In this document: positions 1 to 64,000 of the stretch, one piece after another
Layout: the number at the start of each line of letters is the position of its first letter
Numbering within the stretch: position 1 is the first letter of the stretch
DNA from: Hydrogenophaga sp.
GTDB lineage: Bacteria > Pseudomonadota > Gammaproteobacteria > Burkholderiales > Burkholderiaceae_C
NCBI RefSeq assembly: GCF_026125785.1
Contig: NZ_JAHCKL010000013.1
Coordinates: forward strand, 43,543-107,542
Direction: 5' to 3'
DNA length: 64,000 nucleotides
The notes under the pieces: model-generated
Told to the model about the DNA's origin: nothing
Databases searched by the model: none
What the model saw: only the letters and a program-made list of their open reading frames with translations
Made by a program: the position numbers and the translations under genes

Positions 1-2970
1 CGCCCGGTACAGGTGCGCACCTTTCACGGCTGGTTTGCGGCCTTGCTGCGTGGCGCGCCGCTGAGCGTGCTGCAGTCGCTGCAACTGCCTCTGCAATACG
101 AACTGCTGGAGGACGACGAAAAAGCCGTGAGCCTCGTGTGGCCACGGTTTTACGCCGCGCTCAACGAAGCACCTCCGCTGCGGCAGGACTTCATGGCGTG
201 CGTGGCTCTGCACGGCCGCGCGCAGATGGGCAACGCCTTGAGGAAGGCCTTGCAGAAACGCGTGGAGTTCGCGCTGGCCGACGCAGCGGGCGTGGTGGAC
301 ACGTCGGTGGAGCCGGTGGCGGAGCTGTTCCCGGAATTCGCAGGTACGGAGGGGGAGCCCCGGCAATGGCTGGTGCGGGACGCCCGTGCCCAGACCCTCT
401 TGCGCGAAGCCGCGCAGGCGCTGGCTGGTGCCAGTGCCCCGAGCTTTGCCGCCAAAGGCCGCGAGCTTGCGCAGGCGCTGGACGGCGGCGATGCCGCAGG
501 CGTGCTCGATGCCCTGTTGACGCAGAAAGGCGAGCCGCGCAAGTTCGGCGAAAAGATCGCTGGCATCGACTCGGTGCGCACCGCGCAGGATCTGGCCCAG
601 CGCACCGTGGCGGCCCAGGCGCAGCACACGGCCTGGCTGCACCACCATCGCATGGCCCGTCTCACCCGCGCGCTGTTGCAGAGCTACGCCCAGCTCAAGC
701 GCGAACGCGGCTGGGTGGACATGAACGACGTGGAAGGGGCGGCGCGCCGGCTGCTGGGTGACGCCGAGCTCTCGGGCTGGCTGCAGCAGCGTCTGGATGC
801 GCGCGTGCGACACGTGCTCATCGACGAATTCCAGGACACCAATCCGCTGCAATGGCAGGCGCTTTACGGCTGGCTCTCCGCCTACGCAGGTGCGGGCGCA
901 GGTGAAGCCCCGGGCGTGTTCCTGGTGGGCGACCCCAAGCAATCGATCTACCGCTTTCGCCGCGCGGAGCCGCAGGTGTTCAAGGCGGCACAGGCCTTCG
1001 TGGTGGAAGGGCTGGGCGGCGCGCTGCTCAGTTGCGACCACACGCGGCGCTGTGCGCCAGCGGTCGTGGTCGCACTCAACAGCGTGATGAGCGAGGCGGT
1101 CCAGCAAGGGCAGTACAGCAGCGACTTCCGAGCCCACACCACCGAGAGCAGGGAAGACGGCGCCGTGCTGTGCCTGCCCCAACTGGCGCGTGATACCCGG
1201 GAACCGGCCGCCGAGGCAGCGGACGACGGCTGGCGTGACAGCCTGCTGACCCCCCGCGTGACGCCTGAGGACAGCATGGCGTCGCGCGAGGCCGCGCAGG
1301 CGGCCGACTGGGTGGTCGGTGAAATCGCCGCCGGGCGGGTGCGCCCGGACGAGGTGATGGTGCTCTCGCGCCGGCGCGAACGCCTGACCTGGATGTTCGA
1401 GGCCTTGCGTGAGCGCGGGGTGGCCAGCGAGCAACCCGAGAAGCTCGAACTGGGCGACGCACCGGCCGTGCAGGACGTGGTGGCGCTGCTCGACGTGCTC
1501 GTCTCCGTCGGCCACGACCTGAGCCTGGCACGCGCGCTGAAGTCACCGCTGTTCGGTTGGCACGACGACGACCTCGCGCAATTGGCGCGTCTGCGGCAGC
1601 AATGGTCGCCGGCCCGCGCCCCCGGCAGCCTGGAGGCGCCGGCTCGCCTGTCCTGGTGGGACGTGATGCAGCGGCTGGCCGGGCTGGCCAGCGCCGATCA
1701 GGTGAGTGCCGCAGGGGACTCCGCCCGCGCCGTCCGCATCACCGATGCCGCACAACGCCTTGCCCGCTACCGCGAATGGGTATGGGCGCTGCCCCCGCAC
1801 GACGCGCTCTCGGCCATCTATGCCCAGGGCGATGTTCTCGCTCGCTTCGCCCAAGCCGTGCCCGCCGCACAGCGGCTGGCCGTCCAGGCGCAGTTGCGCG
1901 ACCTGCTCTCCCAGTCGCTGGCGCTGGAAGGCGGGCGTTTCCTGACGCCGTACCGCCTGGTGCGCGCGCTCAAAGCCGGTGGCATCAAGGCCACACCGGT
2001 GCACACGCCCGGTGCCGTGCGCCTGCTCACCATCCATGGCGCCAAGGGGCTGGAGGCGCACACCGTGCTGATGCTGGACACCGATACCGGCAGCGCGCGC
2101 CCGGAAAGCATGGGCGTGCTCGTCGACTGGCCGGGCGAAGACCCGGCGCCGCGCCGCTTCGTCTTTCTCGCCAGCGAGAAGCAGCCACCCGCATGCGCCG
2201 CCGACGCGCTGGCCATTGAGCAGCAGGCCCGTTCGCTCGAAGAACTCAACGCGCTTTACGTTGCCATCACACGCGCCGCGACGCGCCTGGTGATCTCGAG
2301 TTTCCAGCCCCACCAGCGCAGCGCGCAGAACACCACCTGGTACGAGCGCCTGCAGCCGCGGGCCGATGCCGTGCCCAGCGTGCCGGTGCCCATCACCGAG
2401 GCCGCGCAGTCGGCCATGCCCATTCCCAGCCTGCCGTGCCTGCCCGCGCTGGACGCGGCCATGGTGCCGCCGCGCGCGCCCGTGGAGCCCACCGAGGCGC
2501 GCGACGACACCGCCACGCGCCTCGGCCTGGCGATGCACCGGCTGTTGCAATGGCGGCCCACACCGGTGCGGGACTTCACCTGGAGCGACGTCCATGTGCA
2601 GGCCGTGGCGCGCGAGTTCGAGCTGGATGCCCCGCTGGCCCGCGAAGCCCTGGCCATGGCCCGCCGCATCGTCTCCGGTCCCGCTGCGTGGGCCTGGGAT
2701 GCCGACCAGCTTCGGCACTGGGGCAACGAGGTGGCGCTGTTCCACGAAGGCCAGTCGTGGCGGCTGGACCGCCTGGTGCGCCGACGAGACACGGGCGACT
2801 GGTGGGTGCTGGATTTCAAGAGCGCCGCCCAGCCACAGCAGCAGCCCGAGTTGCTGGCGCAGATGCAGCGCTACCGCGAGGCCATGGTCGCCGCACGGCC
2901 TGGTGAACCCGTGCGCCTGGCCTTCATCAATGCCCAGGGCCACCTGATCGAACTCCCGTCCTCGTCATGA
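1..2970 (+). CDS. UvrD/AddA-type helicase-nuclease, 5' end missing
   Basis: This is the 3' 989 codons of a double-strand-break repair helicase-nuclease; the reading frame is open at base 1, so the start and Walker A region lie upstream. Visible superfamily 1 motifs are DEFQDTNPLQW (about 823-855), GDPKQSIYRFRR (about 928-965), TIHGAKGLE (about 2030) and YVAITRA (about 2260). A RecB-like PD-(D/E)XK nuclease sits near the C terminus: DRLVR followed by VLDFKS at about 2767-2823. This order matches AddA-like proteins of betaproteobacteria, whose partner nuclease is usually encoded just upstream, here outside the window. The stop overlaps the next start (ATGA), so the two genes are probably co-translated. 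AddA versus another UvrD/RecB relative cannot be settled without the N terminus. Confidence 0.9.
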   Translation, partial: RPVQVRTFHGWFAALLRGAPLSVLQSLQLPLQYELLEDDEKAVSLVWPRFYAALNEAPPLRQDFMACVALHGRAQMGNALRKALQKRVEFALADAAGVVDTSVEPVAELFPEFAGTEGEPRQWLVRDARAQTLLREAAQALAGASAPSFAAKGRELAQALDGGDAAGVLDALLTQKGEPRKFGEKIAGIDSVRTAQDLAQRTVAAQAQHTAWLHHHRMARLTRALLQSYAQLKRERGWVDMNDVEGAARRLLGDAELSGWLQQRLDARVRHVLIDEFQDTNPLQWQALYGWLSAYAGAGAGEAPGVFLVGDPKQSIYRFRRAEPQVFKAAQAFVVEGLGGALLSCDHTRRCAPAVVVALNSVMSEAVQQGQYSSDFRAHTTESREDGAVLCLPQLARDTREPAAEAADDGWRDSLLTPRVTPEDSMASREAAQAADWVVGEIAAGRVRPDEVMVLSRRRERLTWMFEALRERGVASEQPEKLELGDAPAVQDVVALLDVLVSVGHDLSLARALKSPLFGWHDDDLAQLARLRQQWSPARAPGSLEAPARLSWWDVMQRLAGLASADQVSAAGDSARAVRITDAAQRLARYREWVWALPPHDALSAIYAQGDVLARFAQAVPAAQRLAVQAQLRDLLSQSLALEGGRFLTPYRLVRALKAGGIKATPVHTPGAVRLLTIHGAKGLEAHTVLMLDTDTGSARPESMGVLVDWPGEDPAPRRFVFLASEKQPPACAADALAIEQQARSLEELNALYVAITRAATRLVISSFQPHQRSAQNTTWYERLQPRADAVPSVPVPITEAAQSAMPIPSLPCLPALDAAMVPPRAPVEPTEARDDTATRLGLAMHRLLQWRPTPVRDFTWSDVHVQAVAREFELDAPLAREALAMARRIVSGPAAWAWDADQLRHWGNEVALFHEGQSWRLDRLVRRRDTGDWWVLDFKSAAQPQQQPELLAQMQRYREAMVAARPGEPVRLAFINAQGHLIELPSSS

Positions 2971-4283
2971 GCAATCCCGTTTCGGAAACGTTCTTGGAAG
3001 TGGCCGTCATCGGCGGTGGCCCCGCCGGCCTGATGGCGGCAGAGGTGATGAGCCGCGCCGGCGTGTCCGTGCACGTGTTCGACGCCATGCCTTCGGTGGG
3101 GCGCAAGTTCCTGCTGGCAGGCAAAGGCGGCATGAACCTCACCCACGCCGAACCCTTGCCCGCCTTCGTGTCCCGCTATGGCAGGCAGGCAACACGCGTG
3201 CAGGCATGGCTCCAGGCGTTCGGTCCGCAGGCCGTGCGCGACTGGGCGAACGGGCTGGGCATAGACACCTTCGTGGGCAGCTCCCAGCGCGTATTTCCGT
3301 CCGACATGAAAGCCGCACCGCTGCTGCGCGCCTGGCTGCACCGCCTGCGGCACCCAGCGCCCGGTGGCGCACCGGTGCAACTGCACATGCGCCACCGCTG
3401 GCTGGGCTGGACGCCAGAGGGCGCGCTGCGCCTGGGCACCCCGCAGGGCGAACGCACGGTCCAGGCGCGTGCCACGGTATTGGCGCTCGGTGGTGCCAGC
3501 TGGGCGCGTCTGGGCTCAGACGGCGCCTGGTTCCCGTGGCTGCAGGCCGCGGGTGTGCCCGTGGCACCGCTGCAACCCAGCAACTGCGGCTTCGACGTGG
3601 TGGGTGGCTGGACCCCGTTCTTTGCCGAACGCCATGCGGGCCAGCCTTTCAAGTCGGTCGCCATCCGCGTGCGAGACGACGCGGGTCAGGTGCTGTTCCA
3701 CCGCAAGGGCGAGTTTGTCGCCACCGCCACCGGCGTGGAGGGCAGCCTGGTCTATGCCGCTTCCAGCCTGCTGCGCGAACAGATCCAAGACCACGGGCAG
3801 GCCCGCTTCGAGCTGGACCTGCTCCCCGACCGCACGCCCGAGCAGGTGCTGGCCCAGGTGGCCCACCCACGGGGCTCGCGCAGTGTCTCCAGCCACCTCA
3901 AAAGCCGGCTGGGTCTGGACGGCATCAAGATGGCCATCGTCAACGAACTGCTGGACAAAGCCAGCCTGCACGACCCGGCCCGGCTTGCCGGCGCGCTCAA
4001 GGCCCTGCCCGTCACGCTGGCGCAGGCGCGGCCGATCGACGAAGCCATCAGCACCGCAGGCGGGGTGCGGCTGGACGGGTTGGACGAGCACCTCATGGTG
4101 TCGGCGTGCCCGGGCCTGTTCTGTGCGGGAGAGATGCTGGACTGGGAAGCGCCCACCGGCGGCTACCTGCTGACCGCTTGCCTGGCCAGCGGCGTGGTGG
4201 CCGGGCAGGGCGTGCTCGCCTACCTCGCCACAGAGCTCACACCGTCTCAGCTACCACCCAGCACCGACAGATCCAGCGTATAG
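2967..4283 (+). CDS. NAD(P)/FAD-dependent oxidoreductase of the HI0933/BaiN-like family
   Basis: A 438-residue flavoprotein of the HI0933-like group (TIGR03862-type by overall pattern). The N terminus has the dinucleotide-binding loop GGGPAGLMAAE at about residues 14-24, followed by the family signature GRKFLLAGKGGMNLTHAE. The C terminus carries the second FAD-contact block, GLFCAGEMLDWEAPTGGY. The physiological reaction of this subgroup is not established. The gene overlaps the upstream helicase by 4 bases. Its 3' end overlaps the convergent DOPA-dioxygenase-like gene by 37 bases, so the two transcripts would be antisense at their ends. Confidence 0.85.
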   Translation: MSNPVSETFLEVAVIGGGPAGLMAAEVMSRAGVSVHVFDAMPSVGRKFLLAGKGGMNLTHAEPLPAFVSRYGRQATRVQAWLQAFGPQAVRDWANGLGIDTFVGSSQRVFPSDMKAAPLLRAWLHRLRHPAPGGAPVQLHMRHRWLGWTPEGALRLGTPQGERTVQARATVLALGGASWARLGSDGAWFPWLQAAGVPVAPLQPSNCGFDVVGGWTPFFAERHAGQPFKSVAIRVRDDAGQVLFHRKGEFVATATGVEGSLVYAASSLLREQIQDHGQARFELDLLPDRTPEQVLAQVAHPRGSRSVSSHLKSRLGLDGIKMAIVNELLDKASLHDPARLAGALKALPVTLAQARPIDEAISTAGGVRLDGLDEHLMVSACPGLFCAGEMLDWEAPTGGYLLTACLASGVVAGQGVLAYLATELTPSQLPPSTDRSSV

Positions 4284-4603
4284 GACCGGCCCAGCCACAG
4301 CGCACTGTCGCGGTGGTCACCCAGCTCGTCGCCGGTATTGGGGTGGATGAACACATCCAGCCCCCCATGGTTCAGGGCCAGCCAGCCCACCACATGGCTG
4401 AAATTCGCCGGCTCAAAGGCCAACTGGTAGCTCCAAGCCGGATGAGGCCCCACAGGCCGCTCATGAAACCGCCCCATCTCCACCCTCGCCGCCAACTCCA
4501 GCCCCACCAGTTCACGCAAGGCCCACGCAGCATCGCGCGAAGCGGCATCGAAGTAGACGTGGGCGTGCCAACTGTGGATGTGGCTGGGATTGCGAGCGGT
4601 CAT
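4247..4603 (-). CDS. DOPA 4,5-dioxygenase family protein
   Basis: A 118-residue protein with the histidine pattern HIHSWHAHVYF at its N terminus and HNDR-type acidic and histidine positions further on (NHGGLDVFIHPNTGDE), as in the small bacterial DOPA 4,5-dioxygenase-like family. These are assumed ring-cleaving extradiol enzymes, but most bacterial members have no proven substrate. The ATG at 4603 is chosen because the family starts just before the first histidine motif; the longer frame upstream would read into the flanking direct repeat. The ffs-side island begins only 17 bases upstream of this start, so its native promoter may have been altered by the insertion. Confidence 0.8.
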   Translation of the reverse strand: MTARNPSHIHSWHAHVYFDAASRDAAWALRELVGLELAARVEMGRFHERPVGPHPAWSYQLAFEPANFSHVVGWLALNHGGLDVFIHPNTGDELGDHRDSALWLGRSYTLDLSVLGGS

Positions 4604-4620
4604 TCGGGATGGGGGAAGGG

Positions 4621-4636
4621 AGGGTGACGAGCCTTG
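4621..4636. repeat. Left copy of 16-bp direct repeat (ffs 3' end duplicate)
   Basis: The sequence AGGGTGACGAGCCTTG is repeated exactly at 5645-5660. On the minus strand it reads as the last residues of the SRP RNA plus its flank (CAAGGCT then CGTCACCCT). The bases just outside the 16-mer differ between copies. It is read as the distal attachment-site copy left by insertion at the 3' end of ffs. Confidence 0.85.
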
Positions 4637-4756
4637 GCATTGCCAAGTTGCTGAAAAATACAACTAAATAAATAACTTGTGAGATTTTTATTCGTCGCAA
4701 GTGATACAGGGCGGTGCGAACCCCATGCTAGCCGAGTCCAACTCCAACTCCAGAAC

Positions 4757-5515
4757 CTACGTCGTTGCAATGCTCGTTGGCCGCGTTGTCGCAAGAAGGT
4801 GTGCTTGACCCATAGCTCTGTCGAGCAGGACCACACCGTCGAAGCCGGTTGAGTATGTGGCCTCCAATGTGTGGGAGGGGATGTGCACCGCCGTGGAGCC
4901 TGTGAATCCCTCTGCGACGATGAGCAGATAGACGGTTGACGTCTTTTGGCGGTACGCACTCAGCTTGGGTTCTTTCCCATGTATCGCCTTGCGGAGTCTC
5001 GCCGGGTCTAGAGAGCCAACCGACCACGCCTTCACCGAGTGCCACCGCTCGAACTGCCAGTCCTCAATATAGTGAATAAATACGGTCGATACGTAGGTCC
5101 AGAGAGGAGACCCCAAGCAATCGACCCGAACTTTCCAATCTTTACTTTCACGGCCTGAGGCGTGCTGAAGCACGAGTTCTGCGATCTGCCGCGCAGCGTC
5201 CTCTCTATCGACAGTTCGTGCCAGATCGATCTCGCGCTGAAACAAAACAGCGACATCTATGCCGAGTCCCAGATGGGCGATGTTCCGCGCTCTAGTGCAC
5301 ACTTTCCGTCGCTGTGCCTCGCCGCTCTTTACCGTCTCATTCACGAGTTCCGTCACCTCGATTCCGACAGAGCCTCCCGCAAGCATCACATCTGGACTTT
5401 CACCCGGTACTTCTTCTCCCAACTCATGAGGCCACACTCCGGGCAAGGCTTCCCGTGCAATGCGGACAAACGCGATCTCTCGGGCTTTCTTTTGGTCGGC
5501 GGTGTTTCGACTCAT
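4757..5515 (-). CDS. Unknown-function island gene, possible PD-(D/E)XK-fold protein
   Basis: A 252-residue protein I cannot name. The segment SPDVMLAGGSVGIEVTEL resembles the D...(E)x(T/K) core of PD-(D/E)XK-type folds: an acidic residue, a short hairpin, then GIEVTEL. The C-terminal half has the pattern often seen after it, a basic helix (RKAIHGKEPKLSAYRQK) followed by a hydrophobic strand (STVYLLIVAEG) and a late FDGVVLLDR strand. No signal peptide or membrane span is seen. The start at 5515 (MSRNTADQKK) fits better than the in-frame ATG eight codons upstream, but neither has a strong ribosome site. It is the only gene of the direct-repeat-flanked island and is lower in GC than all neighbours. 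A nuclease or defence role is only a guess. Confidence 0.6.
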   Translation of the reverse strand: MSRNTADQKKAREIAFVRIAREALPGVWPHELGEEVPGESPDVMLAGGSVGIEVTELVNETVKSGEAQRRKVCTRARNIAHLGLGIDVAVLFQREIDLARTVDREDAARQIAELVLQHASGRESKDWKVRVDCLGSPLWTYVSTVFIHYIEDWQFERWHSVKAWSVGSLDPARLRKAIHGKEPKLSAYRQKTSTVYLLIVAEGFTGSTAVHIPSHTLEATYSTGFDGVVLLDRAMGQAHLLATTRPTSIATT

Positions 5516-5585
5516 ACAGAGACCGGTCAAACCTGCCATGTGACCTCACGTTGAACGCAACGTGTCACAGTCGGGTGCTACAAGA

Positions 5586-5640
5586 GGGCCTTATGAGGCC
5601 TTTGGTCTCGACAACCTGTTGATGCACAACAGGTTTTTTA
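5586..5640 (+). terminator. Tandem hairpins with T tract, plus strand, inside the island
   Basis: A small hairpin GGCCT-TATG-AGGCC (about 5587-5600) is followed by an 8-bp hairpin AACCTGTT (5613-5620), loop GATGCAC, AACAGGTT (5628-5635), and then a T run. This is a good intrinsic terminator for rightward transcription, yet no plus-strand protein gene precedes it in the island. It may end a short untranslated RNA from about 5540, or insulate the element. Confidence 0.6.
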
Positions 5641-5644
5641 TAGA

Positions 5645-5660
5645 AGGGTGACGAGCCTTG
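5645..5660. repeat. Right copy of 16-bp direct repeat (native end of ffs)
   Basis: Exact match to 4621-4636. This copy covers the last 7 residues of the predicted SRP RNA (CAAGGCT on the minus strand) and nine bases of its 3' flank. It is the copy contiguous with the complete RNA gene. Confidence 0.85.
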
Positions 5661-5750
5661 ACCCCGGCACTGGCTACACAGTTAGGGCTGCTTGGTTCCC
5701 CACCTGACCCGGTTGGCCGCTTCACCATGCGGGAAGGCCCGTCGAGGGCT
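5654..5750 (-). ncRNA. ffs: Signal recognition particle RNA, small bacterial type (4.5S)
   Basis: On the minus strand the region contains the domain IV core GTCAGGTGGGGAACCAAGC (a GGAA tetraloop closed by GG/CC, then the AGCAGCC internal loop), the part bound by Ffh. The flanks fold back: AGCC at the 5' end pairs with GGCT at the 3' end, GAC with GTC, CCCG/CA with TG/CGGG around a bulge, and TGG with CCA, giving one rod of about 97 nt. With Ffh it targets nascent membrane proteins to the translocon. It lies between purM and the island; the 3' terminus is the direct repeat. Exact transcript ends are not determined. Confidence 0.85.
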
Positions 5751-5779
5751 ATTGTAGGCGAGGTGAGGGGGGCGCCTGG

Positions 5780-6907
5780 TCAGCGCAATTGCAAGTCCTC
5801 GTTGCCGAAGGTGACGTTGATGGGTTCGATGATGAGTTGCTTGGGGCCGGCTTCGACCTGGCCGGCGACCAGGGCGGACACGCCTTGTGCACGGGCGATT
5901 TCCACCGTGCGTTCGGCTTCGTCGGCGTGGACGAAGAGTGCGAAGCCGGCGCCCATGTTGAGGGTGCTGTAGGCCTCGCGGTCGTCCTGTTTGGCGTGCT
6001 GCTGCATGAACTTGAGCACGGGCGTCACTTCGGGGATGCGGGTGATGCGGTAGGTGAGTTCTGCGGGGTGGCGCAGCAACTTGCGCCAGCCGTGGCCGGT
6101 GATGTTGGCGCAGTAGCGCGGGGTGATGCCGGCGCGGTAGAGCGCTTCGGTCACGGGGGAGTAGAGCACGGTGGGCGCGAGCAGGGCTTCGCCGTAGCTC
6201 AGGCCGGGGGTGACTTCGGTGAGGTAGCCCTGCGGCAGGCGTTCGGCCAGCTTGCGCGCCAGGCTCAGGCCGTTGGCGTGGATGCCGCTGGAGGCCAGCA
6301 GCACGATGGCGTCGCCCGCGCCCAGGCGGTCACCGACGGAGAGGCGTTCCTTGGGGTTGATGAGGCCGGTGCAGGACGCGGCGAGGTCGATGCGGCCGGG
6401 CTCCACGATGCCGGCGAGCGCGGGGGTCTCGCCGCCGCCCCAGGCCACGCCACAGGTGTCACAGGCTTTCTTCCAGCCGGCCACCAGGGCCTGGGCGCGC
6501 CGGGCGTCGCCAAACCAGTCGCTGCCGCCGGCGGCCCAGTAGGCCTGCACCACCAGGGGCGTGGCGCCCACGGTGATGAGGTCGTTGATCGCCATGGCGA
6601 TGGTGTCCTGCGCGATGCCTTCGTAGTAGCTGCGGCCGGTCAGGCGTGCCATTTCGTCGGCCACCAGGGCCTTGCTGCCCAGGCATTCGACGATGCTGGC
6701 GAGGTAGAACGGGCCCACGTCCACCACGTAGGCGGATTCGCCGCGGGAGGCGGCGATTTCAGAGAATCCGTGTGCGCCCAGGTGGGCGCCGGTGGCGGCG
6801 GCGGCGCGCTGGGCTGCCACTTTCAGGGGGTCGATCAGGTCGTAGTTGACGCCGGCCTGTTCGTAGCTCAGCGTGCCTTCGGCGGCGGGGGAGGTGGGGG
6901 ATGACAT
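5780..6907 (-). CDS. purM: Phosphoribosylformylglycinamidine cyclo-ligase (AIR synthetase)
   Basis: Fifth step of purine synthesis: ATP-dependent closure of FGAM to aminoimidazole ribonucleotide. The 375-residue protein begins the domain with LSYEQAGVNYDLID, the typical family opening, and has the glycine-rich and acidic metal/ATP segments DLITVGATPLVVQAYWAAGG and GGGETPALAG of the PurM/HypE superfamily. The ATG at 6907 is chosen over one 21 codons upstream because the latter would run into dnaX and because a GATAAT box lies only 6 bases before 6907. The gene is divergent from dnaX with about 60 bases between starts, so the two promoters nearly abut. ffs follows downstream on the same strand. 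Confidence 0.95.
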   Translation of the reverse strand: MSSPTSPAAEGTLSYEQAGVNYDLIDPLKVAAQRAAAATGAHLGAHGFSEIAASRGESAYVVDVGPFYLASIVECLGSKALVADEMARLTGRSYYEGIAQDTIAMAINDLITVGATPLVVQAYWAAGGSDWFGDARRAQALVAGWKKACDTCGVAWGGGETPALAGIVEPGRIDLAASCTGLINPKERLSVGDRLGAGDAIVLLASSGIHANGLSLARKLAERLPQGYLTEVTPGLSYGEALLAPTVLYSPVTEALYRAGITPRYCANITGHGWRKLLRHPAELTYRITRIPEVTPVLKFMQQHAKQDDREAYSTLNMGAGFALFVHADEAERTVEIARAQGVSALVAGQVEAGPKQLIIEPINVTFGNEDLQLR

Positions 6908-6913
6908 GGGGGG

Positions 6914-6919
6914 ATTATC
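6914..6919 (-). promoter_or_regulatory. Putative -10 box of purM, leaderless spacing
   Basis: GATAAT on the minus strand, separated by six C residues from the purM ATG at 6907. Transcription starting about 7 bases after the box would begin at or next to the start codon, so the mRNA may have no leader. There is no Shine-Dalgarno sequence in this interval. Confidence 0.5.
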
Positions 6920-6955
6920 CGGGATCGCCGGGGCGGGCCGCCGGGGGGTGCCCCG

Positions 6956-6961
6956 TAGAAT
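6956..6961 (+). promoter_or_regulatory. Putative -10 box of dnaX, leaderless spacing
   Basis: TAGAAT followed by seven bases (GCGGGGC) and the dnaX ATG at 6969. As with purM on the other strand, the spacing predicts a transcript starting at the initiation codon. The match is imperfect. Confidence 0.4.
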
Positions 6962-6968
6962 GCGGGGC

Positions 6969-8861
6969 ATGTCCTATCTCGTGCTCGCCCGCAAGTACCG
7001 CCCCAAGACCTTTGCCGAAATGGTGGGGCAGGCGCATGTGGTGCAGGCGCTTTCGAACGCGTTGACGTCCCAGCGGCTTCACCACGCGTACCTGTTCACC
7101 GGTACGCGCGGCGTGGGCAAGACCACGGTCTCGCGCATCCTGGCCAAGTCGCTCAATTGCGTGGGGCCGGACGGGCAGGGCGGCATCACCGCCGAGCCCT
7201 GCGGTGTCTGCCAGGCCTGCACCGACATCGACAGTGGGCGCTTCGTGGACTACACCGAGCTGGACGCCGCTTCCAACCGGGGTGTGGACGAGGTCCAGGC
7301 GCTGCTGGAGCAGGCGGTCTACAAGCCGGTGCAGGGGCGTTTCAAGGTCTTCATGATCGACGAAGTCCACATGCTGACCAACACGGCTTTCAACGCCATG
7401 CTGAAGACGCTGGAGGAGCCGCCCGAGTACCTGAAGTTCGTGCTGGCCACGACCGACCCGCAGAAGGTGCCGGTGACGGTGCTCTCCCGCTGCCTGCAGT
7501 TCAACTTGCGCCCCATGGCACCCGAGACGGTGCTGGAGCACCTGCAGCAGGTGCTGCAGGCCGAACAGGTGACGGCCGACGTGCAGGCTCTGCGGCTGCT
7601 GTCGCGCGCCGCGCGCGGCTCCATGCGCGACGCGCTTTCCCTCACCGACCAGGCGATTGCCTTTGGCGGTGGCCAGTTGCAGGAAGCGGCGGTGCGCCAG
7701 ATGCTGGGGGCGGTGGACCGCTCGTATGTGCTGCGCCTCATCGATGCGCTGGCGCGTGGCGACGGAGCCGATGTGGTGGATACGGCCGAGGCGTTGCGCG
7801 TCAACGGCCTGAGCGCGGCGTCCACCCTGGAGGAAATGACCGGTGTGTTGCAGCGCATGGCGGTGCTGCAGGCCGTGCCTGGGCGTGCGCCAGCCGAAGA
7901 CCATGACGACCCGGACGAGCTGCGCATTGCCGAACTGGCCCAGGCGCTGCCGGCCGACGAGACGCAACTGCTCTACAGCCTGTGCCTGCATGGCCGTGCG
8001 GAGCTGGGCCTCGCGCCCGACGAGTACGCCGCCTTGACCATGGTGCTGCTGCGCTTGCTGGCCTTCAAGCCCGGTGGGTCGGCCGCGGCGGCCCCGGCGG
8101 AAAAAAAAACACTGAAAACGGCTGAAACGCCGCCCGTGGTGGCGGCTGCTCCGGCGGTGGCGCCTGCGGCGCCGGTGCCGGTGCCGATGCCGGTGGTGGC
8201 CCGGCCGCCTGCCGTGGTGCCCGTGCCGCCTACGCGCGCCGTGCCGGTCGTGAGCACACCACCCCGCGCCGCCGAGCCCGCACCACCGGCCGAACTGGAC
8301 GAGGCCCCCTGGCCTGACGACGATGGCCCACCCTGGGAGGAAGCCAGCCCGGCGCCGCGCCGCGTGGTGGCCGTGCCTGTGCGCGATGCCGGCGACCCCG
8401 GGCCGCTGGACCAGCCGCAACCGCGCGCCGAGCGCGGTGCGCTGGCCTTGCTGCCGGCGGCCCCTGGCGGCAGCGTGGAGGGGGATTTCTGGTTCGAGAC
8501 GGTGATGCAACTGGTCAAGGCCGAAGCAATTACCGCGCTGGTGCGCGAACTCGGGCTGCAGTCGCAGCTCGTGGCGCGTGACGAGGGCCAGTGGCTGCTG
8601 CGCGTGGAGCGCGAATCGCTCAACCAGGGCAATGGCCGCGAACGGCTGGCGAACGCCCTCAAGACCCTGGGCCACGAGGTGCGTCTGGCGGTGGAGATCG
8701 GGACCGTCACCGACTCACCTGCGCGCCGTCTGGCCTACGAGGCCCAGCGGCGTCAGCAGGAAGCCGAGGCCGTGATCCTGGGCGACCCGTTCGTGCAGGC
8801 GATGATGCGCGACTTTGGCGGCAAAATCGTGCCCGGCACGCTCAAGGCCAGCAGCGTCTGA
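6969..8861 (+). CDS. dnaX: DNA polymerase III subunits tau and gamma
   Basis: Clamp-loader ATPase of the replicative polymerase; the full 630-residue product is tau. It shows the Walker [10 protein letters not shown] at about residues 45-53, a zinc site formed by C64, C78, C81 and C84, Walker [10 protein letters not shown] and the sensor region [13 protein letters not shown]. Residues from about 360 to 515 form a Pro/Ala-rich linker, followed by the tau-specific C-terminal domain that contacts polymerase alpha and DnaB. A run of nine A residues at codons 378-380 sits just after the clamp-loader core, and slipping in either direction meets a stop within 15 bases, which would give a gamma-like short product. 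Start at 6969 ([12 protein letters not shown]) agrees with the family. dnaX-ebfC-recR run in the usual order. Confidence 0.97.
8100..8146 (+). promoter_or_regulatory. dnaX slippery A run with downstream hairpin
   Basis: Nine A residues (8101-8109) are read in frame as GAA AAA AAA ACA. In the -1 frame translation stops at TGA 8123-8125, in the +1 frame at TGA 8113-8115. A GC hairpin GCCGCC-CGTGGT-GGCGGC (8129-8146) follows 20 bases later. Similar A runs in Thermus (transcriptional slippage) and in E. coli (ribosomal frameshifting) make the gamma subunit; the hairpin here is further away than in E. coli, which favours transcriptional slippage. Confidence 0.6.
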
Positions 8862-8908
8862 GGCGCGCTGGCCATTTCTCTCTCATTCAGACAGACACAA
8901 GGAAGACC

Positions 8909-9241
8909 ATGTTCAACAAAGGACAACTCGCCGGCCTCATGAAGCAGGCCCAGGCGATGCAGGACAACCTCAAGAAGGCGCAAGAAGAACTGGCGAACAT
9001 CGAAGTGACGGGCGAGTCCGGCGCGGGTCTGGTGAAGGTGGTCATGACCTGCAAGCACGACGTCAAGCGCGTGACCATCGATCCCAGTCTTCTGGCCGAT
9101 GACAAGGACATGCTCGAAGACCTGGTGGCCGCGGCCTTCAACGCCGCCGTGCGCAAGGCAGAAGAAACCTCCAACGAAAAGATGGGCAAGATCACCGCCG
9201 GCATGCCGGGCCTGCCTGGCGGCATGAAGTTCCCGTTCTGA
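8909..9241 (+). CDS. ebfC: YbaB/EbfC family nucleoid-associated protein
   Basis: A 110-residue small DNA-binding protein ([17 protein letters not shown] start is typical) that forms tweezer-like dimers on DNA. The first third is a helix rich in K, Q and M, the centre has the sheet ending VTIDPSLL, and the C terminus is the glycine/methionine-rich [13 protein letters not shown] tail seen throughout the family. An AAGGAAGA ribosome site lies just before the ATG. It sits between dnaX and recR, its almost universal position, probably in one operon. Confidence 0.95.
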
Positions 9242-9263
9242 GCACGTCCGCCGCCTGCTCGCC

Positions 9264-9869
9264 ATGGCCGACAACCATTCGCTGGAGGTGCTCGTGCAGG
9301 CGCTTCGCCGCCTGCCGGGTGTGGGGGTGAAGTCGGCGCAACGCATGGCTTTTCATTTGCTGCAGCACGACCGGCAGGGCGCCCAGCAACTGGCGCGTGC
9401 GCTGGACCACGCCGTGACCACGGTGAAGCATTGCGCGCTCTGCCACACCTTCACGGAAGACGAGGTCTGCGCCACCTGCCGCGACCCGCGGCGTGACCAC
9501 GGGCAGCTGTGCGTGGTGGAGACGCCGGCAGACCAGGCGGCGATGGAACGCACCGGGGCCTACAAGGGGCTGTACTTCGTGCTCATGGGCAAGCTCAGTC
9601 CGCTCGATGACGTGGGCCCGCGCGACATCGGATTGCAGAAACTTTTCGACCGCGTCGCGGGCACCGTGCCCGAGGAGCCCGCCGTGCGCGAGCTGATTCT
9701 GGCGACCAACTTCACCGCCGAAGGCGAGACCACGGCCCACCTGATCGCGCAGGCGCTCAAGGGCAGTGGCGTGCAGGTGACGCGGCTGGCGCGGGGGGTG
9801 CCGGTGGGCAGTGAGCTGGAGTACGTGGACCTGGGCACCATTGCCCATGCACTGGTGGACCGGCGCTGA
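9264..9869 (+). CDS. recR: Recombination mediator RecR
   Basis: Works with RecO/RecF to load RecA on SSB-coated gaps. The 201-residue protein has the N-terminal helix-hairpin-helix ([18 protein letters not shown]), a four-cysteine zinc finger ([16 protein letters not shown]), then a Toprim domain starting at [14 protein letters not shown] and the conserved GELEYVD-like end (here [16 protein letters not shown]). Length and domain order match the family. It follows ebfC by 22 bases. Confidence 0.97.
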
Positions 9870-9891
9870 GCGGTCCGCGAGGAAGGAACCC

Positions 9892-10296
9892 ATGAAGATC
9901 GCTGGATTGACGGTGGCCTACTGGTCGGTGCTGGTGGCGGCCCTGCTGCCCTTGGTGTGTGGCTGGCTGGCCAAGTCGGGCGCTTTGGGCAAGCCGCGGC
10001 GCGAGGGCGGGTTCGACAACCACGATCCGCGTGCCTGGATGTCGCGCCAGACCGGTTGGCGCGCACGCGCCAACGCCGCGCAGGCCAACAGCTTCGAGGC
10101 GTTGCCCTTCTTCATCGGCGCGGTGGTCATCGCGCACCAACTGGGCGCCACGCAGATCCGTGTGGACGTGCTGGCCTTCGTGTTCGTCGTGCTGCGCCTG
10201 CTCTACATCATGATGTACGTGGCCGACATGGCCACTGCGCGCAGCCTCATCTGGGCGCTGGCGTTTCTGGTGAACGTTGCCATTCTTTTTGCCTGA
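9892..10296 (+). CDS. MAPEG family integral membrane protein
   Basis: A 134-residue protein with four hydrophobic segments (about 4-26, 68-84, 89-105, 114-133). The segment between them has the MAPEG pattern of bacterial members: FDNHDPRAW, RANAAQANSFEALPFF and VLRLLYIMMYVAD. Eukaryotic relatives are membrane glutathione transferases or eicosanoid enzymes, but the bacterial function is unknown. It follows recR by 22 bases and has its own GGAAGGAA ribosome site, so it is likely the last gene of the dnaX operon. A weak hairpin (CCCG/CGGG, then CTTTTT) lies just after the stop. Confidence 0.85.
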   Translation: MKIAGLTVAYWSVLVAALLPLVCGWLAKSGALGKPRREGGFDNHDPRAWMSRQTGWRARANAAQANSFEALPFFIGAVVIAHQLGATQIRVDVLAFVFVVLRLLYIMMYVADMATARSLIWALAFLVNVAILFA

Positions 10297-10452
10297 AACC
10301 CGCCGAAACGGGCAAGGTCTTTTTGTTACATCGGCGCGTGCTTTTGGGCTCGGTACAAACCCGGTCGGGAATGGTCCCGATGCGGAACTCGCGCCCCGCC
10401 TCTAGTCTCAAGACCCGATATACGCAGCTTATCCAGAGAGGAATGCCGGGTC

Positions 10453-11505
10453 ATGTGGAGTCGCCGACATTGGGGTCGAGCCTTTGCGCTGGGGGCCTTG
10501 GCCACCGCGCTGCCGCCCCTGCGTGCGCAAGGCGCCTCTGCCCCGGCTGCGCGGGTCGCCGCCGCACGCCAGGTGATCGCGGCCTATGACCGCGCCTCGT
10601 TCTGCTACCTGCCACTGACCATTGCGGAGCGGCTGGGCTTCTTTGCGCAGGAAGGGCTGGACGTGGATGTGCGCGAGTTCGCCGACGCCCAGCAAGCCAC
10701 GCAGGCGGTGCTGGGTGGAGCGGCTCAGGTGCTCTCTGCCTCCTACAGCTCCGCCATCAGCTTGCAGGCCCGGGGGCAGAGCTTCCAGTCCTTCGTGCTG
10801 CAGGGTCGGGCACCGCAGGTGGTGCTGGGCATCTCGATCAAGACCATGGGGCATTTCCGCGAACTGGCCGACCTGCGCGGGCGGCGCGTGGGCGTGGTCG
10901 CCGACGGCTCGGCCTCGCACCGCGTGGCCAGCCTCGTGTTGGGCAAGGCCGGCTTGCGGCCTGGTGAGGTGCAGTACGTGGCCCAGCCATCGCCGGCTCT
11001 GGCCCTGCAGGCCTTTCGGCGGGGCCAACTGGATGCCATCAGCTACACCGATCCGACTGTGACCGAGCTGGAGCAGGGGGGCGAATTGCGGGTGGTGGTC
11101 GACACGCGCAGCACGCGCGGCACGGCCGAGGTTTTCGGTGGGCCCATGCCTTCGGGCTGCCTGTGTGCGCCGGTCGAGTTCCTGACCCAGCAACCCAAGG
11201 TCAGCCAGGCCATGGCCGATGCCCTGGTGCACGCGTTGAAGTGGCTACAGACAGCAGGTCCGTCGGATCTGATCAAGGCGGTGCCCGAGCGCTACTTCCA
11301 CGGAGACCGTGCGCTCTACCTCGCAGCGTTTGCGCGCGTGCGTGAGGCCTGGACGGTGGACGGTCTCATGCCCGAGGCCGGTCCTGCCACCGCAGCGCGC
11401 ATGCTGGCACTGTTCGAGGAGCCCGAGTCGGTGCGGCGCGTGGACCTCGCGCGCACCTTCACCAATGACTTCGCCCGCAAAGCCAAGGCGCGCTTCAGGG
11501 CCTGA
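10453..11505 (+). CDS. Periplasmic ABC substrate-binding protein, NMT1/SsuA-like
   Basis: A 350-residue periplasmic binding protein with a cleavable signal (RRHWGRAFALGALATALPPLRAQG). The body has the SsuA/TauA/THI5-like opening YLPLTIAERLGFFAQEGLDVDV, the GGAAQVLSASYSS hinge area and the DLRGRRVGVVADGSASH motif, as in receptors for nitrate, sulfonates or pyrimidine precursors. No permease or ATPase gene is adjacent, so it is an orphan receptor whose ligand cannot be read from context. The twin arginines in the signal could allow Tat export, but the motif is incomplete. It is convergent with mltD and ends 24 bases from it. Confidence 0.8.
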   Translation: MWSRRHWGRAFALGALATALPPLRAQGASAPAARVAAARQVIAAYDRASFCYLPLTIAERLGFFAQEGLDVDVREFADAQQATQAVLGGAAQVLSASYSSAISLQARGQSFQSFVLQGRAPQVVLGISIKTMGHFRELADLRGRRVGVVADGSASHRVASLVLGKAGLRPGEVQYVAQPSPALALQAFRRGQLDAISYTDPTVTELEQGGELRVVVDTRSTRGTAEVFGGPMPSGCLCAPVEFLTQQPKVSQAMADALVHALKWLQTAGPSDLIKAVPERYFHGDRALYLAAFARVREAWTVDGLMPEAGPATAARMLALFEEPESVRRVDLARTFTNDFARKAKARFRA

Positions 11506-11529
11506 CCAGCCCTGAAGCCTGTGGCTGTT

Positions 11530-13167
11530 TCAGGGCTTGCGCTCTGGCTTGGTGCTGGAGGCGACGCGCGTCTTGCTGTTGCTGTGGCCGCTGCTGCTGG
11601 CCTTGGTCTTGCCCTTGGCGGTCTTGCTGGCCACGGTGGTGGTGGCCTGGGTCTTGCCTTTGCTGGCCGAGGCCTTGGCGGTGGACGTCCGCTGGGCGGG
11701 TGCCTTCTTGGCGGCACTGGCCACCGCGGCCCGCTTGGGCAACAGGAGGGTGATGCGCTGACCCGCCTTGAGCGGGGCATTGACGGCGAGCTTGTTCCAT
11801 TCGGCCGCGCTGACCGGGCTCACGCCGTGCCGACGCGCCAGGCGCGCAAGGTTTTCGCCCTGGCGCGCGCGCACCGTGGTGCGCGTGAGCACGATCTCTG
11901 GCTGCAGGCTGAGGCTGGCGTTGTCGGCCACGTGCACCGGCACGTCGCCATGGTGGCGGTCCGAGCGCGGTACCAGCAGGCTGGAGCCCGCGCGCACCTG
12001 CATGCGCGGCGGGATGTTGTTCACGCGGCGCAGCTCGGCTTCGGTCATGCCGGTGCGCGCGGCCGCCTGCGCCACGGTCATGGTGCTGGGCACCACCCAT
12101 GCGGTCCAACTGGCCAGGGGACCGGCGTAGCTCTGCAGGTGGTCCTCGAAGATCACCGCGTTGTCCCAGGGCAGCAGGATGTTGGGCGTGCCCGCCGCCA
12201 TCACCATGGGTTGCTTGAGCGAGGGGTTGAGCACGCGGAAATCGGCCTCGCTGATGCCCGCCAGCCTGGCGATGACGGCCACGTCCATGTCGCGCCTGAT
12301 CGTGACGGTGTCAAAGAAGGGGTGGTTGCCGATCAAGGGCAGGGTGGTGTTGTAGGCCTCGGGCCGGGCGATGATGTTCTTGACCGCCTGCAGCTTGGGC
12401 ACATAGAGGCGGGTTTCTGCGGGCATGGCCAGATCGGTGTAGCCGGTGGGCTCGCCCTGGCGCTGGTTGCGGGTGATGGCGCGGTTCACATTGCCCTGTC
12501 CCCAGTTGTAGGCGGCCAGCGCGAGGTGCCAGTCGCCAAAGCGGGCGTAGAGCTGTTGCAGGTAGTCCAACGCGGCGCGGGTGGAGGCCAGCACGTCGCG
12601 CCGGTCGTCCCGGAACACGTTCTGCTTGAGGTCGAACGACTCGCCGGTGGCCGGCATGAACTGCCACATGCCGGCGGCACGCGCGCTGGAGACCGCCTGC
12701 GGATTGAACGCGCTCTCGATGAAGGGCAGCAGGGCCAGCTCCATGGGCAGGTTGCGGCGCTCGATCTCTTCGACGATGTGGAACAGGTAGCGGCTGGAGC
12801 GCTCGGTCATGCGCTGGATGTAGTCCGGCCGCGTGGCATACCACTGTTCGCGGTCGCGCACGAGGTCACCCTGCAGGTCGGGCATGGCGAAACCGCGGCG
12901 GATGCGGTCCCAGAGATCCGCGGGGGCGGCGAGGCTGGCCACGGCGGGAGGGCGGGTCTCGGCGGTGCCGATGGAACTCAGCGGGGCCTGAGGATAGACC
13001 GGCAGCGAGGGGGTCGAAGATGCGGCGGGGGCGCTTTGAGGTGCGGGGGTGGATGCGGGTGCGGACGGCGGCAGCGAGGTGGCGCAGCCCGAGAGCACCA
13101 GCAGGAGTGCGATGCCGGCGCTCAGCAGCCAGCGGGATGGGGTCCTGGCAGGCGGGGAAAGGGTCAT
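11530..13167 (-). CDS. mltD: Membrane-bound lytic murein transglycosylase D
   Basis: A 545-residue lipoprotein that cleaves glycan strands to 1,6-anhydro ends. The N terminus is a lipoprotein signal (LLSAGIALLLVLSGC, lipobox LSGC). The SLT domain carries the catalytic glutamate in ESAFNPQAVSSARAAGMWQF and the MPATG motif. Two LysM-like peptidoglycan-binding segments follow (around WTAWVVPSTMTVAQAAARTG and ARQGENLARLARRHG), and the tail is a basic Ala/Lys/Ser-rich stretch. Start at 13167 is chosen because it gives the lipoprotein signal and because it overlaps the gloB stop (TGATG), so translation is coupled to gloB. Confidence 0.93.
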   Translation of the reverse strand: MTLSPPARTPSRWLLSAGIALLLVLSGCATSLPPSAPASTPAPQSAPAASSTPSLPVYPQAPLSSIGTAETRPPAVASLAAPADLWDRIRRGFAMPDLQGDLVRDREQWYATRPDYIQRMTERSSRYLFHIVEEIERRNLPMELALLPFIESAFNPQAVSSARAAGMWQFMPATGESFDLKQNVFRDDRRDVLASTRAALDYLQQLYARFGDWHLALAAYNWGQGNVNRAITRNQRQGEPTGYTDLAMPAETRLYVPKLQAVKNIIARPEAYNTTLPLIGNHPFFDTVTIRRDMDVAVIARLAGISEADFRVLNPSLKQPMVMAAGTPNILLPWDNAVIFEDHLQSYAGPLASWTAWVVPSTMTVAQAAARTGMTEAELRRVNNIPPRMQVRAGSSLLVPRSDRHHGDVPVHVADNASLSLQPEIVLTRTTVRARQGENLARLARRHGVSPVSAAEWNKLAVNAPLKAGQRITLLLPKRAAVASAAKKAPAQRTSTAKASASKGKTQATTTVASKTAKGKTKASSSGHSNSKTRVASSTKPERKP

Positions 13168-13937
13168 CAAAATACGTTCTTCCATTCCCGGAGCGTGGCG
13201 AACACGCTCACGGCATCGGTGGGTTGGCCCGGCGCATGGGCCTGGGCGGACCGCACCACCTCGGCCTGCGTTGCCCGCAGAAAGGGGTTGATGCGTTTTT
13301 CCAGGCCGATGGAGCTGGGCAGAGTGGGAAAGTTCTGCGCGCGCAGGGCTTCACAGCTGCGCTGGTAGGCCGCGAGGTCGGCGTTGTGCGGTTCGACCGC
13401 TCGCGCGAAGCGCAGGTTGGACAGCGTGTACTCGTGCGTGCAGCAGACGCGCGTGTCGTCTGGCAGCGTGGCCAGGCGGGAGAGTGAATCCAGCATCTGG
13501 GCGGGCGTGCCTTCGAACAGCCGGCCGCAGCCGCCCGAGAACAGGGTGTCGCCACAGAACAGCAGTGGCGCGCCTTCGGCGTGTGCCGCGTAGTAGGCGA
13601 TATGCCCGGCGGTATGGCCGGGCACATCGATCACTTCGAAGCGCAGGCCCATGGCGTTCACCTCGTCGCCACCGCCCACGCGGCGCAGCGGCTCGGGCAT
13701 GCGCTCGCGCGCCGGCCCTGTCACCTGGGCGCCCGTGGCCTCGCGCAGCGCGGCCACGCCGCCGGTGTGGTCCGGGTGGTGGTGGGTGATGAGGATGGTT
13801 TCCAGCCGCAGGTTCTGGCGCCGCAGCCAGGCGACCACACCCTCTGACTCGCCCGGATCGACCACCAGCGCCCGTTCACCATCGTGCAAGGCCCAGATGT
13901 AGTTGTCGCTGAAGGCGGGAATGGGGGTGAGGTGCAT
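13167..13937 (-). CDS. gloB: Hydroxyacylglutathione hydrolase (glyoxalase II)
   Basis: Hydrolyses S-D-lactoylglutathione in methylglyoxal detoxification. The 256-residue protein has the metallo-beta-lactamase THHHPDHTGG metal site, the bridging-ligand segment FCGDTLFSGGCGRLFEG, the distal histidine in CCTHEYTLSNLRFA and the C-terminal glutathione-binding part. Start MHLTPIPAFSDNYIW is the family norm. Its stop is coupled to mltD, a pairing also known from other proteobacteria; it is divergent from the methyltransferase gene. Confidence 0.95.
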   Translation of the reverse strand: MHLTPIPAFSDNYIWALHDGERALVVDPGESEGVVAWLRRQNLRLETILITHHHPDHTGGVAALREATGAQVTGPARERMPEPLRRVGGGDEVNAMGLRFEVIDVPGHTAGHIAYYAAHAEGAPLLFCGDTLFSGGCGRLFEGTPAQMLDSLSRLATLPDDTRVCCTHEYTLSNLRFARAVEPHNADLAAYQRSCEALRAQNFPTLPSSIGLEKRINPFLRATQAEVVRSAQAHAPGQPTDAVSVFATLREWKNVF

Positions 13938-14045
13938 CGGCTGGCGCTGGATTTCGGGTGGGGGCGTGTAGAGTGCGGGCTGGCCGTTGCGGCGTCCCGC
14001 AGTGTCGCAGACTTCGGGCCGGGCGCGCGCCCGGCTTTACACACC

Positions 14046-14831
14046 ATGACCGCAAAAATTATAGGGTTGACCGAGTGGTTCGGGACCGCGCCAGGCCGCT
14101 ACCTGCTGGACTGGGAGCAGACCCAATTCGACCAGGCCGCCGTCGACCTGTTTGGGTTCAATGCCTTGCAACTGGGACTGCCCGAGCTGGAAACGCTGCG
14201 CAGCAACCGCATGCCGCACCGCTGGCTGGCGGCGCCCGAGTTGCCGCTGGCCCCGGAATCCGAGCCCGCCCCGAGCCCGCGCGCAGCCCTGGTCACCGAC
14301 GCGGCCGCGCTGCCGTTTCCCGCGGCCAGCCTGGACCTGGTGGTGCTGCCCCACACCCTGGAGCTCAGCGCCGATCCCCATCAGGTGCTGCGCGAGGTGG
14401 AGCGCGTGCTGGTGCCCGAGGGGCGCGTGGTGGTGTCGGGTTTCAACCCGGCCAGCCTGTGGGGTTTTCGGCAGGCGCGCGGCCGCTTGTGCGCGCAGCT
14501 GGGCATTACCGCGCTGGGTGCGTCCAGTCTCTACCTGCCCGAAGCGGGCGAATTCATCGGCCCCTGGCGCCTGCGCGACTGGCTGCGGCTGCTCAGCTTC
14601 GAGGTGGAGGCCGACCGCTTCGGCTGTTACCGGCCGGCGGTGCGCAGCGAAAAATGGCTGCAGCGCTACGCCTGGCTGGACCGCGCCGGGGCCCGCTCCT
14701 GGCCGATCTTTGGCGCCGTGTATTTCATGGTGGCGGTCAAGCGCGTGCGCGGGATGCGTCTGCTGGGCCCGGCCTGGAAGCCCCGCCGGGCCGGCGCGGC
14801 GGCACCCGTGCAGGTGGCCAACCGCCGCTGA
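14046..14831 (+). CDS. Class I SAM-dependent methyltransferase domain protein
   Basis: A 261-residue protein of the type encoded between gloB and rnhA in many proteobacteria (YafS-like position). It lacks a textbook GxGxG motif I, but has the acidic post-motif region DAAALPFPAASLDLVVLPHTLE and the motif III strand EVERVLVPEGRVVVSGFNP typical of methyltransferase_11. The substrate is unknown. The start MTAKIIGLTEWFGTAPGRYL is chosen because residues from there are conserved in this family and the frame upstream overlaps gloB regulatory sequence. Confidence 0.8.
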   Translation: MTAKIIGLTEWFGTAPGRYLLDWEQTQFDQAAVDLFGFNALQLGLPELETLRSNRMPHRWLAAPELPLAPESEPAPSPRAALVTDAAALPFPAASLDLVVLPHTLELSADPHQVLREVERVLVPEGRVVVSGFNPASLWGFRQARGRLCAQLGITALGASSLYLPEAGEFIGPWRLRDWLRLLSFEVEADRFGCYRPAVRSEKWLQRYAWLDRAGARSWPIFGAVYFMVAVKRVRGMRLLGPAWKPRRAGAAAPVQVANRR

Positions 14832-14903
14832 GACGCCCGGCTGAGTCCGTTTGCGGGCTGCTTTACACCATCTTTACTTTTTGCATTTTTGAAGGAGCCT
14901 GGC

Positions 14904-15338
14904 TTGAAACATGTGGTGATCTACACCGACGGCGCGTGCAAGGGAAATCCTGGCCCTGGCGGCTGGGGTGCGTACCTGAAGTCCGACGGGCTGGAGAAGG
15001 AACTCTGGGGCGGCGAGCCCAGCACCACCAACAACCGCATGGAACTCACCGCCGTGATCGAAGCCTTGAGCGCCCTCAAGCGCCCGTGCCGGGTCTCGCT
15101 CTATCTGGACAGCGAGTACGTGCGCAAGGGCATCACCGAGTGGATTCACGGCTGGAAACGCAAGGGTTGGGTCACGGCGGCCAAACAGCCGGTCAAGAAC
15201 GCCGAGTTGTGGCAGAAGCTGGACGCGCTGGTGCACAGCGGCGTGCACCAGATCGAATGGCACTGGGTCAAGGGGCACGCAGGCAATGCCGGCAATGAGC
15301 GGGCCGATGCCCTGGCCAACCGCGGGGTGCCGAATTGA
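14904..15338 (+). CDS. rnhA: Ribonuclease HI
   Basis: Degrades the RNA strand of RNA-DNA hybrids. The 144-residue protein shows all four active-site acids: D in [15 protein letters not shown] in [11 protein letters not shown] in LYLDSEYV and D in [10 protein letters not shown]. The start is a TTG at 14904 with a GAAGGAG ribosome site 7 bases upstream; a longer frame would start at a TTG inside that site. Length matches the family (about 150). An AT-rich stretch (ACCATCTTTACTTTTTGCATTTTT) broken across 14868-14890 probably holds its promoter. Confidence 0.95.
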
Positions 15339-15440
15339 CGACCGAGCGTTGGGGTGCCTGGGCCATGGACCCTCAGTGCGCTCGGAATGAGGAACTTCTC
15401 ACTGCCGCCGTGGCTCAGCACTGCTACATTTCGTTTCTTT

Positions 15441-15454
15441 GACGTGTCAACGTC
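15441..15454. promoter_or_regulatory. Short palindrome upstream of the RND efflux genes
   Basis: GACGT-GTCA-ACGTC, a perfect 5-bp inverted repeat 51 bases before the adaptor start. It could be a regulator site for the efflux operon; no regulator gene is adjacent. Confidence 0.25.
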
Positions 15455-15504
15455 CAGTTGGCTCGGTCGTTGGGTGTGCAATTTCCCCTGGGGCGTATTC
15501 ATTC

Positions 15505-16686
15505 ATGGCGAACAAGGCGCTGTATGTGGTGGTGGCCGTGGCCGGTATCGGCCTGGCCTCGGGTGCGGCCTGGTGGTACCAGAACCAGCACCGTGCTGGC
15601 GCCAGCGCCGGGTCAGCGGCCAAGGTGCCGGCATCGGCACCCCAGGGAGGCGGCGGAAGTGGCGGCGGTGCAGGGGGCGCTCCCAGCGTGGAGGTCGCCA
15701 AGGTGAAGACGGTCTCGCTGCGGGACGATGCGCAAGCTGTGGGATCCCTGCGCTCGCGCCAGAGCGTGACCGTCAAGCCCGAGACCGCCGGGCGCGTTGC
15801 CCGCATCGCGTTCGCGGACGGCGCCCAGGTGCGCGCAGGCCAGGTGCTGGTGCAGCTCGACGACACCCTGCAGCGTGCCGAACTCAGCCAGGCCCAGGCC
15901 CAGCTCTCCATTGCGCGGGCCAACCTCAAACGCAACCAGGAACTCGTGGCGCAGAACTTCGTGGCACAGCGCGTGGTGGATGAGAGCCAGGCCAATCTGC
16001 AGGTGGCCGAGGCCCAGGTTGCGCTGGCCGAAGCGCGCCTGCAGCGCATGCGCATCACGGCCCCATTCGATGGCACGCTGGGCCTGCGCAGCATCAACCT
16101 AGGCCAGTACGTCAAGGATGGCGATGCCTTGGTCAACCTCGAGGACACGTCGCAGCTGACGGTGGATTTCCGTCTGCCGGAGCGCTACCAGAGTCGTATC
16201 GCACCGGGCCAGGCGGTGCAGGTGCAGCTGGATGCGCTGCCCGGCAAAAGCTTCGAGGCCAAGGTGGTGGCGGTGGATCCCTTGCTGGACGCGAACGGCC
16301 GCTCGATCTCCGTGCGCGCCGCCATGCCGCGCACCGGCGGTTCCGACCTGCGCCCTGGCATGTTCGCGCGCGTGCTCATTGTGTTCTCCGTCAACGACGG
16401 CGCGCTGGTGGTGCCTGAGGAGGCCATGGTCCCGCAGGGTGGAAAGCAGTTCGTCTACGTGCTGGACGAGCAAGGGCAGGGAGACGCGAAAAAGATGGTG
16501 TCTCGCCGCGTGGAGGTCGAACTGGGCATGCGGCGCGGCGCCGATGTCGAGATCGTCAAAGGCCTGGGCGCGAACGACACGGTGGTGGTTGCAGGCCAGC
16601 AGCGCCTGCAGCGCGATGGCACCGCGGTGCGCGTGGTCGACATGGCGCGCGGCGCGCCAGCGGCCCAGAACCGCACCAAGCCCTGA
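15505..16686 (+). CDS. RND efflux periplasmic adaptor subunit (membrane fusion protein)
   Basis: A 393-residue HlyD/AcrA-type adaptor. It has an N-terminal membrane anchor (ALYVVVAVAGIGLASGAAWW), a Gly/Ala-rich linker, a lipoyl half-domain (ETAGRVARIAFADGAQVRAGQVLVQL, written here across the motif), an alpha-hairpin rich in A, Q and E at about 120-180, the second lipoyl half (ITAPFDGTLGLRSINLGQYV) and beta-barrel and membrane-proximal domains. It joins the inner-membrane pump encoded 33 bases downstream to an outer-membrane channel. No cysteine lipobox is present, so it is held by a membrane helix. The ATG at 15505 is chosen because earlier codons give no membrane anchor. Confidence 0.92.
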   Translation: MANKALYVVVAVAGIGLASGAAWWYQNQHRAGASAGSAAKVPASAPQGGGGSGGGAGGAPSVEVAKVKTVSLRDDAQAVGSLRSRQSVTVKPETAGRVARIAFADGAQVRAGQVLVQLDDTLQRAELSQAQAQLSIARANLKRNQELVAQNFVAQRVVDESQANLQVAEAQVALAEARLQRMRITAPFDGTLGLRSINLGQYVKDGDALVNLEDTSQLTVDFRLPERYQSRIAPGQAVQVQLDALPGKSFEAKVVAVDPLLDANGRSISVRAAMPRTGGSDLRPGMFARVLIVFSVNDGALVVPEEAMVPQGGKQFVYVLDEQGQGDAKKMVSRRVEVELGMRRGADVEIVKGLGANDTVVVAGQQRLQRDGTAVRVVDMARGAPAAQNRTKP

Positions 16687-16718
16687 CCCGATGACGCATC
16701 CCTCGCACGGGAGTCTCC

Positions 16719-19700
16719 ATGCAACTGCCTGAACTGTCGATACGGCGCCCGGTCTTCGCCTCGGTGCTTTCCCTGCTGATCCTGCTGGTGGGGCTGGTGT
16801 CCTTCAACGGTCTGACGGTGCGTGAATACCCTCGCATCGACGAACCCACCGTCACCGTCACCACACGCTTTGGCGGGGCCTCCAGCGAAGTGATCGAGTC
16901 GCAGGTGACCAAGGTCCTGGAGGACTCGCTGGCGGGCATCGAGGGCGTGGACATCATCACCTCGATCAGTCGCCAGGAACAAAGCCAGATCACGGTGCGC
17001 TTCAAGCTCGAACGCGACCCGGACTCCGCCGCCGCCGACGTGCGCGACAAGGTCAGCCGCGTGCGCCAGCGGCTGCCCAGCGACGTGGACGAGCCCACGA
17101 TCGCCAAGGTCGAGGCCGATGCCACGCCGGTGATCTGGCTGGCGCTCAATTCCGACAACGTCTCTCCGCTGGAGCTCAGCGACCTGGCCAACCGCCTGAT
17201 CAAGCCCCGGTTGCAGACCGCGCCGGGCGCGGCCGACGTGCGCATCTGGGGCGAGCGCCGCTTCTCCATGCGCATCTGGCTGGACCCGGACCGCCTGGCG
17301 GCCTACAGCCTTACGGTGCAGGACGTGGAGGATGCGCTGCGCCGCTCCAACCTGGAGGTGCCCGCCGGCCGTATCGAGAGTTCACTGCGCGAGTTCAACG
17401 TCACCGCCGCGACCGACGTGCAGACGCCTGAGCAGTTCCGTGCCATCGGCATCCGCACCATCAACGGGCAGACCATCCGCATTGGTGATGTCGCACGCGT
17501 GGAGCAGGCGCCGCAGGATGAACGCACCTCCGTGCGCTACAACGGGCGCGACGCGGTCTCGCTGGGCGTGATCCGCCAGGCGACCGCGAACCCACTGGAG
17601 CTCTCCGCTGCCGTGCAGCAGATGCTGCCGCGCGTGATGGAAGAGCTGCCTGCGGGCGTGAGCATCGAGGTCGCTAACGACAACTCTATCTTCATCGACC
17701 GGTCGATCAAGGCGGTCTACACCACCATCCTGGAAGCCGTGGTGCTGGTGGCGCTGGTGATATTCGTCTTCCTGCGCACGCTGCGCGCTTCGGTGATCCC
17801 GCTGATCACGATTCCCGTGAGCCTGATCGGCTCGTTCGCGCTGATGGCGTTGTTCGGCTTCTCGATCAACACGCTCACGCTGTTGGCGCTGGTGCTGGCC
17901 ATCGGCCTGGTGGTGGACGACGCCATCGTGATGCTGGAAAACATCTACCGGCACATCGAGGAAGGCATGAAACCCTTTGACGCCGCCATCAAAGGGGCGC
18001 GCGAGATCGGGTTTGCCATTGTCGCGATGACGCTCACGCTGGCGGCCGTGTACGCGCCGCTGGCGTTCACGCCCGGCCGCACAGGCCGGCTGTTCGCGGA
18101 GTTCGCGCTGGCCCTGGCCGGTGCCGTGGTGGTTTCCGGCTTCGTCGCGCTCACGCTGTCGCCCATGATGTGCTCCAAGCTGCTGCGCCATGTGGACAAG
18201 CCCAGCCGCTTCGACCGCTTCATGGAGTCCGTGCTGGTGCGGCTGACATCGGGGTACGAGCGCGCACTGGGCGCTTCGCTCAAGGTGCGCTGGCTGGTCG
18301 TGGGCGTGATGCTGGCCAGTGCCGGCGCAAGCTGGTGGTTGCTGCAGAGCACGCGTTCCGAACTCGCCCCCATGGAAGACCGAGGGGTGGTGCTGGCCAA
18401 CATCAACGGCCCGGACGGCGCCACGCTGGCCTACACGCGGCGCTACGCCGAGGCCATCGAGAGAATGGCGATGGAGCAGCCCGAGTTCGACCGCATCTTC
18501 ACGGTGGTAGGCAACCCCTCGGTGGCGCAGGGCAGCGTGGTCATGCGCGGTAAGGCCTGGGAAGAGCGTGACCGCACCACGATGGACATCGCCCGCTCGA
18601 TGTCGCCGGCCATGGGGCGCCTGCCGGGCATCAGCGCGTACCCGATCACGCCGCCCTCGCTGGGCCAGGGCTTTCGCGAGCGGCCGGTGAACTTCGTCAT
18701 CGTCACCGGCGACAGTTATGAGAACCTGTCGGCGGTGGTTCGCCAGTTCCAGGAGCGCATGGCGCAGAACCCCGGCCTGGTGCAGGTGGACACCGACCTG
18801 CGGCTGAACAAACCCGAGATCCGCATGGACGTGGACCGCGAACGCGCCGCCGACATGGGGGTGGGCGTGGACGTCATCGCGCGCACGGTCGAGACCATGC
18901 TGGGCGGGCGCATCGTCACCCGCTACAAGCGCGACGGAGAGCAGTACGACGTGGTGGTGCAGACCGTCTCGGCCAACCGCAGCACGCCCGAGGACATCGA
19001 CCGCCTGTTCGTGCGTGGCCGCGGTGACGCCATGATTCCGCTGGCCTCGCTGATCACCACGCGCGAAGTGGTGGTGCCGCGCGAGCTCAATCACTTTGGC
19101 CAACGCCGCAGCGCATCGATCACCGCCAACATCGCGCCCAACTACTCGCTGGGCGAAGCGCTTCAGTTCATGGAACAGACCGCGCGCGAGATCCTTCCCG
19201 CGGGCTACGCCACCGATCTCAACGGCCAGAGCCGGGAGTTCCGCAATGCGTCGGGCTCGCTGGCGATGGTGTTCGTGCTCTCCCTGCTGTTCATCTACCT
19301 GGTGCTGTCGGCGCAGTTCGAGAGCTTCATCGACCCGTTCATCATCATGCTGTCGGTGCCGCTGTCCATGCTCGGGGCCTTGCTTGCGCTCAAGCTCACG
19401 GGAGGCACGCTCAACGTGTTCAGCCAGATCGGGCTGATCACGCTGGTGGGGCTGATCACCAAGCACGGCATCCTGATCGTGGAGTTCTCCAATCAGCTCA
19501 GGGAGCAGGGCATGGAGAAACTGGAGGCGGTGAAGAAGGCGGCTGGCCTGCGTCTGCGCCCGATCATGATGACCACGGGCGCCATGGTGCTGGGCGCGAT
19601 ACCGCTGGCGCTGGCCACTGGCGCGGGCGCCGAGAGCCGCCAGCAGATCGGCTGGGTCATCGTGGGCGGCATGAGCCTGGGCACGCTGCTCACGGTGTTC

Positions 19701-19799
19701 GTGGTGCCCACCATGTACACACTGCTCTCCCGCGACCGGGCTCACCAGCCAGCCAAGCCCACCCACGAAGAGCCCACCGGCGCGATACCGGCGAAGTGA
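16719..19799 (+). CDS. RND multidrug efflux permease, MdtB/MuxB/AcrB-like
   Basis: A 1026-residue proton-driven pump with the RND order: TM1 (FASVLSLLILLVGLVSF), large periplasmic porter loop, TM2-TM6, second loop, TM8-TM12. The proton-relay aspartates are visible in TM4 as LVVDDAIVMLENIYR, and the porter loop opening EYPRIDEPTVTV is typical of the hydrophobe/amphiphile group. Substrates cannot be inferred. It follows its adaptor in one operon, but no outer-membrane factor or regulator is in the neighbourhood, so it must share a channel encoded elsewhere. Confidence 0.93.
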   Translation: MQLPELSIRRPVFASVLSLLILLVGLVSFNGLTVREYPRIDEPTVTVTTRFGGASSEVIESQVTKVLEDSLAGIEGVDIITSISRQEQSQITVRFKLERDPDSAAADVRDKVSRVRQRLPSDVDEPTIAKVEADATPVIWLALNSDNVSPLELSDLANRLIKPRLQTAPGAADVRIWGERRFSMRIWLDPDRLAAYSLTVQDVEDALRRSNLEVPAGRIESSLREFNVTAATDVQTPEQFRAIGIRTINGQTIRIGDVARVEQAPQDERTSVRYNGRDAVSLGVIRQATANPLELSAAVQQMLPRVMEELPAGVSIEVANDNSIFIDRSIKAVYTTILEAVVLVALVIFVFLRTLRASVIPLITIPVSLIGSFALMALFGFSINTLTLLALVLAIGLVVDDAIVMLENIYRHIEEGMKPFDAAIKGAREIGFAIVAMTLTLAAVYAPLAFTPGRTGRLFAEFALALAGAVVVSGFVALTLSPMMCSKLLRHVDKPSRFDRFMESVLVRLTSGYERALGASLKVRWLVVGVMLASAGASWWLLQSTRSELAPMEDRGVVLANINGPDGATLAYTRRYAEAIERMAMEQPEFDRIFTVVGNPSVAQGSVVMRGKAWEERDRTTMDIARSMSPAMGRLPGISAYPITPPSLGQGFRERPVNFVIVTGDSYENLSAVVRQFQERMAQNPGLVQVDTDLRLNKPEIRMDVDRERAADMGVGVDVIARTVETMLGGRIVTRYKRDGEQYDVVVQTVSANRSTPEDIDRLFVRGRGDAMIPLASLITTREVVVPRELNHFGQRRSASITANIAPNYSLGEALQFMEQTAREILPAGYATDLNGQSREFRNASGSLAMVFVLSLLFIYLVLSAQFESFIDPFIIMLSVPLSMLGALLALKLTGGTLNVFSQIGLITLVGLITKHGILIVEFSNQLREQGMEKLEAVKKAAGLRLRPIMMTTGAMVLGAIPLALATGAGAESRQQIGWVIVGGMSLGTLLTVFVVPTMYTLLSRDRAHQPAKPTHEEPTGAIPAK

Positions 19800-19834
19800 G
19801 CGATGGGGGCAGTGGGAGGAGGGGCGGCGAGCCT

Positions 19835-21112
19835 CTACAGCACGCCTTCGAACATCATCACCTCGACGGTGTCGCCCACCGCAACATCGCCGCGGTCGTG
19901 CGGCAGCACGATGAGGCCGTTGGCTTCCACCATGGAGCGCAGCACGCCAGAGCCCTGGTGGCCGGTGGTGCGCACGCTCAGTTGACCCTCTGCCGTGCGT
20001 GAGACGATGCCGCGCTGGTACTCGGTGCGGCCAGGTTTCTTGCGCAGCGGCTCCGCACAGTGCGCCTGCAGCAGCACCGGCGCGCAGGCCGTGCAGCCCA
20101 TGAGGCGCTGCAGGGCGGGGCGGACGAACGCGAGGAAGGTCACCATCGCCGCGACCGGGTTGCCAGGCAGGCCGAACAGCAGTGCGCTGCGGTCTTCTTG
20201 AACGATGCGACCCACCGCCATGGGCCTGCCGGGTCGCATGTCGATACGCCAGAAGGCCACATCGCCCAGCTTTTTCATCATGGCTCGGGTGTGGTCCGCC
20301 TCTCCCATGCTCACGCCACCGGTGGTGATGACCGCGTCGGCCCTGGCCGCCGCTTCGCGGAAGGCCGCTTCGAGTTGTGCCGGCTCGTCCTTCACCGCGC
20401 CCAGATCGACCACCTCGACGCCCAGGCGGCTGAGCAGGCCGAACAGCGTGTAGCGGTTGCTGTCGTAGACGGCGCCTTCGCGCGGCGCCTCGCCCAGGCT
20501 GAGGATTTCATCGCCAGTGGAAAAGCAGGCGACGCGCGCGCGACGGAACACACGCACCGTGGGCAAGCCCAGGCTGGCGATCAGGCCCAGCGCGGCGGGG
20601 CCCAGGACCTGACCCTGGCGCAGAGCCGCCTGCCCGGCCCGCAGGTCTTCGCCGAGCAGGCGGCGGTTGTCGCCTGCTCGGACGGCGTCGGCCGGTAGTT
20701 CCACGTAGGCCCCGTCCAGGCGCACGCGCTCCACCGGTACGACGGTGTCCAGGCCCGCCGGCAGGATGGCGCCGGTCATGATCTTCAGGCATTCGTCGCC
20801 AGCCAGCCGGCCGCTCCAGGCCCGGCCCGCAAGGGCGGTCCCGGCCACGCGCAGACGAAGCGGCCGCCCGGCGCGCAGCAGCGCGCCATCCAGCGCGAAG
20901 CCATCCATGGCCGAGTTGTCGTGGGGCGGCACGCTGATGGGCGAGATCACGTCCTGCGCCAGCACGCGCCCCAAGGCTTCCAGGATGCCGAGTTCTTCCG
21001 TTTGCGCCAGGGGCTCGACCCAGCGGGCGAGAAACAGCCCCACGGCATCGGCGTGCAACGCCGTGGGTTCGTAGTTGTCCAGGGCGGCAGCGATCTGCTC
21101 CAGGGTCTTCAT
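19835..21112 (-). CDS. moeA: Molybdopterin molybdotransferase
   Basis: Inserts molybdate into adenylylated molybdopterin. The 425-residue protein has the domain order of MoeA: N-terminal part with the conserved DNSAMDGFA segment, the MoeA-specific TGAILPAGLDTVVPVE motif, the MPT-binding domain with FSTGDEI and TTGGVSMGEADH, then PGNPVAAMVTF and the C-terminal beta barrel. The start overlaps the mobA stop by 4 bases (ATGA). It is the last gene of moaA-mobA-moeA. Confidence 0.96.
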   Translation of the reverse strand: MKTLEQIAAALDNYEPTALHADAVGLFLARWVEPLAQTEELGILEALGRVLAQDVISPISVPPHDNSAMDGFALDGALLRAGRPLRLRVAGTALAGRAWSGRLAGDECLKIMTGAILPAGLDTVVPVERVRLDGAYVELPADAVRAGDNRRLLGEDLRAGQAALRQGQVLGPAALGLIASLGLPTVRVFRRARVACFSTGDEILSLGEAPREGAVYDSNRYTLFGLLSRLGVEVVDLGAVKDEPAQLEAAFREAAARADAVITTGGVSMGEADHTRAMMKKLGDVAFWRIDMRPGRPMAVGRIVQEDRSALLFGLPGNPVAAMVTFLAFVRPALQRLMGCTACAPVLLQAHCAEPLRKKPGRTEYQRGIVSRTAEGQLSVRTTGHQGSGVLRSMVEANGLIVLPHDRGDVAVGDTVEVMMFEGVL

Positions 21113-21717
21113 GTCAGGTCGGGGTCGTCTTCCAGTGCCTTCAGCTCGCTCAGCGTGTTGGCGTTGAAAAAGGCGCGCGGGTTGTCCGTGGGTTTGTCGA
21201 AGGCCACCAGCCGCGTTTCATGTTCGGCGGTCCAGTGGTCCACCCTGCGTCCACCGGTTTGCGTGAAGCGCAGCAGGCTGTCCATCAACCCGCGACGCAT
21301 CAGGCTGAACACGGGTTGCGGGCGCAGTTGTCCGTCTTCCTCCAGCGCGGCGGCCATGGCGATCTCGGTGCCTGGCCGGTCAAAGGCTTGCGCCAGGCGC
21401 CGCGCCAGATCGAGCGGAAACAGCGGTGTGTCGCAGGGCACTGTGAGCACGTAGGGCGACTCGCTGTGCGCCAGCCCGCTGAGGAACCCCGCCAGCGGGC
21501 CGGCGAAGTCGGGCAGCGCATCGGCATGTACGGGCACACCAAAGGCGAGGTAGGTGTCGAGGTTGCGATTGGCATTGAGCAGGTGGTGGCCCAGCAGATC
21601 GCCTTCCTGCGCTTGCAGGCGCCTCAGCGCGTGCAGGGCCAGGGGCTTGCCCAGGAAGGGTTGCAGGCCCTTGTCGATGCCGCCCATGCGCGAGCCTCGC
21701 CCGCCCGCGAGCACCAC
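21109..21717 (-). CDS. mobA: Molybdenum cofactor guanylyltransferase
   Basis: Adds GMP to Moco to make the bis-MGD form used by DMSO-reductase family enzymes. The 202-residue frame opens with the nucleotide-binding loop VLAGGRGSRMGGIDKGLQPF and contains the acidic VTVPCDTPLFP metal site. No ATG is available: in frame, the sequence between the preceding stop (21760-21762) and the motif offers only two adjacent GTG codons (21717, 21714) plus rare ATA and ATC triplets. The homologous beta strand normally begins a few residues earlier (ITGVVLAGG), and those residues are encoded here upstream of the GTG. The start at 21717 is therefore provisional. Translation is probably coupled to moaA, whose stop is 26 bases upstream. 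Confidence 0.88.
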   Translation of the reverse strand: MVLAGGRGSRMGGIDKGLQPFLGKPLALHALRRLQAQEGDLLGHHLLNANRNLDTYLAFGVPVHADALPDFAGPLAGFLSGLAHSESPYVLTVPCDTPLFPLDLARRLAQAFDRPGTEIAMAAALEEDGQLRPQPVFSLMRRGLMDSLLRFTQTGGRRVDHWTAEHETRLVAFDKPTDNPRAFFNANTLSELKALEDDPDLT

Positions 21718-21742
21718 ACCGGTGATATCGCCAGGACCTATG

Positions 21743-22858
21743 TCAGCCTCCGATGTAGCTCATTTCGACGCGACGCCGGCCGCCAGCCGCTTCGGGCGGG
21801 AGCGAGGCCCGCAGTTCGGAGTAGCGATCGTCCCGCCGCTGCCAGATGGCCGCGATGGCACTGGCCAGTTCCTCGTCACTCGCGCCTCCGCGGATCAGGT
21901 GGCGCAGATCGTGGCCCTGGGTGGCGAACAGGCAGAGGTAGAGTTGGCCTTCGGTGGACAGGCGCGCGCGGTTGCAGTCCCGGCAGAAGGCCTGGGTGAC
22001 GCTGCTGATGACGCCGATCTCACCCGCGCCGTCGGCATAGGCCCAGCGCTCGGCCGTTTCGCCCGGGGCAGAGGCCTGCAGCGGCACCAGGGGGAACGCT
22101 TCGTGGACGCGGCGAACCACCTCCGCGCTGGGCAGCACCTCGTCCATGCGCCAGCCATTGGTCGCGCCGACGTCCATGAACTCGATGAAGCGCAGCACGA
22201 TGCCGCTGCCGCGGAAGTGGCGCGCCATCGGCACGATCTCATGGTCGTTGGTGCCACGCTTGACCACCATGTTGACCTTGATCGGGCCGAGCCCCGCCGC
22301 CTGCGCCGCCTCGATGCCCTGCAACACGTCGGTGACAGGAAAGTCCACATCGTTCATGCCGCGGAACACGGCATCGTCCAGCCCGTCGAGGCTCACCGTC
22401 ACACGCTGCAGTCCTGCGGCCTTGAGTGCGCTGGCCTTGCGCGCCAGCAAGGACCCGTTGGTCGTGAGCGTGATGTCCAGCGGCGCGCCTTGCACCGTGC
22501 GAAGTGCGGCGAGCTGCCCGATCAGGATGTCCAGGTTCTTGCGCAACAGCGGTTCTCCGCCAGTGAGGCGGATCTTCTGCACGCCGTGTGCCACGAACTG
22601 GCGTGCCACGCGCGTGATCTCCTCGAAGCTGAGCAGGGCGCTGTGCGGCAGGTAGGGATAGTCCTTGTCGAAGATGTCCTTGGGCATGCAATAGCTGCAG
22701 CGAAAGTTGCAGCGGTCGGTCACGCTGATGCGAAGGTCGCGCAGCGGCCGGCCCAAGGCATCGCCCAGCAGACCGGTGGCCGGGATGGGGTGCGGCGGAA
22801 TGGCGGCGGCCTGTGAAACCAGACGCTGGTCAATCAGGGGGATGACGCGTTCGGACAT
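21743..22858 (-). CDS. moaA: GTP 3',8-cyclase
   Basis: Radical SAM enzyme that starts molybdenum-cofactor synthesis from GTP. The 371-residue protein has the N-terminal SAM cluster motif CNFRCSYC, the second cluster ligands in [19 protein letters not shown], and a C-terminal end with paired glycines (SYIGG), which is essential in the family. About 50 residues precede the usual beginning ([12 protein letters not shown]), a common extension. [10 protein letters not shown] at 22858 is chosen because the frame upstream overlaps the neighbouring gene and because a CATAAT box sits 6 bases before it. It is the first gene of moaA-mobA-moeA. Confidence 0.96.
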
Positions 22859-22864
22859 GGGCAG

Positions 22865-22870
22865 ATTATG
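22865..22870 (-). promoter_or_regulatory. Putative -10 box of moaA, leaderless spacing
   Basis: CATAAT on the minus strand with six bases (CTGCCC) before the ATG at 22858. The transcript would start at the initiation codon. No ribosome-binding site is seen. Confidence 0.45.
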
Positions 22871-22953
22871 GGCGAGGGGCTCGCGTGCGGACCGCAAATG
22901 CCTGTGGCATGCGGGTATTCCCGGCGCGCCTGGGCGAGCGCCGGCCGGCCGTG

Positions 22954-23784
22954 TCAGGCCGGTTCCGGGCGGCCCACCGGCGTGTAGGCGTCGCGGTTGT
23001 TCTCCAGCCACCGGGCCGAGAGTTCGCTGTGCTGCTGCGCGGGGTGAAAGTCCGGGCGGAAGTAGGCGCGCCACGGGCGAAGGCTGGTTCGCAGCAGTCC
23101 GTCGCGCGCGAACAGGTGGCGCCCCGCGTTGCGCCAAGTGCTCCAGCGCCACAAGGTGCCGTCATGCCGCAGGTTGTTCACGGTCTGGCGAAGGGCATCG
23201 GTGAGGAAGATCAGCGTCACGCGCCGCATCCATTTCACGCGCCAGTGGTGGCTGCCGCCGAGCGCCATGTAGAGGTCAAAGGCGGTGCACTTGTGCTCGG
23301 CCTCTTCCGCGCTGTGCCAAAGCCACAGGGTCTTCAGGCGCGGCTCGCTGCCGTCGAGCACACCGGGGTGCGACAGCAGCCATTCCGCGAACAGCGCCGT
23401 GAAGTGCTCATTGGCGGCGGTGATGGCCAGGCCGTGCCGCGGATCGGTACCTTGCAGAAGCTGCAGCCGTTGGCGCGCACGGGGCTCCCAGGCATTGGCG
23501 AGGCCGTGTTTTTCGATCTGCGCATTGAACAGCGCGTGGATGCGCCGGTGCGTGGCCTCCTGGCCCACGAAGCCCTGCACCTCCGCCTGCCATGCGGCCT
23601 GCTGGTCGGGGGGCAGTGCTTTCAAACCTTGGCGCACCGAGTCGATGAAAAACTGCTCTCCGATGGGAAAGCTCATGGACAAGGCATTGAACCAGGCGGT
23701 GAGGAACGCATCGTTGGCGCACCAATGGCGTGGCACCGGCTGTTCCAGGTCGATCAGGAGACGGCGGACGACGAGTTCTGTCAT
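22954..23784 (-). CDS. Metal-dependent hydrolase-like protein (PF10118 type)
   Basis: A 276-residue protein of the bacterial family annotated as predicted metal-dependent hydrolase. Three His/Glu blocks on helices suggest a ferritin-like di-metal site: [10 protein letters not shown] (about 88), [13 protein letters not shown] (about 135) and [17 protein letters not shown] (about 165). No catalysed reaction is established; the metal ligands would equally fit an oxidase or oxygenase. The start [14 protein letters not shown] at 23784 follows family practice. It is divergent from a tetR gene, with a perfect palindrome between them, so repression by that TetR protein is likely. Confidence 0.8.
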
Positions 23785-23808
23785 GGTTCTGAATCGAATG
23801 GGGAAGGG

Positions 23809-23830
23809 GTTGGTACCAATCGGTACCAAC
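23809..23830. promoter_or_regulatory. Perfect palindrome, probable TetR operator
   Basis: GTTGGTACC, centre AATC, GGTACCAAC: a perfect 9-bp inverted repeat 25 bases upstream of the hydrolase start and 57 upstream of the tetR start. Size and position fit a TetR-family operator controlling the divergent hydrolase gene and probably its own regulator. Confidence 0.7.
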
Positions 23831-23875
23831 TCGCCATGGTGAGGGCCTGGAGCCGGTCTGTCAAGCCAGCCAACG

Positions 23876-23881
23876 GATAAT
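23876..23881 (+). promoter_or_regulatory. Putative -10 box of the tetR gene, leaderless spacing
   Basis: GATAAT followed by six bases (CGCGCG) and the ATG at 23888. The spacing predicts a transcript starting at the initiation codon, as for purM, dnaX and moaA. No good -35 is visible. Confidence 0.4.
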
Positions 23882-23887
23882 CGCGCG

Positions 23888-24514
23888 ATGAGCCGCACGC
23901 CGCAGTCCCACGCCGCTTCCCCCGCCAGCGACCACCGCAACCGCCTGCTGGAGGCCATGGCTTGCGTGGCGGCCAGCCAGGGCCTGGCTGCGGCGTCCAT
24001 CGCGTCCGTGGTGACCGAGGCCGGGGTGTCCAAGCGGACCTTCTACGAGCATTTCACCGGCAAGGAAGACTGTTTCCTCGCGCTCTACCGCGCCGCCAGT
24101 GCCTCCGCACTGCGCACACTGCGCGACGCGGTGGATGCCCAGCAGCCGTGGCAGGACCAGTTGGAGCGTGCGCTGGGTGCCTACCTGGCGCACCTGGCGG
24201 CTGGTCCCGAACTGGTGCGCATGCTGTTCGTCGAGATCCATTACCTCGGGCCCGCTGGTGACCAGGTGCGCCGCGAGGTGATGCAGCACCTCGCGGATTT
24301 CATGCTGCAGACCATCGATGCGGATGGAGCGTCCCTGCCGCCCGAGATGGCCGTGGCAGCGGTTGGCGGCATCCATGAGCTGATTCTGCTGGCCATCGAG
24401 CGAGGCGAGGCGGCGCAACTGAATCGCCTGGTGCCTGCGGCCAGCGAGGTGGTGCGCAGGCTGGCGGGCCCGCACGCCGGGCGGAAAAAAGGCCCGCCGA
24501 AGCGGGCCTCCTGA
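23888..24514 (+). CDS. TetR/AcrR family transcriptional regulator
   Basis: A 208-residue repressor with the TetR helix-turn-helix at about residues 30-62 (ASVVTEAGVSKRTFYEHF, then GKEDCFLALY) and an all-helical C-terminal ligand domain. It is divergent from the metal-hydrolase-like gene and faces a perfect palindrome, so a local repressor role is likely; the inducer is unknown. Its last codons overlap the intrinsic terminator that serves hppA on the opposite strand, which explains the unusual end PHAGRKKGPPKRAS. Confidence 0.88.
   Translation: MSRTPQSHAASPASDHRNRLLEAMACVAASQGLAAASIASVVTEAGVSKRTFYEHFTGKEDCFLALYRAASASALRTLRDAVDAQQPWQDQLERALGAYLAHLAAGPELVRMLFVEIHYLGPAGDQVRREVMQHLADFMLQTIDADGASLPPEMAVAAVGGIHELILLAIERGEAAQLNRLVPAASEVVRRLAGPHAGRKKGPPKRAS
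24485..24508 (-). terminator. Intrinsic terminator of hppA inside the tetR 3' end
   Basis: On the minus strand: GGCCCGC, loop TTCG, GCGGGCC, followed by six T. It is a strong terminator 28 bases beyond the hppA stop. The same bases encode the last codons of tetR on the plus strand. Confidence 0.85.
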
Positions 24515-24536
24515 GCATCGGGCTGGGTGGCCCGCG

Positions 24537-26600
<2,064 letters not shown>

Positions 26601-26902
26601 GAATGACTCCTGCTTGTTTCGACTTGGAGGGGGCAACGCCTCCGGGGATGCCCCCGCTGCGTTGCTTCCTCGCTGCCGGCAGGTACCGCAGTGAGCGGTA
26701 CTCGAGCAGGACGATTGGCCAACGGCGTGAATTTAGCGGCAATTGGCCTGGATGCACCAGCGCGGGGCCCGGGATGTCAGCCTGGAATCAGTAAAATCAG
26801 GGTAAATCCTAGGGGTCCGGGTCCCACGCGCGATAGCCGGGCGCCTCGGCGGCCATCTTTCACGGTGGTCCGACGTCTTTCTCAACCAAGCCTTCTCCGA
26901 AC
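26601..26902. other. 302-base divergent control region of hppA and ppa
   Basis: No gene is seen here. It holds a 7-bp hairpin GGGGGCA/TGCCCCC (26629-26655) in what would be the hppA leader, a 7-bp inverted repeat GTACCGC-AGTGA-GCGGTAC (26683-26701), and an AT-richer stretch (26786-26815) that may carry promoter elements. No convincing -35/-10 pair can be assigned to either gene. Confidence 0.5.
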
Positions 26903-27442
26903 ATGTCCTTCGACAAAGTCACTCCCGGCAAGAACGTTCCGGAATCCTTCAACGTGATCATCGAAATCCCGATGAACGCCGACCCCATCAAGTACGAGGT
27001 CGACAAGGAAACCGGCGCGATCTTCGTCGACCGCTTCATGAGCACGGCGATGCACTACCCCACCAACTACGGCTATGTGCCGCAGACCATCTCGGGCGAT
27101 GGGGATCCGGTGGACGTGCTGGTGATCACCCCGGTGCCGCTGATTCCGGGCGTGGTGGTGCCGTGCCGCGCCATCGGCATCCTGAAGATGCAGGACGAGG
27201 CAGGCGAGGACGGCAAGGTGCTGGCCGTGCCCATCGACAAGATTCTTTCGATCTACACCCAGTGGCAGAAACCGTCGGACCTCAATCCGATGCGCCTCAA
27301 GACTATCCAGCACTTCTTCGAGCACTACAAGGACCTGGAACCTGGCAAGTGGGTCAAGGTGCTGGGCTGGGAAGAGAAAGAAGCTGCCCACCAGGAAATC
27401 CTCGAGGGCATCGCGAACTACCAGAAGCAGCAGAAGGGCTGA
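26903..27442 (+). CDS. ppa: Inorganic pyrophosphatase, family I
   Basis: Soluble Mg-dependent enzyme that removes PPi from biosynthesis. The 179-residue protein shows the active-site set: [15 protein letters not shown], the signature [10 protein letters not shown] (metal-binding aspartates), and DKILSIY with the following lysine/tyrosine region ([16 protein letters not shown]). Length matches bacterial family I. The start [11 protein letters not shown] is unambiguous. It is divergent from hppA and convergent with the bactofilin operon, whose last stop is 16 bases away. Confidence 0.96.
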
Positions 27443-27457
27443 ACGCCCCCCGCGCGT

Positions 27458-27847
27458 TCAGAGTTCGCCGCGGTACTCGATCTTGCCCCGCACTCGCGCG
27501 CGCGGGTGCAGGTCGATGAGGTCGTCGTAGCTCGCGTCTCCCACCAGGGTGCCCGAGCCGGCGATCTCCAGCGCCTTGCGGGCGATCACCGTGCCGGTGA
27601 CCTTGCCCTCGATGAACACGTAGTCCGCTTCCAGGCGGGTGTTTTCGATCACACCGGTGGCCCCCACGTGCAAGGTGCCGCCGGATTCGAAGCTGATGTT
27701 GCCGCGCAGGTGGCCGTCGACCTTGATGCCCTGGTCCCTGCTGGACTGGAAATGGCCCTCGAATGCAGAACCCTCGGCGATGAGGCTGGTGATCGCGCTC
27801 AGGCGCTCGGCCGGGACGAGCCGGGTGGGGGCGGGTTGGGCAGTCAT
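27458..27847 (-). CDS. Bactofilin 3 of the bactofilin operon
   Basis: A 129-residue polymer-forming protein. Nearly all of it is the bactofilin beta-helix repeat pattern with alternating hydrophobic and glycine positions (SLIAEGSAFEGHF, KVDGHLRGNISFESGG, YVFIEGKVTGTVIARKALE). Bactofilins assemble without nucleotide into filaments that organise cell-wall or polar proteins. The N-terminal tail is only about 17 residues and lacks a clear membrane-targeting sequence. It is the last gene of a six-gene operon with two other bactofilins. Confidence 0.85.
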   Translation of the reverse strand: MTAQPAPTRLVPAERLSAITSLIAEGSAFEGHFQSSRDQGIKVDGHLRGNISFESGGTLHVGATGVIENTRLEADYVFIEGKVTGTVIARKALEIAGSGTLVGDASYDDLIDLHPRARVRGKIEYRGEL

Positions 27848-27868
27848 GGACTTAGGGCTCCAGGCGTT

Positions 27869-28189
27869 TCAAGGTGTGTTGGATGGGGCGCGCGGTGGCT
27901 GTGCAGGCGGCTCGACCGTGGCGGGCGTATGGGGCAATACCAGGAAACGGGGCATGGCCGGGGTGGGCCGGGAGGCACCATGCACCCACAGGCCTACGGC
28001 GGCGGCAAAGGCCAGGACCAGCAGCAAGGCGAGCCCATAGCGCCAGAAGGCCCATGCCAGCCAGCGCAAGGCGAGGCGCCTGCGGCCTACCTGGCGGTCG
28101 CGCCGCCAGCTCGCCTGCAGCGCGGCCACCCGGATGGCCTCGGCCTGCGGGTGCGGGGCCTGCGAGGAGGGCAGCGGTTCGGGCGTCAC
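27869..28189 (-). CDS. Small single-span membrane protein of the bactofilin operon
   Basis: A 106-residue protein of unknown function. It has a cytoplasmic basic segment (RRDRQVGRRRLALRW), one membrane span at about residues 48-70 (YGLALLLVLAFAAAVGLWV) and a proline-rich tail of about 35 residues that should face the periplasm. No known domain is seen. It lies between two bactofilin genes (21-30 base gaps), so it may be the membrane partner that anchors the filament. Confidence 0.7.
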   Translation of the reverse strand: MTPEPLPSSQAPHPQAEAIRVAALQASWRRDRQVGRRRLALRWLAWAFWRYGLALLLVLAFAAAVGLWVHGASRPTPAMPRFLVLPHTPATVEPPAQPPRAPSNTP

Positions 28190-28218
28190 GGTGGACGTGG
28201 CTCACGGGGTGATGGGGC

Positions 28219-28719
28219 TCAGCCTGTCTGGCCTGGCGCCAGGGCGCGTTCCAGCGTGGCGTTGAGATCGGCGCCATTGACCTGGATGCGACCGTAGCGG
28301 ATGGTGCCCTGCACGCGCGCGGTGTCGTGCAGCGAAACCTCACCCTGGCCAGCGTCGAGAATGCCCTCGGTCTGTCCCATCACGGAGATCTTGACCGCCG
28401 AAATGTCGCCTTTGACACGGCCAGTCTCGGTGACCACCACGGCGGCCTCGGAGCCGGGTGCCTGGCTCAGGTTGCCCTCGACCACGCCGGCAATGCTGCA
28501 CGGGCCGCGCAACTGCGCGTTGCCGGTGAACAGCATGCCTTCGGCAATCAGGCTGCGCGTGGGCGGTCCGTCGATCACGTCGGTCAGCACCACCGGCTGC
28601 ACCTGGGGCGGTGCGCCAGCACTCAGGGCATTGCCCACCGGCACCTGGAGCACGGGTGGGTGGGGTGCATGCTGGGGCACGGGAACGTCAACGATGGAAG
28701 GGGTGTAGGAGTCGTTCAT
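28219..28719 (-). CDS. Bactofilin 2 of the bactofilin operon
   Basis: A 166-residue bactofilin. A proline-rich N-terminal tail of about 55 residues (PVPQHAPHPPVLQVPVG) precedes the beta-helix core, which begins at SLIAEGMLFTGNAQLRG and runs with regular G-x-I/V repeats (GVVEGNLSQ, GRVKGDISAVKISVMG, ARVQGTIRYGRI). A short helical tail (LNATLERALAPG) ends it. The opening SLIAEGM/S is shared with bactofilin 3, so these two are the closest pair of the three. Confidence 0.85.
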   Translation of the reverse strand: MNDSYTPSIVDVPVPQHAPHPPVLQVPVGNALSAGAPPQVQPVVLTDVIDGPPTRSLIAEGMLFTGNAQLRGPCSIAGVVEGNLSQAPGSEAAVVVTETGRVKGDISAVKISVMGQTEGILDAGQGEVSLHDTARVQGTIRYGRIQVNGADLNATLERALAPGQTG

Positions 28720-28731
28720 GGCAAATGGGGT

Positions 28732-29160
28732 TCAGGGCCGTTGCGTGGGTGTTGGCGGGCTGGCGTCGAGTTTGAGCGTCTTGAAAGGGCCTTGCAAGCT
28801 CGCTCCCTCGTAGAGTTGCAGGCGCCGCGCGAGCAGGGTGCCGGTGGAAACCCCGGTCTTGGAGATGTAGACCATGCCCTGGCATTCGAGGTGGGTCTCG
28901 TGCGGGCTGGCGCCGCTGGCGCCCAACTGACCGAAGAGATAGAGGTCGCCATCGACTTGCACGCGCCCTCGCACCGAGCCGCCGGTCCAGATGATGAGTC
29001 GTCCGCGAACCCGGATGTTGCCCGAGAGCGTGCCCTGTACCAGCAGGCCGCCATCGAACTCCAGGTCGCCGCTGAGCACGCTGCCCGCGGCGACCCGGCT
29101 GACCACCGCCATCGCGATCGGATCGATGGTGAGCGTGTCCTGAGTCGCCTTGGGGTCCAT
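28732..29160 (-). CDS. Bactofilin 1 of the bactofilin operon
   Basis: A 142-residue protein with a bactofilin-like beta-helix (AAGSVLSGDLEFDGG, LVQGTLSGNIRVRGRL, GSVRGRVQVDGDLYLFG). It is more divergent than its two neighbours: a short insertion (GASGASPHETHLECQG) breaks the repeat before ARRLQLYEGASLQG. MDPKATQD at 29160 is the chosen start because upstream codons overlap the preceding gene, whose stop is 3 bases away. Polymerisation is inferred from the fold only. Confidence 0.78.
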   Translation of the reverse strand: MDPKATQDTLTIDPIAMAVVSRVAAGSVLSGDLEFDGGLLVQGTLSGNIRVRGRLIIWTGGSVRGRVQVDGDLYLFGQLGASGASPHETHLECQGMVYISKTGVSTGTLLARRLQLYEGASLQGPFKTLKLDASPPTPTQRP

Positions 29161-29162
29161 GG

Positions 29163-29495
29163 TCAGCCCAGTGGAATCCAGCCCGCGCGGGCCATCAGCA
29201 CAACGAGAAGGGTGGCCATCAGACTCAGCAGCCCCAGGGCGGCCAGCCACAGGGCGTGGCGTTCCAGCCGCCGGCGCCAGATGCCTGGTCGACGGCGTGG
29301 CCGTCCATCGGGTGTGGCGCCGTGCCCAAGCAGCACCCAGGACAGCCACTGCTCGCTCAGTTGTGCGAGACCCGTGGCCGGCTGCACCCGCAGGCCCTCT
29401 GCCGCCAGTTGTGCCGTGTCCATTCGGTGGCCAAGCAGCACTGTCACGGGCGGACCCACGATGGTCTGGGTGAAGAAGGCGTCGGCGTCGTCCAT
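29163..29495 (-). CDS. Small C-terminally anchored membrane protein of the bactofilin operon
   Basis: A 110-residue protein of unknown function. About 65 residues with no recognised domain are followed by a strongly basic stretch (RPRRRPGIWRRRLERH) and one C-terminal membrane span (LWLAALGLLSLMATLLVVLM), so most of it should be cytoplasmic. Its ATG overlaps the stop of the upstream acyltransferase-like gene (TGATG on the minus strand) and its own stop is 3 bases from bactofilin 1, which ties all of them into one translationally coupled operon. Confidence 0.7.
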   Translation of the reverse strand: MDDADAFFTQTIVGPPVTVLLGHRMDTAQLAAEGLRVQPATGLAQLSEQWLSWVLLGHGATPDGRPRRRPGIWRRRLERHALWLAALGLLSLMATLLVVLMARAGWIPLG

Positions 29496-30709
29496 CAGTC
29501 GGAGTTTATAGGCGAGGGGGGCGCCTGTTTGAGCGGCGAGCGTTGCGCCAGATGCGCCAGGTACTGCCCGACCCCTTCACCCTCGCGCGCGAGGTAGCGC
29601 TCCACCGCTTCGGCAAAGCCCGGGTGGGCCAGCCAATGCGCGCTGGTCGTGGCCACCGGCAAAAGAGCGCGTGCCATCTTGTGTTCACCCTGCGCGCCGC
29701 CTTCGAAGCGCAGGTAGCCGTGCGCGATGCACCAGGCCAGCGGCTGGTGGTAGCAGGCCTCGAAGTGCAGGCAGTCGACCCGCGCCAGCGCACCCCAGTA
29801 GCGCCCGTACGCCACCTTGCGAACCGGGTCAATGCCGATCAGGCTGCTGGCGATGGGTTGGCTCTCGTGTTCGGCCACGAACAGCAGCCAGTTCTCGGGC
29901 ATGGTGCTGGCCATGCGCTCGAAGAAATCCCGGCTGAGGTAGGGTGCGTTGCCATGTTCGAGGTAGGTGCGTTCGTAGCAGCGGTAGAAGAAGTCCCAGT
30001 CTGCATGCGTGATGTCGGTGCCCTGCGCCCAGCGAAAGCGCACGCCGGCCTCGGCCACCTTGCGCCGCTCCTGGCGGATCTTTTTGCGCTTCTCCTGCTG
30101 CAGGCCGGCCAGGAAGTGCTCAAAGTCCCGGTAGTAGGGGGCCGACCCCGGCGCAGCCGGGAGATGAGGCGCCTTGTTTTCCCAATGGAACTGCACGGTT
30201 TGCCGCAACAGCAGGCCTGCTGCCTGCGCCGCTGCCACGTCCTGCGGCTGGGCAAACAACAGGTGCAGCGATGAGAGCTTTTCGTCCTCCGCCAGGGCGA
30301 GCAGGGCATGCAGCAGCGCCGTGCGCGCGGGCGCATCACGGGCCAGCAACCGGGCGCCGGGCACTGGCGTGAACGGCACGGCCACCAGCGCTTTCGGGTA
30401 GTAGCGCAGGCCATGCCGCGCATAGGCGTCCGCCCAGGCCCAGTCGAAGACGTATTCCCCGTAGGAATGGCTCTTGAGGTAGAGCGGGCATGCCGCCTGC
30501 AGCTCCTCTGCGCCGCTCCACAGTGTCAGGAGCCGGGCCTGCCAGCCGGTGGCTTCGTTCGCGCAGCCACTGTCGTGCAGTGCCAGCAGGTACTCGTGGC
30601 GCATGAAGGGGCTGGGGTCGGCTTCCCGTGAAAGCAGGGCATTCCAGTCCGCGGCGCAGACCTCCGCCGGCGAGGACAGGACCCGGGTGACATAATCGTT
30701 TTCAGCCAA
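29495..30709 (-). CDS. GNAT-fold peptidoglycan-biosynthesis-type acyltransferase (COG3146-like)
   Basis: A 404-residue protein of the family annotated as predicted N-acyltransferase or peptidoglycan biosynthesis protein. Recognisable family blocks are NALLSREADPSPFMRHEYL near the N terminus, PLYLKSHSYGEYVFDWAWAD, the basic KKIRQERRKVAEAGV and DFFYRCYERTYLEHGNAPYL. The reaction is unproven; the fold resembles the FemABX/GNAT group that transfers aminoacyl or acyl groups. The frame opens at a TTG (30709), because no ATG or GTG lies before conserved sequence. It heads the bactofilin operon, overlapping the next start by one base, which hints at a cell-envelope role for the group. Confidence 0.8.
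   Translation of the reverse strand: MAENDYVTRVLSSPAEVCAADWNALLSREADPSPFMRHEYLLALHDSGCANEATGWQARLLTLWSGAEELQAACPLYLKSHSYGEYVFDWAWADAYARHGLRYYPKALVAVPFTPVPGARLLARDAPARTALLHALLALAEDEKLSSLHLLFAQPQDVAAAQAAGLLLRQTVQFHWENKAPHLPAAPGSAPYYRDFEHFLAGLQQEKRKKIRQERRKVAEAGVRFRWAQGTDITHADWDFFYRCYERTYLEHGNAPYLSRDFFERMASTMPENWLLFVAEHESQPIASSLIGIDPVRKVAYGRYWGALARVDCLHFEACYHQPLAWCIAHGYLRFEGGAQGEHKMARALLPVATTSAHWLAHPGFAEAVERYLAREGEGVGQYLAHLAQRSPLKQAPPSPINSD
30691..30696 (+). promoter_or_regulatory. Putative -10 box of nadE
   Basis: CATAAT on the plus strand, about 70 bases before the nadE ATG. It lies inside the first codons of the divergent acyltransferase gene, so the two transcripts overlap at their starts. 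Confidence 0.4.
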
Positions 30710-30765
30710 GCCCGGCCCCCGCGCGCGGCCCGCGCGCCGCTTTCTCTGCCCGTTTTCCAGACCTC

Positions 30766-32460
30766 ATGACTCTCTCCATTTGTGTGGCCCAGCTCAATTT
30801 CGTGGTGGGCGACATGGCGGGCAATGCCCGGAAAATCATCGACGCCGCTCAGCAAGCCCATGCGCGCGGCGTGCGCCTGTTGCTCACGCCCGAACTGGCT
30901 CTGTGCGGTTACGCCGCCGAGGACCTGTTTCTGCGTCCGGCTTTCATCGATGCCTGTGATGATGCCCTCAAAACCGTGGCCCGTGAGACGGCCGCCCTCA
31001 AAGGCCTGTGCATCGTGGTGGGGCATCCGGCGCGGTTGGTCGAGGGCGAGGCGCTGCGGCGCGAACGCAGCGTGGCGGTGGCCCGGCTGCACAACGCCGC
31101 CAGCGTGCTGTGCGAGGGGCGTATCACGCACACCTACGCCAAGCGGGAGCTGCCCAATTACCAGGTGTTCGACGAGCGGCGCTACTTCCAGCCGGGCGCC
31201 AAGCCTTGCGTGTTCGACGTGACCGGGGACGATGGCCGTGTGGTGCGTGCGGGCCTGCTCATCTGCGAGGACGCCTGGTTCGACGCGCCCGCCGCCGACT
31301 GCAAGTCGGCCGGTGCCGAACTGCTGGTGGTGATCAACGCTTCCCCCTTCCATGCGGGCAAGGGCGGCGAGCGCGAGGCCACGATGCGCGAGCGTGTGCT
31401 GGCCACGGGGCTGCCCATGGTTTACGCCCATCTGGTGGGCGGTCAGGACGAAATCGTGTTCGAGGGGCGCAGCTTCGTGCTCGCCGCCGACGGCTCGCTG
31501 GCCGGGCGCGCCGTGAGCTTTGCGGAGGCCCTGTTCGACGTGGCGTTTTCACGCGCGGGCGCAGGGTGGCAGATAAGCGCTGAGACCGATCGCGCCCACA
31601 GTCCGGAGGCCGATCTCTGGCACGCATTGGTGCTGGGCGTGCGCGACTACATCGGCAAGAACGGTTTTCCCGGTGCCTTGCTGGGCTTGTCGGGTGGGAT
31701 CGACTCCGCATTGGTGCTCGCCATCGCGGTCGATGCCCTGGGCAAGGACAAGGTGCGCGCGGTGATGATGCCCTCGCCCTACACCGCCGACATCTCCTGG
31801 ATCGATGCGCGCGATATGGCGGCTCGCCTGGACGTTCGCTACGACGAGATCGCCATTGGGCCGCAGTTCGAGGCCTTCAAGGCCAGCCTGGCCAGTGAGT
31901 TCGCCGGCCTGCCCGAGGACACCACCGAGGAGAACCTGCAGGCGCGTATCCGCGGAACGCTGCTGATGGCGTTGTCGAACAAGTTTGGCAGCATCGTGCT
32001 GACCACTGGCAACAAGAGCGAGATGGCCACCGGCTACTGCACGCTGTATGGCGATATGGCCGGCGGCTTCGCGGTCATCAAGGACGTCGTCAAGACCATG
32101 GTGTTCCGCTTGGCACATTGGCGCAATGCGCACGACCCTTTTGGAACCGGTGCCAACCCGATACCCGAGCGCATCATCACCCGGCCACCCAGTGCGGAAC
32201 TGCGCCCGGACCAGAAAGACCAGGACAGCCTTCCCGAGTACGCCGTGCTCGATGCGATCATCGCGCGCTACATGGAAGACGACCACAGTCCGGAGAGCAT
32301 CGTGGCAGAAGGCTATGCGCGCGCCGACGTGGACAAGGTGGTGCGGCTGATCCGGATCAACGAATACAAGCGCCGGCAGGCTCCGGTGGGCATCCGCGTC
32401 ACGCACCGCAGCTTTGGCAAGGACTGGCGCTATCCGATCACCAGCAAGTACAGGGCCTAG
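30766..32460 (+). CDS. nadE: Glutamine-dependent NAD+ synthase
   Basis: Last step of NAD synthesis: amidation of deamido-NAD with glutamine nitrogen. The 564-residue protein has an N-terminal nitrilase-type glutaminase with its triad (E in LTPELALCGY, K in YAKRELPNYQVFDE, C in LLICEDAWFD) and a C-terminal synthetase with the PP-loop LSGGIDSAL and NKSEMATGYCTLYGDMAGGF. Length fits bacterial two-domain enzymes. In many betaproteobacteria it is followed by glnB; here a minus-strand asparaginase gene lies between them. Confidence 0.96.
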   Translation: MTLSICVAQLNFVVGDMAGNARKIIDAAQQAHARGVRLLLTPELALCGYAAEDLFLRPAFIDACDDALKTVARETAALKGLCIVVGHPARLVEGEALRRERSVAVARLHNAASVLCEGRITHTYAKRELPNYQVFDERRYFQPGAKPCVFDVTGDDGRVVRAGLLICEDAWFDAPAADCKSAGAELLVVINASPFHAGKGGEREATMRERVLATGLPMVYAHLVGGQDEIVFEGRSFVLAADGSLAGRAVSFAEALFDVAFSRAGAGWQISAETDRAHSPEADLWHALVLGVRDYIGKNGFPGALLGLSGGIDSALVLAIAVDALGKDKVRAVMMPSPYTADISWIDARDMAARLDVRYDEIAIGPQFEAFKASLASEFAGLPEDTTEENLQARIRGTLLMALSNKFGSIVLTTGNKSEMATGYCTLYGDMAGGFAVIKDVVKTMVFRLAHWRNAHDPFGTGANPIPERIITRPPSAELRPDQKDQDSLPEYAVLDAIIARYMEDDHSPESIVAEGYARADVDKVVRLIRINEYKRRQAPVGIRVTHRSFGKDWRYPITSKYRA

Positions 32461-32484
32461 ACGGCGCGTCCCGCCGCAGTGGCC

Positions 32485-33501
32485 TTACAGGGACAGCACA
32501 GCACGCATCTCGCCGACTTCGATGCCGGCGGCGTTTTTCAGTGGCGCAGGCATGAGGCGGGCCAGCGCAGTACGGCTGTCGTCGTCGAGCCAGCCAAGTT
32601 GCTCCAGCACCTCGATCACGGCCACCATGAGCGGGGTGAGCTGACCGTCGCTCACCTTGGCGGCGATGCCTATGCCGCGGCTGAAGCTCGCCAGGGCCTG
32701 CACGCCGTCGGCGCCGACCTTGCTGACCCAGTCGCCACGGCCCGCACGCATCAGGCTCAGGTCGTTGCGGCCCCGGCCGCTGACCAGTTCGGGATGACGG
32801 CTCATGGCGCGTGCGACGCGCAGGGGCGCTTCGCCGTAGGCCGCGTCCGGCGTGGCCAGCGTGAGGCGCGCGAAACCCTGCGCCAGCGCCCTCAACGGCA
32901 CTGCGTAGTTGGGTGCGCTGCAGCCATCGGTGCCGAGCACCAACCGATGCATCGGCACGTCCATGAAGTGGCTGACGCTGCGCGCGATCTCCTGCTGCAC
33001 CGGATGGGCCCTGTCCAGATAGCCTGACAGCGGTGCCCCCAGGGCGTCGGCCAGCAGCAGCATGCCCGTGTGCTTGCCTGAACAGTTGTGGTGCAGCCGG
33101 TTGAAGCGCGCCTCGGGTGGCGGCGTCAAGCCGTTGGCGCCGAAGAAGAACGGCACGTGGGTGCCGCAGGCCAGGGTTGTTTCGTCCGCGCCAATGCGCG
33201 CCAGCAGCGAAGCCGCGCGTTCCACATGCATGGGTTCACCGCTGTGGCTGGCGCAAAGCAGCGCGATGTCGGCATCTTCCAGCCGCTGTGTTTCTGCATT
33301 GCGGGCCACCAGCGGCATGGCCTGGAAGGGCTTCAGGGCGGATCGGGTGAACAGCGGGGTCTCCACGTCACCCACGCTGGCCAGCAGCTCACCTCGCGTG
33401 TTCACCACGGCGACGGAGCCATGGTGGATGTTCTCCGGATGGCCGCCCCGGTAAGCGACGGCGACAGGCACATGGCGGGGCAGGGCGGTGGCGGCGGGCA
33501 T
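32485..33501 (-). CDS. Asparaginase of the thermolabile/type III-like family
   Basis: A 338-residue protein of the Rhizobium-type asparaginase II family (unrelated to the E. coli AnsA/AnsB fold). Family landmarks are AVAYRGGHPENIHHGSVAVV, the serine/lysine segment TRSALKPFQAMPL, ALLCASHSGEPMHVE, HHNCSGKHTGML (cysteine and histidine of the metal/active site) and LGTDGCSAPNYA. It hydrolyses asparagine to aspartate and ammonia. The ATG at 33501 is preferred, with a CTGGAGA site upstream. It is divergent from glnB, so a nitrogen-metabolism link is plausible but not shown by any site. Confidence 0.88.
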   Translation of the reverse strand: MPAATALPRHVPVAVAYRGGHPENIHHGSVAVVNTRGELLASVGDVETPLFTRSALKPFQAMPLVARNAETQRLEDADIALLCASHSGEPMHVERAASLLARIGADETTLACGTHVPFFFGANGLTPPPEARFNRLHHNCSGKHTGMLLLADALGAPLSGYLDRAHPVQQEIARSVSHFMDVPMHRLVLGTDGCSAPNYAVPLRALAQGFARLTLATPDAAYGEAPLRVARAMSRHPELVSGRGRNDLSLMRAGRGDWVSKVGADGVQALASFSRGIGIAAKVSDGQLTPLMVAVIEVLEQLGWLDDDSRTALARLMPAPLKNAAGIEVGEMRAVLSL

Positions 33502-33555
33502 GAAGGTCTCCAGCGGGCAATGTCCGAGTGTACGAAGGGCCCTCGGGGGCTTGGG

Positions 33556-33938
<383 letters not shown>

Positions 33939-33948
33939 ACAGACCCCC

Positions 33949-33968
33949 CACGCTCCGCCGCTGCGCGG
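33949..33968. repeat. GC-rich intergenic repeat, copy 1
   Basis: CACGCTCCGCCGCTGCGCGG, followed by a CCCCCC/GGGGGG hairpin. A one-mismatch copy lies at 34032-34051. This type of element is common between genes in Comamonadaceae and may end or stabilise transcripts. Confidence 0.6.
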
Positions 33969-34031
33969 GTCGCTGCCCCCCAGGGGGGCTGATCCGGCTT
34001 GGAGGCGGCCCGGCGCCGGATCGATAGCCTC

Positions 34032-34051
34032 CACGCTCCGCCGCTTCGCGG
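34032..34051. repeat. GC-rich intergenic repeat, copy 2
   Basis: CACGCTCCGCCGCTTCGCGG, one mismatch from the copy at 33949-33968, followed by a CCCGAGGGG hairpin-like stretch. Both copies lie in the 137-base space between the convergent glnB and LOG-family genes. Confidence 0.6.
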
Positions 34052-34075
34052 TTTCCCGAGGGGCCGATCGCCGCT

Positions 34076-34663
34076 TCAGATGGCTTCGATGCGGGCTTCT
34101 GGCGCGAGGCCGGCGGCCTGGACCAGTTCGGGCAGCAGACGGGCAGGATCGTCGTCCACGCGGATGAGGTCCATCTGCCAGGGGTTCATGAACTCTTGCG
34201 CCACTGCGCTGCGGGCGAAGGCCATCAGGCCGTCGTAGTAGCCCTGGGTGTTGAGCAGGCCGACCGGTTTGTCGTGGTAGCCCAGTTGGCGCCAGGTCCA
34301 GACTTCAAAGAATTCTTCGAAGGTGCCGATGCCGCCAGGAAGCGCCAGAAAGGCATCGGCGCGCTCGGCCATCATGCGCTTGCGCTCGTGCATGGTGTCC
34401 ACCACATGCAGTTCGCTGCAACCCTGGTGCGCCCATTCCTTTTCGACCAACGCCTTGGGAATGATGCCCACCACCCGCCCGCCGGCGGCCAGGGTGGCTT
34501 CGGCCACGATACCCATGAGCCCGTTGCGGCCGCCGCCGTAAACGAGCTGGCCGCCGCGCTGGCCGATCCACGCGCCCACGCGCTCGGCCACGGCCGCGAA
34601 GGCAGGGTCTGCGCCGGGACGGGAGCCGCAGTAGATGCAGAGTGAAAAGGCGGGAGAGCTCAT
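34076..34663 (-). CDS. LOG-family protein, probable cytokinin riboside 5'-monophosphate phosphoribohydrolase
   Basis: A 195-residue Rossmann-like protein of the TIGR00730/LOG family. The signature PGGxGTxxE is seen as LPGGIGTFEEFFEVWTW, and the nucleotide-binding region as YGGGRNGLMG. Family members hydrolyse nucleotide 5'-monophosphates to free base and ribose phosphate; many bacterial ones are housekeeping nucleosidases rather than hormone enzymes. The start MSSPAFSLCIYCGSRPG at 34663 fits the family. It is followed upstream on the same strand by dgkA and an RDD gene. Confidence 0.9.
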   Translation of the reverse strand: MSSPAFSLCIYCGSRPGADPAFAAVAERVGAWIGQRGGQLVYGGGRNGLMGIVAEATLAAGGRVVGIIPKALVEKEWAHQGCSELHVVDTMHERKRMMAERADAFLALPGGIGTFEEFFEVWTWRQLGYHDKPVGLLNTQGYYDGLMAFARSAVAQEFMNPWQMDLIRVDDDPARLLPELVQAAGLAPEARIEAI

Positions 34664-34689
34664 CGGAAACTGGGGCGGTAGGTGAGGGG

Positions 34690-35088
34690 TCAGCCCATGC
34701 GCGCCCAGAGTGCGGCCAGCCAGACGCCGGCACACAACAGAAGGCTGAGCAGCACGGCAGCGCTGCCCATGTCCTTGGCGCGTTTGGAGAGATCGTGCCA
34801 TTCGGGGCCGATGCGGTCGATGGCGGTTTCAATCCCTGTGTTGAGCAGTTCGACCACCATGACCAGCACCACCACGGATGCCAGCAAGGCCGTTTCCAGC
34901 CAGTTCTGGCCCAGCCAGAAAGCCGCCGGAAGCAGCAACAGGGCGGCAATGGCTTCCTGGCGGAAGGCCGTCTCGCCCCAGCCCGCGCGCAGGCCGGCAA
35001 GGGAATAGCCGAAGGCATGCCACAGGCGCGAGAGGCCGGTTCGCTGCTTCTGGGCGTTGACGGGTTCCCGATTGGCTGGTTCTCGCAT
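34690..35088 (-). CDS. dgkA: Diacylglycerol kinase
   Basis: Small integral membrane kinase (132 residues) that recycles diacylglycerol from membrane-derived oligosaccharide and lipid turnover into phosphatidate. Three hydrophobic spans are visible, with the conserved signature VELLNTGIETAIDRIG containing the catalytic glutamate and asparagine, followed by KRAKDMGSAAV. It is downstream of an RDD gene by 10 bases. Confidence 0.94.
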   Translation of the reverse strand: MREPANREPVNAQKQRTGLSRLWHAFGYSLAGLRAGWGETAFRQEAIAALLLLPAAFWLGQNWLETALLASVVVLVMVVELLNTGIETAIDRIGPEWHDLSKRAKDMGSAAVLLSLLLCAGVWLAALWARMG

Positions 35089-35098
35089 GGCGGGTGGA

Positions 35099-35650
35099 TC
35101 AGGGCGTGGTGGTGCGAGGAGCGGGGACGGCGACCACGGCGATCAGGCGGGTGCCTGCCAGGGCGTCGTGCAGGAACTGGCGCTGCGGATGGAAGCGCGA
35201 GAGCAACGCCCAGACCAGCACCCAGCCGATCAAAAGCACCAGCAACTCGCCGCCAGACGCCCGCAAGGCTCCCGCGAGGGCCAGTGGCGGCAGCAGCCAC
35301 AACCAGGCCAGCACGTAGCGCCAGAGAGCACGTGGCTGGCTTACGGGCAGGCCCTGCCGGTCCACGATGCGGATCTGCCAGGTTTTCATGGCCAGGGTCT
35401 GGCCCTTGTGCCAGAACCAGGTGAAGTAGATGCCAAATACCACGAAGAGGTAGGACTGGCGCAGCAGGCGGTTGTCCAGGCCATGGCGGCTCTGGCTGAG
35501 CGAGCTGAAAAGGTAATCCGCCAGGAACACCACGGCGAACATCAGCATGCCTTCATAGAGCCAGCAGGCCATGCGCCGACGAAGCGGCGGCGCCACGAGG
35601 TCGGGCGAGGGAAGCGAGGAGGCAGAGGACGGCGCTGACGAAGCGGGCAT
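35099..35650 (-). CDS. RDD family membrane protein
   Basis: A 183-residue inner-membrane protein. After a disordered Ser/Pro/Ala N terminus comes the RDD opening PPLRRRMACWLYEGMLMF, with three or four spans, and the central KGQTLAMKTWQIRIVD motif characteristic of the family. Transport functions have been proposed for some members; the role here is unknown. MPASSAPSSA at 35650 is taken as the start because earlier codons overlap the ilvB control region. Confidence 0.85.
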   Translation of the reverse strand: MPASSAPSSASSLPSPDLVAPPLRRRMACWLYEGMLMFAVVFLADYLFSSLSQSRHGLDNRLLRQSYLFVVFGIYFTWFWHKGQTLAMKTWQIRIVDRQGLPVSQPRALWRYVLAWLWLLPPLALAGALRASGGELLVLLIGWVLVWALLSRFHPQRQFLHDALAGTRLIAVVAVPAPRTTTP

Positions 35651-35767
35651 GGCGCGAAAAAGTGGCGGATAGCCGTGCAAAGTCCGGAATTGTCGCATTG
35701 CCGCCCGAAACGACGGTTTTTTTGCATGACCGTCCCGCGCGGACGCGGCAACGCGATGTTGCGGTGC

Positions 35768-35773
35768 GATAAT
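35768..35773 (+). promoter_or_regulatory. Putative ilvB -10 box with a long leader
   Basis: GATAAT in the context TGCGATAATCCC gives a leader of about 148 nt before the ilvB ATG at 35928. The leader contains a possible GGCGGG/CCGCC-type hairpin near 35815-35835 and a TTTTT run near 35898, but no leader peptide rich in Ile, Leu or Val codons. Confidence 0.45.
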
Positions 35774-35927
35774 CCCGGCTGCAATTCAACACAAGGCAAA
35801 CGGATCAGGGTCCGGCGGGGTATGTGTCCGCCCATGGCCATTGGTCTCAAGTCTCGACACCGCTCCACAAGGGTTGGTCTAGAGGCACCCAAGGTTTTTC
35901 GTCAGAGAAATTCTCGAAAGGTTCATC

Positions 35928-37703
35928 ATGGAAATCAGCAAGGCCGAACTGGCCTCGGCTGCCGCCGCTCACGGCGGTGCCACCCAAGAACTCCGCGGCG
36001 CGGAAATCCTCGTCAAGTCCCTTCAGGCAGAGGGCGTCAAGTACATCTGGGGCTATCCCGGTGGTGCGGTGCTGCACATCTACGACGCGTTCTACAAGCA
36101 GGACACCATTCAGCATGTGCTGGTGCGCCATGAGCAGGCCGCAGTGCATGCGGCGGACGGCTATGCGCGCGCCACCGGCGAAGTCGGCGTGGCGCTCGTG
36201 ACCTCGGGTCCCGGCCTTACCAATGCCGTGACTGGCATTGCCACCGCCTACATGGACTCCATCCCGATGGTGATCATCTCGGGCCAGGTGCCGACGGCCG
36301 CCATTGGCCTGGACGCCTTCCAGGAGTGCGACACCGTCGGCATCACGCGCCCTATCGTCAAGCACAACTTCCTCGTCAAGGATGTGCGGCAGATGGCCGA
36401 GGTGCTGAAGAAGGCTTTCCACATCGCCCGTACCGGCCGTCCCGGGCCGGTGGTGGTCGACATTCCCAAGGATGTGTCTTTCAACAAGACTGCCTATCAC
36501 GGGCACCCGACGTCGGTGGAGATGCGCTCCTACAACCCGGTCCGCAAAGGCCATGGCGGGCAGATCCGCAAGGCGCTGCAACTGCTGCTGTCGGCCAAAC
36601 GTCCCTACATCTACACCGGCGGCGGCGTGATCCTGGGCGAGGCCACGGGGGAGCTCCGTGCGCTGGTCGACATGCTGGGCTATCCGGTGACCAACACCCT
36701 GATGGGCCTGGGCGCCTACCCGGCCTCGGACCGCAAGTTCCTGGGCATGCTGGGCATGCACGGCACCATCGAGGCCAACAACGCCATGCAGAACTGCGAT
36801 GTGCTGCTGGCGGTCGGTGCGCGGTTCGACGATCGCGTGATCGGCAACCCCAAGCACTTCGCTCAGAACGAGCGCAAGATCATCCACATCGACATCGACC
36901 CTTCGAGCATCTCCAAGCGGGTCAAGGTCGACGTGCCTATCGTGGGCGACGTCAAGGACGTTCTCACCGAGTTGATCGGCATGGTGCGCGAAAGCACTTC
37001 CAAGCCCGACGCCAAGGCACTGGCGGCCTGGTGGGAGACCATCGAAGGCTGGCGTTCGCGCGACTGCCTGAAGTACGACCGGACCAACCAGGACGTGATC
37101 AAGCCGCAGTTCGTGCTGGAGACGCTGTGGAACATGACCAAGGACGCCGACACCTACGTCACGTCCGATGTGGGGCAGCACCAGATGTGGGCCGCGCAGT
37201 ACTACCGCTTCGATGAGCCGCGCCGCTGGATCAATTCCGGCGGCCTGGGCACCATGGGCGTGGGCATTCCGTATGCGATGGGTATCAAGCTGGCCAAGCC
37301 GGACAGCGAGGTCTACTGCGTGACCGGTGAGGGTTCGGTGCAGATGTGCATCCAGGAACTCTCCACCTGCCTGCAGTACAACACGCCGATCAAGATCGTG
37401 TCGTTGAACAACCGTTACCTCGGCATGGTGCGGCAGTGGCAGGAGCTTGACTACGAAGGCCGCTACAGCCACAGCTATATGGATGCCCTGCCCAATTTCG
37501 TGAAGCTCGCCGAGGCCTATGGCCACGTGGGCATGCTGATCGAGCGTCCGCAGGACGTGGAGCCCGCCCTTCGCGAGGCGCGCAAGCTCAAGGACCGCAC
37601 CGTGTTCATGGACTTCCGCACCGACCCGACGGAAAACGTGTTCCCCATGGTCCAGGCCGGCAAGGGCATCACCGAGATGCTGCTGGGGTCCGAAGACCTT
37701 TGA
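35928..37703 (+). CDS. ilvB: Acetolactate synthase, large catalytic subunit
   Basis: First common step of valine, leucine and isoleucine synthesis: condensation of pyruvate with pyruvate or 2-oxobutyrate. The 591-residue ThDP enzyme shows the catalytic glutamate region VLVRHEQAAVHAADGYARATG (quoted in part), the GPGLTNAVTGIATAYMDS segment, the central FAD domain and the ThDP motif starting GEGSVQMCIQELSTCLQYN. It forms a complex with the ilvH product encoded 153 bases downstream. Feedback inhibition is expected through that subunit. Confidence 0.96.
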   Translation: MEISKAELASAAAAHGGATQELRGAEILVKSLQAEGVKYIWGYPGGAVLHIYDAFYKQDTIQHVLVRHEQAAVHAADGYARATGEVGVALVTSGPGLTNAVTGIATAYMDSIPMVIISGQVPTAAIGLDAFQECDTVGITRPIVKHNFLVKDVRQMAEVLKKAFHIARTGRPGPVVVDIPKDVSFNKTAYHGHPTSVEMRSYNPVRKGHGGQIRKALQLLLSAKRPYIYTGGGVILGEATGELRALVDMLGYPVTNTLMGLGAYPASDRKFLGMLGMHGTIEANNAMQNCDVLLAVGARFDDRVIGNPKHFAQNERKIIHIDIDPSSISKRVKVDVPIVGDVKDVLTELIGMVRESTSKPDAKALAAWWETIEGWRSRDCLKYDRTNQDVIKPQFVLETLWNMTKDADTYVTSDVGQHQMWAAQYYRFDEPRRWINSGGLGTMGVGIPYAMGIKLAKPDSEVYCVTGEGSVQMCIQELSTCLQYNTPIKIVSLNNRYLGMVRQWQELDYEGRYSHSYMDALPNFVKLAEAYGHVGMLIERPQDVEPALREARKLKDRTVFMDFRTDPTENVFPMVQAGKGITEMLLGSEDL

Positions 37704-37716
37704 ACATCCGCTGTTG

Positions 37717-37759
37717 GGCGTTGAGCGTCCGGTACCGAGCGGGAAACACGCTCAACGCC
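37717..37759 (+). other. 12-bp inverted repeat between ilvB and ilvH
   Basis: GGCGTTGAGCGT (37717-37728) and ACGCTCAACGCC (37748-37759) pair perfectly around a 19-base loop, 13 bases after the ilvB stop. A direct CGCTCGA repeat follows. There is no T run, so it is more likely an RNA-stability or attenuation structure than a terminator. Confidence 0.65.
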
Positions 37760-37807
37760 GCACGCTCGACGCTCGACCTCCCCCAGACGAATCTATTGTT
37801 CGCCAAG

Positions 37808-37829
37808 CCCACGCATTACCGTGCGTGGG
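37808..37829 (+). other. 8-bp hairpin just upstream of ilvH
   Basis: CCCACGCA (37808-37815), loop TTACCG, TGCGTGGG (37822-37829). It ends 27 bases before the ilvH ATG, close to the ribosome site (AGAGGAA), and could tune ilvH translation or stabilise the 5' end of a processed transcript. Confidence 0.55.
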
Positions 37830-37856
37830 GGAGGGCGACGAAAAGAGGAATCGCAC

Positions 37857-38348
37857 ATGAAACATATCATCGCTGTCCTGCTGGAAAATGAACCCGGCGC
37901 CCTGTCCCGCGTGGTGGGGCTCTTCTCTGCCCGCGGCTACAACATCGAGTCGCTCACCGTCGCACCCACCGAGGACCCCAGTCTGTCGCGCATGACGATC
38001 CAGACCACGGGTTCGGACGACGTCATCGAGCAGATCACCAAGCACCTCAACCGCCTGATCGAAGTGGTCAAGGTGGTCGACCTCACCGAAGGCTCCTACA
38101 CCGAGCGCGAGCTCATGATGGTGAAGGTGCGCGCGGTGGGCAAGGAGCGCGAGGAGATGAAGCGCATGGCCGACATTTTCCGTGGCCGCATCATCGACGT
38201 GACCGAGAAAAGCTACACCATCGAGCTCACCGGCGACCAGGCCAAGAACGACGCCTTTCTTGAGGCGATCGACCGCGCGGCCATCCTGGAAACCGTGCGC
38301 ACCGGTGCCAGCGGCATCGGTCGCGGTGAACGCATCCTGCGGGTGTGA
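37857..38348 (+). CDS. ilvH: Acetolactate synthase, small regulatory subunit
   Basis: A 163-residue regulatory partner of IlvB. The N-terminal ACT domain (HIIAVLLENEPGALSRVVGLF, quoted in part; then RGYNIESLTVAPTEDPS) binds valine for feedback inhibition, and the C-terminal domain activates the catalytic subunit. The ATG at 37857 has an AAGAGGAA site. It lies downstream of two hairpins in the ilvB-ilvH space and 71 bases upstream of ilvC. Confidence 0.95.
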   Translation: MKHIIAVLLENEPGALSRVVGLFSARGYNIESLTVAPTEDPSLSRMTIQTTGSDDVIEQITKHLNRLIEVVKVVDLTEGSYTERELMMVKVRAVGKEREEMKRMADIFRGRIIDVTEKSYTIELTGDQAKNDAFLEAIDRAAILETVRTGASGIGRGERILRV

Positions 38349-38395
38349 GCGACAATCCGCCGTTCACCAGAACAATCCCTTCTCAGACAACCTGA

Positions 38396-39436
<1,041 letters not shown>

Positions 39437-39482
39437 CGGAGCAGCCTGCGCTGCTGCCTGCGCTGCTCAGCGCGCTTTGAAG

Positions 39483-39506
39483 AGGCCACTTCGGTGGCCT
39501 TTTTCT
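39483..39506 (+). terminator. Intrinsic terminator after ilvC
   Basis: AGGCCAC, loop TTCG, GTGGCCT, then TTTTCTTTT. It lies 47 bases after the ilvC stop and separates the ilv operon from pssA. Confidence 0.9.
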
Positions 39507-39574
39507 TTTGCCCGACTCGCTTACACTGCGGCTTTCAGCAGTGCCGGGCCCGACCGGTGACTCCCAAGACACAT

Positions 39575-40384
39575 ATGCACGACGGCACCGACCCCCAGAC
39601 ACCCATCGGCGAGGATCGCCCCCGGCGACCCAAGGGTATCTACATGCTGCCCAACATGATCACACTGGCGGCGCTGTTTGGCGGCTTCTACGCGGTGGTC
39701 ATGGCCATGAATGGCCGCTACGACCTGGCCACCGTGGGCGTGTTCGTGGCCATGGTGCTGGACAGCCTGGATGGCCGCGTGGCGCGGCTGACCAACACGC
39801 AAAGTGCGTTTGGTGAGCAGATGGATTCGCTCTCGGACATGGTGTCCTTCGGTGCTGCTCCCGCGCTCATCGCCTACGAGTGGACCCTGCGCGATCTGGG
39901 GCGCTGGGGCTGGATCGCGGCCTTTGTCTACTGCGCCTGTGCGGCGCTTCGCCTGGCCCGTTTCAACGTGAACACCGGTGTGGTGGACAAGCGCTATTTC
40001 CAAGGGTTGCCGTCACCTGCGGCAGCGGCGCTGGTGGCGGGCTTCATCTGGCTCATGACCGAGCTTGAGGTGCCGCCCCAGGAGGTCACATGGGTGATGT
40101 TCGCCCTCACGCTCTATACAGGGCTGACCATGGTCACCAATGTGCCGTTCTACAGCTTCAAGGATCTGAGCCTGCGCAAGAGCGTGCCTTTTGCTGCAAT
40201 CGTGCTGGTGGCGCTGGCCATCGCGGTCATCAATATCCACCCGCCTACTGTGCTGTTCGGCTTGTTCGTGATCTATGGCCTTTCCGGTTATGGGCTCTAT
40301 TTCTGGCGCAAATCCAAAGGCCGTCCTACCAGCGTGATCAGCACCTCCACGGACGAGCCCGACGAACGCGGCCTGCACGACTGA
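39575..40384 (+). CDS. pssA: CDP-diacylglycerol-serine O-phosphatidyltransferase
   Basis: Makes phosphatidylserine, the precursor of phosphatidylethanolamine. The 269-residue membrane protein has the CDP-alcohol phosphotransferase signature DG-x2-AR-x8-G-x3-D-x3-D, seen as LDGRVARLTNTQSAFGEQMD plus SLSD, and about six to eight spans. It is the Bacillus-type (membrane) form rather than the E. coli phospholipase-D-like form, as usual in betaproteobacteria. The ATG at 39575 is chosen because upstream codons fall in the ilvC terminator region. Confidence 0.93.
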   Translation: MHDGTDPQTPIGEDRPRRPKGIYMLPNMITLAALFGGFYAVVMAMNGRYDLATVGVFVAMVLDSLDGRVARLTNTQSAFGEQMDSLSDMVSFGAAPALIAYEWTLRDLGRWGWIAAFVYCACAALRLARFNVNTGVVDKRYFQGLPSPAAAALVAGFIWLMTELEVPPQEVTWVMFALTLYTGLTMVTNVPFYSFKDLSLRKSVPFAAIVLVALAIAVINIHPPTVLFGLFVIYGLSGYGLYFWRKSKGRPTSVISTSTDEPDERGLHD

Positions 40385-40404
40385 GCGGCCTGCCCGCGCT
40401 TTGT

Positions 40405-40410
40405 GATACA
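40405..40410 (+). promoter_or_regulatory. Putative -10 box of the leuL-leuA transcript
   Basis: GATACA in an extended context (TTGTGATACATT), 10 bases before the leader-peptide ATG. The transcript would begin within a few bases of that ATG. Confidence 0.45.
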
Positions 40411-40420
40411 TTGCTTCCCC

Positions 40421-40477
40421 ATGTTCCAGATTTCGCTCTCGCTACTACTGGGTGTCCATCACGGGCGGGACTGGTAG
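40421..40477 (+). CDS. leuL: Leucine operon leader peptide
   Basis: An 18-codon frame MFQISLSLLLGVHHGRDW with four leucine codons, including CTC, then CTA CTA CTG in a row. CTA is rare in this high-GC genome, as expected where ribosome stalling senses charged tRNA-Leu. It sits between a promoter-like box and a hairpin with T run, 94 bases before the first 2-isopropylmalate synthase gene. Bases 40433-40442 in the peptide pair with 40479-40488 just after its stop, as in region 1-2 of classical attenuators. It is too short for standard gene finders. Confidence 0.8.
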   Translation: MFQISLSLLLGVHHGRDW

Positions 40478-40497
40478 CGCGCGAGCGATTTCCTACA

Positions 40498-40531
40498 AAC
40501 GGCCCGTTTGCACCCGCAGCGGGCCGTTTTC
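40498..40531 (+). terminator. Leucine attenuator hairpin
   Basis: AACGGCCCG (40498-40506), loop of 13, CGGGCCGTT (40520-40528), then TTCATTT. An alternative pairing of ACGGGC (40461-40466, in the leader peptide) with GCCCGT (40502-40507) would break the left arm, giving the antiterminator expected when ribosomes stall at the leucine codons. Confidence 0.75.
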
Positions 40532-40570
40532 ATTTGGGGCTGCGGGTCCTTCCTCCAACGAAAGACCATC

Positions 40571-42256
40571 ATGTTGAAGCAACCCGCCAGCAAGTACGCC
40601 GCCTTCCAGCCTGTGGGCCTGAAAGACCGCACCTGGCCCGATGCGGTGATCACCCGGGCCCCGATCTGGTTGAGCACCGACCTGCGGGACGGCAACCAGG
40701 CCCTGATCGAGCCCATGGACGTCGAGCGCAAGCTGCGCCTGTTTGGTCTGCTGGTCAAGATCGGCTTCAAGGAGATCGAGGTCGGCTTTCCCTCGGCTTC
40801 ACAGACGGAGTTCGATTTCCTGCGCCGGCTGATCGACGAGCGGCTGATTCCCGATGACGTCACCATCCAGGTGCTCACGCAGGCCCGCGAACCGCTGATC
40901 CGCCGCACGTTCGAGGCTTTGCAGGGTGCGCCGCGCGCCATCGTTCACCTCTACAACGCGGTGGCACCCGTGATGCGGCGGGTGGTCCTGGGCATGGACG
41001 AGGACCAGATCGTCGAGCTCGCCGCCTCTCACGCGCGTCTGTTCAGCGAGCTCGCGGCCCAGCAGCCGGGGACACAATGGACCTTCCAGTACTCCCCCGA
41101 AATGTTCTCTGGTACGGAGATGGCTTTTTCCAAGCGTGTCGTCGATGCGGTGACGGCGGTCTGGCAGCCCACACCTGAGCGCAAGTGCATCATCAACCTG
41201 CCCTCGACGGTGGAGCACAGCACGCCGAACGTGTTTGCCGACATGATCGAGTGGATGCACCGGCACCTCGCGCGGCGCGACGCCATTGTTCTGTCCGTGC
41301 ACCCGCACAACGACCGGGGAACCGGCACGGCGGCAGGAGAGCTCGCGCTCATGGCCGGTGCCGAGCGTCTCGAAGGCTGCCTCTTCGGCAATGGCGAGCG
41401 CACGGGCAACCTGGATCTCGTCAACGTCGCGCTCAATCTCTACACGCAGGGTGTCTCGCCCGGGCTCGATTTCTCTGATATCGACGACATCCGCCGCACG
41501 GTAGAGCACTGCAACCAATTGCCCGTGCATCCGCGCCATCCGTATGTGGGGGATCTGGTCTACACCTCTTTCTCCGGATCCCATCAGGATGCGATCCGCA
41601 AGGCCTTCGCGGCGCGGCGCGAAGGCGACGTGTGGAACATTCCCTACCTGCCCATCGACCCCAAGGACCTGGGGCGCAGCTACGAGGCCGTGATCCGCGT
41701 GAACAGCCAGTCTGGCAAGGGGGGCATGGCCTATCTGCTGGAGACCGAGTACGGCCTGGAGCTTCCCCGTCGCCTGCAGATCGAGTTCAGCCAGGTGGTG
41801 CAGTCGGTGATGGATACCCACGGCAAGGAGTTGTCCGCCGCGGATCTCTGGCAGATCTTTGCCCGCGAGTACGGTCTGGATCAGGTGCAGGCCCCCTTGC
41901 ATCCGGTCATGGAAGACACCTTGGGGCGAGGCGTGCGCGTGACGGCCCGCGTCCCGCTGTCTGGCGGCGTCGTGTCGATCGATGGTGCCGGCAACGGCCC
42001 GATCGATGCATTTGTCAACGGTCTCACGGTGGCCACGGGGCGCACGTTGCGCGTGCTGGATTACCACGAGCACGCGATCGATTCGGGCGCGCATGCCCAG
42101 GCTGTGGCCTATGTGGAAATGCTTGTCGACGACAGCCATACCGTGTTTGGCGTCGGCATGGACGCCAACATCGTGTCCGCGTCCTTCAAGGCGATCGTCT
42201 CGGGCCTGCAGCGTATGGCGCACAGCCGTCGGACCGACGCGCTTCGGGTATCCTGA
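40571..42256 (+). CDS. leuA: 2-isopropylmalate synthase, long (yeast LEU4-like) subfamily
   Basis: First committed step of leucine synthesis: condensation of 2-oxoisovalerate with acetyl-CoA. The 561-residue protein opens like the LeuA type 2 subfamily ([17 protein letters not shown], then [15 protein letters not shown]), with the TIM-barrel metal histidines in [19 protein letters not shown] and a C-terminal regulatory domain ending in ISGLQR-like sequence (here [12 protein letters not shown]). It directly follows the leucine leader and attenuator. A second enzyme of the short subfamily is encoded 69 bases downstream. Confidence 0.93.
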
Positions 42257-42325
42257 TGCGCTTTGCGCGTGCAGCCTACAAGAACAGACCAGCGCCTCCA
42301 CCGACCTCTCCACGGAGCTTTCCCC

Positions 42326-43867
42326 ATGAGCGACAAACTGATCATTTTCGACACCACCTTGCGCGACGGCGAGCAATCGCCCGGCGCCTCCATGACCAAG
42401 GACGAAAAGCTGCGCATTGCACGCCAGTTGGAACGCCTGAAGGTGGATGTGATCGAGGCGGGCTTCGCGGCCAGTTCCAATGGCGATTTCGATTGCGTGC
42501 AGGCGATTGCCAACACCATCAAGGATTCGACGGTCTGCTCGCTGGCACGTGCCAATGACCGCGACATCGCCAGGGCCGCGGAGGCGCTCAAGGGCGCCAA
42601 CCGTGCGCGCATCCACACCTTCATTGCCACCAGCGCGCTGCACATGGAAAAGAAGCTGCGCATGACGCCCGAACAGGTGATGGAGCAGGCCATCCAGTCG
42701 GTGCGCTTTGCACGCAACCTCGTGGACGACATCGAGTTCAGCCCGGAAGACGGCTACCGCAGCGACGTGGACTTTCTTTGCCGTGTGCTGGAGGCGGTTA
42801 TCAAGGAGGGGGCGACCACGTTGAACATTCCCGACACGGTGGGCTACGCGGTGCCCGAGCTGTACGGCGAATTCATCCGCACCCTGCGCGAGCGCGTCCC
42901 CAACTCCGACAAGGCGGTCTGGTCCGTGCATTGCCACAACGACCTGGGCATGGCGGTGGCGAACTCTCTGGCTGGCGTGAAGATCGGTGGTGCGCGCCAG
43001 GTGGAGTGCACCATCAACGGTCTGGGCGAGCGGGCTGGCAATTGCTCGCTGGAGGAGATCGTGATGGCGGTGCGCACGCGCCGGGACTACTTCGGCCTGT
43101 CGGTCGGCGTCGATGCGACACAGATCGTGCCGGCCAGCCGCATGGTGAGCCAGACCACGGGCTTCGTGGTCCAGCCCAACAAGGCGGTGGTGGGGGCCAA
43201 TGCGTTCGCGCATGCCAGCGGCATCCACCAGGATGGCGTGCTCAAGGCGCGCGACACCTACGAGATCATGCGCGCCGAGGATGTGGGCTGGAGTGCGAAC
43301 AAGATCGTGCTGGGCAAGCTGAGCGGCCGCAATGCTTTCAAGCAGCGCCTGCAGGAGCTGGGCATCGAAATGGCCTCGGAAGGTGAGATCAACACCGCCT
43401 TCGCGGCCTTCAAGGAACTGGCCGACCGCAAGAGCGAGATTTTCGACGAGGACATTCTGGCCCTGTGCAGCGATGAGAGCGTGACGCCCGAGAAGGAGCA
43501 GTACGGCCTGGTGTCGCTGTCACAGCGCAGCGAAACGGGCGAGCGCCCTCACGCCAGTGTGGTGTTCACAGTCGATGGCAAGGAGTTTCTCGGCGAGAGC
43601 GATGGGAACGGTCCGGTGGATGCTTCACTCAAGGCCATTGAGCAACACGTCAAGAGCGGGGCGGAGCTGCTGCTGTATTCGGTGAATGCCATCACCAGTG
43701 GCTCGACCGAAAGCCAGGGCGAAGTGACGGTGCGTCTGCAGCACGGTGGCCGCGTGGTCAATGGCGTGGGTGCCGATCCGGACATCGTCGTGGCCTCGGC
43801 CAAGGCGTACCTCAGTGCCTTGAACAAGCTGCACAGCAAGGGCGAACGGGTCGCAGCGCAAGGGTAA
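42326..43867 (+). CDS. leuA: 2-isopropylmalate synthase, standard bacterial subfamily
   Basis: A 513-residue enzyme of the LeuA type 1 subfamily: [16 protein letters not shown] near the N terminus, the metal-binding [17 protein letters not shown], the [19 protein letters not shown]-like segment (here [19 protein letters not shown]) and a C-terminal allosteric leucine-binding domain that ends in [11 protein letters not shown]. Sequence and length differ clearly from the 561-residue enzyme just upstream. Both are on the leucine-attenuated transcript unless a promoter lies in the 69-base gap. Confidence 0.94.
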
Positions 43868-44002
43868 ATTCGTTCTGAATCAAAGACTTGGGAACATGTT
43901 GTCGATGAACGCGAAAAATGATGCCAAAAGTACCATCTGTTCTACCGTTCATTGAAGAACATTTTCCAAGCTTTTGATATTGCTAGTTTTTTTGCTGCTG
44001 AC

Positions 44003-44008
44003 TATACT
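44003..44008 (+). promoter_or_regulatory. Putative -10 box of pbpG
   Basis: TATACT in an unusually AT-rich 100-base stretch upstream of pbpG, 37 bases before its ATG. No clear -35 at the usual distance. Confidence 0.45.
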
Positions 44009-44044
44009 TCGCTCCGGCGTGGTTCTTGTTTGCGGAGTGAAGTC

Positions 44045-45253
44045 ATGGTCAAAGCTGTCGGTCGGATCCAGAATGCCCTCCTGGGTGCAACTTTGGTTGC
44101 CTGTCTGACATGGCTGGGGGTGCCCCAGGTTGCCCAGGCCGCCAGCAACCAGGGCAAGACCAAGGTCGTCAAGAGCCAGAAGAAGGTTCCGGTGGCCAAG
44201 AAGTCCACCCAGCGCGAGAAGGTCGCCCAGCGCAAGGACGTTTCCCGCAAGAGCCCCGTCGCCAGCAAGAGCCGTTCGGGCTCGGCCAAGGTGGCCGCTT
44301 CCAGCAAGGCCGGCCAACGCGTCAAGGTGCAGATGGCCGGGGGCAAGGCCACCACCATGCACGCCGTCTCGGTCAAGCGCAAGCCGGAAACCCGCCAGCA
44401 GGCATCCGTGGTGCGTGCCGCCATCCAGCACCGTCCCTCGGTGGGTGAATCGCTGGGTCTGCGCGAGAAGGACGACGCGCTCGAATTCAACTCCAGCGTG
44501 GCGCTGGTGATTGATCAAGAGACCAACGAGGTGCTGTTCAGCAAGAACGACTCCGCGGTGCTGCCGATCGCTTCGCTCACCAAGCTCATGACCGGACTGG
44601 TGATCGCCGATGCCAATCTGGACATGAACGAATCCATCACCATTACCAGCGACGACATCGACACGGTCAAGGGTAGCCGTTCGCGTCTGGCTGTGGGGAC
44701 CACTCTGAGCCGGGGCGAGATGATGCATCTGGCGCTGATGTCCAGCGAGAACCGCGCGGCCCATGCGCTGGGCCGCACGTACCCGGGTGGCCTGCGCGAG
44801 TTCGTGCGGCTGATGAACCAGAAGGCAGCTTCCCTGGGCATGGCCGATACGCACTACGTGGAGCCAACGGGGCTGTCCAGCGACAACCGTTCAAGTGCCC
44901 GTGATCTGGCCACTCTGGTCTCGGTGGCCTATGAGCGCCCGATCCTGCGCAACCTCTCGACCTCGCCCGGCTATGAGGTCGATCTGGGACGCCGCACGCT
45001 GCAGTACATCAACTCCAACCGCCTGATCCGCAATTCAGACTGGGACATCGGCCTGCAGAAGACCGGCTACATCTCGGAGGCCGGCCGCTGCCTGGTGATG
45101 CAGGCCAAGGTGGCGGGGCGCCAACTGATCATGGTGTTCCTGGACTCCGCAGGCAAACTGGCCCGCGTGCAGGATGCCGAGCGCGTGCGCCGCTGGGTGG
45201 AGCTGCACAACGGTCCTCGCGCCACCATGGTGCGCCACCAGCCGCAGGGCTGA
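44045..45253 (+). CDS. pbpG: D-alanyl-D-alanine endopeptidase (PBP7/8 type)
   Basis: A 402-residue periplasmic serine peptidase of the S11 family that cuts peptidoglycan cross-links. It has a signal peptide (NALLGATLVACLTWLGVPQVAQA, quoted in part as LLGATLVACLTWLG) followed by about 80 residues of Lys/Ser/Ala-rich linker likely to touch the cell wall. The catalytic set is complete: SxxK as SLTK, SxN as SEN, and KTG in LQKTGYISEAG. The linker is longer than in the E. coli enzyme (about 310 residues). MVKAVGRIQN at 44045 gives the signal peptide and is therefore the start. Confidence 0.92.
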   Translation: MVKAVGRIQNALLGATLVACLTWLGVPQVAQAASNQGKTKVVKSQKKVPVAKKSTQREKVAQRKDVSRKSPVASKSRSGSAKVAASSKAGQRVKVQMAGGKATTMHAVSVKRKPETRQQASVVRAAIQHRPSVGESLGLREKDDALEFNSSVALVIDQETNEVLFSKNDSAVLPIASLTKLMTGLVIADANLDMNESITITSDDIDTVKGSRSRLAVGTTLSRGEMMHLALMSSENRAAHALGRTYPGGLREFVRLMNQKAASLGMADTHYVEPTGLSSDNRSSARDLATLVSVAYERPILRNLSTSPGYEVDLGRRTLQYINSNRLIRNSDWDIGLQKTGYISEAGRCLVMQAKVAGRQLIMVFLDSAGKLARVQDAERVRRWVELHNGPRATMVRHQPQG

Positions 45254-45260
45254 ACGCGGC

Positions 45261-46064
45261 TCAACGGGCGGCGCTGGCGGGCGCGGGCACCTTGGGGCAG
45301 CCCAGGGCCGTGGAGATCTCGGCCGCCGTGGCCTTGAGCTTGGGCAGCCAGCTTTCATCGATGCGATCGGCCGGCGCCGAGATCGACAGCCCCGCGACCA
45401 GCTTGCTCTGGTCATCGTAGATGCCCGCGGCCATGCACCGCACACCCAACTCCAGTTCCTCGTTGTCGCGCGCCACGCCGGCCTGGCGGCACTGGGCGAG
45501 TTCACGTTCCAGCGTGGCCAGTTGGGTGAGGCTGTTGCGGGTGTTGCCGGCCAGGCCGGTGCGGGTGGCGTAGGCGCGCACTTTGGGCGGTTCGTCATCC
45601 GCCAGGAACAGCTTGCCCACGGAAGTCAGGTGCAGTGGTGCGCGCCCTCCAATGGCCCGCACCACCTGCATGCCGGAACGTTCGCTGTACGCCCGCTCCA
45701 CATAGACGATTTCATCGCCCTGGCGCACGCTGAGGTTCACGGGCTGCTGGATGAGTTTGTGCAACTCGCGCATGGGTTGCAGGGCGGCGTCGCGCACGCT
45801 CAGCCGCGCCTTCACGAGGTTGCCCAGTTCCAGCAGGCGCATGCCCAGCCGGTAGCTACCGGCCTCGGGCCGGTCGACGAAACGGCCTATCGTGAGGTCG
45901 TTGAGGATGCGGTGGGCGGTGGAGGGATGCAGGCCGGTTTTCTCGCTGATTTCTTTCAGCGAGACCGGCTCTTCGCGAGAGGCCAGCACCTCCAGCAGGT
46001 TGAACATGCGTTCGATCACCTGCACGGTGGGGGTGCTGGGGAGGGTTTCGGTGCGTTTGGTCAT
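45261..46064 (-). CDS. IclR family transcriptional regulator
   Basis: A 267-residue regulator with an N-terminal winged helix (VSLKEISEKTGLHPSTAHRIL, quoted as the recognition region; then DRPEAGSYRLGMRLLELG) and a C-terminal IclR effector domain (PVNLSVRQGDEIVYVERA, LHLTSVGKLFLA, GVRCMAAGIYDD, GLSISAPADRI). Such proteins control catabolic genes in response to an aromatic or carboxylic acid ligand, but no catabolic gene is directly adjacent. It is convergent with pbpG, with 8 bases between stops. MTKRTETL at 46064 is chosen over a frame that extends into the bpt spacer. Confidence 0.92.
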   Translation of the reverse strand: MTKRTETLPSTPTVQVIERMFNLLEVLASREEPVSLKEISEKTGLHPSTAHRILNDLTIGRFVDRPEAGSYRLGMRLLELGNLVKARLSVRDAALQPMRELHKLIQQPVNLSVRQGDEIVYVERAYSERSGMQVVRAIGGRAPLHLTSVGKLFLADDEPPKVRAYATRTGLAGNTRNSLTQLATLERELAQCRQAGVARDNEELELGVRCMAAGIYDDQSKLVAGLSISAPADRIDESWLPKLKATAAEISTALGCPKVPAPASAAR

Positions 46065-46141
46065 GGGCGGCAATCGGTTGGCCGCAATTTTACAAGATGA
46101 AATTGAAATCCGTGAGGCGGGGCGCAATAGAGCGCCCGAGC

Positions 46142-46879
46142 TCAGACGGAAGGTGTCCAGCGGCCGTCGATCAGCAGTTCATGCGGCTGGAAACCCGCCT
46201 TGTAGTTCATCTTGTTGCTCTCGCCGATCCAGTAGCCAAGGTAGACGTGCGGCAAGCCCAAGGCCCTGGCCTGTTCGATCTGCCAGAGAACGCTGTAGGT
46301 GCCGTAGCTCGCCCGGTCCTCGGGTTCGTAGAAGGTGTAGACCGCCGAGAGGCCGTCGTTGAGCACATCGACGATGGACACCATCTTCAGGCGAGGCGGT
46401 TGCCCGTTGGTGGCGGGCTCAAGAAATTCGATCAACCGCGAGTTGACGCGACTTTGCAGAAGGAACTGCGTGTACTGGTCGATGCTGTCATGGTCCATGC
46501 CGCCGCCCGCATGGCGGCTGTTCTGGTAGCGCAGGTAGAGCTGGTAGTGCTCGGGAATGAAGCACAGCTTGAGCACGCGCGTCTGCAGGTGTCCGTGTCG
46601 GGCTTGGGTGCGGCGCTGGCTGCGGCTGGCCTGGAAGCGGTTCACGGGTACGCGCAGCGGGACGCAGGCCTGGCAGCCGTCGCAGTAGGGACGGTAGGTG
46701 AACATGCCGCTGCGCCGGAAACCGTGGGTGACCAGGTCGGAGTAGGCGTCGTTGTGGATGAGGTGGCTGGGCGTGGCGACCTGGGAGCGGGCCTGGCGGT
46801 CCGGCAGGTAGCTGCACGGGTAGGGCGCCGTGGCATAGAACTGCAGCGCCTGCAGGGGAAGTTCTTTGAGGTGGGTCAC
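46142..46879 (-). CDS. bpt: Aspartate/glutamate leucyltransferase (Bpt/ATE type)
   Basis: Adds leucine from Leu-tRNA to proteins with N-terminal Asp or Glu, making them N-degron substrates for ClpS/ClpAP. The 245-residue protein has the N-terminal cysteine motif CPYL-like [11 protein letters not shown], then [18 protein letters not shown], and the ATE C-terminal core [18 protein letters not shown]. Its start overlaps the aat stop by 4 bases. Length and motifs match the bacterial Bpt family. Confidence 0.94.
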
Positions 46880-47646
46880 GCCAGACGACCGTCATCCTGG
46901 AGGAGTGGGGCCCAGTATACGGGGAGGAATTCCCATGCAGGCGCGGGGCGCGGCAGCGCCATGCGGACATGGTCACAGAATTCGGCGCGCGGCATCAGTC
47001 GGGCGCCCAGCGAAGCGAGGTGCGCGGTGTCCTGCTGGCAATCGATCAGGGGCACGCCTTGCGCGCGGCTGAAGGCCACCAGTGCGGCCAGAGCGATCTT
47101 GGAGGCGTTGCTGCGCCGTGTGAACATGGACTCGCCATAGACCATCTGCCCGAGGTTGATGCAGTACAGCCCACCTGCGAGGTCGCCGTCTATCCAGGTC
47201 TCCACGCTGTGTGCCATACCGGTTTCGTGCAGGCGCAGGTAGGCTTCCACCATGGCCGGCAGTATCCAGGTGCCGTTCTGGCCGGCGCGTGGCGTGTAGG
47301 CGCAGGCGCGGATGACACGTTCGAAGTCGCTGTCGAAACGCACCTGCAGGCGACCCTCGCGCAGCAAGGACTGGATGGTCTTGCGCAGCGAGCGGTGCAG
47401 CCGGAAGGCGGCAGTCTCCAGCACCATACGGGGATCGGTGCTCCACCAGAGGATGGGCTGGCCCGCGCTGTACCAGGGAAAGATGCCGCGTGAGTACGCG
47501 GCGATCAGGGTCGGCACGTCCAGCACGCCGCCGGCGGCGAGCAGTCCTGGCGCGGGATCGTTTTCTCCCCAGGCGGTATGGACGGGCGGGAAGGCCTGCC
47601 CAGGCTCCAGCCAGGGCAGGGCGCGGGTGGGGGGCGTGTGTGACAT
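46876..47646 (-). CDS. aat: Leucyl/phenylalanyl-tRNA-protein transferase
   Basis: Adds leucine or phenylalanine to proteins with N-terminal Lys or Arg in the bacterial N-degron pathway. The 256-residue protein has the family blocks [21 protein letters not shown] (quoted in part), [50 protein letters not shown] and [19 protein letters not shown]. The start [16 protein letters not shown] is typical. aat and bpt overlap (ATGA), so both arms of the N-degron pathway are made from one transcript. Confidence 0.96.
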
Positions 47647-47653
47647 GGCCCCT

Positions 47654-47659
47654 ATTGTG
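47654..47659 (-). promoter_or_regulatory. Putative -10 box of aat, near-leaderless spacing
   Basis: CACAAT on the minus strand with seven bases (AGGGGCC) before the aat ATG at 47646. The same AGGGG could instead act as a ribosome site for a longer transcript. Confidence 0.3.
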
Positions 47660-47677
47660 CGCAGTGCGGGGCGGGCT

Positions 47678-48031
47678 TCAAGCCCTGCCGGGCGTGTGGT
47701 GGCGCAATGGCCACCAGAGGGCGGCGCCTGCGGCGATGCCCACCGCGTCGGCCAGCCAGTCGCTCCATTCGCCGTAGCGCCAGCCGGTGGCGGCCTGCGC
47801 CAGTTCGATGGCGCCGCCCAGCACCAGCAGCCACAGCGCCAGCCGACCGGGCCGCGCCGGGTAGCCCACCAGCCCCCAGAAGGCCAGCCAGGCAAAGCCG
47901 CCGGCGTGCTGGGCCTTGTCCCAGATATCGAAGGTCTGGGGCGGCAGCATGTCCACGGGAAGCAGGGAGGCGGTCGTCAGGCCGGCTACGCTGAGCCAGA
48001 AGCCGGCCTGGATGAGGCGCAGGAGGAGCAT
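47678..48031 (-). CDS. VanZ-like family membrane protein
   Basis: A 117-residue protein with three or four hydrophobic segments and the VanZ-like signature DKAQHAGGFAWLAFWGLVGY near the first loop, followed by GGAIELAQAATGWRYGEWSDWLADAVG, quoted here only as ELAQAATG and DWLADAVG, the most conserved parts. Function in non-resistant bacteria is unknown. The ATG at 48031 is used; a TTG at 48043 overlaps the upstream regulator's stop and would add four residues through translational coupling. Confidence 0.8.
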   Translation of the reverse strand: MLLLRLIQAGFWLSVAGLTTASLLPVDMLPPQTFDIWDKAQHAGGFAWLAFWGLVGYPARPGRLALWLLVLGGAIELAQAATGWRYGEWSDWLADAVGIAAGAALWWPLRHHTPGRA

Positions 48032-48039
48032 GCGGTGGT

Positions 48040-48855
48040 TCAAAGAGCGTTTGCGCTGGACGTGTCCACGCGAGGCGCGGTCTTGCTCTCGGATTCGAGG
48101 TAGGCCGTGAGGTGCTGCAGGTGCACCCGCAGCGCTTCGCAGGCGCCTTCGGCGTCGCGTGCGCGGATGAGGCGCAGTACCTTGCGCCGCACGGGGATCA
48201 TGTCCGGGTGGGGGCGTGGGTCGATGCGCAGCAGCAACATGCGCATGACCTCGGAAACCGAATCGACCAGCATCACCATCAGGTCGTTGTGAGTGGCCTG
48301 GGCCAGCAGGCGGTAGAAGTGGCCCATGGAGCGCGCGTTGCGCGAGCCATGGCCCTGGCGGAACAGTTCCGCGTGCATCTCGATGTCCGCCTCGATCGCG
48401 TCCAGGTCCGCCTCGGTGGCGCGTTCGCAGGCCAGCCGAATGGCGGTGCAGGTGAGTTCGATGCGGGTCTCGGTCACCTGGCCGATGGGCATCTGCGCGA
48501 GCGCCACCATGTCGCTCATGGCCTGGGTGATGCCTTGCGACGTACTGGCCCGGATGTAAATGCCCCCATGCGCGCCCATGCGGGACTCCACCACGCCCAT
48601 GGACTCCAGGCTGCGGATGGCTTCCCTCACCACGCTGCGGCTGACGGCGAGTTGCTCCGCCAGATCCCGCTCGCCGGGCAGGCGGTCACCGGTGCGCAGT
48701 TCGCCGCGCGCGACCTGCTGGCGGATCTGCTCGCACACCGCCTCGAAGCCGCGCTGGCTGCGGACCTCGCGCAGGCCCAGCCCCGCGAGGATGTCCGCGT
48801 CGGTCGTGACCGGATCGGACAGGGTGGTCGGGGGCGGGGTGCTGGTGCGGCGCAT
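48040..48855 (-). CDS. GntR family regulator with FCD domain (FadR-like)
   Basis: A 271-residue regulator. The GntR winged helix spans about residues 45-105 (LRTGDRLPGERDLAEQLAVS, then RSVVREAIRSLESMGVVESR), and the C-terminal all-helical FCD domain has the metal/ligand-type pattern in RIELTCTAIRLACERAT, and HFYRLLAQATHNDLMVMLV. Such proteins respond to carboxylic acids. It lies next to the DUF35-thiolase genes of the catabolic cluster, and a GGTC-T-GACC palindrome lies in the divergent control region of that cluster, so it is the likely local regulator. The start MRRTSTPPP at 48855 is provisional. Confidence 0.88.
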   Translation of the reverse strand: MRRTSTPPPTTLSDPVTTDADILAGLGLREVRSQRGFEAVCEQIRQQVARGELRTGDRLPGERDLAEQLAVSRSVVREAIRSLESMGVVESRMGAHGGIYIRASTSQGITQAMSDMVALAQMPIGQVTETRIELTCTAIRLACERATEADLDAIEADIEMHAELFRQGHGSRNARSMGHFYRLLAQATHNDLMVMLVDSVSEVMRMLLLRIDPRPHPDMIPVRRKVLRLIRARDAEGACEALRVHLQHLTAYLESESKTAPRVDTSSANAL

Positions 48856-48923
48856 GGAGCAGGCGGAAGCGGACGAGTGGCTGAGCCTGGATGATCGCAC
48901 AGCGCCCTCAGCGGCCCGCCGCG

Positions 48924-49328
48924 CTAGGTGGCGGGTCTGAACATGGGCACCTTGTCTCCGCCCTCGGCTTCCTTGAAGCAGAGTTCCACCGGGTCACCAA
49001 TGCGCAGGCGGTCCAGGTCGCCATCCACGATGTTGGTGAGCATCGCGACGCCTTCCTCCAGTTGGACGTAGGCCAATGCGTACGGGATGGGGCCGACTCG
49101 GCGCGCCACGCTCACGCTGTAGATGGTGCCCTTGCCGCTGGCTTGCACCCATTCGGTGTCGCCCAGGCAAAACGGACACAGCGCGCGCGGATAGAAGTGC
49201 ACCTTGCCGCAGGCGGTGCAGCGCTTGATCCGCAACACGCCTTCGCGCGCGCCCTGCCAATAGGGTTCGGTGGCCGCGTCCTTGACGACCGGCGACAGCG
49301 GGCGTTCCTGGTAGTTCGTCTGGCTCAT
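48924..49328 (-). CDS. DUF35/OB-fold protein with zinc ribbon, acyl-CoA-associated
   Basis: A 134-residue two-part protein: a rubredoxin-like zinc ribbon (CTACGKVHFYPRALCPFC) and an OB-fold DUF35 domain (GKGTIYSVSVARRVGPIPYA, then GDPVELCFKEAEG). DUF35 proteins pair with thiolase-fold enzymes; in actinobacterial steroid catabolism such a domain activates the Ltp2 aldolase. Here the thiolase-fold gene ends 5 bases upstream on the same strand, so a complex of the two products is likely. MSQTNYQERPLSP at 49328 is chosen because the longer frame merely reads through the neighbour out of frame. Confidence 0.88.
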   Translation of the reverse strand: MSQTNYQERPLSPVVKDAATEPYWQGAREGVLRIKRCTACGKVHFYPRALCPFCLGDTEWVQASGKGTIYSVSVARRVGPIPYALAYVQLEEGVAMLTNIVDGDLDRLRIGDPVELCFKEAEGGDKVPMFRPAT

Positions 49329-49333
49329 CGTGT

Positions 49334-50503
49334 TCACTCCCGTTCCATGATCAAGGTCGCGCTGCCGTGGCGCGAGGTCAGCAGGCCACCCGTGCCCTGG
49401 GCCAGCGCAAGCCGGCAATCGGGCACCTGGACCTTGGGATGGGCTTCGCCGCGCAACTGGCGCACGGCTTCGATCACCTTGGTGATGCCGCCGCGGTTGG
49501 CCGGGTGGTTGTTGCACAGGCCGCCGCCGTCGGTGTTGAAGGGCAGTCGGCCCACGCCGGAGATCAGGTTGCCGTCGGCGACAAAGCGGCCGCCCTGGCC
49601 CTTTTCGCAGAAGCCCAGGTCCTCCAGTTGCATGAGCACCGTGATGGTGAAGCTGTCGTAGATCGATGCGTACTGGATGTCCGAGGGCTTGACGCCGGCC
49701 TCGGCGAAGGCGATGGGGCCGGAGATGGCGGCGCCCGACCAGGTCAGGTCGATCTGCCCGCCGTTCTGGCCCTTGATGGTTTCGCCTGCGCCCAGGATGT
49801 TCACCACCGGACGCTTGAGCGAGCGCGCGATCTCCGGGCGCACGATCACCAGCGCGCCACCACCGTCGCTGACCACGCAGCAGTCCAGTTTGTGCAGCGG
49901 GTCGGAAATCATGGGCGAGTTCAGCACGTCCTCCACCGTGACCACGTCGCGCAGCATGGCGTGCGGGTTGTGTTGCGCGTGCGTGGAGGCGGCCACCTTG
50001 ATCCATGCGAGCTGTTCGCTGGTGGTGCCGTACTCGTGCATGTGGCGGGCCGCGGCGAGGGCGTACATGTTCACTGTGACCGGCGCGTAGGGCATTTCGA
50101 AAGCCACGTCCGGCGTGGCCGCCGTCACGTTGCGCGGTTGCACGCCCACGCCGCTGGTCTCGCTGCGCGGCCGGCCAGCCAGTGTGACCAGCGCGACGTC
50201 GCACTTGCCCGCTGCGATGGCCTGGGCCGCATGCGCCACATGGATCAGGGGAGCCGAGCCGCCGGTGTCTGTGGTGTCCGTGTGGCGCAGCTTCAGGCCC
50301 AGGTAATCGGCCATGCTGAGCGCGCCCAGACCGGGCGCATCGCCGGCGCAGAAGTAGCCGTCGACATCCGACAGCGACAGGCCGGCGTCTTGCAGCGCGC
50401 CGCGTGCGCATTCCGCATGCAGTTGGGGGGTGGTCTTGTCCGGGGCCTTGCGGGTGGGGTGCTCCCACGCGCCCGCGATGCAGGCCTTCTTCTTGATCGT
50501 CAT
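49334..50503 (-). CDS. Thiolase-fold (SCP2/Ltp-like) protein lacking the thiolase cysteines
   Basis: A 389-residue protein of the lipid-transfer-protein/thiolase group. The position of the acyl-accepting cysteine reads TGGSAP at about residues 80-85, and the C-terminal CxG motif is replaced by AQGTGG, so ordinary thiolysis is not possible; a histidine remains in NNHPANRGG. The segment SIYDSFTITVLMQLEDLGF carries a tyrosine in the region reported as catalytic in the Ltp2 aldolase. With the adjacent DUF35 gene this suggests a retro-aldol or related cleavage of a branched beta-hydroxyacyl-CoA. The name acetyl-CoA acetyltransferase, often given to such genes, is therefore doubtful here. Confidence 0.85.
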   Translation of the reverse strand: MTIKKKACIAGAWEHPTRKAPDKTTPQLHAECARGALQDAGLSLSDVDGYFCAGDAPGLGALSMADYLGLKLRHTDTTDTGGSAPLIHVAHAAQAIAAGKCDVALVTLAGRPRSETSGVGVQPRNVTAATPDVAFEMPYAPVTVNMYALAAARHMHEYGTTSEQLAWIKVAASTHAQHNPHAMLRDVVTVEDVLNSPMISDPLHKLDCCVVSDGGGALVIVRPEIARSLKRPVVNILGAGETIKGQNGGQIDLTWSGAAISGPIAFAEAGVKPSDIQYASIYDSFTITVLMQLEDLGFCEKGQGGRFVADGNLISGVGRLPFNTDGGGLCNNHPANRGGITKVIEAVRQLRGEAHPKVQVPDCRLALAQGTGGLLTSRHGSATLIMERE

Positions 50504-50602
50504 GGCTGGTGCCTTGCCTTTCCTCGTATGGGTGGATTGCGAACACGCCCCTCGGCTAGGGATTTCCCTTGGTCGAAGGGCGGTCTGGCTGATGTTACCA
50601 TT

Positions 50603-50611
50603 GGTCTGACC
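50603..50611. promoter_or_regulatory. Possible FCD-regulator operator in the divergent catabolic promoter
   Basis: GGTC-T-GACC inside TTGGTCTGACCTT, between the divergent thiolase-like and SDR genes. FadR-subfamily regulators commonly bind TGGTnnnACCA-like palindromes, and such a regulator is encoded 1.8 kb away. An AT-rich stretch follows (50612-50632). Confidence 0.45.
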
Positions 50612-50672
50612 TTAAAACTAATTGAATTTTCAACCGATCTCAAGAACCGTCAAAAGGACAAGGAACAAGCTC

Positions 50673-51446
50673 ATGACACCTATCGTTTCGCTCCAGGGCC
50701 GCACCGTCGTGGTGACCGGCGCCGCGCAAGGCATTGGCAAGGCGATCGCCGAATGGACCATCGAACTGGGCGGCAACGTCGTCGCGGTGGATCTCAATGC
50801 CGCCGGGCTGCAGGCGCTGGCCGGCGCGTTGCCGGCCGACCGCGTGATGACCGTCGCCGGCAGCGTGGCCGATGCGGCCCTGGCCGCCAAGACGGTGGAA
50901 GACGCCGTGGCCCGCTTCGGCGCGGTGCACGGCCTGGTGAACAACGCCGGCATCATCCGCCCGGCCATGATCGAAAAGATGACCCTGCAGCAGTGGCAGG
51001 AGGTCATCGACGTGCACCTCAGTGGCACCTTCTACTGGCTGCAGGCGGTGGGGCGCCACATGGTGGCTCGCGCCCGGGAGGGCGACACCACCGGTGGCTC
51101 CATCGTCAACATTTCCTCCGATGCCGGGCGCAAGGGCTCGATCGGGCAGATCAACTACGCGGCGGCCAAGTCCGGCATGTTCGGCGTGACCATGACCGCG
51201 GCCAAGGAATGGGGCCGCTACAACGTGCGGACCAACTCCGTCTGCTTCGGCGTGGTGGAAACGCCCATGACCGAGGTGGTGCGCGGCGAGAAATTCCGCG
51301 ACCAGATGCTCGCGCAGATTCCGTTGGGCCGCTGGTCCACGCCTGAGGAGGTGGTCAAGACGGTGTGCTTCCTGCTGTCTGACGGCTCTTCCTACATCAC
51401 CGGCCAGCACATTGGCGTCAACGGCGGCTTCCACATCAGCGTGTAA
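50673..51446 (+). CDS. SDR family NAD(P)-dependent oxidoreductase
   Basis: A 257-residue short-chain dehydrogenase. It has the cofactor motif TGAAQGIGK, NNAG, a catalytic serine in NISSDAG, the YAAAK active-site pair and a C-terminal segment ending GGFHISV. FabG-like members oxidise beta-hydroxyacyl-CoAs or secondary alcohols; the aspartate after beta strand 2 (VVAVDLN) favours NAD+. It starts the rightward catabolic transcript; an ACAAGGA site precedes the ATG at 50673. Confidence 0.9.
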   Translation: MTPIVSLQGRTVVVTGAAQGIGKAIAEWTIELGGNVVAVDLNAAGLQALAGALPADRVMTVAGSVADAALAAKTVEDAVARFGAVHGLVNNAGIIRPAMIEKMTLQQWQEVIDVHLSGTFYWLQAVGRHMVARAREGDTTGGSIVNISSDAGRKGSIGQINYAAAKSGMFGVTMTAAKEWGRYNVRTNSVCFGVVETPMTEVVRGEKFRDQMLAQIPLGRWSTPEEVVKTVCFLLSDGSSYITGQHIGVNGGFHISV

Positions 51447-51494
51447 GGCAAAGCGCCCCTGGCCCGATCAGAACAAGCGACACGGAGACAAGCC

Positions 51495-52490
51495 ATGACA
51501 CCCAAGCACACGCGCCGACGGCGCGGCGCTCTCTTTTCCCTGCTGGCCTCGGCATGCGTGCTGGGGCTGGGCCTGCCGGCCACGGCACAGGAGGTGGCCT
51601 TTCCCACCAAGCCCGTGCGGCTGATGCTGGCCACGGCGCCCGGCGGTGCCACCGACATCCTGGCGCGCCTGATGGCCGACAAGCTCAGCGCGGCCTGGGG
51701 GCAGCCGGTGCTGGTGGAGCAGCGGGTGGGGGCCAACGGCATGATCGCCGCCTCGGCGCTGGCCAAGGCGCCGCCCGACGGGCACGTGGCCTACCTTTCC
51801 ATCAGCTCGGTGGTGCAGAACGTGCTGCTGCGGCCCAACCCGGGCTACAAGATGGAAGAGCTGGCCCCCGTCACGCTGGTGGCCACGATTCCCATCGCGT
51901 TCGGTGTCAGCAGCACCTTGAACATCCAGTCGGTGGCCGATCTGGTGAAGTACGCCAAGGCCAAGCCCAATGGCATCACCTACGGCACGTCGGGGACCGG
52001 CTCGGGCTCGCACCTGGTGGGTGCCGCGCTGGCGGGTGCGGCAGGCTTCCAGGCGACCCACATCCCCTACAAGGGCGAGGTGAGTTCGCTGGCCGATCTG
52101 CTCAGCGAGCAGTTGACCGTGGGCTATGGCTCGGCCGGCTTCTATGCCGCGCAGGAAGCCGCAGGCAAGGTCAAGGTGCTGGCGGTCACCGGGCCCAAGC
52201 GGGTCGCGCGCTACCCGCACATCCCCACGCTGGCCGAGGCCGGCTACCCAGGGGCCAACCTGCCGGGCTGGTACGGGCTCTTCCTGCCGGCCGGCACGCC
52301 CAAGGCGGTGGTGGCCAAGTTCTCCGACGAGGTGCGCCGCATCATCGCCATGCCCGACATGCAGGCCAAGATCCAGGAGGTCGGGTTCGTGTCCGTCGGC
52401 AATTCGCCGGAAGAGTTCTCACGCTACATCGCCACTGAAGTGGACACCTGGTCCAGGGTGATCCAGCAGAACAACATCAAGGTGGACTGA
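51495..52490 (+). CDS. Bug/TctC family periplasmic binding protein 1
   Basis: A 331-residue tripartite-tricarboxylate-type receptor with a signal peptide (LASACVLGLGLPATAQ) and the family pattern FPTKPVRLMLATAPGGATD, WGQPVLVEQRVGANG, the pocket loop and PYKG at the second domain. Bug proteins bind carboxylates such as dicarboxylic, aromatic or amido acids. No TctA/TctB membrane genes are nearby, so it must work with a distant transporter or act in sensing. It is a close paralogue of the Bug protein at 54831 (both share a QN(V/L)LL(R/Q)PNPGY(K/R)MEEL block). Confidence 0.92.
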   Translation: MTPKHTRRRRGALFSLLASACVLGLGLPATAQEVAFPTKPVRLMLATAPGGATDILARLMADKLSAAWGQPVLVEQRVGANGMIAASALAKAPPDGHVAYLSISSVVQNVLLRPNPGYKMEELAPVTLVATIPIAFGVSSTLNIQSVADLVKYAKAKPNGITYGTSGTGSGSHLVGAALAGAAGFQATHIPYKGEVSSLADLLSEQLTVGYGSAGFYAAQEAAGKVKVLAVTGPKRVARYPHIPTLAEAGYPGANLPGWYGLFLPAGTPKAVVAKFSDEVRRIIAMPDMQAKIQEVGFVSVGNSPEEFSRYIATEVDTWSRVIQQNNIKVD

Positions 52491-52495
52491 GCCCC

Positions 52496-53668
52496 ATGGA
52501 CTTCCGACTGACACCCGAACAGCAGACCTTTCGTGCCGAGGTGCGCGCCTTCATACAGGAGCGCCTGCCCGACGACATCCGTCAACGCCTGCGCAACGGA
52601 CACCCCGCCCGCAAGGAGGACGTGGTCCGGTTCCAGCGCATCCTGCACGAGCGTGGCTGGGCCGCGCCCCATTGGCCGAAGAAGTTCGGCGGGGCCGACC
52701 TCGGACAGGCCGAGCGGCTGATCCTGCAGGAAGAGATCCAGCGCGCACCGGCTCCCATGCCCGCCATCTTCAATGTGGTCATGCTGGGGCCGCTGCTGCT
52801 GCGCTATGGCACCGAGGCGCAGTGCACCCACTTCCTGCCCAAGCTGGCCAACGCCGACCTCTGGTTCTGCCAGGGTTTCTCGGAGCCCGGCTCCGGCTCC
52901 GATCTGGCCTCGCTGCGCACCTCCGCGCGGCGCGAGGGCGACGAGTACGTCGTGAACGGCCAGAAGATCTGGACCAGCTCGGCCCACCAGGCCGACTGGA
53001 TGTTCTGCCTGGTGCGCACCGAGCAGGCCGCGCGCAAACAGGACGGCATCACCTTCCTGCTGATCGACATGAAGACGCCCGGTCTGACGGTGCGTCCTAT
53101 CGTCTCCATTGACCACGCGCACCACCTCAACGAGGTGTTCTTCGACAACGTGCGCGTGCCCGTGGCCAATCTCGTGGGCGAAGAGGGCAAGGGCTGGGCC
53201 TGCGCCAAGTTCCTGCTGGGCAACGAGCGCACCGGCATCGCCAACGTGAGCTACTGCCGCGAACGCCTGGAACATGCGCGCCACCTGGCGCGAACCATCA
53301 CCCAGGCTGGCCGGCCGCTGGCCGAGGACCCGGTACTGCAGGCCGAGCTGGCCGCACTCGATGCGCAGGTGCGGGCGCTGGAGGTGACCAACTGGCGCAT
53401 GCTGCTGGCGCCGGGAACGGCGCTGGCCGGCGAATCCTTTGCCTCGGTGCTCAAGCTCAAGGGCACGGAAATCCAGCAGGCGCTGGTGGCGCTGATTGCG
53501 CGCCTGGCCGGCCCGACCGGCCTGGAGCGCCGACCCGGCGACGGCCCGGGCAGCGAACACTGGGCCGCGCCGGCGGCACCGCGCTACTTCCAGTCGCGCG
53601 CGGCCAGCATCTACGGCGGCTCCAGCGAAATCCAGAAAGACATCCTGGCCAAGGCGGCCCTGGGGTAG
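52496..53668 (+). CDS. Acyl-CoA dehydrogenase, catalytic-glutamate subunit of a probable pair
   Basis: A 390-residue flavin acyl-CoA dehydrogenase. It has the FAD/substrate segment FSEPGSGSDLASLRT and KIWTSSAHQADWMFCL. The base in the usual late position is absent (YGGSSEIQ instead of YEG), but a glutamate, E244 in LLGNERTGIA, sits where isovaleryl-CoA-type and heteromeric steroid ACADs place it. The C-terminal FAD-pyrophosphate motif R-x-QFG is missing, as if supplied by another subunit. The next gene, six bases away, encodes a complementary dehydrogenase, so an alpha2-beta2 enzyme is inferred. Confidence 0.88.
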   Translation: MDFRLTPEQQTFRAEVRAFIQERLPDDIRQRLRNGHPARKEDVVRFQRILHERGWAAPHWPKKFGGADLGQAERLILQEEIQRAPAPMPAIFNVVMLGPLLLRYGTEAQCTHFLPKLANADLWFCQGFSEPGSGSDLASLRTSARREGDEYVVNGQKIWTSSAHQADWMFCLVRTEQAARKQDGITFLLIDMKTPGLTVRPIVSIDHAHHLNEVFFDNVRVPVANLVGEEGKGWACAKFLLGNERTGIANVSYCRERLEHARHLARTITQAGRPLAEDPVLQAELAALDAQVRALEVTNWRMLLAPGTALAGESFASVLKLKGTEIQQALVALIARLAGPTGLERRPGDGPGSEHWAAPAAPRYFQSRAASIYGGSSEIQKDILAKAALG

Positions 53669-53674
53669 GACGGC

Positions 53675-54808
53675 ATGAACTTTGAATTGAACGAAGACCA
53701 GGTGCAGTTGCGCGACAGCGTGGAGCGCCTGCTGTCGGACAACTACGGCTTTGAGCAGCGCCGTGCCATCGCCGCCAGCGAAGGCGGTACCAGCCCGGCG
53801 GTGTGGCGCCAACTGGCCGCGCTCGGCGTATGCGGCCTGCGCATCGCCGAGGCCGATGGTGGTTTCGGCGGCCGCGCGACCGACCTGCTGCCGGTGATGC
53901 AGGTCTTTGGCAAGGCCTTGCTTAACGAACCTTTCCTGGCCAGCGCCGTGCTGGGCGCGACGGCGCTCTCCGTGGCTGGCGACGCGGCGGTGCGCGCCGA
54001 ATGGCTGCCGCAGGTGGCCAGCGGCGAACGCGTGCTGGCCTGGGCGCACGACGAGGCGGGCGCGCGCCATGCACCGCTGTGGGTGGAGACCACCGCTCGC
54101 CAGATGGACGGGCAGTGGCGCCTCTCGGGCAGCAAGTGTTTGGTGCTGCACGCGGCGCAGGCCGACGCCTTCGTGGTCAGCGCACGCCTCTCGGGTTCGC
54201 CGCAAGACAACGACGGCCTGGGCCTGTTCCTGGTGGAGGCCCGCTCGCCCGGGCTGGTGTGCCGCAACTACACCCTGGTGGACGACACGCCCGCGGGCGA
54301 GCTGCATCTGGACGGCGTCGTCGCGCGTGCGCTGGGCGATCCGCGTGGTGCGGGCGCGGCCATCGCCTCGGTTCAGCGCGCCGGCCTCGCCGCCGTGTGT
54401 GCCGACGCCGTCGGCGCCATGGAAGGGGCCTACCAGCTCACCACCGCTTACCTGAACACGCGCAAGCAGTTTGGGCGCCTCATTGGCGAGTACCAGTCGC
54501 TGCGCCACCGCGTGGCCGAAATGATGGTCGACCTGGAGATCGCGCGCAGCATGGCTCTGCTCGCAGCGGCTGCCATCGACGACCCCGATTCGGTGCAGCC
54601 GGGCGATCTCGCGCGCGCCAAATACATCATCGGCCAGCACGGCCGCACCCTGTGCCAGAACGCCATCCAGTTGCATGGCGGCATCGGCATGACCGAGGAG
54701 TACGCCGTGGGTCACTACCTGCGGCGCATCACGGTGATCGACCAGTTGTTCGGCGACAGTGCGAGCCAGCTCTCGCACCTGGCCGCGCAGCCGTTAGCCC
54801 CAACCTGA
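53675..54808 (+). CDS. Acyl-CoA dehydrogenase, FAD-completing subunit of a probable pair
   Basis: A 377-residue acyl-CoA dehydrogenase homologue. It keeps the FAD motifs NTRKQFGRLIGEYQSLRHRV and QLHGGIGMTEEYAVGHYLRR, but the catalytic glutamate region reads SVQRAGLAAVC (Gln in place of Glu) and the late position reads FGDSASQL. It therefore lacks a catalytic base in both known places. This is the complement of the upstream gene: one subunit with the base, one with the cofactor motifs, as in actinobacterial heterotetrameric ACADs acting on steroid side chains. Confidence 0.86.
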   Translation: MNFELNEDQVQLRDSVERLLSDNYGFEQRRAIAASEGGTSPAVWRQLAALGVCGLRIAEADGGFGGRATDLLPVMQVFGKALLNEPFLASAVLGATALSVAGDAAVRAEWLPQVASGERVLAWAHDEAGARHAPLWVETTARQMDGQWRLSGSKCLVLHAAQADAFVVSARLSGSPQDNDGLGLFLVEARSPGLVCRNYTLVDDTPAGELHLDGVVARALGDPRGAGAAIASVQRAGLAAVCADAVGAMEGAYQLTTAYLNTRKQFGRLIGEYQSLRHRVAEMMVDLEIARSMALLAAAAIDDPDSVQPGDLARAKYIIGQHGRTLCQNAIQLHGGIGMTEEYAVGHYLRRITVIDQLFGDSASQLSHLAAQPLAPT

Positions 54809-54830
54809 CCATCACAACAGGAGACAAACC

Positions 54831-55826
54831 ATGAAGTTCCCGGCCTTTCGTCCTACCGCCTTCCTGGCATCCTTCGCCGCCGCCGTGGGCGTGTCTTTCA
54901 GCATGCCGCTGACGGCCAACGCGCAGTCGGGCGACTTTCCGAACCGCCCGATCAAGCTCATGGTGGCCACCGCGCCCGGCGGCAGCGCCGACGCGACCGC
55001 GCGCATGATCGCCGAAGGCCTCACCCAGGCCTGGGGCCAGCCGGTGGTGGTGGAGAACCGCACCGGTGCCAACGGCATGATCGCCGCGCAGGCGCTGACC
55101 AAGTCGCCAGCCGATGGCTACACCATCTACATGTCGCTCAGCAGCATCGTGCAGAACCTGCTGCTGCAGCCCAACCCGGGCTACCGCATGGAAGAGCTCA
55201 CGCCGGTCTCCATGGTCGCGGTGCTGCCTATCGCACTGGCCGCACCGTCGCAACTGCCGGCCTCCAATCTGGCCGAACTGCTGACGATGGCCAAGCAGAA
55301 ACCTGGCAGCGTGAGCTACGGCTCTTACGGCGTGGGTTCGGGTGCGCACATCATCGGCGTGGCCCTCAACAAGAAGGCCGGCGTGGACATGACGCACATC
55401 CCCTACAAGGGCGAGACGGATTCTTTCGCCGACCTGGTCAACGGCCGCGTGACCACCGCCTGGGGCTCGGTCGGCTTCTACGCCAACCACCTCTCCGGCG
55501 GCAAGGTCAAGCTGCTGGCAGTGGCCAGCCCGCACCGGCTCAAGGCGTTTCCCAATGTGCCCACACTGGGCGAGGCCGGCTATCCCGAGGCCAACCTGGC
55601 GGGCTTCACAGGCCTGTTCCTTCCCACCGGCACGCCGCCGGCCATCGTCAACAAGTACGCGCAGGGCGTGGCCAAGGTCCTGGCCACCCCCGAAGTGCAG
55701 GCCAAGGTGGTGAGCTTTGGCTGGGAACCCATGACGAATACGCCGGAAGCCTTCAAGAAGCAGCTCGACGAGGAGATGCAGAAGTGGTCCACGGTCATCC
55801 GCGAGAACAACATCAAGCTGCAGTGA
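54831..55826 (+). CDS. Bug/TctC family periplasmic binding protein 2
   Basis: A 331-residue receptor with a signal peptide (FAAAVGVSFSMPLTANAQ) and the Bug domain pattern FPNRPIKLMVATAPGGSAD, NGMIAAQALTKSPADGY and HIPYKGETDSFADLV. It has the same length and order of conserved blocks as the receptor at 51495; the two flank the acyl-CoA dehydrogenase pair. This looks like a local duplication with divergence, possibly giving two ligand specificities for one pathway. No membrane transporter subunits are seen. Confidence 0.92.
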   Translation: MKFPAFRPTAFLASFAAAVGVSFSMPLTANAQSGDFPNRPIKLMVATAPGGSADATARMIAEGLTQAWGQPVVVENRTGANGMIAAQALTKSPADGYTIYMSLSSIVQNLLLQPNPGYRMEELTPVSMVAVLPIALAAPSQLPASNLAELLTMAKQKPGSVSYGSYGVGSGAHIIGVALNKKAGVDMTHIPYKGETDSFADLVNGRVTTAWGSVGFYANHLSGGKVKLLAVASPHRLKAFPNVPTLGEAGYPEANLAGFTGLFLPTGTPPAIVNKYAQGVAKVLATPEVQAKVVSFGWEPMTNTPEAFKKQLDEEMQKWSTVIRENNIKLQ

Positions 55827-55827
55827 C

Positions 55828-56646
55828 ATGAGCACATTCGAGACCATTGCCTACGAGGTGTCCGGTGGCGTGGCCACCATCACGCTGAACCGTCCCGAGG
55901 CCAAGAACGCCATCAGCCCGACGCTCTCGCGCGAACTTGGCGAGGCGGTGCTGGAGGCCAAGGCCGACCCGGCGGTGCGGGCGGTGGTGCTCACGGGCGC
56001 CGGTGGCGCCTTCTGCGCCGGCGGCGACGTGCGTGGCATGAACGACGCCGGCCCGCGCACGTCGGCGCAGGTGCGTGCCGGCATGGAACGCTACCGCCGC
56101 ACCACCGAGGCGCTCATCAACATGGACAGACCGGTCATCGCGGCGGTGGACGGTGTGGCCTACGGCGCCGGCTTCAGCCTGGCGCTGCTGGCCGACATCG
56201 TGCTGCTGAGCGACCGCGCACGGCTGTGCATGGTCTTCCAGCGCATCGGGCTGATACCGGACTTCGGTGCCCTGTACACGCTGCCACGCTGCGTGGGCCT
56301 GCAGCGGGCAAAGGAACTGGTGTTCTCCGCCCGTGAGATCGGCGCGCAGGAGGCGCTGCAAATGGGCATCGCCATGGAGGTGTTGCCGCCGCAGGACCTG
56401 ATGCCCCGGGCCCTGGCCATGGCCGCCAGCTTCTGCGGCGCGTCCGAAGCCGCCCTCAGCCTGGCCAAACGTGGTCTCAATGCATCCCTGGGCAGCGACC
56501 TGGCCACCATGCTGGAACTCGAAGCCACCGGACAGGCGGTGGCCGCCAGCAGCGACTACCTCAAGGAATCCGCCCGCCGCTTTGTCGCCAAGGAGCCGCC
56601 GCAGTTCCGCTGGCCGGCCCGTGAACCTTTCCCCGAGAAAAACTGA
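55828..56646 (+). CDS. Crotonase-family enoyl-CoA hydratase/isomerase-like protein
   Basis: A 272-residue crotonase-fold protein. The oxyanion-hole segments are present (TGAGGAFCAGGDVRGM and VAYGAGFSLALLADIVLL). The two glutamates of classical enoyl-CoA hydratase are not: the first position falls in YGAGFSLALLAD, with no acidic residue, and the second is an aspartate in IGLIPDFGALY. An isomerase or other crotonase reaction is more likely than hydration. It starts one base after the preceding stop codon, so it is in the same operon. Confidence 0.85.
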   Translation: MSTFETIAYEVSGGVATITLNRPEAKNAISPTLSRELGEAVLEAKADPAVRAVVLTGAGGAFCAGGDVRGMNDAGPRTSAQVRAGMERYRRTTEALINMDRPVIAAVDGVAYGAGFSLALLADIVLLSDRARLCMVFQRIGLIPDFGALYTLPRCVGLQRAKELVFSAREIGAQEALQMGIAMEVLPPQDLMPRALAMAASFCGASEAALSLAKRGLNASLGSDLATMLELEATGQAVAASSDYLKESARRFVAKEPPQFRWPAREPFPEKN

Positions 56647-56656
56647 GCCCTCCCTC

Positions 56657-57532
56657 ATGCTTGACTACCAGAAAACGCGCCATCTGAAGTTCGACGATGT
56701 GCGCCACACCTACACCACGCGCGACACCATCCTCTATGCCCTGGGCATAGGCTTCGGCGCCGACCCGCTGGACCGCGGCGAGCTGCGCTTCGTCTACGAG
56801 AAAGACCTGCTCGCCGTGCCGGTGATGGCCAGCGTGCTGGCCTCGCCGGGTTTCTGGATGCGTGAGCACAAAGAGCTCGGCATCGACGCCGTGAAGCTGG
56901 TGCACGGCGAACAGGCCGTGAGCCTGCATGCGCCGTTGCCGGCGGCCGGCACGGTGATCGGGCGCACCCGCGTCACGCGCATCGTGGACAAGGGCGAGGG
57001 CAAGGGCGCCATCATCCAGACCGAGAAGCAACTTTTCGACGCCGCCAACGACCAATTGCTCGCCACCGTGGAGCAGTCCGTGTTCTGCCGTGGCGACGGC
57101 GGCTTTTCCAAGGTGGGGGGTGGTGGTGACGAACCCGGGCCCGCGCTGGTCGCCACGCCCGAGCGCGCGCCCGACATCAGCGTGGACCTGCCCACGCGCG
57201 CGGACGCGGCCTTGCTCTACCGCCTCTCGGGCGACCTCAACCCGCTGCACGCCGACCCCGACATCGCCACGCGCGCGGGCTTCCCCAAACCCATCCTGCA
57301 TGGCCTGGCCACCTACGGCGTCACCTGCCGCGCGCTGCTGGCCGCCTTCTGCGGCAACGATCCCGCGCGGCTCAAGGCGATGCGCACGCGCATGTCGTCT
57401 CCCGTGTACCCGGGCGAGACGGTTCGCGTGGAATGCTGGCGCCAGCCCGATGGCGTCGCTTTCCGTGCCCGCGTGCCCGAGCGCGACGTGGTGGTGCTCT
57501 CCCACGGACACGCCGAGATATCTTCTTCCTGA
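56657..57532 (+). CDS. MaoC-type (R)-specific enoyl-CoA hydratase, double hotdog
   Basis: A 291-residue hydratase 2 with two hotdog halves. The second half carries the hydratase 2 motif YRLSGDLNPLHADPDIATRA, including the catalytic Asp and His, then ILHGLATYGV. It resembles the hydratase domain of eukaryotic MFE-2. Because the crotonase gene upstream lacks hydratase residues, this is the likely hydration step of the pathway, giving a (3R)- or tertiary hydroxyacyl-CoA. MLDYQKTRHLKFDDVRHTY at 56657 is the start, 10 bases after the previous stop. Confidence 0.9.
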   Translation: MLDYQKTRHLKFDDVRHTYTTRDTILYALGIGFGADPLDRGELRFVYEKDLLAVPVMASVLASPGFWMREHKELGIDAVKLVHGEQAVSLHAPLPAAGTVIGRTRVTRIVDKGEGKGAIIQTEKQLFDAANDQLLATVEQSVFCRGDGGFSKVGGGGDEPGPALVATPERAPDISVDLPTRADAALLYRLSGDLNPLHADPDIATRAGFPKPILHGLATYGVTCRALLAAFCGNDPARLKAMRTRMSSPVYPGETVRVECWRQPDGVAFRARVPERDVVVLSHGHAEISSS

Positions 57533-57541
57533 ACACCCGTC

Positions 57542-59689
57542 ATGCCACCCGTTTCCAGCCGTCCCGTCTACCGCCGCGAACAGACCCGCCGCCTCATCGC
57601 CCCCGCCAGCATCGCCATCGTTGGCGCTTCCGCCAATCCCGCGTCCTTCGGAGCCCGCACGCTGGGCAACCTGCACAGCTTTGGCGGCCCCATCCACCTC
57701 ATCAACGGCAAGTACAAGGAGATCGACGGCCGCGCCTGCCACGCCTCGTTGTCTGACCTGCCCGAGGTGCCGGACTGCGCCTTCGTCGCCGTGCCGCGCG
57801 ACGGCGTCAAGGCGGTGGTGGAAGAATGCGTGCGCCTGGGCGTGGGTGGCGTGGTGATCTTCGCCTCCGGCCTGGGCGAGAGCAGCAACCCCGCGCACCA
57901 GGCCCTGCAGCGCGACATCGTCGAACTCACGCGCCACACCGGCACCCGCCTGCTGGGCCCCAACTGCCTGGGCATGATGAACGCCGTCAATGGCGCGCTG
58001 GGCACCTTCACCCACATCCCCGTGCGCCTGCGCATCGAAGGCTGCCGCTCCATCGGCCTCATCAGCCAGTCGGGTGCGCTGGGTGTGGGCATGGCGCAGG
58101 CGGTGGAGCGGGGCGTGTCTTTCAGCCACGTGCTGACCTCCGGCAACGGCTGCGACGTGGACGCGGCCGACCAGATCGCCTACCTCGCGGAAGACCCCGA
58201 CTGCGATGCGATCGCCTGCGTGTTCGAAGGCGTCACCGACCCCGGCCGCCTGATCGAGGCCGGCGAGATCGCCCGCCGCGCGGGCAAGGCCGTGGTCGTC
58301 TACAAGATTGGCACCAGCGAAAGCGGTGCCGAGGCCGCGCTCTCTCACACCGGCGCTCTGGCCGGTTCGGCCGCCGGCTACAACGCCTTGTTCGAGCGCG
58401 CCGGCTTCGTGGTGGTGGATCAGTACGAACACCTGCTGGAGGCAGCGGCCTTCTTCGCCAAGGCGCCGCCGGCCAAGGCCGATGGCGTGGCCGTGCTCAC
58501 GCCATCGGGCGGTGCCGGCATCATGGCGGCGGACCAGGCCGAGGTGTTCGGCGTGGAGCTGCCCCAGCCGGGACCCGCGCTGCGCGCGGTGCTGGAGTCC
58601 CACATCCCGGAGTTCGGCTCGTCGCGCAACCCTTGCGACGTCACGGCCCAGATCCTCAACAACCCGGCCTCCTTCCCCGCCTGCGCCGAGGCCTTCCTGC
58701 AGGAAGCCCACATCGGCGCCATCGTCACCCCGTACACCACCGCCATTCAGGCCAGCGCCCAGCGCAACATCGACCTGGGCAGGCAGGTGCGCGCGCACGG
58801 CAAGATGGCCTGCATCTTCGAGCTGACCGGCTGGATGGAAGGGCCCGGCGTGCGTGACATGGAAATGAGCCCCGACCTCGCCGTCTTCCGCTCCACCGCC
58901 AGTTGTTTTCGCACGTTGTCCGCCTGGCACCAGTGGTCGCGGCGCCAGGCACAGCCGGCCGATGCCGGCGAGCCACCCGCGCTCACCCCCGCGCAGCGCC
59001 AGGGTGTCGAAGCGGCGCTGCAGGCCGCCGGTGCCGAGCGCACCCTGCCCGAAGGCCCGTCGCGCCGCGTGCTGGAGGCCTGCGGCGTGCCGGTGGTGAA
59101 CAACCAGCTCGTGAATTCGGCCGAAGGCGCCGTGGCCGCCGCGGGTGTGCTGGGCTACCCCGTCGCGCTCAAGGTCGAGACGCCGGACCTGCCGCACAAG
59201 ACCGATGCCGGCGTGCTGCGCCTGAACCTCAAGGACGAGGCCGCCGTGCGCGAAGCCTACGCCGCCATCATGGCCAACGCGCTCAAGGCCACCACCGCCG
59301 AGCGCATCAACGGCGTGCTGGTGCAACCCATGATCCCGCCCGGTGTGGAGATCATGGTGGGCGCGCGCGTCGACCCGCTGTTCGGCCCCATGGTGGTGGT
59401 GGGCATGGGCGGCATCCTGGTGGAACTGCTCAAGGACACCGCGGCCGCGCTGGCTCCGGTGAGCCCCGCCGCCGCGCACGAGCTGTTGCGCCGCCTGCGT
59501 GGCTACCGCCTTCTGCAGGGCTTCCGCGGCAGCGCGCCGGCCGACGTGGAGGCGCTGGCCGAGGCCGTCTCGCGCATCTCGCTGCTGATCCACGGCGAGC
59601 GCGAGCGCATCGCCGAGATCGACGTCAACCCCATCATCTGCGGCGCTACACGCGTGGTGGCGGTCGACGGTCTGGTCGTGAGGGCCTGA
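57542..59689 (+). CDS. Acyl-CoA synthetase, NDP-forming type (acetate-CoA ligase family)
   Basis: A 715-residue fused ligase. The N-terminal CoA-binding domain begins SIAIVGASANPASFGARTLG, a succinyl-CoA-ligase-like domain carries the phosphohistidine in ALSHTGALAGSAAGYNALFE, and the C-terminal ATP-grasp domain has VALKVETPDLPHKTDAGVLR and EIMVGARVDPLFGPMVVVGMG, quoted as separate blocks. It would activate a carboxylic acid to its CoA ester (or run in reverse to harvest ATP). Its presence with the ACAD, hydratase and aldolase-like genes makes it the candidate entry enzyme. The substrate is unknown. Confidence 0.9.
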   Translation: MPPVSSRPVYRREQTRRLIAPASIAIVGASANPASFGARTLGNLHSFGGPIHLINGKYKEIDGRACHASLSDLPEVPDCAFVAVPRDGVKAVVEECVRLGVGGVVIFASGLGESSNPAHQALQRDIVELTRHTGTRLLGPNCLGMMNAVNGALGTFTHIPVRLRIEGCRSIGLISQSGALGVGMAQAVERGVSFSHVLTSGNGCDVDAADQIAYLAEDPDCDAIACVFEGVTDPGRLIEAGEIARRAGKAVVVYKIGTSESGAEAALSHTGALAGSAAGYNALFERAGFVVVDQYEHLLEAAAFFAKAPPAKADGVAVLTPSGGAGIMAADQAEVFGVELPQPGPALRAVLESHIPEFGSSRNPCDVTAQILNNPASFPACAEAFLQEAHIGAIVTPYTTAIQASAQRNIDLGRQVRAHGKMACIFELTGWMEGPGVRDMEMSPDLAVFRSTASCFRTLSAWHQWSRRQAQPADAGEPPALTPAQRQGVEAALQAAGAERTLPEGPSRRVLEACGVPVVNNQLVNSAEGAVAAAGVLGYPVALKVETPDLPHKTDAGVLRLNLKDEAAVREAYAAIMANALKATTAERINGVLVQPMIPPGVEIMVGARVDPLFGPMVVVGMGGILVELLKDTAAALAPVSPAAAHELLRRLRGYRLLQGFRGSAPADVEALAEAVSRISLLIHGERERIAEIDVNPIICGATRVVAVDGLVVRA

Positions 59690-59691
59690 AG

Positions 59692-60657
59692 ATGGCACTG
59701 CATCCCGAGCTGCGCGCCTCGCTGAGGCTGCCCGCCGTCTGCGCGCCCATGTTCCTGGTCAGCGGCCCGGAACTGGTGACCGAGGCCTGCAAGGCCGGCA
59801 TCGTCGGCGGGCTGCCGCGCCAGAACGCGCGCAGCTTTGAAGAGTTCGACAACTGGCTGGGCAGCATCCGCCGCGCGCTGGATGAACACACGCAGCGCAC
59901 AGGCCAGACCACCGGCCCGGTGGCCGTCAACCTGGCCACCCGCGTGCCAGAGGAAGAACTGGGCCGGCATTTCGACGCCTGCTCGCGCCATGGCGTGAAG
60001 ATCGTCATCACCGTGGGTGGCGATCCCACGGCGCTGATCCGCCGCGCGCACGACGCCGGCCTGCAGGTGTTCCACGACATCACCTCCATCCGCTTCGCCG
60101 AAAAAGCCATCGCCGCAGGCGCCGACGGCCTCAACTGCATCGGCGCGGGCGGTGGCGGCCACTCCGGCACCATCAGCCACCTCGCGCTCATCCGCACCGT
60201 GCGCGCCATCTACAGCGGCACCATCGTCATGGGCGGTGCCGTGTCCGACGGCGCCACCATCCGCGCCGCCGAAGTCCTGGGCGCGGACCTGGCCTACCTG
60301 GGCACCCGCTTCATCGCCACCCAGGAGTCGCGCGCACCGCAGGCCTACAAGGACCTGCTGGTGTCACAGACCTCGGCCGACCTCAGCTACACCGACGGCA
60401 TCGCCGGCGTGCACGCCAACTGGCTGGTGCAGTCCATCCGCGATGCCGGCCTGGACCCGCAGAACCTGCCCCGGCCCCTGGGCAAAAGCATGCGGCACGA
60501 CCACCTGCCCGAAGGCGTTGCGCCCTGGAAAAACGTGTGGAGCGCAGGGCAGGGCATAGACCTCATTCACGACATTCCTCCCGTGCAGGCGCTCGTGCAG
60601 CGCCTGAGCGACGAGTACGACCAGGCGTGCGCGCTGCCGCCCTTCGCACTACGATAG
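59692..60657 (+). CDS. NPD/nitronate monooxygenase-like FMN protein
   Basis: A 321-residue TIM-barrel flavoprotein of the 2-nitropropane dioxygenase family. It has the CAPMFLVSGPELVTEACKAG opening, the histidine loop GAGGGGHSGTIS, and the FMN-phosphate segments VMGGAVSDGATI and ADLAYLGTRFIATQES. The family includes nitronate monooxygenases and enoyl-ACP/CoA reductases; within acyl-CoA gene clusters the latter kind of chemistry is plausible. It begins two bases after the ligase stop. Confidence 0.85.
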   Translation: MALHPELRASLRLPAVCAPMFLVSGPELVTEACKAGIVGGLPRQNARSFEEFDNWLGSIRRALDEHTQRTGQTTGPVAVNLATRVPEEELGRHFDACSRHGVKIVITVGGDPTALIRRAHDAGLQVFHDITSIRFAEKAIAAGADGLNCIGAGGGGHSGTISHLALIRTVRAIYSGTIVMGGAVSDGATIRAAEVLGADLAYLGTRFIATQESRAPQAYKDLLVSQTSADLSYTDGIAGVHANWLVQSIRDAGLDPQNLPRPLGKSMRHDHLPEGVAPWKNVWSAGQGIDLIHDIPPVQALVQRLSDEYDQACALPPFALR

Positions 60658-60704
60658 GCCGGCCGGCGCCCAGGGCAGGCGCTGCCCACGTGGAGGAGAC
60701 GAGC

Positions 60705-61952
60705 ATGGGCTTGAACGAGACAGGCTGGCAGAACGCCCGGCGAGGCCGGGCCACCATCATGGCGCTGCTGGCAGCGGCGACCACTCTGGCGCATGCCGCG
60801 CCGGACGAAAGCTTTCTGGGCGCCGACGCGGGCTACCCGCGTGGCACGCCGCAGCAGGTGACCGAAGAGCGCTACAAGGTGGGCAGCTTCAGCGCCCTGG
60901 CCGAGATCCTGCCCAGCCGGCCCAGCCTCAGGGGCGGCCCGGTGTGGGTGCTGGAGGAGGGCAAGCCACTGCCCCCAGTGAGCTACAACTTTCGCGGCAC
61001 CACGCTGCCGCTGGACGCCTACTTCGACCGCCGGCGCGTCACCAGCCTGCTGGTGCTGCACAAAGGCCAGATCCGCCTGGAGCGCTACCAGTACGGCCGC
61101 AACGCCGACCACCGCTTCGCCTCGTTCTCCATGGCCAAGAGCGTCACCGCGCTGCTGGTGGGCATCGCGCTGGAGCGTGGGTTGATCAAGTCGGTCGACG
61201 ACAAGGCCGAGGTCTATGCCCCGGAACTCGCCGGCAGCGCCTACGGGGACAGCACCATCGCCCACCTGCTGCAGATGGCCTCTGGCGTGCGCTGGAACGA
61301 AGACTACAGCGGCCGCGACGACGTCAGCGACCTCTGGGGAGCGCTGTTCCGCGTGCACGCCGGCGGCAACCCCACCCAGGTGCTGACGCGGCGGCGCCCC
61401 ATGGACGCCGAACCGGGCACACGCTTCAAGTACGGCACCGGCGAAACCCAGGTGCTCTGCCACGTGCTCAAGGGCGCTACAAAGCGCAACGCCGCCGACC
61501 TCACCACCGAATGGCTGTGGCAACCGCTGGGTGCCCAGGCCGACGCGGCCTGGCTCGTCGGCTGGCAGGACATCGAATACTGCGGCGGCGGCTTCAACGC
61601 CACCACCCGCGACTACGCCCGCCTGGGCCGCCTGCTCGCACTGGGCGGCCGGCGCGACGGCCAGCAGATCGTCCCCGAAGCCTTTCTGCAACGCGCCACC
61701 GACCACACCCGCCAGCCCCCAGGCTTTCGCCTCAACGAACCCGGCCCCCGCTTTGGCTACGGCTGGCAGTACTGGCTGGTGCAGGACGGCTTCCTCATGC
61801 AAGGCGTCTACGGCCAGATGGTCGCCGTCTTCCCGGCCCAGGATCTGGTCGTGGTCCACACCGCCGTCTGGCCCCGCTCATCCGACCCGGACGCGCGCGC
61901 GGAGCGCGACACCATGGTCCGGGCGCTGGTGACGACGTTGGCGCAGGAGTGA
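60705..61952 (+). CDS. Serine hydrolase, class C beta-lactamase family, exported
   Basis: A 415-residue protein with a signal peptide (IMALLAAATTLAHAAP) and a beta-lactamase/esterase domain. The nucleophile motif SxxK is SMAK in RFASFSMAKSVTALLVG; the tyrosine motif region is likely the ARDYARLGRL-like segment (TTRDYARLGRLLALGG). Family members include esterases and 6-aminohexanoate-oligomer hydrolases, so it may release the carboxylic acid substrate of the cluster outside the membrane. It lies 47 bases after the NPD gene, with a GGAGGAGAC ribosome site, and is followed by a small hairpin. Confidence 0.85.
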   Translation: MGLNETGWQNARRGRATIMALLAAATTLAHAAPDESFLGADAGYPRGTPQQVTEERYKVGSFSALAEILPSRPSLRGGPVWVLEEGKPLPPVSYNFRGTTLPLDAYFDRRRVTSLLVLHKGQIRLERYQYGRNADHRFASFSMAKSVTALLVGIALERGLIKSVDDKAEVYAPELAGSAYGDSTIAHLLQMASGVRWNEDYSGRDDVSDLWGALFRVHAGGNPTQVLTRRRPMDAEPGTRFKYGTGETQVLCHVLKGATKRNAADLTTEWLWQPLGAQADAAWLVGWQDIEYCGGGFNATTRDYARLGRLLALGGRRDGQQIVPEAFLQRATDHTRQPPGFRLNEPGPRFGYGWQYWLVQDGFLMQGVYGQMVAVFPAQDLVVVHTAVWPRSSDPDARAERDTMVRALVTTLAQE

Positions 61953-61961
61953 AACTCAAAT

Positions 61962-61987
61962 CCTGATGCGCAAGGAGGATCAGGTTT
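61962..61987 (+). terminator. Weak terminator after the catabolic cluster
   Basis: CCTGAT (61962-61967), ATCAGG (61979-61984), then TTTG. The stem is short but well placed, ending 35 bases after the serine hydrolase stop. Confidence 0.45.
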
Positions 61988-62144
61988 GTCGCTGCAGCGG
62001 TCGTTGCGTGATGCTGGCAGATGCCGACACATGCCGGCCATCGTGTAGCGGCGCTGGACGCCGTCGTCATGTGAGGAGCCTTCGAAAGGAACCCCCCTTC
62101 GCTGTGGTAAGTTGAGCCCTTTTGCGTAGGGGGAGCCTGGAACC

Positions 62145-63611
62145 ATGGGCACGCGAATCAACGGAAATGCGGCCGTATCGATGGCACTGGCACCTGCTGT
62201 CCTGATGCTGGCAGGATGTGAAACCATGAGCACAACGCCACGTCCGACGGTGGCCGAGTTGACGCCGACCCGCAGCGTTGCGCCCGCCGTGGTGGACAAG
62301 TCCTCGCCCGGGCTGCTGATGTTTCTCTTGTCGAATGCAGGCGTGGGCCCGTCTTCGGGTTGGCGCATCGAACTGCTGCGTGCCGAGCGCAGCCAGGGGT
62401 TCAGGCCCCAGGCCAGCAAATCCCTGCAGGTGGGCGAGGCGGCGCGATTTCTCCTGTGGGCGGACCGCTACCTGGTACGCGTCACAAACCGGGGCGACGA
62501 GATGTACCGAGGGTGGGTGGAGGTCCTGCCGGATCGATCCACCTCCTTGCTGGCCGACATAGGACTCCTGACTTCCGAGGTGAAACTGTTCCCTGCGGCC
62601 AACGATGGCATGACGCGCCTGGCGCTGAACGCCTCCGGCGTCGCAGTGCCCTGGCAGACCACCTTTGAGCCCTTCGAGCTCGTCAAAACCGGGGCACTGC
62701 AGGCCCGGTATGCCGGCCCGCAGTACCAGGGACAGGCGCAGGATGGCGGCGAACTTGTGCTGGTTCAGTCTGGCACGCCGGTCCTCACCGTGCGCAACAC
62801 CCGTTTTGGCGCCACCACCATCGAAGGGGACATGCGCTTCGTAGACGGGCGGACCACGCAGGCCAGTCTGGGAGCGGATTTCCAGCTACCCGAAGGTGCA
62901 CACACCACATGGCAGGACGGCCGCAGTTTTGTCGGCAGCTACCAGGGCGTACAGCCTTCTCAAGGCCGCTTGAGGCTGGCCGATGGCCGCCAATGGACGG
63001 GACCGGTGAGCCAACTGCGCCCCGCAGGCAGAGGACGCATGACTTGGTTCAACGGCGACTGGACGGATGTGCTGGATGGCAGCTCGGTCGAACAGTTGAC
63101 GGGTACCTTTCAGTGCGGAGGAGAAACCGTGTCGGAAGGACAGTGCTACTACTTCGGAGGCAGAAAACTGGCATCGGCGCAGGAACTGGCGGGCTTGGTG
63201 GAGCAGCAGCGCCTGGCCGATGAAGCCGCGCGAGGCGCGCGCGCGATGGAAAAAGCGGCAGGTGCCACAGTGCCTGAGGCCGACGACAAAGCCAGTGGCT
63301 GCGCGCAGGCCAGCGGGCGTTTCGTTCTGAACGACGACAGTGGCACCGTACTGACACTACAAGGCCGGGGAAGCGGCAGTGGCCATCTGCGCCAGATCAC
63401 GCGTGGGGGAGCCACCCGCTACCAGTTCGACATCGACTTCCGTTTTAGCGCCACCAAGAACGACATCCGCTTCGTATACGGTGAGGGCACGTACCGCGAG
63501 GCGGTGTCAGGCAAGGTGCTGCAGCGCATGAGTGTGCCCAGCGGCACCGTGCGCTGCAGCTTCGATGGGCAGACGCTGCTGATCGACAACAAGCGATATG
63601 TGTCGCGGTGA
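62145..63611 (+). CDS. Lipoprotein of unknown function with MORN-like glycine pattern
   Basis: A 488-residue protein with a lipoprotein signal (ALAPAVLMLAGC, lipobox LAGC). The first 180 residues resemble no family I know. Residues about 225-320 show a degenerate MORN-like rhythm of G-x-F/W-x-G (WQDGRSFVGSYQG, LADGRQWTGPVSQ, GRGRMTWFNGDW), then GGETVSEGQCYYFGG. A helical segment (LVEQQRLADEAARGARAMEK) and a C-terminal beta-rich domain with a cysteine pair (CAQASG, VRCSFDG) follow. GC is slightly lower than that of the neighbours. The start at 62145 has a GGGGGAG site. It is probably an envelope protein. Confidence 0.7.
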   Translation: MGTRINGNAAVSMALAPAVLMLAGCETMSTTPRPTVAELTPTRSVAPAVVDKSSPGLLMFLLSNAGVGPSSGWRIELLRAERSQGFRPQASKSLQVGEAARFLLWADRYLVRVTNRGDEMYRGWVEVLPDRSTSLLADIGLLTSEVKLFPAANDGMTRLALNASGVAVPWQTTFEPFELVKTGALQARYAGPQYQGQAQDGGELVLVQSGTPVLTVRNTRFGATTIEGDMRFVDGRTTQASLGADFQLPEGAHTTWQDGRSFVGSYQGVQPSQGRLRLADGRQWTGPVSQLRPAGRGRMTWFNGDWTDVLDGSSVEQLTGTFQCGGETVSEGQCYYFGGRKLASAQELAGLVEQQRLADEAARGARAMEKAAGATVPEADDKASGCAQASGRFVLNDDSGTVLTLQGRGSGSGHLRQITRGGATRYQFDIDFRFSATKNDIRFVYGEGTYREAVSGKVLQRMSVPSGTVRCSFDGQTLLIDNKRYVSR

Positions 63612-63680
63612 AGGCACCCCGGAAACTGGGCAGTTCTGTTGTTCGTCGCCAAGGCTGCGCTAGCAAACGTCTTACCAGCG

Positions 63681-63717
63681 ACCCAAAAGCAGCAAGGCCT
63701 TCCGAAGAAGGCCTTGC
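63681..63717 (-). terminator. Terminator downstream of tRNA-Asn
   Basis: On the minus strand: GCAAGGCCTTC, loop TTCG, GAAGGCCTTGC (an 11-bp stem, 63692-63717), then TGCTTTTGGG. It lies 17 bases after the tRNA 3' end; the T run is short but the stem is strong. Confidence 0.7.
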
Positions 63718-63734
63718 AAATCGATCACTTATTC

Positions 63735-63810
63735 TGGCTCCCCGACCTGGACTCGAACCAGGGACCTGCGGATTAACAGTCCGTCGCTCTACCGACTGAG
63801 CTATCAGGGA
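63735..63810 (-). tRNA. tRNA-Asn (anticodon GUU)
   Basis: A 76-nt cloverleaf on the minus strand. The acceptor arm TCCCTGA pairs with TCGGGGA (one G-T pair), the D arm has GCTC...GAGC, the anticodon loop reads ACTGTTAATC with anticodon GTT, the T arm has CAGG/CCTG around GGTTCGAGTC, and CCA is encoded. It has a TATAAT box 10 bases upstream and a strong hairpin downstream, so it is a single-gene unit. Confidence 0.95.
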
Positions 63811-63820
63811 ACAGCCTCAG

Positions 63821-63826
63821 ATTATA
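63821..63826 (-). promoter_or_regulatory. -10 box of tRNA-Asn
   Basis: A perfect TATAAT on the minus strand, ending 10 bases before the mature tRNA 5' end. The -35 region is poor (CGGAAA-like), as is common for stable RNA genes with GC-rich discriminators. Confidence 0.6.
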
Positions 63827-63886
63827 GCGCCATTTCGGGGCGTTTCCGGACGAGCGGTAATTTTCTGCTCGGGCGGGTTGGTGGTA

Positions 63887-64000
63887 TCAGCCGTGAGGTG
63901 TCGAGACGGAGAGGCGCTGCCGGTCGTTGGGGTCTTCTTCTGTGCCCAGCACCACGAACTCATTGCATGCCGAGACGAAGCTTCGCGCGGCGTCGGCTCT
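63887..64000 (-). CDS. 3' end of a gene of unknown function
   Basis: An open frame on the minus strand from the window edge to a TGA at 63887-63889 encodes 37 residues ending VLGTEEDPNDRQRLSVSTPHG. Codon usage has the high-GC third positions of its neighbours. The fragment is too short to name. It runs towards tRNA-Asn on the same strand. Confidence 0.45.
   Translation of the reverse strand, partial: RADAARSFVSACNEFVVLGTEEDPNDRQRLSVSTPHG

Follow-up and report, generated by a model that had tools for sequence, protein, structure and literature searches.

The ffs locus and its empty counterparts

The window, a stretch of 64,000 nucleotides from a Hydrogenophaga sp. draft assembly (G000; 46 contigs, 93.84% complete), carries ffs, the gene of the bacterial small SRP RNA, and a gene of the DOPA 4,5-dioxygenase family. 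The two are separated by an interval of about 1 kb with a direct repeat at each end (Table 1). The repeat, AGGGTGACGAGCCTTG, is identical over 16 bp in both copies. A search of the window allowing up to three mismatches gave two matches, both exact, a number also reached in 14 of 100 shuffled sequences. In the whole assembly (4,167,306 bases searched) the window's pair represents the only exact copies, confirming the repeat reported in a preliminary description of this DNA; two further matches with two mismatches each are located on other contigs. The same description counted only the last 7 nt of ffs in the right copy. This has to be corrected, as Rfam places 14 of its 16 bases inside the ffs model. 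The GC content of the element is 54.7% compared to mostly 66–73% in flanking 500-base windows, in agreement with the AT-richer interior described before. The element is situated mid-contig (C5:48163-49202 of 107,542). An AIRS/PurM-like gene lies between ffs and dnaX (5780-6970, minus strand); among 31 same-genus loci, a match to it at ffs was present only in G029 (L056, 93% identical). Elsewhere, the window harbors an ilvH RNA motif (37786-37853, plus strand; RF02993, 93.4 bits).

Table 1. Features of the ffs element and its neighbors, in window coordinates.
Feature	Position	Strand	Basis
DOPA 4,5-dioxygenase-family gene, native neighbor at the empty site	4247..4603	-	PF08883, E 1.5e-34
Distal core, putative displaced original ffs 3′ end, adjoining the dioxygenase gene	4621..4636		exact repeat; layout as in empty sites L040 and L041
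Distal arm-like pair, GTGATACA (4701-4708) and decayed GTGCGAAC (4714-4721)	4701..4721		11/14; +78 from core, an offset shared with relatives
Cargo gene, 252 codons counted from its own ATG	4757..5515	-	83% protein identity to L113:1259-2017; dN/dS 0.14
MAGLTGLC, putative fossil of an integrase start (8 codons, in frame with cargo)	5516..5539	-	start position shared with ten ffs integrases or remnants
Proximal arm-like pair, GTGTCACA (5562-5569) and GTGCTACA (5575-5582)	5562..5582		14/14 against GTGNYACA pair, -85 from core
Stem-loop with T-run, terminator-like, facing ffs	5613..5635	+	weak; in L033, a paired change preserves the stem (by eye)
Proximal core, ffs 3′ end (14/16 bases), presumably restored by the element	5645..5660		exact direct repeat; core shared with relatives at their ffs ends
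ffs, bacterial small SRP RNA gene, insertion target	5647..5743	-	Rfam RF00169, 62.6 bits

ffs was sought in 60 relatives and matched in 55. Its surroundings were taken from 31 same-genus genomes; in G008, ffs lies at a contig end and no 3′ flank is visible. The 3′ flank was highly variable across these genomes. In nine of the 31, no more than about 150 bp separate the end of ffs from a conserved host gene, namely the dioxygenase gene in two (G011 and G012) and an HI0933-like gene in seven. In both dioxygenase genomes (loci L040 and L041), a single copy of the repeat core links ffs straight to the dioxygenase gene, representing the empty site. The gap between core and dioxygenase start is 16 nt in G011 and 15 nt in G012, and 19 nt follow the distal core of the window, where the start of the gene was set by alignment to relatives. 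A 16-bp repeat alone could arise by chance or by local duplication, in which case the interval would be native sequence. This explanation is extremely improbable, as the pair is the sole exact one in the assembly and as the empty sites, the differing base composition, the full islands and the shared ends (see below) contradict it.

Full islands at ffs and their ends

Larger elements occupy the same site in related genomes. In G023 and G028, a protein composed of DUF6538 plus Phage_integrase is encoded next to ffs and transcribed away from it. With the G028 integrase as query, matches at E <= 1e-20 were obtained in 30 of 399 family genomes. At one locus per genome, eight of these integrases reside at ffs, 19 come with a tRNA or tmRNA gene somewhere in the locus and three with neither. 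The four best matches were all at ffs, while the lower-ranked ones were mixed. In a maximum-likelihood tree of 23 rows, which includes 14 of the 22 non-ffs loci and omits a fragment from G438, nine ffs integrases formed one clade (support 99/96) nested near tRNA-associated relatives. Relatives of the G028 integrase in phage and plasmid collections were remote (8 phage and 44 plasmid records, best places all below 60% identity).

The core 14-mer is present twice in only two of the 399 family genomes. One is the window's genome and the other G310, in which the integrase lies between two copies separated by 14,771 bp. When mismatches were allowed, both cores were detected in six islands with a DUF6538 tyrosine integrase at ffs (G310, G074, G023, G444, G252 and G143), and the distance from core to core ranged from 8,994 to 14,771 bp. 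The genus and the family of the window's genome both contain circulating full ffs islands. The preliminary description had proposed an insertion at the ffs 3′ end with duplication of the target end. Both the empty sites, in which one core joins ffs to the dioxygenase gene, and the tyrosine-recombinase islands at the same site, two observations by which it had suggested checking this proposal, agree with it.

The G252 island contains type I restriction and methylase genes. This island (L103) is flanked by two full ffs matches (779-875 and 15543-15639, 64.1 bits each), which suggests that a whole SRP RNA gene is carried or was duplicated by the element. A Pfam scan of eight full-island proteins and two proteins of the related contig L113 (see below) revealed no conjugation gene. 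Two genomes were excluded from the group, namely G438 with an integrase fragment and G006 with a VirD4-like gene adjoining ffs, both without arms. In G006 (L036/L108), the VirD4/TraG-type coupling-protein gene extends from about -1931 to -59 relative to the ffs end without arm repeats, and is perhaps part of a conjugative element of other descent that shares this end of ffs.

The ends of the full islands exhibit paired GTGNYACA repeats in a 13-nt register at a near-fixed distance from the core, which are candidate arm-type binding sites of the integrase. Right-end pairs start 82–95 bp from the proximal core (L144 excepted). At the left end, the pairs of G310, G074, G023, G444, G009, the window and L113 start 78–79 bp inward of the distal core. 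The left pair of G143 is positioned at 111, and the distal copy there extends further into ffs. Imperfect pairs also occur in relatives (G310: right 11/14, left 12/14; G009: right 11/14). The right pair of the window scored 14/14 with a control P(14) of 0.0003, calculated from 10,467 random 45-base segments. The left pair scored 11/14 at the shared offset, its second repeat GTGCGAAC being the decayed one of the four; P(>=11) was 0.0044 in the same control, the left-end segments (50 bases; L113: 70 bases) being slightly longer than the 45 bases of the control. The pattern itself selected the right ends of L134-L144, which makes their arm scores circular, and the scores of the loci that supplied the motif are partly circular as well. 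Left ends offer a cleaner test, though they had been seen before scoring. The score of L144 (10/14) is understated, because its pair at -80 fell outside the scored segment, and the distal ends of L103 (G252) and L105 were omitted from scoring. Finally, the distal ends of the window element and L113 share 75% identity over 96 bp.

One gene behind an integrase-like start

The element contains one convincing ORF (4757-5539, minus strand) of 260 aa, consistent with the single unfamiliar gene noted previously. Against Pfam it gave nothing above cut-off, and searches of NCBIfam and PADLOC were empty at E <= 1. A Catalase_C identity was rejected (E 0.12, under the Pfam cut-off), and one weak PHROG match led to a family without assigned function (E 0.0025). 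Neither Pfam nor PADLOC nor PHROG gave an integrase match for this ORF, so that the element lacks the recombinase of its own that characterizes an IME.

The beginning of the ORF resembles an integrase. In ten ffs elements, the integrase (a remnant in G009) starts 120–145 nt from the first core base, and the start peptide resembles MAxxxGL. The ATG of the window ORF is located at 121 nt and opens the sequence MAGLTGLC, leading in frame to MSRNTADQ, where the cargo proper starts. The putative fossil is short, only seven residues (MAGLTGL) being identical to the start of the G437 integrase (MAGLTGLFLR). An intact DUF6538-type integrase next to ffs is absent in the window, where the putative eight-codon start is all that remains. 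The search with the G028 integrase found no ffs-family integrase at E <= 1e-20 in the 93.84%-complete assembly; nine other Phage_integrase matches, with targets that may or may not include ffs, are present. The apparent first codons of the integrase at the start of the ORF point to a deletion within a once-complete island. The cargo would now be translated from the integrase start. No consensus sigma-70-like promoter was detected between 4500 and 5900, and two terminator-like sites were found versus a shuffle mean of 1.4.

When 84,980 species genomes were scanned with a peptide pattern, a sole close relative of the cargo emerged, on L113, a contig labelled Rubrivivax sp. MAG. The match begins at residue 9 of the window ORF, and the fossil is absent from L113. 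Comparison of the two genes yielded a dN of 0.09 and a dS of 0.63, and the resulting ratio of 0.14 indicates purifying selection on the cargo as judged from this pair. L113 comprises an HNH endonuclease gene, the cargo and an ATPase-like gene, of which the first and the last match PADLOC models. A distal arm and core like those of the window follow 3.4 kb beyond the cargo. Because the gene past this core is 91.9% identical to the one that follows the distal core in the ffs element of G009, L113 very probably constitutes the distal part of an ffs island, the ffs end of which would lie off the contig.

Further relatives are rare. An alignment search with the cargo gave matches in two of 330 order genomes, G000 included, and no relatives were found in viral contigs, plasmids and phages with the cargo, a three-row alignment and a homologue from G281 as queries. 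A weak match in G354 (E 4.1e-4 over 87 residues) was set aside. The fused form of integrase start and cargo occurred in no other genome (399 family, 330 order and 84,980 species genomes). A PD...GIE-x-T motif is conserved in the cargo and common to the 27%-identical G281 protein. We take this motif to be reminiscent of PD-(D/E)xK nucleases, and the cargo product is possibly nuclease-like. The AlphaFold model of the cargo, calculated from a two-row alignment, had a mean pLDDT of 37.4 and was disregarded.

Decay at ffs and origin of the element

A pattern combining core and arm matched in 17 of the 399 family genomes, and among the matches listed none was obtained with the reversed control pattern. 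Eleven newly fetched pattern sites were all located at ffs according to Rfam. Three matching IMG/VR contigs (L114-L116) carried no ffs motif and were discarded as chance matches. An integrase reads from the start position in five of the 17 (G074, G143, G252, G444 and G437, the last one cut by a contig end), while the other 12, including the window, are devoid of an integrase reading frame. Five of the 11 integrase-less sites outside the window were checked (G077, G189, G453, G273 and G271), and here the start peptide is kept and then breaks off. Integrase loss with persistence of the proximal end is common at ffs, which suggests that islands tend to lose their other parts before the ffs-proximal end. 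In the same genus, the element of G009 spans 2,063 bp and includes integrase pieces along with both cores, and G003 has a proximal end of the window type with no distal core within 10 kb. Unlike mere proximal leftovers, the window element has also kept the distal end and one gene. At L134, L135, L136, L137, L140 and L143, right-arm repeats adjoin ffs with no integrase frame behind, as if only the proximal end of the island had survived.

We consider it very likely that the element arose by deletion from an ffs-targeting integrative element and is now a CIME-like form without integrase, in which one gene was kept. At the level of sequence, comparison with relatives establishes the target, the duplication, the empty site, the shared ends, the integrase-like start and a larger relative sharing the cargo and the distal end. 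Loss by deletion in place and the order of the deletions are what we infer beyond this. A tyrosine integrase would have inserted the ancestral island at the ffs 3′ end, whereby the island end would have restored this end and the original one would have been displaced by 1,024 bp. One deletion would have fused the cargo start in frame to the eight leading codons of the integrase, and a second would have removed the stretch between cargo and distal arm. The remainder would be core, arm, integrase start, one gene, arm and core, in this order. An intact island with this cargo plus an integrase was not found, L113 ending before its own ffs and integrase end, and intermediates between the L113-like and the window form were not seen. 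The tight fit of the deletions to the cargo ORF speaks against this origin, as it is not predicted by in-place deletion without selection.

Two other origins relate to the collapsed larger island and the cargo unit moved in trans that had been put forward in the preliminary description. If collapse is taken in the sense of an assembly artefact, a draft assembly might contain an artificial 1-kb version of a larger island. Such an artefact is highly improbable because the element is placed well inside its contig and includes both arms as well as an in-frame join, which are not created by collapse at a 16-bp repeat; moreover, no ffs-type integrase was found elsewhere in G000 at E <= 1e-20. The second origin is a mobile one-gene unit, excising and inserting at ffs with an integrase that a full ffs island provides in trans. 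The identical cores, the recognizable arms, the purifying selection on the cargo and the full islands circulating in genus and family would suit such a unit. We nevertheless regard it as unlikely, since the ORF opens with what look like integrase codons, G000 lacks an ffs-family integrase at the threshold given above, one of four arm repeats has decayed, remnants without integrase are frequent at ffs (12 of 17 pattern matches) and the fused form was unseen in all other genomes searched. It is equally doubtful that the ffs integrase clade generally supports non-autonomous units moved in trans, in which a single gene sits directly behind the integrase start between two arms. Full ffs islands would move such units as the integron integrase moves cassettes.

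With deletion from an ffs island as the favored origin, our analysis reveals a group of integrative elements that target the SRP RNA gene, characterized by a single integrase clade and recognizable ends. A short pattern can separate full islands, scars and minimal forms at ffs, and the 1-kb form offers a simple natural substrate for testing mobilization in trans. Among the matches listed from the open-access PMC literature, there was no description of this ffs integrase clade (none for DUF6538) or of a one-gene ffs element.

In Burkholderiales, ffs joins the RNA genes that serve as docking sites of islands. As in the islands of tyrosine integrases at tRNA and tmRNA genes, according to the Islander account (PMC4383910), the target end is restored and the displaced fragment is found at the far end; the window element differs in that the target is ffs and the copy is without integrase. 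Three further reports describe P. aeruginosa genomic islands flanked by srpRNAs (PMC6299553), a pneumococcal prophage inserted into ffs (PMC8637289) and a Tn7-like element downstream of the SRP RNA in V. cholerae (PMC9608740). These share ffs or its 3′ side as target with the window element; they reside in other hosts and are much larger, and the V. cholerae element is a transposon. CIMEs, according to PMC5704250, have lost their integration genes, have kept both attachment ends and use a site of related elements. They derive from ICEs or IMEs, whereas the parent of the window element would be an integrase island, conjugative or not, that targeted ffs and left a single gene. Like a CIME, the window element has lost its integrase and retains attL and attR.
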